Assembly: GCA_031177355.1 (NCBI GenBank)
Contig: JAPSGR010000002.1
Coordinates: forward strand, 1 to 34,160
Source: Candidatus Nitrosocosmicus sp.
GTDB taxonomy: Archaea; Thermoproteota; Nitrososphaeria; Nitrososphaerales; Nitrososphaeraceae
DNA: 34,160 nucleotides
Reading direction: 5' to 3'
The position numbers and the translations under genes were made by a program. This document shows, piece after piece, positions 1 through 34,160 of the stretch. The notes below the pieces were generated by a model, which had not been told where the DNA came from, did not search any database, and saw only the letters and a list, made by a program, of their open reading frames with translations. Position 1 is the stretch's first letter, and each line of letters begins with the position of its first letter.

Positions 1-126
1 ATGAAGCTAAGGATGGGTCGGTAGTTGTGGAAGATGAAGCTAAGGATGGGTCGGTAGTTGTGGAAGATGAAGCTAAGGATGGGTCGGTAGTTGTGGAAGA
101 TGAAGCTAAGGATGGGTCGGTAGTTG
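1..126. repeat. 33-bp tandem repeat, 3.8 copies in view
   Basis: Units 1-33, 34-66 and 67-99 are identical, and 100-126 matches the first 27 bases before diverging. The period is a multiple of three, so copy-number change would keep the reading frame of the protein on the minus strand. There are no unique spacers, so this is not a CRISPR array. The array continues past the left edge. Confidence 0.97.
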
Positions 127-370
127 TTGTTAGCGGTGAGGATGAAGATCCTGAATCGCTGCTTTCACTATTGCTATCGCTTTCACCATTGCTATCCCCA
201 TTTTGAGCAAATGCATACTGTAAGAATGGTTGTGAAGAGGAATTGGAGAAGGAATACATTATACTAGATAATGTTGGAGAACTAACCATGGAAACAGATA
301 CTAAAAATATCAAGGAGAATAACATTGCGGATCTAATACACAATTTTTGAGTGATATTATTACCCTGCAT
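1..370 (-). CDS. Secreted Ser/Thr-rich repeat protein (3' end beyond window)
   Basis: The frame read leftwards from the ATG at 370-368 stays open to the window edge, so only the N-terminal 123 or so residues are visible. Residues 1-50 look like a signal peptide or membrane anchor: a basic start, a hydrophobic stretch (MLFSLIFLVSVSMV) and a possible cleavage after YAFA. An acidic Ser/Asp/Asn-rich segment follows. Then comes an 11-residue repeat, TTTDPSLASSS, encoded by perfect 33-bp tandem repeats and running off the edge. Such low-complexity Thr/Ser/Pro segments are typical of glycosylated stalks or linkers of archaeal surface proteins, so an envelope or S-layer-associated role is inferred. 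No catalytic domain is visible. A weak TATA-like stretch lies at about 410-420. The signal peptide and repeat are clear; function is unknown. Confidence 0.75.
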   Translation of the reverse strand, partial: MQGNNITQKLCIRSAMLFSLIFLVSVSMVSSPTLSSIMYSFSNSSSQPFLQYAFAQNGDSNGESDSNSESSDSGSSSSPLTTTTDPSLASSSTTTDPSLASSSTTTDPSLASSSTTTDPSLAS

Positions 371-494
371 ATTTATGTTACAAGGGTTATTTCATTTTTG
401 AATAATATCCGTTTAATAAATTTGTTATATATTAAACTTATATAAGAATTAAATACGCAGCTCTGAGCGCCTGTATACCGCTACCGCAATTTGA

Positions 495-689
495 TTATGA
501 TACCTCCTTAAGGCAAACAGGTGTGCGCTTAGTGAACACCTCTTGGCAATTATAACATTTAATATCATAGTATGAAGGTTTGTAGATATCATCAGAGGTA
601 AAGATGTGTAGCCCGGTTACCTCTAAATTGTCATTGTTCTCATGGCATTTTGGACAGACTATTGAAGATAAATCATATTCAAAAGACAT
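495..689 (-). CDS. Small double-CxxC zinc-ribbon protein
   Basis: A 64-residue protein with two CxxC knuckles, CPKC near the N-terminus and CYNC in the C-terminal half, about 34 residues apart. This is the spacing expected of a small zinc ribbon with a beta-rich insert. I chose ATG 689 (MSFEYDLSS). A TTG at 704 would add five residues, and a TATA-like element at about 727-734 could serve either start. There is no signal peptide or membrane segment, so it is probably cytoplasmic and may bind nucleic acid or a protein partner. The family is not recognised. It is one of several small zinc proteins in this window. Confidence 0.6.
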   Translation of the reverse strand: MSFEYDLSSIVCPKCHENNDNLEVTGLHIFTSDDIYKPSYYDIKCYNCQEVFTKRTPVCLKEVS

Positions 690-959
690 TTTCTTATCTA
701 GCAAATAATTGATTGATATCGAATTCGTATAATGATAATAGAATTTAGTTATGATTTCCTGTACTATTAGAAATCCAAAGTGAATATTATCTAGTTAATC
801 TACCTAACAATCTTAGCAAAAGTAACTCAATCTCTAGTAGTAGTCCTATTACGCATAACCCAACAATTATTTTCTCTCGAGTTGTAGATAATCTTGCATT
901 GCATAGTGTTATATATTTTGTAGAAAATATTCTTTTGCATCATTTAGGCTTGGTGCTTC

Positions 960-1039
960 ATCTAGGTTAGTTTAAAAAAACTCTCCTAGGTGAAAAATAC
1001 TAATCAGTCCCGTTATACTTTTTCTAAACTAATTTAGAT
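960..1039. repeat. Imperfect inverted repeat, ~20-bp arms
   Basis: Arm 960-979 and the reverse complement of 1020-1039 agree at about 17 of 20 positions, separated by 40 bases. It lies just past the stop of the cupredoxin-like gene at 1077. It could be a 3'-end RNA structure or the relic of a small mobile element. Confidence 0.5.
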
Positions 1040-1076
1040 GACCAATATGCCATAGTGTATCAAAAAGAGGTATTTA

Positions 1077-1874
1077 TTAACTGTATGGTAAGTCAGCTGA
1101 AAGTTCACTCAAAGAAGAGAGTGTTTCGCCTAAATCTTTGCCACCAGTAGTCCACACAATCAATGTTTGTGTATCGCCAGTTCCCTCTTGACCGCCTCTC
1201 AAGTCTTTAAAGTCATATGTATTATCTACTGTAATTCCTGCGGCAGTTATCTGTGAAATATATTCATCAATATCCTGTGTGGGAACCATTAGAATTCCAA
1301 CTGTATCAATGTTGCTAGATGAACTAGAAGATGATATTACAGGTGACTGAATGTTATCTACAGTAACAGAACCAGTCATCGTTACACCTGGATCGCCCTC
1401 TGCTTCATAGTTAAATATCCCAGGATTAGTAAAAGTAAATGGCGGTGATGCTTGGCTATCAATTATTTCTCCGGTATTAAATACAGAATTACCACTAGCG
1501 TCTTTGACATCGACAGTGCGTTCATGTCCTACATCACCATTAAACCATTGTATGGTTGTACCAGTGTTAACAACAGCGTTTTCTGGCACAAAATGTTGGT
1601 CTAAGAAACGAGCTTCATTATCTTCGCCAGCATCATGATGACCTTCATTAGGAATAAGAATAACAACGTTTTGTATGTTGTTGCCTAATGTCATTGTCTT
1701 TGTATTAAAAATGCTTACCGCACTTATATTTGGCTGTACTTCTGCGCTTTCAGAAGAATTTGTTTGAGCAAATACACTGGTTAAAAAAATAAAAGAAGTT
1801 GGTCCCGATAAAACTAGGATACATGCAATAGATAAAAGTATATGAATATGTGAATTTTTATTATTAGATTCCAT
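1077..1874 (-). CDS. Exported cupredoxin-fold protein with degenerate copper site
   Basis: A 265-residue protein. Residues 1-36 form a signal peptide (hydrophobic core about 12-33, possible cleavage after VFA). Residues about 68-172 read as a plastocyanin/cupredoxin domain: FVPENAVVNTGTTIQWFN, then GHERTV, then PGIFNYEAEGDPGVTMTGSV. In a blue-copper protein the last segment carries Cys-x-x-His-x-x-x-x-Met. Here the Met (166) and the first His (117) remain, but the Cys and second His positions are Ala and Asp, so a type 1 copper centre is unlikely. A seven-Ser linker (181-187) leads to a C-terminal domain of about 75 residues that I do not recognise. A His-His-rich patch precedes the domain (about 79-94). 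A TATA-like element at about 1896-1906 fits a leaderless transcript from ATG 1874. Exported cupredoxins are abundant in ammonia-oxidising archaea; this one may be structural or bind metal differently. Confidence 0.8.
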   Translation of the reverse strand: MESNNKNSHIHILLSIACILVLSGPTSFIFLTSVFAQTNSSESAEVQPNISAVSIFNTKTMTLGNNIQNVVILIPNEGHHDAGEDNEARFLDQHFVPENAVVNTGTTIQWFNGDVGHERTVDVKDASGNSVFNTGEIIDSQASPPFTFTNPGIFNYEAEGDPGVTMTGSVTVDNIQSPVISSSSSSSNIDTVGILMVPTQDIDEYISQITAAGITVDNTYDFKDLRGGQEGTGDTQTLIVWTTGGKDLGETLSSLSELSADLPYS

Positions 1875-2232
1875 CGTTAAAAAATTAGAGCAGAGTTAAA
1901 TAAAAGCTAATATCATCATTGAGAAAGAGAATCCTCTCGTAGTTTATTAGGACAAAATAATATTATTGGCCTCCATCCCCCTTATTCATGGAACTAAATA
2001 CTTATAGAATGAAATTGAGATTAAAGGTGAGACGTTTAATATGCACTGCATTAAGGTGCCGCTGTTAATCAAACATGCGAATAATAATAATTGTTTTTGT
2101 ATATCGACGAATTAAAAAACTTTGGTAATATGCGGAAACTGCACTATATCCTTTTCAACCTTTTAAATAACCATGTTCCTCTGTGTAAGTAACAAGTTTA
2201 TTTGTTTAATATATAGAGTATATAACCTTTAT

Positions 2233-3060
2233 ATGACTTATGGTATTATGTTAATTAGCAACAAGAGAATAAATAGTGCCCAAGCTACTGGGATTATTAT
2301 TTTTACTGTCTGGATAATGGTTAGCATGGTCCTCCTTTCTTATACGGTATATGGTCAGGTTTCTAACTCGTCTAATAATACTGCTACAAGCACAAATAAA
2401 TCAGAACCGCTGCCCGTTCTCCTGATACATGGTTATATGTCTGATGCTTCGGTGTGGAAAAAGTGGGAAGATTTGCTAAAGAAGGACAACATTCCAGTGT
2501 TTCCAATTACATTCACCCAATCAGATGACAAATGTGGATCTGCTGCAGAGCACGCAAAAGAATTATCCAACCAAATCGGAGATATAAAGGACAAAACAGG
2601 TCAAAATAAGGTTAACATAGTGGGACACAGCAAGGGAGGCCTTGACGCTAGAGTGTATTTAGCCAATAATACACAAGATGTAGCAAATTTAATAATGATT
2701 GCAACTCCTAATGCGGGTTCGCCATTAGCAGAAAATAATGACATGTGTGCTCCGGCAGTCTACGACCTAAGGCCCGGCGCTCCGAGTACAGAGGTAGGAC
2801 AAAACCAAAATACTAAATACTACACTATTGCTGGCGACTGGAAACCCGAATCAGGAAACTGTGACCTTTCCATGTTTTCTTTTGTCCAAAATGGAGGATA
2901 TGACATACTTACAAAGCCTAATGATGGAATGGTTCCGTTATCAAGTGTAGAGTCGCTCAATTATTCAAAAAGCCTTGGTCACAGTAGCAGCTGCCATTCC
3001 AACCTATTAAGCGAGTACGAGTACGGATTAGCCAAAGAAATTCTAAAGGGAGGCACATAA
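2233..3060 (+). CDS. Secreted lipase-like alpha/beta hydrolase
   Basis: An alpha/beta-hydrolase of the lipase/PGAP1-like type that probably cleaves ester bonds outside the cell. Seen from ATG 2233: a signal/anchor segment (hydrophobic about 18-40), a short Asn/Ser/Thr linker, the strand-and-oxyanion motif VLLIHGYM (about 63-69), the nucleophile elbow GHSKGG (Ser 133), a candidate acid in PNDGMVP (Asp 231) and a candidate His in SLGHSS (His 250). Several Cys could form disulfides. The frame is open back to an ATG at 2173, adding 20 residues. I prefer 2233 because a TATA-like TTTAATATATA at about 2204-2214 lies about 25 bases ahead and gives a cleaner signal peptide. Export and fold are well supported; the substrate is not known. 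Confidence 0.85.
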   Translation: MTYGIMLISNKRINSAQATGIIIFTVWIMVSMVLLSYTVYGQVSNSSNNTATSTNKSEPLPVLLIHGYMSDASVWKKWEDLLKKDNIPVFPITFTQSDDKCGSAAEHAKELSNQIGDIKDKTGQNKVNIVGHSKGGLDARVYLANNTQDVANLIMIATPNAGSPLAENNDMCAPAVYDLRPGAPSTEVGQNQNTKYYTIAGDWKPESGNCDLSMFSFVQNGGYDILTKPNDGMVPLSSVESLNYSKSLGHSSSCHSNLLSEYEYGLAKEILKGGT

Positions 3061-3597
3061 CTTTTTTTGAATCATGTCATTTATTATTCAGATGGTAATA
3101 CATTATCAAAAATAGTTTTAAATGGAATATCTATCGCAAGTGCACCGGCCCCTGTGAGTGTACGGCACGACTATTTATAAGAAAGAAATTGCAGTTTAGA
3201 ATACATCACGCTTTGCTAATAGAACATCTAGTTTATGCAGTTATCTTTTAGATTTTCTTGCGATGACGATTGGAAATGGCCAATCTTTCTTAACTTATCA
3301 GTGATTTCGTGTAATTTTCTTATCTTAGACTACTGCCAGAGTTATTACTGCCACATGAAGGTTGTATCAATACCTATCGCATATGAAGATATAGAATAAC
3401 AGAAATCATGGTTCACCTAATTGTGATAGATTAAGAAATTCATAAGGTATTCTCTCTATATATATGAATTCATTCAGTAATTGCAAAATCATCTAACATT
3501 ATCTCTTTGATCGCTTTGAAAACAACATTATTACTGATAAAATTCCAATTATTTACTCAATAACGAATTAAATAAAGAGATGATTGAATAAATATAG
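3061..3597. other. Intergenic, no gene assigned
   Basis: No RNA gene or convincing ORF is visible. A TATA-like AATTAAATAAAG at about 3566-3577 is placed for a leaderless transcript of the next gene. A short coding-like stretch on the minus strand (3228-3326) has no start codon. Confidence 0.5.
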
Positions 3598-4017
3598 ATG
3601 AATAGTTTCACACGTTCGCCTCTAGATTTCATGGTTTCACGCGAGGATTGGTGTAGATATGATTTATCGGATAACGCCATCTTAAAGGTTAAAGTGGTTT
3701 TAACAAAGGTTTACAAAAATAAGGGTCAATTAATGTGTGAAATTCATCCTATTCACGTAATTCTGACAAATGAAAGAGGAAATCCCGATTCAAAGAATTA
3801 TTCTGCAGAAGAGCTTAAAGCCTCGATAATCAACAATATCCAGTTTTCTACTATAATTCAGGATTGGAATGAGTATGTTGTCGATGATGGAACAAGTATT
3901 AATATCCAGCCGCTTGTTTTAAGGATTGCAAAAACATCAAAATTTGATTCAAACGGATTTCCAAAATACATTTGCGAAATCCAAGGAAATATGAAGATGG
4001 ACCCTCCCAGATCTTAA
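3598..4017 (+). CDS. Hypothetical protein, 139 aa
   Basis: A 139-residue soluble protein without signal peptide or membrane helix. The composition alternates short hydrophobic beta-strand-like runs (ILKVKVVLTKVY, LMCEIHPIHVIL, IQPLVLRIAKT) with a helical segment (EELKASIINNIQF), suggesting a small alpha/beta or beta-barrel domain. There are three Cys but no CxxC motif. ATG 3598 is preceded by a TATA-like element about 25 bases upstream, consistent with leaderless transcription and with this being a real gene. No family is recognised. It stands alone, with gaps of more than 500 bases on both sides. Confidence 0.65.
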   Translation: MNSFTRSPLDFMVSREDWCRYDLSDNAILKVKVVLTKVYKNKGQLMCEIHPIHVILTNERGNPDSKNYSAEELKASIINNIQFSTIIQDWNEYVVDDGTSINIQPLVLRIAKTSKFDSNGFPKYICEIQGNMKMDPPRS

Positions 4018-5003
4018 ATGTAGTATCTTTCGTCTTTTTCACTTTTAATTTAGGTAAATATCCCTGAAAGTTATACAACCATTTAGACTAAAGAGGAAAC
4101 AAATACAAATATTTTTAATGTTTCTTTCGTAATCTATCTTATTATTTTAGATCTCTTTTCATTACTTCGATAACACTTCCCAGTCGCCATTGTTTAGAAT
4201 TCAATTTATTTATTTGGTCTCTATCTAACACACACACAGACATTCACCTCCGAGATCTCTTCATCACGCCGTGTTTGCCGGCCGACATTATATACAAAAC
4301 GATATCTCAAATACTTAATAGCAGTACCATCTGATTTTAGAAGATGGACAAAGTAACATAGTAGAAAGATATCGTTCCTAAAGTCGGTTAAACGTTCATT
4401 AGCATGTATTAATTATACAGTTAAACTAGCTGGTTGAGATAAACTAGCGGAAACCATATTTGATAAATGTAGACGGGAGTTTCACTTTCCGTTGTTCAAG
4501 ATTAAAGATAATACTCGTTTTTATCTAAACTATCAACTTGAATGCAAAAAACGAGTCATATCTCATCTACTTTATTTCATTCACGGGTTTATGGATAATG
4601 CTTTTATCTAAAAAAATAGTCTGTTAGTATCTCAATATAATTTCAATCAATGGAACTGATAAAAACGCACATTGTGCACTTTTTTTATTTTAACTTTTGT
4701 GTTTAACAATTATTACACAGTTAAAAGTATGTTTTGAAAGTCGTTTAAGAGATCTGTGTTTTCAAAAGAATAACTTAAGTATTGTTGCATTAGTGGCTTT
4801 TACTACAACCGGTTTAGTCGTAAACACATTGCAAACGTGTCTACAACAACAGTGAGCAATCGTAGTCTCCTTTATTGACCCCGCTTTATTACGGCTATAA
4901 AATAAAGCAGAAGATGAAAGTCTATAGTAGTTGTTAATACTTTAACTTAATTAAAAATGATTTAAAGAAATATTTTAATTACCAAAAGCTATTTTGAAAG
5001 AAA
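4018..5003. other. ~1 kb intergenic region with one hairpin
   Basis: No tRNA, rRNA or gene can be supported. It contains a perfect inverted repeat at 4883-4908 (listed separately) and a start-less open stretch at 4438-4611. A TATA-like ATATTTTAATT at about 4970-4980 probably drives the gene at 5004. Confidence 0.5.
4883..4908. promoter_or_regulatory. Perfect 8-bp inverted repeat upstream of secreted-protein gene
   Basis: GCTTTATT at 4883-4890 and AATAAAGC at 4901-4908 are exact reverse complements around a 10-base centre. The element is about 95-120 bases ahead of ATG 5004. It could be an operator or an RNA hairpin; there is no T-run after it, which argues against a terminator. Confidence 0.35.
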
Positions 5004-5501
5004 ATGAATGTACAAAAGAATTATGCAAAATTTGCACGAGTCTGTGGTCTATATTTAGCATTATTGACTGGTTTAATATTTGCTACGAGTCTGATGATAG
5101 TCGATAATGGCAGCAAAGTACTAGCTCAGCAAGCAGAAGAACAGCAAAAGAATCAAACATCATCAGTGCCGCATAATGCAAAAGGACATGAATCTCATCA
5201 AGTCATTATATTTCAAAACTCTAATGATGGTATAAATTATTCAGGAACAGTGACTTTTAATCTTTCAAAACCTGCCGATGTCATATCTTTTGAAGAGGTC
5301 GCAGATGAGCAACAATCAACTAATGCAACCAAAAAGATTTGGGAAGTTGGAAATAAAAAATTCGTGCCAGAAACACTCCTAAAAAATGTAACGAGCGGAT
5401 CTGTTAACTTTAATGGAAGCGGCATATTAGCACACAGTACTTTAAGTGATGTATATACAGGTACATTTACTCTGAATGATACAATCACAAGTAACCCATA
5501 A
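5004..5501 (+). CDS. Secreted hypothetical protein, 165 aa
   Basis: A 165-residue exported protein. Residues 1-37 form a signal peptide with a hydrophobic core (LYLALLTGLIFATSLMIV) and a likely cleavage after VLA, followed by a Gln/Glu-rich linker. The mature part reads as a beta-rich domain (VIIFQNSNDGINYSGTVTFNLS and then IWEVGNKKFVPETLL) with a repeated strand pattern, SGSVNFNGSGILAHS and YTGTFTLND. Several Asn-x-Ser/Thr sequons are present, consistent with an N-glycosylated surface protein. No Cys, catalytic motif or known family is seen. A TATA-like element about 25 bases ahead of ATG 5004 supports the start. Confidence 0.7.
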   Translation: MNVQKNYAKFARVCGLYLALLTGLIFATSLMIVDNGSKVLAQQAEEQQKNQTSSVPHNAKGHESHQVIIFQNSNDGINYSGTVTFNLSKPADVISFEEVADEQQSTNATKKIWEVGNKKFVPETLLKNVTSGSVNFNGSGILAHSTLSDVYTGTFTLNDTITSNP

Positions 5502-5708
5502 TATTTTTATTGAATAGATTATCCTGCTTGATACATTTCAATTTACTCTACAGGCATGGTCGTCAAAGATGTAAGGGCATTTCCAACCCTTATTCTATTT
5601 CTTTTTTATTTACGCATATCATAACCAAAAACAACAGTTAGAATAAACTTGATACTGTGTGTTAGTAAACTACTTCTACTACTATTATAACGAATCAATA
5701 CCCTTACA

Positions 5709-5849
5709 ATGAATACATTACTAGTTAGCATTAACAGGTTGCCCTTACTACGTAAAAAAGATAAAAAGACATCCAAAAACGAGGAAAAGAACGACGTATC
5801 ACCATTGGGGCGATATGCTACCACCTTTAGCATACGAAATAAAATCTAA
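5709..5849 (+). CDS. Possible small protein, 46 aa
   Basis: ATG 5709 opens a 46-codon frame with a hydrophobic start (MNTLLVSI), a Lys/Glu/Asp-rich middle (KKDKKTSKNEEKND) and a C-terminus containing SPLGRYAT. A TATA-like TATTATAA at about 5683-5690 sits about 22-26 bases ahead, as for a leaderless transcript. The composition is more protein-like than the opposite-strand reading. No family is recognised, and it could be chance. Confidence 0.3.
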   Translation: MNTLLVSINRLPLLRKKDKKTSKNEEKNDVSPLGRYATTFSIRNKI

Positions 5850-6382
5850 TATATAGTTTGGAGTGAATACATGATGTGGTTATATAGCCTTGTCTTACAC
5901 ATGACAATACCTGCAAATAACATCTTAACCATCCTTATAATCATCCATATCTAGAAATTTTACACACCTTGCACAGAACAAAAGTTAATGACGTGACCAG
6001 TCTTCTCTACCTAACTTTGCAATTCTTTTATCATCTTCATAGTCATATTAACATTCATAGAAAGAATGTTCTTAATATTTAAAGAAAATAATTGGAGTAA
6101 CAGGATTCAGGAAAGACTACTAAATTATTTAATGTCAGTCAACATACTCTAGGTATTTCATTTTAATTTTGATTATTGTATGGACCTATGACTGTCTGGC
6201 ATACTACTTAATTCAATACGATCCTCCTGTTAGTTTTAGAATTAAATTTCTATTTGATAGCTCTGCGATTATGCGGAATGGGTAGTTCCCGGTAATTTAC
6301 AAGGAATTTTTTAGGGTTGATCTGTACTAATTACACAAAGATCTTATAATTATTTTAATAACAATGCGTTCATGTATGTCCA
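5850..6382. other. Intergenic with a coding-like scrap
   Basis: No complete gene is seen. On the minus strand at 5985-6047 a 20-codon stretch reads YDYEDDKRIAKLGREDWSRH and then a stop, with an in-frame stop directly before it and no start codon. A TATA-like CTTATAAT at about 6343-6350 precedes the next gene. Confidence 0.4.
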
Positions 6383-6952
6383 TTGACACATATTGCAGTT
6401 TTTGTTGGATCAGTAAGAAGAGATAGAAAAGGAATTGCGGTAGCTAGATGGATCGAGACCAAACTAGAGGAAAGAAATCACAAAGTTTACTTTATAGATC
6501 CAATGGAACTAGACTTGCCATTACTTGATAGAATGTATAAAGAAATGGAAAATCCTTCTGAAAAACTTGTAGAACTAAGAGACAAAATCAAGAATGCAGA
6601 GGGATATATCCCAGTTACGCCAGAATATAACCGAAGTACATCAAGTGCATTGAAAAATACTCTTGATTATTTTTTGGAAGAATATTATTTCAAACCTTCA
6701 GCAATTGTTTCTTATTCTCCTGGTATGTTTGCAGGAATCAATGCCGCACAGCAATTAAGATTGATATTTGCAGAATTGGGTTCGCCATCAATACCTTCGT
6801 CATTTGCAATACCGATGGTACACAAGGTATTTGATGAGGAAGGAAATTTAATTGATAAATCATATGATAAAAGAGTAAACAAATTTCTTGATGAGTTTGA
6901 GTGGTATGTGAAAGCATTAACACATCAGAGATTAAAAGGTACTCCGTATTGA
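6383..6952 (+). CDS. NADPH-dependent FMN reductase family protein
   Basis: A 189-residue flavodoxin-fold enzyme of the NADPH-dependent FMN reductase / azoreductase-like family. It is expected to bind FMN and pass electrons from NAD(P)H to flavin, quinone or similar acceptors in the cytoplasm. Seen: the N-terminal phosphate loop (AVFVGSVRRDRKG, about 5-17), the flavin-contacting segment GYIPVTPEYNRSTSSALKN (about 73-91) and the late SYSPGMFAGINAAQQLR region. Length matches the family. There is no in-frame ATG, so the start is TTG 6383, with a TATA-like element about 35 bases ahead implying a very short leader. The exact acceptor cannot be told from sequence. Confidence 0.9.
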   Translation: MTHIAVFVGSVRRDRKGIAVARWIETKLEERNHKVYFIDPMELDLPLLDRMYKEMENPSEKLVELRDKIKNAEGYIPVTPEYNRSTSSALKNTLDYFLEEYYFKPSAIVSYSPGMFAGINAAQQLRLIFAELGSPSIPSSFAIPMVHKVFDEEGNLIDKSYDKRVNKFLDEFEWYVKALTHQRLKGTPY

Positions 6953-7008
6953 GTGACAGATACTCATAACTGTTCAATCGTTAAATAACACTTTAAGGTC
7001 ATTCTGAT

Positions 7009-7131
7009 ATGACATCTAGTAATAATACCTATAGATGCAAGGAGTGTGATGCAATCTTCAACGATGAAAATGATTTTCTGGAACATAAAAATTACGCAAA
7101 ATTTCGAAGGGAGGGATCCTGCTGGCAATAA
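7009..7131 (+). CDS. C2H2-like zinc-finger mini-protein, 40 aa
   Basis: A 40-codon gene from ATG 7009. It reads YRCKECDAIFNDENDFLEHK, which matches the first half of a classical C2H2 finger (Y-x-C-x2-C-x3-F-x5-L-x2-H). The fourth ligand may be a later Cys (SCW at the C-terminus) in place of the second His. A TATA-like TTAAATAAC at about 6980-6988 lies about 25 bases ahead of the ATG, as for a leaderless transcript. Single-finger proteins of this size occur in archaea and are presumed to bind nucleic acid or proteins. The start lies 57 bases after the FMN reductase. Confidence 0.65.
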   Translation: MTSSNNTYRCKECDAIFNDENDFLEHKNYAKFRREGSCWQ

Positions 7132-7515
7132 GTAGGACAAAAGATTTAATTTAAAATAAAATGAAATTTCTCATGATCCTCTATAAACATACATCTAAAA
7201 ATGCATGTTATTTTTGCACTTATCGTACTCCATTTGAGATAATTGTATAATAAGGAATATTTTCTATAAAAAAAAGAATAAACCCCTGAATACATGCAAT
7301 GGGTTCAAATTCCGACCCTAACCATCAATCGGATCATCCTTTTATCTCCGATCACCGCGCTATCATATCTATATGTCAAAAATATGTAAATTTCAATATA
7401 TGAGAATATTCTGAATGCCAAAATCTCATATTCTCGGTTATTGTTAACTATTTCTTTATAAATAACGTGAATGAATTTAATTACCTATATAAACAATTTT
7501 GTATATTATTTATAA
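7132..7515. other. Intergenic, promoter of SRPBCC gene
   Basis: The only element I can place is a TATA-like CTATATAAAC at 7485-7494, 22-31 bases ahead of ATG 7516. A tRNA-3'-end-like string at about 7301-7324 does not fold into a tRNA. Confidence 0.5.
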
Positions 7516-7974
7516 ATGACATCCGTAAAAACTGAAGTTGAAATTAATGCACCAATAGAAAAAGTTTTTGAATATTATACTAATCCAGACAACATACAAG
7601 ATTCATGGCCACGAGATGTAGTAAAGGGATCAGAAAATGTATCTGGACAAAAAAGTGAAGAAGGCTCAGAAATGAAGGTAGAAGGAGAATATATGGGTAA
7701 AAGAGATGAAATGCTTCTAGAGGTGACAGAAAAAGAACAGAATAAAAGATTAGTTACAAAGCAAACAGAAGGGCCTTTTCAGAGTTGGGAAAGCATACAA
7801 GAATTCCAAAGCAATGGAAATAACTCTACAAGAGTAACACATACTATAAACTATGAATTACCTACAACAGGAAAGGTTGCAAACTTTTTGACTGGAAGCC
7901 AAGCAGACGATAAAATAAGACAAGGAATAGAACAAGCAGCTCAAACAGTAAAACAAAAATTAGAGCAAAGTTAA
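7516..7974 (+). CDS. SRPBCC (START/polyketide-cyclase-like) protein
   Basis: A 152-residue helix-grip protein. The N-terminus has the family hallmark VEINAPIEKVFEYYTNPDNIQDSWP, followed by a beta-sheet core with KVEGEYMGKRDEMLLEVTEKE and TRVTHTINYELP and a long C-terminal helix (about 132-152). Such proteins bind a hydrophobic ligand in a cavity; some are cyclases, some stress or lipid-binding proteins. There is no signal peptide, so it is cytoplasmic. ATG 7516 is well placed behind a TATA box. The ligand cannot be predicted, and neighbouring genes on the same strand are too distant to suggest an operon. Confidence 0.85.
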   Translation: MTSVKTEVEINAPIEKVFEYYTNPDNIQDSWPRDVVKGSENVSGQKSEEGSEMKVEGEYMGKRDEMLLEVTEKEQNKRLVTKQTEGPFQSWESIQEFQSNGNNSTRVTHTINYELPTTGKVANFLTGSQADDKIRQGIEQAAQTVKQKLEQS

Positions 7975-8144
7975 CACACCTATCTTTATTTTTATATAAA
8001 ATTTATTTTACTAATAATTTCTCGGGGTTCACTTTTTTTGATTCATTAATGCTATATAATTAATTGGAAATCGCACTGTTGTCTACACACTTTGATAGTC
8101 CGAAACCTCGTTATTTCTGTCTCCAGTCATGAAATCCACTATAG

Positions 8145-8165
8145 TCAACAATTATAAATTGTTGA
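8145..8165. promoter_or_regulatory. Perfect 9-bp inverted repeat between SRPBCC gene and PPK2
   Basis: TCAACAATT (8145-8153), centre ATA, and AATTGTTGA (8157-8165) form an exact palindrome with a 3-base centre. It lies 171 bases after the SRPBCC stop and 138 bases before the PPK2 start. This suggests a protein-binding site rather than a terminator, since no T-run follows. Confidence 0.4.
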
Positions 8166-8302
8166 TAATTATATGAAGTTTAAGTCACCTTAAATGTCTA
8201 GAAAAAGGTATCAATTAAGTCTTTGAATTTTAATTAAACCCAATAAGCAATTAATTTAAATTTGTTAACAGATATTAATCAATTTCTGTCTCCTATCAAA
8301 TA

Positions 8303-9121
8303 GTGGATCCATTTACTACTTTTAAGATGAAACCGGCAAAACAAAAACACGATAACTTGAGTATTGAAAGTTGGGATCTAAACCCCTCAGATATTCAACC
8401 AAAGAAAAAGCTTGAAAACGAAATAAACTCTATTTCGGAAAATCTATCCAATTTACAGTATAAATTATTTGCCGAAAGTAAAAAATCATTACTGGTTATA
8501 CTACAAGGTGTTGATGCTTCTGGTAAAGATGGTACAATTAAGCATGTTATGAAAGCATTAAACCCCCAAAACTCTTATGTGAAATCTTTCAAAATTCCAA
8601 ATGATGAAGAATTATCTCATGATTACCTTTGGCGAATCCATGGCTCAATCCCTGTAAAAGGACAAATTTGCATTTTTAACCGCTCTCATTATGAGGATCT
8701 CACAGAACCGATTATTAATGGGTTGATATCTCGAAAGATACTCAAACAAAGATACAGACAAATCAATGATTTCGAAAGATATTTATCAGAAAATAATATT
8801 ATGATCATAAAGCTGTTCTTATATATTAGTAAATCCGAACAGAAAAAGAGATTGCTCGAGAGAATTCATGATCCAAATAAACAATGGAAAATTTCAGAAG
8901 GGGACTTAATAGCCCACAAAAAGTGGGAACAATATATGACTACATATATTGATATATTTAATCACACTAATAAAAAGTGGGCACCCTGGTTTATAATTCC
9001 TGCTAATATCAAATACTTTCGGAACTGGGCGGTTTCAAAAATCATATTAAAGGCCTTAGAAGATATAAAGCCTGAATTCCCTAGACTAAAACTTGACCCC
9101 CACGTATTCAAATTAGACTGA
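8303..9121 (+). CDS. Polyphosphate kinase 2 family protein (class III-like)
   Basis: A 272-residue single-domain PPK2. This family transfers phosphate from polyphosphate to nucleoside mono- or diphosphates, or the reverse, in the cytoplasm. Seen: Walker A GVDASGKDG (69-77) followed by TIKHVMKALNP, the segment KSFKIPNDEELSHDYLWRIH, Walker B region IFNRSHYEDL (124-133) and the lid QWKISEGDL (194-202). This arrangement resembles class III enzymes, which act on AMP and ADP; class is an inference. The GTG at 8303 is the longest start (MDPFTTFKMKPAKQ), and ATG 8327 is an alternative. An inverted repeat at 8145-8165 lies upstream. It likely links polyphosphate stores to the ADP/ATP pool. Confidence 0.93.
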   Translation: MDPFTTFKMKPAKQKHDNLSIESWDLNPSDIQPKKKLENEINSISENLSNLQYKLFAESKKSLLVILQGVDASGKDGTIKHVMKALNPQNSYVKSFKIPNDEELSHDYLWRIHGSIPVKGQICIFNRSHYEDLTEPIINGLISRKILKQRYRQINDFERYLSENNIMIIKLFLYISKSEQKKRLLERIHDPNKQWKISEGDLIAHKKWEQYMTTYIDIFNHTNKKWAPWFIIPANIKYFRNWAVSKIILKALEDIKPEFPRLKLDPHVFKLD

Positions 9122-9628
9122 ATGGGAATCATTGATAAATCGGAATTTTCAATTGTCAATTTATAGCCAAAAAAGTGATATAGATAAAAAAATTCTATTT
9201 ATGTAATCAGCCAATCTTTCCAAATTTTCTATTTTAATAGAGGTCTCCTTTCTATGTATTTATTATCAATCTGGTCACAAATTTCAAAATATTTTAAAGC
9301 GACTCAGCCGTACTCAGAATAGTGTAAACATTTCAGTGTTCGATTGATTTACTTATACTACCTTTATCATTCATCTTATCAAGCAGGTCCGAAGATATGA
9401 TAAGTTTTTCTATTGTTTTGGTGTGTGCTGCAACTTATTTACCATTTGCAACAGCTTTAACAATCACAAAAACGAGATTATTGATATCTTAAGGTAGTAA
9501 GTTCAAGACACTCGCAGTATCAATTTGAGTTTTTTATTATCTTATATTAATGCATGACACTAATTTCTATTGGAATTTTTAAACTTAGCATATCGATTTT
9601 ACCAACAAAACGTATAGGCCAATATGAG
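9122..9628. other. Intergenic between convergent genes
   Basis: This stretch lies between the PPK2 stop and the stop of the minus-strand dehydrogenase. Only short hydrophobic ORFs occur, for example 31 codons from 9397. Nothing can be supported. Confidence 0.5.
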
Positions 9629-10720
9629 TTATTGGGACTTCAGAGAAGCCATATCTATTGTGAAACGATACTTTACGTCGCCTCGGGCAAGTCTTTCATA
9701 AGCTTCATTGACCTTCTGTATTGGAATAACTTCTACGTCGGCTGTGATATTATGTTTACTACAAAAATCGAGCATCTCTTGAGTCTCGGCAATGCCGCCT
9801 ATCAGAGAACCAGATAGATTACGGCGATTAAATAATAGTGCCATAGCTGATACAGCATGAGGTCTATCAGGAGCACCTACAAGAGTGAGAGTTCCATCAG
9901 GTCGAAGTAATTGCAATAAGGCGTTTACGTCATGCTCAGCTGAAACGGTGTCGATTATGAAATCGAAGGTAGATGCATGTCTTTTCATGTCCTCATTATT
10001 TTGAGAAACAACTACCTCATCTGCCCCGAGGCGGTGCGCGTCAACCTTTTTGTTGAGCGAAGTGGTAAAGACCACTACATGTGCCTCTAATGCATGTGCA
10101 AACTTTACAGCCATATGTCCGAGGCCTCCCAGTCCCACAACTCCTACCTTTCTACCCTTTGTAACGCCCCAGTGGCGCATTGGGGAATATGTCGTTATCC
10201 CGGCACATAAAAGTGGAGCAGCTGCAGCAAGATCTAGGTTAGAGGGAACTCTTAATACAAAGTGTTCTTTTACGACAATGCTGTCTGAGTAGCCACCATA
10301 GGTAACTCCACCTAGGTGTGCGTCTGGTGAGTTATAGGTTAAAGTCATTTGAGAACAGAACTGTTCAAGGCCGGCCTGACAGTGAGGACAGTTACCATCA
10401 GAGTCTACTAAACAACCTACTGCAGCAAGGTCACCAGGTTTAAACTTGGTAACTTGTGATCCCACATTGGTAACACGACCAATAATCTCATGACCAGGAA
10501 CACATGGATAAACAGTAGGCATAGCACTCCACTCATTTCGGACTTGATGTAGATCAGAATGACAAATGCCACAGAAAAGGATATCGATCTTGATATCATT
10601 ATCACCTGGCTCACGTCGAGAAATACTGGTTGGAACAAGCAGAGATGTGGGACCCATTGCTGAATAAGCCTTTGATTCATATTGTCCCCGGGACTGTGAT
10701 GTAAATTGATTAGTTGACAT
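9629..10720 (-). CDS. Zinc-dependent alcohol dehydrogenase / aldehyde reductase (CAD/YahK-like MDR)
   Basis: A 363-residue medium-chain dehydrogenase of the cinnamyl-alcohol-dehydrogenase/YahK branch. It reversibly reduces aldehydes with NAD(P)H in the cytoplasm. Seen: catalytic-zinc ligands Cys50 (FCGICHSD), His77 (PGHEIIG) and Cys172 (LLCAGITTY); structural-zinc cysteines 103, 111, 114 and 122; and the Rossmann loop GVVGLGGLGHMAVK (193-206). Length and spacing are complete. The DNA is visibly richer in G+C than its neighbours, with runs such as CCCCGAGGCGGTGCGCG, which suggests relatively recent acquisition, perhaps from bacteria. It has its own promoter region and no operon partner. Cofactor preference and substrate remain open. 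Confidence 0.93.
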   Translation of the reverse strand: MSTNQFTSQSRGQYESKAYSAMGPTSLLVPTSISRREPGDNDIKIDILFCGICHSDLHQVRNEWSAMPTVYPCVPGHEIIGRVTNVGSQVTKFKPGDLAAVGCLVDSDGNCPHCQAGLEQFCSQMTLTYNSPDAHLGGVTYGGYSDSIVVKEHFVLRVPSNLDLAAAAPLLCAGITTYSPMRHWGVTKGRKVGVVGLGGLGHMAVKFAHALEAHVVVFTTSLNKKVDAHRLGADEVVVSQNNEDMKRHASTFDFIIDTVSAEHDVNALLQLLRPDGTLTLVGAPDRPHAVSAMALLFNRRNLSGSLIGGIAETQEMLDFCSKHNITADVEVIPIQKVNEAYERLARGDVKYRFTIDMASLKSQ

Positions 10721-11392
10721 GATATTATGAGAGAAGCATTATTATAAATGAATTAGTAAGTCGACTCATTAGATATTCTTTTATATAGCCTATATTTCAA
10801 AAAATGAAAAATATATCTATTCCATAAATTCTACCTATTTTCATTTTAGTTTGCCATTACCATAAGTTTATAGAATCATTAAAGAAACAATGTAAATATA
10901 AATTATTTAATAAATCCCCTGCAGTGCCCCGGTATCTGCCGAACCTTATTCGATAAGGTAAAATAAAATGACCAAGGTTAATGATTATTTTAATTATTAC
11001 TATAATGAGAACTCTAGAACAGTAATAAACCAATGTACGAGAAAAATTCATTTATAACTTTTCTACATTGTATGTATTGTAAAATCAAATACCGCAATCA
11101 GAATTGAGTATATATGGAAAAATGCTATCATATCTGATTTCACCATGACAAACATGTTGATTCATTCAACCTAATTACATTTTAAAAGATAGGGCAAAAA
11201 AGTTATAATTGCTGTAAGCCATTCCGTCATTGTAAAACATATTCACCTCAAGGGAAGACAAAGAATGCATATTTTTGACTAATCCAACTAATACTTTTAA
11301 GAATGTAATTTATATGGAATATGTGATGATTTGACAATCAAATTTAGGGAACAGTTCAGTTCATAATATAATGTAGGAGGCAATTAAATAGA

Positions 11393-11443
11393 ATAGGGCT
11401 TTGCGATTGACAAAAAAAGGCATTGATGCTTTAGGAGATTAAC
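11393..11443 (+). pseudogene. Possible C-terminal remnant of a winged-helix protein
   Basis: Sixteen codons read NRALRLTKKGIDALGD and then stop. This resembles the last helix of archaeal winged-helix regulators, which often end in LT-x-KG-x-x-x-L. A stop codon directly precedes it and there is no start codon. The fragment is short and could be chance. Confidence 0.25.
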
Positions 11444-11725
11444 TCCTTTTACCATTCCCATAAATTTAATATTCAGACAATTCGTTATTGCGTTATATCT
11501 CATAAATATGATTAGATAATTATGACTAAAAAATTTTGATGCAGAGAATTTAAGGAACAGTATAAAGTAAACGAATTATACATGACACCGATATTTATAC
11601 GCATTCAACAGATGACAATGATAGGATCATTTTATGTTTGAAGATAATATTACCGCCTGATTCTTAGTGTTTTGTACACACGCGGTAAAATCTTAGTCAA
11701 TCACCATGAGTTAACAGGTAATGGT

Positions 11726-11781
<56 letters not shown>

Positions 11782-12132
11782 TCAGCGTCGTTACCACAAT
11801 AAATTTAGCGGATACCAAGTAGCAGCATTTTTTCAGTAGCAATACAAAATTAACAATGACCGACAATTATTTAACAAGGGTGATAGGAGAATGACCAATT
11901 CATAGATTTTACCATTTATTACAAATGTCCATAATTTACAGAAACAAATGATTTGATGATGAAAATACTATCTGGTAATATTATAATATGAAAAACAAGA
12001 TTACTCATCTTGAATATAATAAATAAAAGCAATAGCAATTGACTACAATTGGTTTTCAAAACACAGAGTTTATGACTGTCAATAATCATGATACAGAGTA
12101 TTCATAAGTAAACATGAGAATGTTGAATAGAA

Positions 12133-12450
12133 TTGACAAGAAATGAAATTCAAGTTAACCATTGTACTTTTAGCGTTAATAATGGTCAAATTATCATGAA
12201 AGATTTCGATGATATGTCTGTAGAAGAAAGAGAAGAAATGCTTGAACAGATAAGAAATCTTCCAGTAGAATCCATAGATCCGTTTGATTTGTTTACGCAG
12301 TCATTTAATGAGCTTTCTAATAACTGGTCCACTGCTTTGAAAGAATTAGATACCATTTATATGGATTTTGAGAAGGACAGCGGTGCAAACCTGCTTGATA
12401 AGTTCGATAAAAATAATAGTATAGGATCTAGAATTAAAGGAAGATTATAA
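12133..12450 (+). CDS. Hypothetical acidic protein, 105 aa
   Basis: A 105-residue protein without membrane segments. The centre is strongly helical and acidic (DDMSVEEREEMLEQIRNLPVESIDPFDLF), followed by an amphipathic stretch (NELSNNWSTALKELDTIYMDFEKD) and a basic tail (IGSRIKGRL). No known domain is recognised; a small helical bundle or protein-interaction module is likely. The longest start is TTG 12133, with an in-frame TGA three codons upstream. ATG 12199 (MKDFDDMSVEE) gives an 83-residue version and is equally plausible. No good TATA box decides between them. It is isolated, with a 1.4-kb gap before it. Confidence 0.6.
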   Translation: MTRNEIQVNHCTFSVNNGQIIMKDFDDMSVEEREEMLEQIRNLPVESIDPFDLFTQSFNELSNNWSTALKELDTIYMDFEKDSGANLLDKFDKNNSIGSRIKGRL

Positions 12451-13009
12451 TATGTTTTACCCAAGATAATATAACCCCTTTTCTATCATGCTTCTATTAT
12501 AGATAATAATTCATAATAAAAATAAATGAGAAGCCGCCATCCGTAAAGACTCAACATGTGGATTATAAAGTCGATTATAACTACAATATTGATTCCAATT
12601 TTAAATACACTGTCTTTGATTAATTTAGTGACTCAGAAATCTCTTTACACAGAGCAACTTCATATTTATAGTGTTAAATAATGCTTTGACTGTAGGTAAA
12701 AAATAATTCTCAACTCTAAAGTAATAAATTTTTTACAAAATAATTGTCCATCTTAACAGACAACAAATGCTTTTCTGAGATTAATTAATATAGAATAAAA
12801 TAACAATTAGATATTTTGATATTATAAAGACTTCACTCCTTTGAAAAGAATCGTTTGTTGTTTGTTTCGTTGTTGGATATACCCAAGGCACTACAGAGAG
12901 CCATTCATTCCAATAGAAAATTTCATAATTTTGAAAAATCATTTGTTGGTCCTAAAAAAAGTTTTATAAATGAATCAGTCAATTACCTTCTACCAAGATT
13001 ATCTCTGTG
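12451..13009. other. Intergenic between convergent genes
   Basis: There is no RNA gene. The best open stretch is 41 codons from ATG 12556, with one hydrophobic segment and an A/T-rich upstream element, but it is not convincing. Confidence 0.45.
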
Positions 13010-14146
13010 TCAAACTACTCGGCGTATTTTTGAAATCTTTTTTTTGGCATAGTCTTGAACTCTCCCGTATAACAGACCTGTTATCAAGCCTAAAATGGCA
13101 CCGATAACTATCGTAAATGGTAATACGTATGACAAGGAATTTAGGAAAACGGGAAGTATGTCAACCAAAGTGGTAAATTCCGATTTTGCAAGATCTAAAG
13201 GCATCAAATTGTCGCCCAGAGTTAGAGGTAATAAAGGATATCCAATCAAGTAGAATAATGACCCAGTAATAGTTCCAGCATATACCATTATCTTTTTCGG
13301 GTTTGGTTTATTCTTAAAAAATTGCAACTTATTATAAACCAGCATATCTATGACAATGAATGGTATTGCGGAGACTAAATAATATGGCAAAAAGACTGAA
13401 AGTTCCCTTGATGGTAAGATATTTGAAAAGGATATTAGTAAAATCAATCCAACTCCAACTAGACTTACATACCCAAATTTTTTAATTGTATTAATGGTAA
13501 CCAAAACCATTAAGGAATTAATCACCGGAAGAAAGATTAATGCTATGGATGATTCTAGTAGTGGGTGGAGATTAAAATTGAATTCCTCGCCATTAGAAAT
13601 TGGCAACGCGAAAATATATACATAAGAAATTAAGTTAAGCCATAGTGCAATTAATCCAATTACGAGGAACATATGGTTAATTGTATATGATAGTTGGTCT
13701 TTAGGCAACGAATTGACTCGTATTAGTCCGATTACCGTACCAATTGAATTAATAATCATACCCGTTATTAGCATTAAATGAGTGGGACTAAGAAATCCAT
13801 CAACTCCAAATAATTCATGCCAAACAAAATCACTGGGTCCTGAAATAATAGACAGCATCGACCCTATAATGATCATCTTAAAGCAGGAGTAGATAGGGTC
13901 CTTTTTTATTTCATTATGCCTTGCCACAAGATAAACTGAGGCCAAAGCAGAAATTGAAAGAAGGAAAATTCCGAAATATAATACTGTGTGAGAGGGAGTG
14001 AAAAAAGTCTCTGGTTTTAGTAACAAATGAGATGTTACATCCCAATTGCCACCGAAAATCTGTAAAATGGAGCCGAATGAGGCAATAGAAAGCAGAATAA
14101 TACAAAAATTTAGGATCTGTCTGTTAATCATATGGCTCGCATACAT
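13010..14146 (-). CDS. AmoC/PmoC-like membrane protein with long C-terminal membrane extension
   Basis: A 378-residue multi-pass membrane protein, roughly ten hydrophobic segments. Two matching motifs stand out: D36-x3-H40-x12-H53 (WDVTSHLLLKPETFFTPSH) and D106-x3-H110-x12-H123 (DFVWHELFGVDGFLSPTH). From published PmoC structures (M. capsulatus numbering, recalled), CuC is held by Asp156, His160 and His173, the same spacing as motif 1. CuD is held by Asn227, His231 and His245, close to motif 2 with Asn replaced by Asp. The context F-x-x-P-x-H and the segment KMIIIGSM before motif 2 also resemble archaeal AmoC as I remember it. Residues about 150-378 are an extra membrane domain absent from the roughly 190-residue archaeal AmoC. 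No amoA or amoB gene is nearby. A TATA box and a palindrome precede ATG 14146. Homology is an inference from motifs; the role could be copper handling or oxidation chemistry. Confidence 0.8.
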   Translation of the reverse strand: MYASHMINRQILNFCIILLSIASFGSILQIFGGNWDVTSHLLLKPETFFTPSHTVLYFGIFLLSISALASVYLVARHNEIKKDPIYSCFKMIIIGSMLSIISGPSDFVWHELFGVDGFLSPTHLMLITGMIINSIGTVIGLIRVNSLPKDQLSYTINHMFLVIGLIALWLNLISYVYIFALPISNGEEFNFNLHPLLESSIALIFLPVINSLMVLVTINTIKKFGYVSLVGVGLILLISFSNILPSRELSVFLPYYLVSAIPFIVIDMLVYNKLQFFKNKPNPKKIMVYAGTITGSLFYLIGYPLLPLTLGDNLMPLDLAKSEFTTLVDILPVFLNSLSYVLPFTIVIGAILGLITGLLYGRVQDYAKKKISKIRRVV

Positions 14147-14169
14147 ATATCTTTTTTATCAAGTTAACA

Positions 14170-14179
14170 CATATAAATA
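14170..14179 (-). promoter_or_regulatory. TATA box of the AmoC-like gene
   Basis: On the minus strand TATTTATATG lies 24-33 bases ahead of ATG 14146, the position expected for a leaderless archaeal transcript. Confidence 0.55.
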
Positions 14180-14181
14180 CT

Positions 14182-14195
14182 ACTGACCAGTCAGT
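14182..14195. promoter_or_regulatory. Operator-like palindrome ACTGAC-CA-GTCAGT
   Basis: This is a perfect 6-bp inverted repeat around a 2-base centre, immediately upstream of the TATA box (the BRE side) of the AmoC-like gene. Its form resembles operators of TetR-family repressors. A bound factor here would be expected to affect TFB/TBP loading. No TetR gene is in the window. Confidence 0.5.
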
Positions 14196-14433
14196 CAAAT
14201 TTCCGGATATTAGAAATTAGATTTGAATAGAGAAGATGGTATAATTATAGATATTTCATTGAACCATCGAAATACATTTGACAACAAGTTGTAATTGTAA
14301 ACTCAAAATGTATTGTTCATAAATTTTATTTTTCAGTCTAAAGGCGCTTTGGATTTACTTTAATAAAATTGTAATAATCATCATGGATATGGCCCGTAAA
14401 AACCCAGTATATCTCGAAACTAAAGACTATAAT

Positions 14434-14727
14434 TTAGATCTCATAGTCTCGTTTAAATGAGGGTACAAAATCGATTATGTCGTCGTATTTTCTCACAAAT
14501 TCATTACCCTTAGGAGTAGCCAAGAATCGTTGTTGTTTTTCGTCAAATATCAGCAAGTCTAAACGTACGAGATCAGCCAAATAAAGATTGAGACGTCTAT
14601 ACGAGCTATAGTAGCTTAACTTATTTTTGGTTTGGTATTTACCAATACAACTCTTCACAATCAAATAAAAGATCTGACATTTATCACGATATTTTGTTTT
14701 ACCTCTTTCTCTTCCCTCGACCAGCAA
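14434..14727 (-). CDS. Winged-helix DNA-binding protein
   Basis: A 97-residue protein typical of small archaeal winged-helix regulators. An N-terminal basic stretch precedes RDKCQIFYLIVKSC (helix 1), SYYSSYRRLNLYLADLVRLDLLIF (helix-turn-helix with recognition helix), and the wing FLATPKGNEFVRKYDDI, a common pattern (T-x-KG-x-x-F-x-x-x-Y) in thaumarchaeal members. The only usable start is TTG 14727, with an in-frame stop five codons upstream. It lies 287 bases upstream of the AmoC-like gene on the same strand, so it could regulate that gene or be unrelated. It is not TetR-like, so it does not obviously explain the palindrome at 14182. The ligand is unknown. Confidence 0.75.
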   Translation of the reverse strand: MLVEGRERGKTKYRDKCQIFYLIVKSCIGKYQTKNKLSYYSSYRRLNLYLADLVRLDLLIFDEKQQRFLATPKGNEFVRKYDDIIDFVPSFKRDYEI

Positions 14728-14820
14728 CCGAATCTCAAGTTACATAGACAATATATCCAAATTAAGCAATGTATAAAAAAAAATGTACTTTTTAGTAAAA
14801 AATATTCTTATATATGTTAG

Positions 14821-14960
14821 ATGATTTTTGAGCAGTTGCGAGCATCCATATATAAATAAATTATTAAATTTGCTATAGCAATGCTCTTTGCAACCGATCC
14901 TAAGATATATGACGAAAATTGAAGGATGAAGGAATAGAGTGTACCATCATAGGCTACTAA
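14821..14960 (+). pseudogene. Decayed C-terminus of an AIR-synthase/HypE-like protein
   Basis: One frame reads MIFEQLRASIYK, a TAA stop, then IIKFAIAMLFATDPKIYDE. It continues one base out of frame as KLKDEGIECTIIGY and a stop. Restoring one A in the run at about 14914-14918 joins the last two pieces. The joined text matches the usual end of the AIRS C-terminal domain (LL-x-A-x-x-P ... L-x-x-x-G-I-x-A-x-I-I-G) found in PurM, HypE and SelD relatives. One internal stop plus one frameshift indicate a dead fragment. The assignment is from memory of the motif. Confidence 0.45.
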
Positions 14961-15175
14961 ATAAGTATTTTGAATTGTTCGCTAAATCCTAATAATATCA
15001 TTAGAAAGTTAAGGTTTGACGCTAAAATAGACAGGTCCTCCCTACAAATTAAAGAAAAAGTATGCTAGGCTAATAAGTACGTTCTATATATACAAAAAAA
15101 GAATGATTTAATATTAATTAATTCTGAAAATAATTTTGGAGAGATTCCTCATCTTTGAAAAGGGTAGAGAAAGGC

Positions 15176-15310
15176 CTACTTGATTTTTTCCTTTACTCTT
15201 CTATCTTTGACTAGCCAGTATGTGACTAATATGATTCCAAATATTGGAAACGATGAGATGAACAAATATGGAAAAACTGCTAGTAAAGTGGATGGTTCGA
15301 AAATGTTCAA
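15176..15310 (-). CDS. Small single-span membrane protein, 44 aa
   Basis: A TTG at 15310 opens a 44-codon frame: a short N-terminus (NIFEPSTLL), one hydrophobic span (AVFPYLFISSFPIFGIILVT, about residues 11-30) and a strongly basic tail (KDRRVKEKIK). The positive-inside rule places the tail in the cytoplasm. An in-frame stop lies nine codons upstream of the TTG. A TATA-like TTAAATAG at about 15333-15341 lies about 25 bases ahead, as for leaderless transcription. It is 47 bases downstream of the RimI-type gene on the same strand. No family is recognised. Confidence 0.55.
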   Translation of the reverse strand: MNIFEPSTLLAVFPYLFISSFPIFGIILVTYWLVKDRRVKEKIK

Positions 15311-15357
15311 TGATATATTAACAAAATACTGCTATTTAATTTGTAATTAATTAAGCT

Positions 15358-15855
15358 CTATGATATTTCTAGTGCCATCAAATTGGCATCTTCACCATCC
15401 CTATAATAGGATCTCAAAATGGATTTAGTTTGAAACCCTAGTTTTTGATAAAGAGAAATTGCTGCAACATTACTAGTTCTAACTTCAAGGTATATTTCGT
15501 CACCTTTCCGAGCAGATACGCCATTAATCCCCTCTATCATTAGAGCCTCTCCTATCTTTTTTCCTCTGTGTTCCTCAAGCAAGGCTATCGACACCACGTG
15601 TCCTTTCTTGACGAATCCTAATTTTCTAAAATTTGAAAAACCATATTCTAATTTGCACATAATATATCCAACTACAACATTGTCTATTTCTGCGATTATA
15701 AAGGCCTCTGGAATTTCGCGTAACAAAGACTCAAAAAAGTATTCGGTATAATGTTCAGGCAATGTTTTCAGATTTATATCGATAACAGAGTGTAAGTCTT
15801 CATATGTACATCTTCGTATACTGTATCCGTTAACTCTCCTTAATGCGATCTGCAA
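15358..15855 (-). CDS. rimI: GNAT acetyltransferase, RimI/Ard1 type
   Basis: A 165-residue GNAT-fold enzyme resembling archaeal Ard1/RimI N-terminal protein acetyltransferases, which move acetyl from acetyl-CoA to the alpha-amino group of nascent or ribosomal proteins. Seen: N-terminal YSIRRCTYEDLHSVIDINLKT, the central VGYIMCKLEYG strand, the acetyl-CoA loop in VSIALLEEHRGKKIGEALM (R/Q-x-x-G-x-A pattern, about 90-108) and the C-terminal LEVRTSNVAAISLYQKLGF motif typical of this subfamily. Length fits the family. It is divergent from hflX with 120 bases between, which must hold both promoters. The substrate range in archaea is broad. Confidence 0.88.
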   Translation of the reverse strand: MQIALRRVNGYSIRRCTYEDLHSVIDINLKTLPEHYTEYFFESLLREIPEAFIIAEIDNVVVGYIMCKLEYGFSNFRKLGFVKKGHVVSIALLEEHRGKKIGEALMIEGINGVSARKGDEIYLEVRTSNVAAISLYQKLGFQTKSILRSYYRDGEDANLMALEIS

Positions 15856-15975
15856 ACACTATATAATATTTGGAACAAAATATTTAAATTTATCAAAGTA
15901 TCAAAATGCCTGAAATTTAGTTCGAGTCAACACTTTACAGTTTAAATGCAATAATGATTAAGAATAATAAAATTA

Positions 15976-17058
15976 ATGTATGCAAAGGATAGAAAAAGGG
16001 CGATACTGGTTACTTATCCTACTAAATTCGCTATGTCCGAAGCCGTTAGCCTTGCTGAATCTGCTGGTTACGAGGTTATAAGAATTATATCACAAAAAGA
16101 TATCACTAGATCCAAGTTTGGCATCGGAAAGGGAAAGGCAGAAGAAGTTAAGCAACTCGTTTCAGATTTGAACGCAGATTTGATAATCTTTGATGAAATA
16201 TTAAAACCAAGTCAGCAATACAATTTAGCAAGACTTTGCAAAGTAGATGTAGTAGACAGGGAGAAATTAATATTAGAGATATTTTTGGATCGAGCTACTA
16301 CAAATGAGTCAAAGATCCAAGTAAAGTTGGCACAATTAAAATATGATATTGTCAGGGTAAAGGAAAAGACAAGGTTAGCAAAATTGGGTGAGCAACCCGG
16401 TTTTTATGGGCTTGGAAAATATGACGCAGACATTCGTTTGTTAGACATAAAGCGTCGCACTACATTATTAAAGAAAAAGCTAAAATCAGAGGAAAGGAAA
16501 AGAGCTCTTCATAGAGTCCAAAGACTAAGTAACAACCTACCATTGATTGCACTTACAGGTTACACCTCTGCGGGGAAAACAACATTGTTTAACTTGCTTG
16601 CTGATGAGAAGAAAGTTACTAGTGAAAGTGTTTTTACTACTTTAACAACCTACACGCGTTCGTTAATATTAAATGATAGAAAAGTCTTAATCTCTGACAC
16701 TATCGGCTTTATTAGCAGATTGCCCCCTTACATGATAGAGGCGTTCAAATCAACTTTATCTGAACTTAATTATGCCGATGTCATAATATTGGTTATTGAT
16801 TTTAGCGAGGATATACATGCTATAGGAAAAAAACTAAAAAGTTCACTTGAAATTCTATCGAAACTAGAAATACCCCTTAACAAATGTATTTTAGTATTAA
16901 ATAAGATAGACAGAGTAAAAAATAACGAAATTAATGACAAATTGAATGATTTAGATATAACTAAGAGCATGACTCAAGTCGTTTCTGTTTCTGCGGAATT
17001 TGGATATAACATACTAATGTTAAAAGAAATGATAATAGAAAGAATAAAACAGACATGA
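15976..17058 (+). CDS. hflX: GTPase HflX
   Basis: A 360-residue HflX GTPase, a ribosome-associated protein that in bacteria splits stalled 70S ribosomes. The archaeal role is less clear. Seen: the N-terminal HflX domain with SKFGIGKGKAEEVKQLV and a DLIIFDEILKPSQQYNL segment (about 45-84), a basic coiled-coil (about 110-182), then the G domain: G1 GYTSAGKTT (195-203), G2 FTTL (220-223), G3 DTIGF (241-245), G4 NKID (309-312) and G5 SAEFG. G1 differs slightly from the usual GYTNAGKST. ATG 15976 gives a full-length protein. A zinc-ribbon gene follows after 75 bases on the same strand. Confidence 0.93.
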   Translation: MYAKDRKRAILVTYPTKFAMSEAVSLAESAGYEVIRIISQKDITRSKFGIGKGKAEEVKQLVSDLNADLIIFDEILKPSQQYNLARLCKVDVVDREKLILEIFLDRATTNESKIQVKLAQLKYDIVRVKEKTRLAKLGEQPGFYGLGKYDADIRLLDIKRRTTLLKKKLKSEERKRALHRVQRLSNNLPLIALTGYTSAGKTTLFNLLADEKKVTSESVFTTLTTYTRSLILNDRKVLISDTIGFISRLPPYMIEAFKSTLSELNYADVIILVIDFSEDIHAIGKKLKSSLEILSKLEIPLNKCILVLNKIDRVKNNEINDKLNDLDITKSMTQVVSVSAEFGYNILMLKEMIIERIKQT

Positions 17059-17133
17059 ATACTTGACCTAATCATATCAATTTGGACTGATATAATATGA
17101 TCGAAAAAGTTAAAGTGTATCCGATCATTTATA

Positions 17134-17532
17134 ATGAAACGCTTGAATGACAAACAACGATTGTTTGAATTCGAATGGTATTTGAGGGATTTATTTTTTA
17201 GAGCAAACAACAGGTCTGGAGAATTTTATAAAATCTTTGAGATAAGAAATATCATCAAAACATTGAATGAAAATTATTTAAAATACAAAACGTGGAATAT
17301 TAACGAAATAAGCGACACACTATCAAGTGTTTTGTCGATATTGCAAAAGAAGGGAGTATTAGTCGTAAGACCATCGCACGAAATTGTGGAACTGAATTCA
17401 AAACTGGATCGTAGGCAGTGTTCTAATTGCTATTATATTAATTGCTTGGGCAGTGATGAGCCAAAGGTATGCTTACGCTGTTCATCTGAAAAATTAGTCG
17501 AATTTCCACCACCAAAAAGCCGCACTGGTTAA
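17134..17532 (+). CDS. Winged-helix-like protein with C-terminal zinc ribbon
   Basis: A 132-residue protein. Residues 1-85 are mostly helical with a pattern suggesting a winged-helix fold (IFEIRNIIKTLNENYLKYKTWNINEISDTLSSVLSILQKKGVLVV). Residues about 93-122 form a zinc ribbon with CSNC and CLRC about 20 residues apart, plus an extra Cys (YINC) between them, and a short Pro-rich tail. This layout resembles archaeal transcription or RNA-associated adaptor proteins, but I cannot name a family. It is 75 bases after hflX and 77 bases before corA on the same strand, so co-transcription with hflX is possible. Confidence 0.75.
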   Translation: MKRLNDKQRLFEFEWYLRDLFFRANNRSGEFYKIFEIRNIIKTLNENYLKYKTWNINEISDTLSSVLSILQKKGVLVVRPSHEIVELNSKLDRRQCSNCYYINCLGSDEPKVCLRCSSEKLVEFPPPKSRTG

Positions 17533-17609
17533 CACTTGATTAACTGAACACTTCTAATAGATTAATTAGGAGGAGTGTCCGATCTAATTTCAAGACAGGG
17601 GGTTATAAT

Positions 17610-18596
17610 ATGTCATTAACAAATCGAGTGCTAGGCCTAGAACCAATAGTGAACAAAGGTCTTGAATGGATAAATATCGATCAGCCAACAAGAGAGAAAT
17701 TAGATACTCTTTCACAAAAGTATCCCCTTCATGAGTTAAACATAGAAGATTGTTTATCAAAGAATCAATTGCCGAAAATCGATCGATATGATGATCATGT
17801 ATTTATAATCTTGCAATTCCCGACCACTCAAAAAGAAAAAACTTCCCCTAGATTTAGTCAACTCTCCTTATTTATAGGGCGTGATTTTTTAATCTCAATT
17901 CATCAAGGAGATCTTAAACCGTTAGCAGAGTTGTTTCAGGCTTGTAAGATTGACAATGAAAAAAATAAGAAAAATATTATGGGAAACTCGCCAGGATATT
18001 TGCTACATTCAATATTAGATGCGTTAGTCGACGACTTGCTACATATTTTGATGAAAGTAATTGGAAATTTGGATGATATTGAGGATGCGGTATTTGACGA
18101 TAAGGTTGCAATTGCAAAAGAGATTTCAATACTGAGGAGAGAAATAACCACTCTACGTAGAATAGTTGTACCTTTAAAGAGGATCATTGTGGAAATTACT
18201 TCTAGAGATGTAAGAAAATTTTCTACGAATGTCGAAGAGGAGGATTTGATTTCATACTTTAATGACATAAATGATCACGTATCTAAGGTATTGGAGGCAT
18301 TAGATGAATCAAAAGAAACAATTGAAATCTATAAAGACACTGATCACATGTTAAGTAGTGAAAAGACAAATAAAATTCTGAGTTTTTTAACTATCCTGTT
18401 TACTTTATCGATCCCCGTAACAGTAGTCGGAACCTTTTATGGAATGAATATTGTTATTCCAGGTAGTGTCAATTTTAGCTATGAACTGAATGATTTTTTG
18501 CCGCTTGGAATAACACTCGGATTTTCTATAGGAGCAGTTATAATAATGCTATATTATTTTAGGAAACTAGGATGGATGAATAATCTTACAAAGTAA
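17610..18596 (+). CDS. corA: CorA-family magnesium/divalent cation transporter
   Basis: A 328-residue CorA-type channel that imports Mg2+ or Co2+ through the cytoplasmic membrane as a pentamer. Seen: a large cytoplasmic N-terminal domain, a long stalk helix region (about 140-255, many charged residues), and two C-terminal membrane helices (about 258-277 and 297-315) joined by a loop with the diagnostic GMN motif at 278-280 (YGMNIVIPG). The basic tail (RKLGWMNNLTK) is typical. A GGGGGTT about ten bases ahead of ATG 17610 may act as a ribosome-binding site. A stem-loop with T-run overlaps the stop codon. Ion selectivity cannot be read from sequence. Confidence 0.93.
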   Translation: MSLTNRVLGLEPIVNKGLEWINIDQPTREKLDTLSQKYPLHELNIEDCLSKNQLPKIDRYDDHVFIILQFPTTQKEKTSPRFSQLSLFIGRDFLISIHQGDLKPLAELFQACKIDNEKNKKNIMGNSPGYLLHSILDALVDDLLHILMKVIGNLDDIEDAVFDDKVAIAKEISILRREITTLRRIVVPLKRIIVEITSRDVRKFSTNVEEEDLISYFNDINDHVSKVLEALDESKETIEIYKDTDHMLSSEKTNKILSFLTILFTLSIPVTVVGTFYGMNIVIPGSVNFSYELNDFLPLGITLGFSIGAVIIMLYYFRKLGWMNNLTK

Positions 18597-18606
18597 GGTT
18601 TTTTTT
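18582..18606 (+). terminator. Stem-loop plus T8 at the corA stop
   Basis: AATCTTAC (18582-18589) pairs with GTAAGGTT (18593-18600, one G-T pair) around an AAA loop. A run of eight T follows at 18599-18606. The stem includes the last corA codons. Confidence 0.5.
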
Positions 18607-18684
18607 ATCTAATAGAACCATCAATTTGAAATTAGCATATGCAAGTTCAATATATTTTTATAATACTGTTTATTGATCTAACTA

Positions 18685-18927
18685 ATGCAAAACAAGTCAA
18701 TTTTAGCAGCAGTTTTTACAGTTGTTGCAATCCTAATGAGCTTTGATTATGGCATTGCCATTGGACAAAATACTACATCTTTATATCCAAACAATACTGA
18801 AACCATACAAGAGTTCGAACAAATAGAGGGTAATAATACTCAAATTTTCGATAACGATACCAACATAAGCAATCCTTCGAATAATTTAGAAGATAGTCTC
18901 CAAATTAATCAAAACGAGAGCAATTAA
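18685..18927 (+). CDS. Small exported Asn-rich protein, 80 aa
   Basis: An 80-residue protein. Residues 1-28 form a signal peptide (ILAAVFTVVAILMSFDYGIAIG). The mature part is short, acidic and Asn-rich (about a quarter Asn), with multiple Asn-x-Ser/Thr sequons (NTT, NTE, NNT, NDT, NIS). It is likely a disordered, heavily N-glycosylated surface peptide. There are no Cys and no recognisable domain. A TATA-like element in the AT-rich stretch at about 18650-18665 sits upstream of ATG 18685, and a T-run follows the stop. It is convergent with the cupin gene. Confidence 0.65.
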   Translation: MQNKSILAAVFTVVAILMSFDYGIAIGQNTTSLYPNNTETIQEFEQIEGNNTQIFDNDTNISNPSNNLEDSLQINQNESN

Positions 18928-18932
18928 TAATC

Positions 18933-18940
18933 TTTTTTTT
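18933..18940 (+). terminator. T8 terminator tract
   Basis: Eight consecutive T follow six bases after the stop of the small exported gene. Oligo-T tracts are the usual intrinsic termination signal in archaea. Confidence 0.4.
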
Positions 18941-18963
18941 ATTTAGAAATATATATTCTCTGT

Positions 18964-19518
18964 TCATTTATGCGTTAGCCATGATAAAATATTTTCGTTA
19001 ACTTTCTCAGAAATTCTACTTAATTGGTCAGCTATTTTCGAAGATTCATTTGGGTCAAGCAGTTTCTGAATTATATCAAAAGCCCATATAGTTTGGGTTC
19101 TAGACGACAATAAACGATCCCCTTGCATTTTTTGCTCAAACATTTTTCTAATGGAGATATGAGAAAAGTTTTGCCCCGGAACAGCACCATGGACATGTAA
19201 GACATATGGACGAATTAATACAATTTCACCCACCATTAAAGACCTGATGTTAAAATTCTCCCATTTAAGATCAGTTAGTATAGAAGATGATTCGAGAGTG
19301 AATTCACCAATAAGACCATTTCCAGAAAGAGGTATCAAGAACTGTTCAGATTCATGATAATGAACCGTAGTTAATGCGCCGTTGACAAATTCAACGAAGT
19401 AAACTTCTTGATCTTTGCTGTCAGATTCACTAAAAATTTCCCTTATAATTACTTGACCGTCAAAGTAATAAGGATTAATTTTTTTATCAGGTGAAAAATA
19501 GAGATTTTTTCGAATCAT
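18964..19518 (-). CDS. Cupin-domain protein
   Basis: A 184-residue soluble protein with one cupin barrel. Motif 1 is GALTTVHYHESEQFLIPLSG (47-66), giving metal-ligand candidates His53, His55 and Glu58. Motif 2 is GEIVLIRPYVLHVHG (97-111), with His108 or His110. A helical tail of about 60 residues (KLLDPNESSKIADQLSRISEK) follows, longer than in minimal cupins. Cupins bind Fe, Mn, Zn or Ni and act as dioxygenases, isomerases or sensors. Here the function is unknown. No signal peptide is present. A TATATATA stretch at about 19555-19562 gives the gene its own promoter. Confidence 0.8.
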   Translation of the reverse strand: MIRKNLYFSPDKKINPYYFDGQVIIREIFSESDSKDQEVYFVEFVNGALTTVHYHESEQFLIPLSGNGLIGEFTLESSSILTDLKWENFNIRSLMVGEIVLIRPYVLHVHGAVPGQNFSHISIRKMFEQKMQGDRLLSSRTQTIWAFDIIQKLLDPNESSKIADQLSRISEKVNENILSWLTHK

Positions 19519-19746
19519 ATTTGTAATAAAGATGTCAAGAATTTAATCTATTAGTCTATATATATGAAGAAAGAAAAATCAGACTTTTGAAAGTAGTACC
19601 CATTTTAGTTGTGAGAGAAACTTGCCGGCCTTAATAATGATACTTATTGATTTTATTGGAATTTGAATCCATAGTATCGTTAAATTAAATTTCTTATTTA
19701 TCACGTATTACCATTTCTGTATTATAATTACATCAACCTTCTGAGA

Positions 19747-19905
19747 TTACCAAAAATTGCCCTTATCAGAACATGTTAATTCAGCACCGCATTTAAAGCA
19801 CTTGAGATGACAGGTAGATATTTCACCCATTAAGGACCCACATCGGATACATTGTACTCTATATCTTTTAGCGTTGTTCTCATCGCTTGTTTCTTCGCCA
19901 GACAA
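19747..19905 (-). CDS. Small Cys-rich zinc-ribbon protein, 52 aa
   Basis: A TTG at 19905 opens a 52-codon frame: an acidic N-terminus (SGEETSDENNAK), then RVQCIRCGSLMGEISTCHLK, then a CFKCG knuckle and a final Cys near GNFW. There are six cysteines, including CIRC and CFKC about 14 residues apart, the pattern of a compact zinc ribbon. An in-frame stop lies about 13 codons upstream of the TTG and no ATG is available in between. The Cys spacing is too regular for chance. It probably binds zinc and a nucleic acid or protein partner. It follows the same orientation as the cupin gene. Confidence 0.65.
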   Translation of the reverse strand: MSGEETSDENNAKRYRVQCIRCGSLMGEISTCHLKCFKCGAELTCSDKGNFW

Positions 19906-20251
19906 TTGAATACTAATAAAGGATGCAATCTGATTAATATTTTGGTATTAATCTATTATCGAATTCGCAAAAGGATTTGTCGCATCAAAGTACGAATATG
20001 AACAGTCGTCAAAGTAAATGCAGACATAAATAACGCTTGTATTCTTTACTTTTAATTAAAAAGACAAATATTGTCATATCCATTGGAACCAGTAAATTGA
20101 TTACGTGAGTGAGATTAGGTTAATTTCATAATATACGAAGAAATTTGATGAATCTGTTTAGAACGCCAAGTAACTTTTACATATACTTGGATAAGGCTGT
20201 TTAATAGATTTTAAGTTCAAATTTTAAACCTAGTTGCTGCTAAATAGACCT

Positions 20252-20410
20252 TTATTTCATACTGACTCGGTAGCTACACTCTGAACATACATCCAGAGAT
20301 ATCAAAACTATATGTGATTTTTCATAATAGTATTTAGTTTTTCGTTCTATTAGTTTGTTGCACATATTACATTTGACATTTCTATAGAAATCATCTATCT
20401 CTATTGTCAT
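20252..20410 (-). CDS. Small two-knuckle zinc protein, 52 aa
   Basis: ATG 20410 gives a 52-residue protein (MTIEIDDFYRNVKCNMC...). It has CNMC at about 14-17 and CSEC at about 43-46, separated by a basic and aromatic beta-hairpin-like stretch (LIERKTKYYYEKSHIVLISL). This fits a treble-clef or zinc-ribbon fold. The frame is open further back to ATG 20488, but a TATA-like CTAAATATT at about 20437-20446 sits about 25 bases ahead of 20410 and favours the shorter, leaderless form. No family is recognised. Confidence 0.6.
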   Translation of the reverse strand: MTIEIDDFYRNVKCNMCNKLIERKTKYYYEKSHIVLISLDVCSECSYRVSMK

Positions 20411-21653
20411 ACCATTCTTTAGGATATGTAATACTTGAATATTTAGCAATAGGTTAGATCTGTAATAATTCAAATGAAGAATGTACATATTAAAATATGG
20501 ACCTGCACATGCCCTAATCCATAAATACCTTCTTTATATCTTGCGTAGATAAAACATTGCTTTGGAAACGCATCGGAATGAAAATCTAACAATATAATCA
20601 GTTACATTTTATATCATAACGTCATTATAGTATCAAAGAACCTATAGAGATAGTTTGTGATTTACCTTTTGAACCATGTGGTACATATCCTAGCGTTTGT
20701 ATCAACTTATCGTATGAAATTTTCCTTACTCGTTCGCTTACCTATCATATCTAAACCCTGCTATAGGAATGAAAATCGTGAATATACTAGTCTGAACGAT
20801 AAATCAAATATTTGGTGGAATTGATTTGTTTAAAAATTGGAATCGGATATATATATTAAGAAAAATTAATTAAATGAATGTGTAATGAGAGACACTGGTT
20901 AATTCTATAAAAGAAAAGAAAATTAAATTTCTGAAGTAAAGAGTAATTATCATTCGTCCGCGTAATATATCAATAAATATACGAAGATAGTTTTAAGAGA
21001 ACCAGGCTGTGCACTTTGGTTTTTGCAAGGATTCTGTTACTGGTCAAATTCGGTTAATATCAAGCCAATCAACCTATTTTATGTCAGATAATCAAATTAC
21101 CTGTCCTGAGCTTACTTGCTATATGAACCGTATGTAAGCAATAATTCTCGTCCGTGGAGGTACTATTCAAGGTTAAATTTAGTCCCTATATAGAGTGATC
21201 AATTCCAGAGAAAAAGTTAGAATCAATTTTAAAACATTTTGTTTTTTAACATTTCAAAAAGATTCATTTTATTATAAATTGTATAAAAACAATAACAATA
21301 AAACAAAAAATAGGGCTACTTCCGGTTTGTGCTACATCCTTTTAGTTAAGGAAATTAATACCTTCATAAACAAAATTATTGTCGTCATACTCTTATGGTT
21401 GATCTGCGTCATCGTTTCATAATAATATTCTATTTACGTTGTTCAAAGTTTTTGTTTCATCACTATCTAATTAAGACCTTCTTGATTGTCCATAACAATG
21501 GCTTTATACAAAATATTTGAAATTAACTTTGATTGTTAGACTTGATTACTGTTTAAATCTTGTTTCTTCAATCAAAGGAAAAGGATAATATTTAATTGAG
21601 ATTATTAACGACATAGCTTTAATTATCCTTCCTTATAGTATGTATAAGAAAAG
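20411..21653. other. 1.2-kb intergenic region
   Basis: No tRNA, structured RNA or supported gene is seen. There are only start-less or low-quality open stretches (for example 20619-20752 and 21195-21422). The last 150 bases must carry the promoter of the reductase gene at 21654. Confidence 0.5.
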
Positions 21654-23114
21654 ATGAGCCTGTCAAAAACAGATTATGATATTATTGTTGCTGGCGGTGG
21701 ACTAGCAGGACTGATCGTAGCTTCTTCAGCAGCATACTATTCTAATCAGCGCTTAAAGATCCTAGTTATAGATAGGAACTCTATTGACATTCAAGGTAGA
21801 AAAACCATTTCAGGCTGGATATGTGGAGATGCAGTCGGAAAAAACACAGTAGATTACATGACTGAGAGAATTAAGATTTCCTGGGGTTTTCCCGAAATAG
21901 AACATCCGGTAAAAGGAGTAGTAGCATTTTCGCCTGATCATGAAACCAAAGTATTTTTTGATGGAGAAGGTTACCTACTTAATAGAAAAAAGCTTCCACA
22001 AAAACAGCTAAGAGAGGCCACTAAACTAGGAGTTGAAATAATGAGTAATGCAATAATTCGCCAATTAACTACTGATAACAATTATATTGTAGGTGTTGAA
22101 GGTGAAAATTCAAAGACTAGAGAGATTTTTAAAATAAGTGCAAAAGTAGTGGTTGACTGCACAGGAGTGACCTCAGTATTGAGGAGCAGCCTTCCAATTA
22201 AGTCCTATATTCAGAAAAGAATTGACAGAAATGACTTGGAATCCACTGGAAGGTACATTTATGACTTTGATACAGAAGGCAAAGAAGATAAAACGTATTT
22301 TGACCCAGATTATTGTATAATCCATTTGGACCAGAACCTCGCACCAGGAGGATATGGATGGGTATTCCCAAAAGGTAACACCAAAGTAAATATTGGATTA
22401 GGGGTGCAGCAAAAATTATTTGATAAATCAAATAAGGACTTTGGAAAAAAGAGAGATCTTAAAAAATTAATCGATGATTATGTTAGCGCGAATCCAGTAA
22501 TAAACAATCCAAGATTGTCGAATGGGGAACAAGATCAGGGAAATGAATGGGGCACATGGCAAGTGTCAGTAAGAAGACAGAATGACTGTATGGTCGCAAA
22601 TGGATATATGATGGTGGGTGACTCCGCCTGGATGCCAAAACCTCTTGATGCTGGAGGAATTGGTCCTGCAATAATTGCTGCTACAATAGCTGGAAAGGAT
22701 TTGGTACAGGCGATTGAAGCCAATGATGTTTCAGAGAACGGTCTTTGGCAATATAATAAGAATTTCATTAATGAATACGGCTATAAAACCGCTGGCTTAG
22801 AGGTTTTCAGGCGAATGTTACAACAGCTTAGTAATGAGCAAATAAACTATGGAATGAAACACTTTTTATCAAAAATGGATATTGACAAGATAACTAATGG
22901 GGAACATCCTGAATTCAGCTCAGTCAGCAAAATTAGTATGATGATAAGAGGAGCATTAAATAAAAAACTAGCAGAAGATTTGAAATATACTGCAAATATG
23001 AATGAGCAACTAGTAACACATTACAGGAATTATCCTGATACACCAGATGACTTCCCAGACTGGTCAACAAAATTAAATGGCTATTTAACAGAGGCCTTTT
23101 CAAGATTCTCTTAA
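21654..23114 (+). CDS. Geranylgeranyl reductase family FAD-dependent oxidoreductase
   Basis: A 486-residue flavoprotein of the geranylgeranyl reductase / digeranylgeranylglycerophospholipid reductase family. These enzymes saturate the isoprenoid chains of archaeal membrane lipids (or menaquinone/chlorophyll side chains elsewhere). Seen: the FAD-binding Rossmann motif VAGGGLAGLI (12-21), the acidic ribose contact LVIDRNS (about 37-43), the family segment SGWICGDAVG, a VVDCTG strand motif, and the second FAD motif VGDSAWMPKPLDAGGIGP (321-338). The C-terminal helical part is full length. It probably acts at the inner face of the membrane. The run is convergent with the translin gene. Which lipid substrate it uses among several thaumarchaeal paralogues is uncertain. 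Confidence 0.88.
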   Translation: MSLSKTDYDIIVAGGGLAGLIVASSAAYYSNQRLKILVIDRNSIDIQGRKTISGWICGDAVGKNTVDYMTERIKISWGFPEIEHPVKGVVAFSPDHETKVFFDGEGYLLNRKKLPQKQLREATKLGVEIMSNAIIRQLTTDNNYIVGVEGENSKTREIFKISAKVVVDCTGVTSVLRSSLPIKSYIQKRIDRNDLESTGRYIYDFDTEGKEDKTYFDPDYCIIHLDQNLAPGGYGWVFPKGNTKVNIGLGVQQKLFDKSNKDFGKKRDLKKLIDDYVSANPVINNPRLSNGEQDQGNEWGTWQVSVRRQNDCMVANGYMMVGDSAWMPKPLDAGGIGPAIIAATIAGKDLVQAIEANDVSENGLWQYNKNFINEYGYKTAGLEVFRRMLQQLSNEQINYGMKHFLSKMDIDKITNGEHPEFSSVSKISMMIRGALNKKLAEDLKYTANMNEQLVTHYRNYPDTPDDFPDWSTKLNGYLTEAFSRFS

Positions 23115-23125
23115 TCTTGAAGTGG

Positions 23126-23159
23126 TAAAATTTATCTTAATAATCGGTCATAAATTTTA
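23126..23159. terminator. Bidirectional stem-loop between convergent genes
   Basis: TAAAATTTAT (23126-23135) and ATAAATTTTA (23150-23159) are exact reverse complements around a 14-base loop, in the 69-base gap between two converging stops. It is a plausible 3'-end signal for both genes, though the stem is all A/T. Confidence 0.4.
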
Positions 23160-23183
23160 ACTAATTTATGCTGGATGTAAAAT

Positions 23184-23810
23184 TCAACTTTTAGAATGAA
23201 ATTTGTTTAAGAAATCTTGGCGCCTATACTCTTCAGTCATAGTAATTCTTACATCTTCAATTATCCTTTTACCTACGTCTAGTTTTTTCCGGACCCCTGG
23301 AATTATATTATCATAGAACGAAAAGGGATAAATATAGTCGTAAAATGATTGCATAATAGTAAATAATGACAAGGAAGTATCAAAATCATTTTTCCTCAGA
23401 TTGTCATAAATCATTCGTTTGATTTCACCAATGCAATCTAAAAGGCCAGTTAAATATGCATTTAGAGAAACATCCAAATCCAGGTGGTTACTAATAGAAG
23501 GTTTTTTTTCAAAAATTTCTTTAAGAATACAAGCCTCTACATACTCCTGTTCGGCCGGCCAGAGATAACGATCCAAATCTGAAACTGCATATTTCCTCAA
23601 ATCTCTAATCAAATTATGAGCTTTATTTATCAGATCAGCTGCATCTGGGATATTGTTACTATGCAATAAGATAATGGCCTTGCTACAGAATGCAATGATT
23701 TCCCTATTCTCTTTAATTAATTTCTCTCTATTTGACTCAATTTGTTTTAAATGTGTTGAAAATTCGTTCAATGAATCTTGCATTCTTGTATAGTCCATGT
23801 CAAAAGTCAT
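23184..23810 (-). CDS. Translin family protein
   Basis: A 208-residue all-helical protein of the translin/TRAX family, which forms barrel-shaped oligomers that bind and, in archaea and in C3PO, cleave single-stranded RNA. Seen: the N-terminal helix with basic NREKLIKENREIIAFCSKAI (about 27-46), LINKAHNLIRDLRKYA, the hallmark RYLWPAEQEYVEACILKEIF (81-100) whose acidic residues Glu87, Glu89 and Glu92 match the catalytic cluster region of TRAX, and LLDCIGEIKRMIYDNLRK. Length fits the family. It is divergent from the Hjc resolvase gene with 82 bases between. The archaeal role, perhaps tRNA or RNA-fragment processing, is not settled. Confidence 0.88.
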   Translation of the reverse strand: MTFDMDYTRMQDSLNEFSTHLKQIESNREKLIKENREIIAFCSKAIILLHSNNIPDAADLINKAHNLIRDLRKYAVSDLDRYLWPAEQEYVEACILKEIFEKKPSISNHLDLDVSLNAYLTGLLDCIGEIKRMIYDNLRKNDFDTSLSLFTIMQSFYDYIYPFSFYDNIIPGVRKKLDVGKRIIEDVRITMTEEYRRQDFLNKFHSKS

Positions 23811-23892
23811 ATAGTGACTTCGAAGAAAGATTATAAATACTAGCCTGCTCCAAGGAAAAAATTTATTGCATTAGAATTAAAACCTGATTTAA

Positions 23893-24384
23893 ATGACCAA
23901 TATTCGAAGAAGCAGAGGATATAACTTTGAACACAGATTAGTAAAACAACTAAACAGTAAAGAATGGATCGCTAGGAGGTTAGGTGGTTCAAGTACTGGT
24001 CTACCGGATATCGTTGCAGTAAACAATAAAGATTCAGTTTTGTTATCAATTGAGGCTAAATCAGCTACAGGAAACAGTATCTATGTTCCACAGGATCAGA
24101 TATTGCGATGTTATATGATAACAAAAATGTTTGAGGTATATAGAGAAAGGCATATTATATTGGCATTTAAATTTATGAGAATTAAGAGACAAGTAGTAGG
24201 TGGAGAAACTATATACGTTCCTCGAAAAACCAAAGAATATTATAAAATATTAAAATTTAAGAAGACTCCAAAAATATTTCCTATCATAAAGTGTAATTAT
24301 GAAGGGGATACTTATGCCATTTATAACGCTAAAATCAAGAAGGTAAAATTGAAAAATTTTCATATCCCTCTTGGTCATGACTAA
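23893..24384 (+). CDS. hjc: Holliday junction resolvase Hjc
   Basis: A 163-residue archaeal Hjc-type resolvase that cuts four-way DNA junctions during recombination and fork repair. Seen: the N-terminal RSRGYNFEHRLVKQL with catalytic Glu13, then RRLGGSSTGLPDIVAV with Asp39, and LLSIEAKSA with Glu54 and Lys56. Together these are the E...PD...ExK nuclease site with spacing like other Hjc proteins. The following VPQDQILRCYMI helix is also typical. The C-terminal 65 residues are basic and somewhat longer than in minimal Hjc. ATG 23893 heads a run of co-directional genes that continues to 27.3 kb. Confidence 0.93.
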   Translation: MTNIRRSRGYNFEHRLVKQLNSKEWIARRLGGSSTGLPDIVAVNNKDSVLLSIEAKSATGNSIYVPQDQILRCYMITKMFEVYRERHIILAFKFMRIKRQVVGGETIYVPRKTKEYYKILKFKKTPKIFPIIKCNYEGDTYAIYNAKIKKVKLKNFHIPLGHD

Positions 24385-24417
24385 ATTTTAAATGTAACAT
24401 CAGATAGATAATCTGCA

Positions 24418-24663
24418 TTGACTACTGTTTTGTGGAGGGAAGGATGGCTAAAGCCATTGTCCACCGAATCCTTACCAATAGATACATGTGCAATTTGTAA
24501 AAAGGGTTTTAAGAATCTAGATTTTATAACTTCATGCGAATTTTGCCTAGTTGGCTTATCACATCAGAGCTGTTGTAATGACCATATAACCAAAGATCAT
24601 ACTGAACAGTTGAATAACAAAATAAACAAACATAAGGAAAAAAGATTGCATTCATATCAATAA
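24418..24663 (+). CDS. Small Cys/His-rich zinc-finger protein
   Basis: An 81-residue protein from TTG 24418; the frame has no ATG. Metal ligands are plentiful: CAIC at about 23-26, CEFC at about 40-43, then HQSCCNDHITKDH at about 49-61. The layout C-x2-C ... C-x2-C ... H ... C ... H resembles a treble-clef or RING-like double zinc site. The tail is basic (KINKHKEKRLHS). It sits 33 bases after hjc and 40 bases before the epimerase gene on the same strand, so it is probably co-transcribed. No family name is recognised; DNA or protein binding is inferred. Confidence 0.7.
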   Translation: MTTVLWREGWLKPLSTESLPIDTCAICKKGFKNLDFITSCEFCLVGLSHQSCCNDHITKDHTEQLNNKINKHKEKRLHSYQ

Positions 24664-24703
24664 GTAAAAGTCTAACCAAGGATGTTTCTTAATAAAGGGT
24701 CTA

Positions 24704-25471
24704 ATGTTGAATAGATTTATGAAAATAGAAGATAGCATCAAAAACATTAGAGGGTTTGAACCTATTTCTTCCAATCAGATGTACCAAATTGAAAACAAAG
24801 GAGAATCGGAATATTATATGAATAAAATTTTGATGATGGAAAATGCAGGGTCTAGAATTGCAGATTTTCTATTGTGCGAATTTGGAGACAAAATTCTAGA
24901 CAAAAAAATAGTAGCAGTTTGCGGCAAAGGCAATAATGGCGGAGACGCTCTTGTTGCCATGCGTCATCTGTCGGGGTATATTTTATCAAAATGTTTACCT
25001 GATAAAAGATCATCACTATCAGTAAATCTTCTCTGTCGACCTAATGAGTTGAAGACTGCTGAAGCTGTTTCAAATTGGAAAATTACCGGAAAAATTAATT
25101 CTATTACTACCCTAACATTGGAATCAAATACTTTAGCGGAGATCGAAGAGAATATAAAAAAAGCAGACATAATTTTGGACGGGATATTTGGAACAGGAAT
25201 AAAAGGAGTTATTAGTGAGCCTTTTTGTAGTATCATAAATTGCATTAATAATAGAAAAAATAATGCATATATCCTCTCAGTAGATATACCGTCTGGATTG
25301 AACCCGGACACAGGTGAAATAAAAGTTAGTACAATTTCAGCAGATGCTACTGTAACTTTTCACAGACTAAAACACGGGCATATAAAAGGAGCATCTGTAG
25401 TAGGAAAGATAGTAGTAAATAAAATAGGAATTCCATTTGAAACTGAAGAGGGAGTTGTCAAGCATTGTTGA
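24704..25471 (+). CDS. nnrE: NAD(P)H-hydrate epimerase (YjeF N-terminal domain)
   Basis: A 255-residue single-domain epimerase that interconverts R and S forms of hydrated NAD(P)H (NADHX, NADPHX), a cofactor-repair step before ATP/ADP-dependent dehydration. Seen: N-terminal helices (SSNQMYQIENKG ... MMENAGSRIADFLL), the nucleotide loop VAVCGKGNNGGDALVAMRHL (70-89), DIILDGIFGTGIKG (155-168) and the catalytic/K+ site segment LSVDIPSGLNPDTGE (191-205). Unlike bacterial NnrDE fusions there is no C-terminal dehydratase domain. ATG 24704 is the longest start and ATG 24719 an alternative. Its stop overlaps the start of the next gene, implying translational coupling. Confidence 0.92.
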   Translation: MLNRFMKIEDSIKNIRGFEPISSNQMYQIENKGESEYYMNKILMMENAGSRIADFLLCEFGDKILDKKIVAVCGKGNNGGDALVAMRHLSGYILSKCLPDKRSSLSVNLLCRPNELKTAEAVSNWKITGKINSITTLTLESNTLAEIEENIKKADIILDGIFGTGIKGVISEPFCSIINCINNRKNNAYILSVDIPSGLNPDTGEIKVSTISADATVTFHRLKHGHIKGASVVGKIVVNKIGIPFETEEGVVKHC

Positions 25472-26082
25472 AAGTGGAACAATTCTTGGTCGGAGAGATG
25501 GCTAACTTTACATATTTACTAATAGATGAAACAAATAGATCATGTATAATAGTAGATCCCTCATGGGATTTAGAAGTTATCTTTGATTATTTAAAGAAGA
25601 ATTCACTTCAAACCAAATTCATCATTAATACCCATTCTCATTTTGATCACACTGTTGGAAATGAACAAATGGCAAAGGTTACACATGCAAAAATAATGCA
25701 GCACAAGAGTTCTCCACTACCTAAAGATATAGAATTAGAAGAAGGTGACCAGATTTCATTTGGCACTTCTAAAATTAATATTATCCATACACCTGGGCAT
25801 TCAAAGGACAGCATTTGTTTGATTATAGATGATAAGATTATAATTACAGGAGATACTATTTTCGTAGGTAGTTGCGGACGTCTTGATCTGCCTGGCGGAA
25901 GCGCAAACGAAATGTACGATTCCATTTATGGCAAATTAATTAAACTAGATGACAAATTAGTCGTGTTACCAGGTCATCACTACGGATCTAAAAAGACTTC
26001 ATTACTCCAGAATGAGAAGGAAACCAATTTCGTTTTCAAGTTCAAAAACAAGGAAGAGTTTCTTAGTTTTATGAAGACATGA
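25465..26082 (+). CDS. Metallo-beta-lactamase-fold hydrolase (glyoxalase II-like)
   Basis: A 205-residue hydrolase of the glyoxalase II / GloB-like branch. Metal ligands are complete: NTHSHFDH (55-62: His57, His59, Asp61, His62), TPGHS (His112), TGD (Asp130) and PGHHYG (His171). A conserved loop, FVGSCGRLDLPGG, follows the Asp. It should bind two metals and cleave a thioester or similar substrate in the cytoplasm; glutathione is not expected in archaea, so the thiol is open. The start is TTG 25465, inside the last codons of the epimerase gene; TTG 25468 and GTG 25474 are close alternatives. A perfect Shine-Dalgarno follows its stop. Confidence 0.9.
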   Translation: MLKVEQFLVGEMANFTYLLIDETNRSCIIVDPSWDLEVIFDYLKKNSLQTKFIINTHSHFDHTVGNEQMAKVTHAKIMQHKSSPLPKDIELEEGDQISFGTSKINIIHTPGHSKDSICLIIDDKIIITGDTIFVGSCGRLDLPGGSANEMYDSIYGKLIKLDDKLVVLPGHHYGSKKTSLLQNEKETNFVFKFKNKEEFLSFMKT

Positions 26083-26093
26083 AGAGGAGGAAT

Positions 26094-26144
26094 ATGTCAA
26101 CCAGAGTGAAACCAGCAACTAATACCATGGTTTCAATAATCTAG
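26094..26144 (+). CDS. Possible 16-codon leader ORF behind a strong Shine-Dalgarno
   Basis: GAGGAGG (26084-26090) is followed after three bases by ATG 26094 and a 16-codon frame (MSTRVKPATNTMVSII, stop TAG). It begins 11 bases after the hydrolase stop and ends 45 bases before the cobT start. It might be a leader peptide, an RNA-level control element, or the stump of a lost gene. Confidence 0.3.
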   Translation: MSTRVKPATNTMVSII

Positions 26145-26163
26145 ATTTATTTTAGAAATAAGG

Positions 26164-26172
26164 TTTTATATT
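26164..26172 (+). promoter_or_regulatory. TATA box of cobT
   Basis: TTTTATATT lies 21-29 bases ahead of GTG 26193 (and just behind TTG 26190). This suggests that cobT also has its own leaderless transcript. Confidence 0.45.
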
Positions 26173-26189
26173 AATTAATTGATAGGTGT

Positions 26190-27320
26190 TTGGTGAAATA
26201 CAATAATATTCATTGTATCAATTCGATCGAAGGTATTTATGGACTTGAATCTTTTAAATCGACAAAATCTGTCTTTATTTTTGTTATATCCTATACCGCT
26301 ACCTCTACGATACCGGGTTTAACAGTAGCAGGAGCTAATACAGATTTAATCAAATATACACCACCGGCAGATGCAGAATATATTCACTATGGGATGTGTA
26401 AGTCTATAAATAACATTCCAGCCACGCCTGACGGCAAACCCACACCAGCCATAATTACAAAGACCGCATTGGACATTTCAAATATTCCTATATGTGTAGT
26501 TGATTCAGGCTCCGAAATCAAACCCATTTTACCTTATCTAAGTACGAATTCACCTATAGGTAAGAACATCCTTGACGAACCAGCGATAGGTTATCAAGAA
26601 ACATTACAAAATTATGAAATGGGTAAGATAATAGGTAATCAAATGTCCAAAGTTAACGATACCATAATTTTAGGAGAAAGTGTTCCTGGAGGTACAACGA
26701 CAGCATTAGGAGTAATGCAAGCATTAGGTATAGATGCATTTAACAAAGTTAGCAGTAGCATGCCCGACAATCCTACCAGATTGAAAAATAAGGTAATTGA
26801 AAAGGCAATGTTAAGATCCAATATAAAATTCGGAGATTGCTCAACCGATGCTTTTAGAGCCATATCCAAATTAGGTGATCCAATGATGCCTACGCTAGCT
26901 GGAATAACAGAGGGCGTAATTTCAAATGGCAAAAAGGTTATACTTGCAGGCGGAACTCAAATGTGTTGTATTTTAGCAATATTATATTCATTAAAAATCA
27001 ACTTAAAGCAAAAGATATGCTTAGGTACAACTTCATATGTTTACAACGATGAACAGTCGGATATATGCGGCTTGATGAATCAAATTGACGAAGATTTGCC
27101 GATTTATTATATTGATTTGGGCTTAAAAAATTCAACAAAAAAAGGACTTAGAGCATATTCAGAAGGATTTGTAAAGGAGGGAGCAGGTGCTGGCGGTACT
27201 GCAATCGCTGCATTTCTAAATAAGGAAAATCTCACTCAAGATATATTCCTAGATAAACTAGATAATAATTACCTAACAACAATTGAAGAACCAAGTCTAA
27301 TTTCTGTTGATAAAAAATAA
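26190..27320 (+). CDS. cobT: Archaeal CobT-like phosphoribosyltransferase (TIGR00303 family)
   Basis: A 376-residue protein of the archaeal branch of nicotinate-nucleotide:dimethylbenzimidazole phosphoribosyltransferases. It activates the lower ligand base of cobamides for vitamin B12 assembly. Seen: the N-terminal strand FIFVISYTATSTIPGLTVAGANTD with PPADAEYI after it, a Gly-rich substrate region (VPGGTTTALGVMQALGID), GDPMMPTLAGI, VILAGGTQMCCILAIL, and the C-terminal GFVKEGAGAGGTAIAAFL (about 325-342), which holds the candidate catalytic Glu (330) and phosphate loop. The start is TTG 26190 or GTG 26193, with no ATG in range. Cobalamin synthesis is a known trait of ammonia-oxidising archaea. 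No other cob genes are in the window. Confidence 0.88.
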   Translation: MVKYNNIHCINSIEGIYGLESFKSTKSVFIFVISYTATSTIPGLTVAGANTDLIKYTPPADAEYIHYGMCKSINNIPATPDGKPTPAIITKTALDISNIPICVVDSGSEIKPILPYLSTNSPIGKNILDEPAIGYQETLQNYEMGKIIGNQMSKVNDTIILGESVPGGTTTALGVMQALGIDAFNKVSSSMPDNPTRLKNKVIEKAMLRSNIKFGDCSTDAFRAISKLGDPMMPTLAGITEGVISNGKKVILAGGTQMCCILAILYSLKINLKQKICLGTTSYVYNDEQSDICGLMNQIDEDLPIYYIDLGLKNSTKKGLRAYSEGFVKEGAGAGGTAIAAFLNKENLTQDIFLDKLDNNYLTTIEEPSLISVDKK

Positions 27321-27366
27321 TATTAAATCAATACTATAAATACCAGAAATCGGGAATGAAAAAATT

Positions 27367-27567
27367 ATGAAAGGAGTAGAGAAAATGAAAGGAATTGGCT
27401 TATTAGTAATAGCATTTGTATTTTTTTCTGTTTATATCTTCACCTTGTTTGCGACGGATTATGGTATGTTGCTTGTAAAGTTGACTGTGGCAATAATAGT
27501 AGGAGTAATTTGCTTTATTATCGGATGGATAGGGGTTACTCTAACGGTTAATGAAAAAGAACTATAG
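27367..27567 (+). CDS. Small two-span membrane protein, 66 aa
   Basis: A 66-residue protein with two hydrophobic spans, about 9-28 (IGLLVIAFVFFSVYIFTLFA) and about 35-58 (VKLTVAIIVGVICFIIGWIGVTLT), and charged ends. There are two start choices. ATG 27367 is close behind a TATA-like TACTATAAATA (about 27331-27341). ATG 27385 has GGAG at a good distance, so both leaderless and Shine-Dalgarno starts are possible. It is convergent with the Trm5 gene. No family is recognised. Confidence 0.7.
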   Translation: MKGVEKMKGIGLLVIAFVFFSVYIFTLFATDYGMLLVKLTVAIIVGVICFIIGWIGVTLTVNEKEL

Positions 27568-27597
27568 ATTAGAGAGATTGCTAAATTCCATAGATCA

Positions 27598-28452
27598 TCA
27601 TTCTCTCATAATAAATAGATCGGTAACAGTCTGATAAATTCTGGGTGCCACATCCCTTACAACCTGTGTATGAGTAATTTGGTAATCATAATCGTCTTTT
27701 GAAAATAACCTTTTGATATTTTTTTCAGATTCTGAGACAACGTTCTTTTTAGTTTCGCTTTTAATGTGAGAAAAAAAATGTAAAAATCCACCAGAAGGTT
27801 TTAAACAAGGTACCGCGATGTCTAAGAATTCATGAGCCTTTTCAGGCAACGGTAATAAGATTCTATCAAATTTATTTTTATATTCTTGGGATTGAAGTAT
27901 TTTTCTTGCATCACCATGTAGAGACACTATACGATCTTTTAATCCATTAAGATTAGTATTGAGGTTGCTCAGAATATGGGCATCCAAATTAGAATCAACG
28001 TTAAATATCTTTGATGATTTCTTTTTAGCCATAACTATTGAGAACGTACCTACTCCAGCAAACATATTTAACACTATATCATTCTTATCCACAATGTTTG
28101 CAATCCGAAGTCTTTCAGTAGACAATCTCGGAGAAAAATAAGAGGTAGCCACGTTGACCAAAAATTTGCAACCGAACTCCTTATAAACAGTAATATATTT
28201 TTCCTCGCCTGCGATATGTTCTACTTCACGTAGTCTATATTCACCAGAAACAGAATTACGCTGCATCAGTACAGTTTTCAAATTTTTAATATTCTTGAGC
28301 ATAGTTTTTCCGATAACATATTTATTATGAACAACCAATTCAGGAATTTTTATTATAGCGATATCACCAATGATATCATAAGATGAGTACAGCATTTCCA
28401 GTTCGTTCTGCGGAAGTATTCCTCGGAGGAGGCTTTTTAAATATTTACTCAT
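27598..28452 (-). CDS. trm5: tRNA (guanine-37-N1)-methyltransferase Trm5
   Basis: A 284-residue class I SAM-dependent methyltransferase of the Trm5 family, which makes m1G37 next to the anticodon and so guards the reading frame. Seen: the N-terminal domain YDIIGDIAIIKIPELV followed by KTVLMQRNSVSGEYRLREVEHIAG, then FLVNVATSYFSPRLSTERLRIA, the SAM loop VLNMFAGVGTFSIVMAKK (about 129-146), and the motif IV region RILLPLPEKAHEFL in place of the usual NLP. The length suggests the two-domain form without the larger N-terminal D1 of some Trm5b. It lies 22 bases downstream of the ABCE1 gene on the same strand, a translation-related operon. A related wybutosine enzyme is the main alternative. Confidence 0.88.
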   Translation of the reverse strand: MSKYLKSLLRGILPQNELEMLYSSYDIIGDIAIIKIPELVVHNKYVIGKTMLKNIKNLKTVLMQRNSVSGEYRLREVEHIAGEEKYITVYKEFGCKFLVNVATSYFSPRLSTERLRIANIVDKNDIVLNMFAGVGTFSIVMAKKKSSKIFNVDSNLDAHILSNLNTNLNGLKDRIVSLHGDARKILQSQEYKNKFDRILLPLPEKAHEFLDIAVPCLKPSGGFLHFFSHIKSETKKNVVSESEKNIKRLFSKDDYDYQITHTQVVRDVAPRIYQTVTDLFIMRE

Positions 28453-28474
28453 AAAGTTTGGTCTTTAACTTTCA

Positions 28475-30259
28475 TTAATTCTTAATGTAATAATAATTTC
28501 CCTCTGTTTTTTGTTGTCTATCCAATCTACTACTTTCTTTGTTAACTCTAGGTCTACCTGTCGTTTCATCTCTTCTAAATGAAATTGAAAGTGATTTAAG
28601 AAATTCATTCATGCCAGTTTCTTTAGAGATAGGCGTCGTTCCGGCGCCTCTAATACCAGGCATACCCTCAAATATAATGAGTCTATCGGATACAAGATCG
28701 ATTAATTGTATATCATGATCAATTATTAAAGCAGACTTTCCCTTAGACTTGATGAGTCTCTGTAGAAATTTGGCCAAGACTATTCTATCTTCAATATCCA
28801 AAAATGCAGAGGGTTCGTCTAAAGCGTAGATATCAGCTTCTCTTATCAACGATAACGATACTGCTACCTTTTGTAACTCACCGCCACTCAAGCCTTTTAC
28901 GGACTTGTCATAGAGTTTCTTCAATCCTAACGGAGAGAACACCTGTTCTTCAACTAATGTTCCCTCAAACGGACCATTATTAACAGAATAAATAAGAGAA
29001 CGCACATCGCCATCGATTTCCTGGTTTAGGTATTGAGGTTTATATGATATTTTGACATTTGAATCGAAGCCACCGATGTCAGCCTTCTCCATACCCGAAA
29101 GCATTTTCATAAAAGTGGTCTTCCCTAATGCATTAGCTCCTACAATTCCTATAACTTCGCCTTGTTGGATACTTCCCGCATCAATCTTAACTTTAAACTG
29201 ACCAAGAGTTTTTTCAATAGTAGAGTACTGCACGATTGATGATGTGGAGAGAACAGATTCTGTGATACTAGAGATATCGAATTTATAGGCCTTGTCTCTA
29301 AATCTAACATTTTCTGTAGGAATATAACCTTCTAAGAAATTATTAATTCCAATCTTTGTGCTTTGAAGAGATGAAACAATTCCATATGCACCAGGTTCAC
29401 CATAAGTAATGTAAATATTGTCTGAGAGATAATCTAGCAAAGACATATCGTGCTCAACAATCATTACACTCTTTCCTTCCTTTGCTAGGTTACTTATAAC
29501 TCTTCCAACGGCTAATCTTTGGAATATATCATTAAATGATGAAGGTTCGTCAAAAAAATAATAATCTGCATCCTTAGCAGCCGCAACTGCCACAGCAACA
29601 CGTTGCAATTCTCCTCCACTTAGCGAACTAAGCTGTTTTTGTAATGAATTTTTCAAACCTAATTCTGAAATCAATGATTGAGTAACATTTCTCTCATCAT
29701 ATTTTTTCAATAATTCCTCTACGGTACCCTTAAATACTTTAGGTATAAGGTATACGAGTTGCGGTTTAATTGATGTTCTTAGTTTTTTATTTTGGATTTT
29801 CTCAAAGTGTTTTCGTAGTTCTATGTTGGTTATTTTCTGTAGAATTTCATCCCATTGGAGATCGCGTTCATACTCTCCGAAATTAGGTTTCAAATTCCCG
29901 GACAATAGGTTTATAATTGTCGATTTTCCCATACCATTTCTGCCTACCAATCCAGTAACAGTTCCCTCCTTGGGTATAGGGATTTTATATAATCGAAAAC
30001 TGTTAATACCATACTGATGAATCTTATCAACGCCAATTTCCTGAGCCAAATTGACAATTACTATTGCATCAAAAGGACACTTTTTAATACAAATAGTACA
30101 TCCTGTACATAAATCTTCAGAGATAACTGCTTTACCATCATCAGGTCTTTGAACAATACATTCACCGCCGGTTTTATTAACGGGGCAATATATTATACAT
30201 TCAAGGCCGCACTTTCTTGGCTGACACAAATCCTGATCAAGAACAGCTACTCTGTGCAT
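28475..30259 (-). CDS. rli1: Ribosome recycling ATPase ABCE1/Rli1
   Basis: A 594-residue ABCE1, the essential twin-ATPase that splits ribosomes after termination with aRF1 or aPelota. Seen from ATG 30259: an N-terminal ferredoxin-like domain with eight or nine Cys for two 4Fe-4S clusters (VLDQDLCQPRKCGLECIIYC; CTGCTICIKKCP), ATPase site 1 with Walker A GRNGMGKST (about 106-114) and signature LSGGELQRV, a hinge, then site 2 with GANALGKTT, LSGGELQKV and the Walker B region ALDEPSAFLDIEDR. It is full length. A TTG at 30280 would add seven residues and is reachable from an alternative TATA box, but family members begin near MHRVAVLDQ. It is co-directional with the Trm5 gene. Confidence 0.96.
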   Translation of the reverse strand: MHRVAVLDQDLCQPRKCGLECIIYCPVNKTGGECIVQRPDDGKAVISEDLCTGCTICIKKCPFDAIVIVNLAQEIGVDKIHQYGINSFRLYKIPIPKEGTVTGLVGRNGMGKSTIINLLSGNLKPNFGEYERDLQWDEILQKITNIELRKHFEKIQNKKLRTSIKPQLVYLIPKVFKGTVEELLKKYDERNVTQSLISELGLKNSLQKQLSSLSGGELQRVAVAVAAAKDADYYFFDEPSSFNDIFQRLAVGRVISNLAKEGKSVMIVEHDMSLLDYLSDNIYITYGEPGAYGIVSSLQSTKIGINNFLEGYIPTENVRFRDKAYKFDISSITESVLSTSSIVQYSTIEKTLGQFKVKIDAGSIQQGEVIGIVGANALGKTTFMKMLSGMEKADIGGFDSNVKISYKPQYLNQEIDGDVRSLIYSVNNGPFEGTLVEEQVFSPLGLKKLYDKSVKGLSGGELQKVAVSLSLIREADIYALDEPSAFLDIEDRIVLAKFLQRLIKSKGKSALIIDHDIQLIDLVSDRLIIFEGMPGIRGAGTTPISKETGMNEFLKSLSISFRRDETTGRPRVNKESSRLDRQQKTEGNYYYIKN

Positions 30260-30280
30260 CAAATTTCCACGTTTATCCAA

Positions 30281-30626
30281 TCGTTATAATATATTCGTCA
30301 ATCTTTTATATAAATCCTGGAATTCATTATTAATAGGAGATCTGAAATCACTGAGTTGACTCAACAAAAATAAGAAAAATAACGAAATTTTGTAATTTTA
30401 ACAAAGCAAACGTCTTCACACAAAACAATAAACAAATTTAAATTCAAATTAAGGTATGTACCCATACTCACAACAAACAATCTCCTAAAGTTTAACAAAG
30501 ATGAGGCTCCAAAACAAATGAATTATCTTTTAGTTGATAATTTTTTAAATATATTATGAAATCATAAATTTTGAGAGCCATTAACCATCATAGTAAGGAT
30601 TAAATTAACGTAAACAACATATTAAG
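30281..30626. other. Intergenic, divergent promoter region
   Basis: This is an AT-rich stretch between the ABCE1 start and the 5S rRNA gene. TATA-like elements for ABCE1 lie at about 30285-30292 and 30304-30314 (minus strand), and one for 5S at about 30597-30606 (plus strand). Nothing else is seen. Confidence 0.5.
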
Positions 30627-30747
30627 TTAGCCGGCCATAGCGTTAGGGCCCGACCCGGTCCCATTCCGAACCCGGAAGTCAAACCTAATGTCGCTGCTGG
30701 ATACTGACGTGCGTGAGCCGTTGGGAAACAGCAGTGCTGGCGCCTAA
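30627..30747 (+). rRNA. rrf: 5S ribosomal RNA
   Basis: About 121 bases with archaeal 5S features: loop B/C text CCCATTCCGAACCCGGAAG, a 5' segment GCCGGCCATAGCG, and a terminal helix in which TTAG (30627-30630) pairs with CTAA (30744-30747) and CCGGC pairs with GCTGG. The 3' arm contains a small bulge (CGC). The gene stands alone, not next to 16S or 23S, and opposite in strand to its protein-coding neighbours. Unlinked 5S genes are known in Thaumarchaeota. End positions may be off by a few bases. Confidence 0.93.
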
Positions 30748-30787
30748 AATTTAGAATCAAATATCGTTTAAGTTAAGATTGTTTAAT

Positions 30788-30795
30788 AAAAAAAA
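30788..30795 (-). terminator. T8 terminator of leucyl aminopeptidase
   Basis: On the minus strand a run of eight T directly follows the aminopeptidase stop codon, a typical archaeal oligo-T terminator. Confidence 0.45.
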
Positions 30796-32316
30796 TTATA
30801 GGAATTCTTGGTTATCTTCAAGGAACTTCACCATCAAACGGATTCCAAAACCAGTTGAACCTTTTGGATTATAACTCTTTTCTGCAGTACCGTCTTGTGT
30901 CCAAGCAGTACCAGCAATATCAAAGTGTGCCCAAGGTATATTATCGACGAAGTGAGATAGGAATGCAGCAGCAGTTATCGTTCCCCCTGTTCTGCCACCT
31001 ATATTCTTTATGGTAGCAACGTTACTCTTCAAGAGATCCAAAAATTCATCATATAAGGGTAATTGCCATATTTTTTCACCAGTAATTTTAGACGTATACT
31101 CTAATGCCTGAATTAATTTGTCATTATTTCCTATTATGCCTGCCACATTGGTTCCTAGTGCAATTATACAGGCACCAGTCAGAGTAGCAAAATCAATGAC
31201 ACACTTTGGCGAATATTTTGATATTCCATAAGACAAAGAGTCAGCCAATATCATTCTACCTTCAGCATCAGTGTTTAACACCTCTACTGTTTTACCATTG
31301 TACATACGAATAATGTCCCCTGGTCGGTAAGCCGATCCCGAGGGCATATTTTCTACAGCAGGAATAATTGCTACAACATTTTTTGGAAGGCCCAACTTTC
31401 CAATCGCTCTCATTATTCCCAAAACTGTGCATCCCCCACTTTTATCAAATTTCATTTCATCCATTCTATCGCTTGGTTTAATTGATATACCACCCGTATC
31501 AAAGGTAACAGCTTTACCAACAAGTAGAATTGGATTTTCATCAGTTTTTGAATTATTATAATGTACTACAATAACTTTAGATTCATTTTCACTTCCTTTG
31601 CCCACAGAGATAATTCCATTCATACCCAATTCTTTTATTTGAGTTTGATCTAATATTTCGACAGTAATATTTTGTATAGATTCCAAAGATTTTGCAGAGG
31701 CCGCCAAGGCATCAGGATTCATTACATTAGGAGGCGAATTAGCCAGGTCCCTACAATAAAAAACTGCCTCACAAATAGCCATTGATTTATCTATTTGTGT
31801 TTGTGTATAATCTCGCTGACTTCCATCAGTAATTATTGTGATGATACAGTTATCATAGTAAGATAGATTTTGCTGATTCCCCGTTCTTGCATCTTTGAAA
31901 TCGTCAAATTCATACTGGGATAGGACCAATCCCTCAATCATGGACTCAAGATAGCGAGGTTCTGAATAAAACGGAGGAATAGCGATGCGTGAAAAATTAA
32001 ACTCCTTGCATTTGAGAGAAACCAGTCCAGCCAAATGCCTCACACGGTCTGAAGTAAGCTTATTCATTTCGCCAATTCCTATTATCATTACTTTTATCCA
32101 TGAACCGCGGAAATTTAACCCGAATATCATGCTCTTGCCATATTTTTTAATTTGACTCAAATGTTCCTCTTTAAAATTATCAATATATTCTAAGATTTCA
32201 TTAAATTTTGCGTTCTGTCTTAGATAATCCATTTTTTCATCCTCAGCAAGTCCAATAACAAGTAAGGTATCATCAGGATTGACCTTATCCATATCAGAAA
32301 CAGTTATTCGTACCAT
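30796..32316 (-). CDS. pepA: Leucyl aminopeptidase, M17 family
   Basis: A 506-residue cytosolic M17 aminopeptidase that trims N-terminal residues from peptides as a metal-dependent hexamer. Seen: the N-terminal macro-like domain (about 1-165), the linker with DLANSPPNVMNP, and the catalytic domain: VGKAVTFDTGGISIKPS (Lys268, Asp273, Lys280), MKFDKSGG (Asp291), and the family signature NTDAEGRMIL (348-357; Asp350, Glu352, Arg354). All metal and catalytic residues are present. The ATG at 32316 has a TATA-like element (about 32330-32343) close behind. It sits 79 bases after the thioredoxin-like gene on the same strand, and both probably have their own promoters. Confidence 0.95.
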   Translation of the reverse strand: MVRITVSDMDKVNPDDTLLVIGLAEDEKMDYLRQNAKFNEILEYIDNFKEEHLSQIKKYGKSMIFGLNFRGSWIKVMIIGIGEMNKLTSDRVRHLAGLVSLKCKEFNFSRIAIPPFYSEPRYLESMIEGLVLSQYEFDDFKDARTGNQQNLSYYDNCIITIITDGSQRDYTQTQIDKSMAICEAVFYCRDLANSPPNVMNPDALAASAKSLESIQNITVEILDQTQIKELGMNGIISVGKGSENESKVIVVHYNNSKTDENPILLVGKAVTFDTGGISIKPSDRMDEMKFDKSGGCTVLGIMRAIGKLGLPKNVVAIIPAVENMPSGSAYRPGDIIRMYNGKTVEVLNTDAEGRMILADSLSYGISKYSPKCVIDFATLTGACIIALGTNVAGIIGNNDKLIQALEYTSKITGEKIWQLPLYDEFLDLLKSNVATIKNIGGRTGGTITAAAFLSHFVDNIPWAHFDIAGTAWTQDGTAEKSYNPKGSTGFGIRLMVKFLEDNQEFL

Positions 32317-32395
32317 AGCGCTAGTTAGACTATATATTTATAATTAGTTAACTGAAGCGGTTGAGACATCTCAGGGCTTTATTCAAAGTATTATC

Positions 32396-32950
32396 CTAAG
32401 TTATCCATTTTATTGAACAACCTATAGAAGGATCAAAATCTTTTAGAATCTCTTTTTTATTTCCTGTCACCACTTTTTTAACATTTTCTTCCATGGTATG
32501 AACGGTTGGTACTGCGTCAGGCTCTAAGGCATTATTGATTCTACCGTGAAAAACAAGGCTTTTTGACTCATCAAATAAGAATGGATCCGGCGTACATACA
32601 GCTCCATAATCTTTTGCGACGACTTGAGTATCATCTATCAAATATGGAAAATTTAACGAATATTTCTTTGCAAATTCCACCATATTTTCGAATCCTTCGC
32701 CTTCGTAATTTGGATCATTACTATTAATTCCAATTATTTGAAGATCAACTGGGTCAAATTTAGATTGCAAAGAGACTAGATCAGTTATTCTAGCCTTAAC
32801 ATATGGACAATGGTTACAAATAAAGACAATTAGTAAAGATTTAGATTTAATATCCTCTAAAGTATAAATCTTATTATCTACTCCTTTTAGTGAAAAATTT
32901 GGCGCTTTAGATCCGGAAACTAGTTTTTGTGTAGATTCTGTTTTGACCAT
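32396..32950 (-). CDS. Thioredoxin-like / peroxiredoxin-type protein with CNHC site
   Basis: A 184-residue thioredoxin-fold protein of the AhpC/TlpA-like group. It begins with the usual SGSKAPNFSLKGVDNKIYTLEDI. The redox site is CNHC (45-48) in IVFICNHCPYVKARI, a variant of CxxC common in this family. It continues with an insertion-type helix (ENMVEFAKKYSLNFPYLID) and the cis-Pro region AVCTPDPFLFDE. There is no signal peptide, so it should work in the cytoplasm as a thiol-disulfide reductase or peroxidase. Substrates are unknown. It is co-directional with the aminopeptidase and the nucleotide-sugar dehydrogenase. Confidence 0.9.
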   Translation of the reverse strand: MVKTESTQKLVSGSKAPNFSLKGVDNKIYTLEDIKSKSLLIVFICNHCPYVKARITDLVSLQSKFDPVDLQIIGINSNDPNYEGEGFENMVEFAKKYSLNFPYLIDDTQVVAKDYGAVCTPDPFLFDESKSLVFHGRINNALEPDAVPTVHTMEENVKKVVTGNKKEILKDFDPSIGCSIKWIT

Positions 32951-33005
32951 AATGATACTAGATTTATAGAATAAATAAAAATGTTATTTTGAATTTGTGA
33001 CTAAT

Positions 33006-34160
33006 TTATCTCAAAGAAGGTCTCCCTATTCCTCCATACAAACCCTTTTCAAATTTCGCAGGATTCAGGAATCCGCGTCCATCATATATCGGTGTATGAC
33101 CTAACATTGATGAATCAATATTAGCATACTCCTTGTGATTGGTAGCCAAAATTATCAGATCTCTTCCGGAAACTGCATAATTTAGATCTGAAACTAACTT
33201 TACATCTTTAAATTTTTTTATTAATTCTGTATTATTTACTAGCGGATCATGTACTATAACATCTTTAATTCTTAACCTAGCGAGTTCTTTAAGCAAGTCA
33301 AAAGTGGGTGATAAGCGGGTATCTGATACGCCTCCTCGGAAGGCAAGACCTAATATAGTAATTTTTGATTTTCTTGAATATTTTCCCCTAATCAACCTCA
33401 GAGCCTTGCTCAAGGAATATGAAGGCATTTCGTTATTAATTGCTCTCCCAGTCTTTGTGATTTTACAATTAACTTTATTTTTTAAAGCTACATCAATAAT
33501 GAATTGAGGATATATAGGTATACAAGCTCCTCCTACCCCAATCCCAGGGTCATGAATGTGACAAAAACTTTGAGAATTGGCGGCTTTTTTAGCTTCCCAA
33601 AAGTCTATATCTAGTCTGTCGCACAATTTGGCCAATTCATTGGCCAAAGAGATATTTACGTCTCTGTATACCCCCTCAAACAACTTTTCCGCTTCTGCAA
33701 TCTTAATCCCAAAAATTTTAATTATACCCTTTTTGTACATAAGCGAAAATAAGGCTAACGCAAGATCTAAAGAGTATGTATCATCTGCAGATACAATTCC
33801 TGGATGCCCCTCTTCTATGTCAAATATCGCACGACCTTCATAGATCCTTTCAGGATTATATATAACTGAAAAATCTATTTTTGATTTTAAACCACTTGAT
33901 TTTTCTAGAAGTGGAACCAAAACTTTCTCGGTTGTCAGCGGCGGCAGAGAAGGATGAATAGATATAATATCGTCCTTTTTTAGTCCCTTACCAATTGATA
34001 TGATAACCTCCTTTATTATTGACAAGTCTGGTTTATTTTTTCTTATAAGCACTGGAACACATATCATTTTTAGTTTAGAATCAACAGACGCTTTAATAGG
34101 ATCATCATATACTAAAAACTGACCCTCGATCAATCCTTTGGTGAAGGATTCGTTTACATT
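33006..34160 (-). CDS. Nucleotide-sugar dehydrogenase, UDP-ManNAc type (5' end beyond window)
   Basis: The frame is open to the right edge (the visible text begins NVNESFTKGLIEG), so the Rossmann-type NAD site lies outside; about 384 residues are seen. It belongs to the UDP-glucose/GDP-mannose dehydrogenase superfamily, which oxidises the C6 alcohol of a nucleotide sugar to an acid in two NAD steps. Seen: HPSLPPLTTEKVLVPLLE, FSVIYNPERIYEGRA, the central helix with LANELAKLCDRL, the catalytic Cys in GIGVGGACIPIYP (WecC-like form), and the C-terminal domain ILGLAFRGGVSDTRLSP plus VIVHDPL. The WecC-like active site suggests UDP-N-acetylmannosamine dehydrogenase activity. A TTG at 34133 is internal, not the true start. 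It probably serves surface glycan synthesis. Confidence 0.92.
   Translation of the reverse strand, partial: NVNESFTKGLIEGQFLVYDDPIKASVDSKLKMICVPVLIRKNKPDLSIIKEVIISIGKGLKKDDIISIHPSLPPLTTEKVLVPLLEKSSGLKSKIDFSVIYNPERIYEGRAIFDIEEGHPGIVSADDTYSLDLALALFSLMYKKGIIKIFGIKIAEAEKLFEGVYRDVNISLANELAKLCDRLDIDFWEAKKAANSQSFCHIHDPGIGVGGACIPIYPQFIIDVALKNKVNCKITKTGRAINNEMPSYSLSKALRLIRGKYSRKSKITILGLAFRGGVSDTRLSPTFDLLKELARLRIKDVIVHDPLVNNTELIKKFKDVKLVSDLNYAVSGRDLIILATNHKEYANIDSSMLGHTPIYDGRGFLNPAKFEKGLYGGIGRPSLR

Follow-up and report, generated by a model that had tools for sequence, protein, structure and literature searches.

The gene and its two metal-site motifs

A reverse-strand gene of Candidatus Nitrosocosmicus sp., lying in a window of 34,160 nucleotides (the whole stretch of DNA analysed here), raises the question of whether a long membrane protein encoded away from amoA and amoB is a relative of CuMMO subunit C (AmoC/PmoC/HmoC), and of what such a protein might do there. 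An earlier note had described it as a divergent AmoC/PmoC-like protein, twice as long as archaeal AmoC, with two Asp/His motifs of identical spacing, D36-x3-H40-x12-H53 and D106-x3-H110-x12-H123. Both motifs do lie at these residues of the 378-aa protein, archaeal AmoC measures 187 aa, and the gene is indeed apart from amoA/amoB, the amoA of the same MAG being on contig C93; of its amoC only fragments at contig ends remain. The features of the coding region are as follows.

13010..14146 (-), AmoC/PmoC-like membrane protein of 378 aa, open reading frame with an ATG start, stop codon included
13907..14101 (-), metal hairpin 1, residues 16-80, CuC equivalent, with D36/H40 at the end of TM1 and H53 at the start of TM2
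13697..13891 (-), metal hairpin 2, residues 86-150, CuD equivalent, with D106/H110 at the end of TM3 and H123 at the start of TM4
14039..14041 (-), codon of D36, site 1 ligand, invariant in 40 homologues
14027..14029 (-), codon of H40, site 1 ligand, invariant in 40 homologues
13988..13990 (-), codon of H53, site 1 ligand, invariant in 40 homologues
13829..13831 (-), codon of D106, site 2 ligand, invariant; Asn in AmoC, HmoC and a third archaeal class
13817..13819 (-), codon of H110, site 2 ligand, invariant in 40 homologues
13778..13780 (-), codon of H123, site 2 ligand, invariant in 40 homologues
13013..13696 (-), C-terminal membrane module, residues 151-378, helices in the model, not present in AmoC

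Neither the 1142 neighbouring ORFs outside the family nor 20,000 shuffles of the protein yielded another sequence with two D-x3-H-x12-H motifs. When the homologues were aligned, all six motif residues were invariant (40/40); the eight His of the protein include no invariant ones beyond the four ligands, and the invariant Asp are limited to D36, D106 and D116. The C-terminal module has conserved features of its own, namely LPxSxGxxFNFN and D267.

Relationship to CuMMO subunit C

In PmoC, CuC is held by D156/H160/H173 and CuD by N227/H231/H245, the two sites being about 6 A apart (PMC12576850); the residues agree with those from which the comparison had started. In our alignment the family has D,H,H at site 1 and D,H,H at site 2, and AmoC has D,H,H and N,H,H. 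The CuC pattern Asp-x3-His-x12-His is present, with D36/H40/H53 on the D/H/H of AmoC and HmoC; of the CuD pattern Asn-x3-His-x12/13-His only the His are kept, an invariant Asp replacing the Asn. The Asp had already been remarked upon in this protein; it is present at site 2, as a family-wide rule and not as an odd substitution. Two resemblances named in the earlier note were also borne out: the F-x-x-P-x-H context is common to the protein and archaeal AmoC, and KMIIIG has its counterpart in LK(M/L)TIIGY when true archaeal AmoC is aligned.

Pfam and NCBIfam scans of the window protein gave no match at E<=10, including PF04896 and TIGR03078; true AmoC and HmoC do match the CuMMO subunit C family models. 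In a search of 61 related genomes, true archaeal AmoC was among the weak matches, covering query residues 17-145 with per-genome E values of about 1e-3 to 1e-4. A profile of 40 archaeal sequences run against 177,635 PDB sequences returned three matches, all bacterial AmoC (E 0.003-0.017) with the ligands in register, and a profile of bacterial relatives independently led to the same three chains (E 0.007-0.09). By hhalign, the archaeal long family aligned with HmoC at Prob 94 (E 1e-7) and with archaeal AmoC at Prob 76 (E 2e-5). Unrelated membrane families remained below Prob 1, but a decoy made by reversing the family itself rose to Prob 55, which would make the archaeal AmoC value weak if it stood alone. 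A Foldseek search of the modelled N-terminal domain against 350,542 chains gave AmoC 9pxf_G as best match (prob 0.99, TM 0.53, E 0.08); AmoC was absent from the top 50 PDB matches of the full-length model, and a search of BFVD yielded nothing useful. With only AmoC chains returned by the PDB profile search and AmoC placed first for the N-terminal domain, the AmoC/PmoC-like assignment is upheld, and homology to AmoC/PmoC is supported.

The protein is not an AmoC copy; it is one branch of a broader, separate family that shares the metal core of PmoC and has only about 22-28% identity to AmoC over the core. In common with CuMMO subunit C (PF04896, TIGR03078) it has two hairpins bearing D-x3-H-x12-H and (N/D)-x3-H-x12/13-H in the same order and register, the FTPSH and KxxIIG segments, and its closest PDB match by sequence and by domain fold. 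It differs by escaping the family models, by Asp at the CuD Asn position and by its extra C-terminal module, and the family differs by lacking AmoA/AmoB linkage and by occurring in genomes where AmoA is undetected. A tree groups AmoC, HmoC and an Asn-type archaeal class at 89/90; because its branches are long and it has no root, we leave the direction of descent unclaimed. The AmoC1-6 proteins of N. viennensis are genus-level copies of canonical AmoC (PMC10030591). The organism group and the stand-alone AmoC-homologous genes are common to these soil AOA paralogues and to the present gene, which unlike them belongs to a separate divergent family. No account of this family was found in the open-access literature searched, which leaves out most subscription papers and preprints, and it is apparently undescribed so far.

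A duplicated hairpin and its predicted membrane face

One two-helix hairpin, duplicated in tandem, makes up the metal domain. Its two copies, residues 16-80 and 86-150, give an ungapped alignment of 60 columns in which each ligand meets its counterpart, the offset being exactly 70 (score 62.6, hhalign Prob 97.9, E 3.5e-13); the highest score in 90 column shuffles was 19.8. The same internal duplication is present in a bacterial branch fused to an additional tail (Prob 97.0), and was undetectable within the TPWH bacterial branch, AmoC or HmoC, each taken alone. By hhalign, and in register in both cases, hairpin 1 of HmoC pairs with family hairpin 1 (Prob 96.4) and hairpin 2 of archaeal AmoC with family hairpin 2 (Prob 79.4). 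These matches suggest that CuC and CuD of methane/ammonia monooxygenases are probably two copies of one ancestral hairpin, an inference that depends on the family as its bridge.

The AlphaFold2 model of the full-length protein has a pLDDT of 88 and a pTM of 0.90, and that of the N-terminal domain a pLDDT of 92. In the model TM1 ends with D36/H40, TM2 starts with H53, TM3 ends with D106/H110 and TM4 starts with H123, which would place all ligands at one membrane face. Ligands pointing to opposite faces had been named as the outcome that would refute PmoC-like sites; this outcome was not seen, the four ligand-bearing helix ends sharing one face in the model, and that the six ligands converge would be an inference from helix order. 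The average number of K/R is 0.3 in loop 41-51 and 0.0 in loop 113-121, compared with 3.1 in loop 76-85 and 4.3 at the C-terminus, and these counts put the metal-site face, by prediction, on the extracytoplasmic side.

Distribution in archaea and bacteria

Homologues were found in 39/61 related genomes, and 68 of the 398 genomes of the phylum had a match. The archaeal proteins comprise a long class (about 345-440 aa), a short class (about 197 aa) and, in four other genomes, an Asn-type class (300-315 aa). The motifs of this last class are D-x3-H-x14-H and N-x3-H-x13-H, with Asn at the CuD position as in the monooxygenases. Its loci (L124:6880-7827, L125:5551-6498, L126:6160-7062 and L127:7157-8092) belong to archaea without detectable AmoA. 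When contigs of bacterial and archaeal species were scanned for a narrow peptide pattern, 43 loci emerged, all in Thaumarchaeota. In nine genomes with a member (those of L090 and L091, and G043, G051, G052, G129, G192, G228 and G273) no AmoA was found; G051 is only 77% complete.

Bacterial coverage consists of plasmids, without a genome-wide bacterial survey behind it. The ten tblastn matches on plasmids comprised four HmoC and six uncharacterised proteins, from Streptomyces, Mycolicibacterium, Arthrobacter, Rubrobacter, Nonomuraea and Paenibacillus, and further searches led to relatives in Leifsonia, Rhodococcus and Deinococcus; none were found in viral contigs or phages. The six ligands occupy the expected columns in 68/69 aligned sequences, the exception being the Deinococcus protein, where the Asp and His of site 1 are present and displaced by extra loop residues. 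Homology between the archaeal C-terminal module and the bacterial C-halves was undetectable.

The genome under study carries a second family paralogue of 423 aa (G000:C105:21925-23097; L031, L154), downstream of genes that by eye resemble those for lysyl-tRNA synthetase and Elp3.

A putative operator and the archaeal neighbourhood

Two further features lie upstream of the start codon.

14171..14177 (-), TATA-like TTTATAT, -31 to -25 from the ATG, read from the sequence; promoter role inferred
14182..14197 (-), putative TetR-type operator TGACTGACTGGTCAGT with core ACTGAC-NN-GTCAGT, a conserved palindrome without binding data

At about 20 distinct loci the ACTGAC-NN-GTCAGT palindrome is closely followed by a TATA-like box and then by the start codon. 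The sequence TGACTGACYRGTCA has one exact match per genome in 7/7 genomes of the genus Nitrosocosmicus (genus names in part inferred from the named loci of the contig scan), always before this gene; its backward-read control also occurs about once per genome and, in the window, corresponds to the same near-symmetric site. A Nitrososphaera-like genome has TGACTGACYRGTCA before a lone TetR gene, and in the subgroup of the window a TetR-family gene lies directly downstream in 14 loci, with a gap of 0-114 bp. In the window itself no TetR gene is adjacent, and no TetR orthologue was detected in the MAG at E 1e-5, with the operator present. At another locus (G009:C12:9942-10571) the TetR gene that follows the family member has two stop codons and the operator is retained.

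No copper-homeostasis gene lies directly beside the gene in the window. A winged-helix gene upstream (14434-14727, (-)), whose orthologue matches PF14947 HTH_45, is kept in this position in several Nitrosocosmicus genomes. At 1077-1874 (-), 11 kb from the AmoC-like gene, the window encodes a secreted protein with a stretch that by eye looks cupredoxin-like, of the blue-copper type.

Membrane-anchored neighbours of the family, c54 and c78, occur in two other archaeal branches and look beta-sandwich-like, as judged by eye from sequence. The c54 gene is directly upstream of the AmoC-like gene at L161:7880-8452 (4 bp overlap) and at L137, L140, L149 and L159, a pairing that resembles that of AmoB and AmoC in layout only.

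Copper-related context of the bacterial relatives

The relatives on Streptomyces plasmids pFRL3/4 are near genes for a multicopper oxidase, a cupredoxin, DUF305 and DUF5134, and that of S. mirabilis is near cupredoxin, HMA and P-type ATPase genes. The Leifsonia relative has two P-type ATPases, a metal-sensitive regulator, YHS and HMA proteins, a four-helix copper protein and a multicopper oxidase in its vicinity; those of M. chubuense and Rhodococcus are near CopY and HMA genes and near a multicopper oxidase gene, respectively. No copper context was seen around the Deinococcus and Rubrobacter relatives.

Five relatives (L171, L172, L178, L179 and L180) are fused to a tail beginning A-x-A-H-D-P-G-Q-G. 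This tail of the actinobacterial members is extracytoplasmic and beta-sandwich-like, with AxAHDPGQG invariant. On a speculative view, cleavage by signal peptidase at this motif would leave the tail with an N-terminal His, as CopC and PmoB have. Profiles gave no support for c54, c78, c11 (a neighbour of the short class) or the bacterial tail as AmoB or CopC homologues.

On NC_018022.1 (L175 and L180), a Mycolicibacterium chubuense plasmid, a real hmoCAB operon and an AmoC-like fusion are about 166 kb apart, and the fusion adjoins TetR and CopY genes.

A proposed copper-handling role and its alternatives

We favour, with a probability of about one half, that the protein binds copper extracytoplasmically and passes it on or sequesters it; the identity of the metal and the handling function are inferred, without binding data. 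The scaffold would combine the second membrane module with the two tandem-duplicated hairpins, which would each present one Asp/His/His site on the extracytoplasmic side. Induction of the gene would follow release of the operator beside the promoter by a dedicated TetR-family repressor, whose contact with the operator is itself inferred. Copper, if copper it is, may then be bound at the two neighbouring sites and be handed over or sequestered at the outer membrane face, a CopD-like job in copper homeostasis or stress, the protein presumably acting outside ammonia monooxygenase rather than as a part of it. The homology, the six conserved sites and the outward face count for copper handling, and the operator with its TetR gene for the proposed regulation. 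The bacterial neighbours, among them heavy-metal P-type ATPases and metal-sensitive or CopY-type regulators, also favour it, as do the beta-sandwich-like neighbours in other archaeal branches and, if the analogy with CopC-CopD fusions and the PmoB-PmoC partnership is accepted, the beta-sandwich-like fusion; the nine member genomes without detected AmoA favour independence from AMO. Like CopD and CopC-CopD fusions (PF05425, PF04234), the family offers a multi-helix membrane protein in copper islands, with a beta-sandwich-like extracytoplasmic domain fused to it in bacterial relatives or encoded beside it in some archaeal branches; unlike them, it has no CopD or CopC profile match. Counting against copper handling, the copper context is bacterial and stems from a few actinobacterial plasmids, on which resistance genes are over-represented, the window has neither a neighbouring copper-homeostasis gene nor, in its MAG at E 1e-5, a TetR orthologue, and genuine CopD proteins are already encoded in this genome, on contigs C21 and C41. 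TetR repressors, moreover, sense organic molecules more often than metals.

The main alternative, possible though tentative, would be a stand-alone copper oxygenase or oxidase whose PmoC-type site would be catalytic without A and B subunits, with TetR sensing a hydrophobic or toxic substrate and the beta-sandwich partner or fusion supplying or accepting copper or electrons. A TetR acting on its own private operator is a typical arrangement for inducible detoxification genes, and on two mycobacterial plasmids the relative likewise has an adjacent, divergent TetR gene with a palindrome over its start codon. Both triads are strictly invariant, and recent PmoC structures have CuD as the putative active site (PMC12576850). 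Yet no conserved redox partner or substrate-pathway gene lies alongside, site 2 has Asp where all CuMMOs examined have Asn, and the bacterial context is one of copper resistance, not catabolism. A zinc-dependent membrane hydrolase of the CREST/ceramidase type, with Zn in the Asp/His/His sites, is unlikely: that superfamily also uses Asp/His sites in a multi-helix bundle, and the metal here is unidentified, but the protein has no Pfam match to such families at E<=10, both sequence and domain-fold searches put AmoC first rather than ceramidase or PAQR, and the ligand spacing is that of PmoC.

Homology to AmoC and the abundance of family members in nitrifiers could point instead to an alternative AmoC subunit or to an AMO assembly or copper-loading factor. 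This we regard as improbable, since the family is present in bacteria, where a CuMMO on the same plasmid is rare and was seen only in M. chubuense, and in archaeal genomes where AmoA was not found; linkage to amo genes is also lacking, Asp stands for Asn, and the length is double. A copper or redox sensor signalling to the neighbouring regulator has the least to recommend it and is very doubtful. The TetR gene shares an operon with the family member in relatives, and a winged-helix gene is upstream, but the protein has no signalling domain, and TetR proteins bind their ligands directly.

The origin of the metal core of particulate methane/ammonia monooxygenase and the identity of its active site are open questions on which a family of this kind bears. 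A large two-site family without the other subunits provides an outgroup for the CuMMO metal core and a single-polypeptide system for testing metal binding. It might even represent the wider stock of the CuMMO C subunit, a still symmetric, duplicated one-site hairpin with Asp/His/His in both copies, working in archaea and bacteria as an inducible membrane copper enzyme free of A and B, although we would put this forward only as a conjecture with the odds against it. For nitrifying archaea, whose growth is strongly copper-dependent, the protein is a candidate for a specifically switched copper protein, and it is a candidate copper protein for actinobacterial copper-resistance islands as well.

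Most members of one small-genome AOA family carry the short class. It has both triads at L129, L131, L133, L135, L141, L142 and L160 (about position 6500-8000), where it adjoins the TM-beta-TM protein c11 with heme-copper oxidase genes within a few kb, and it is possibly a copper factor for the terminal oxidase.
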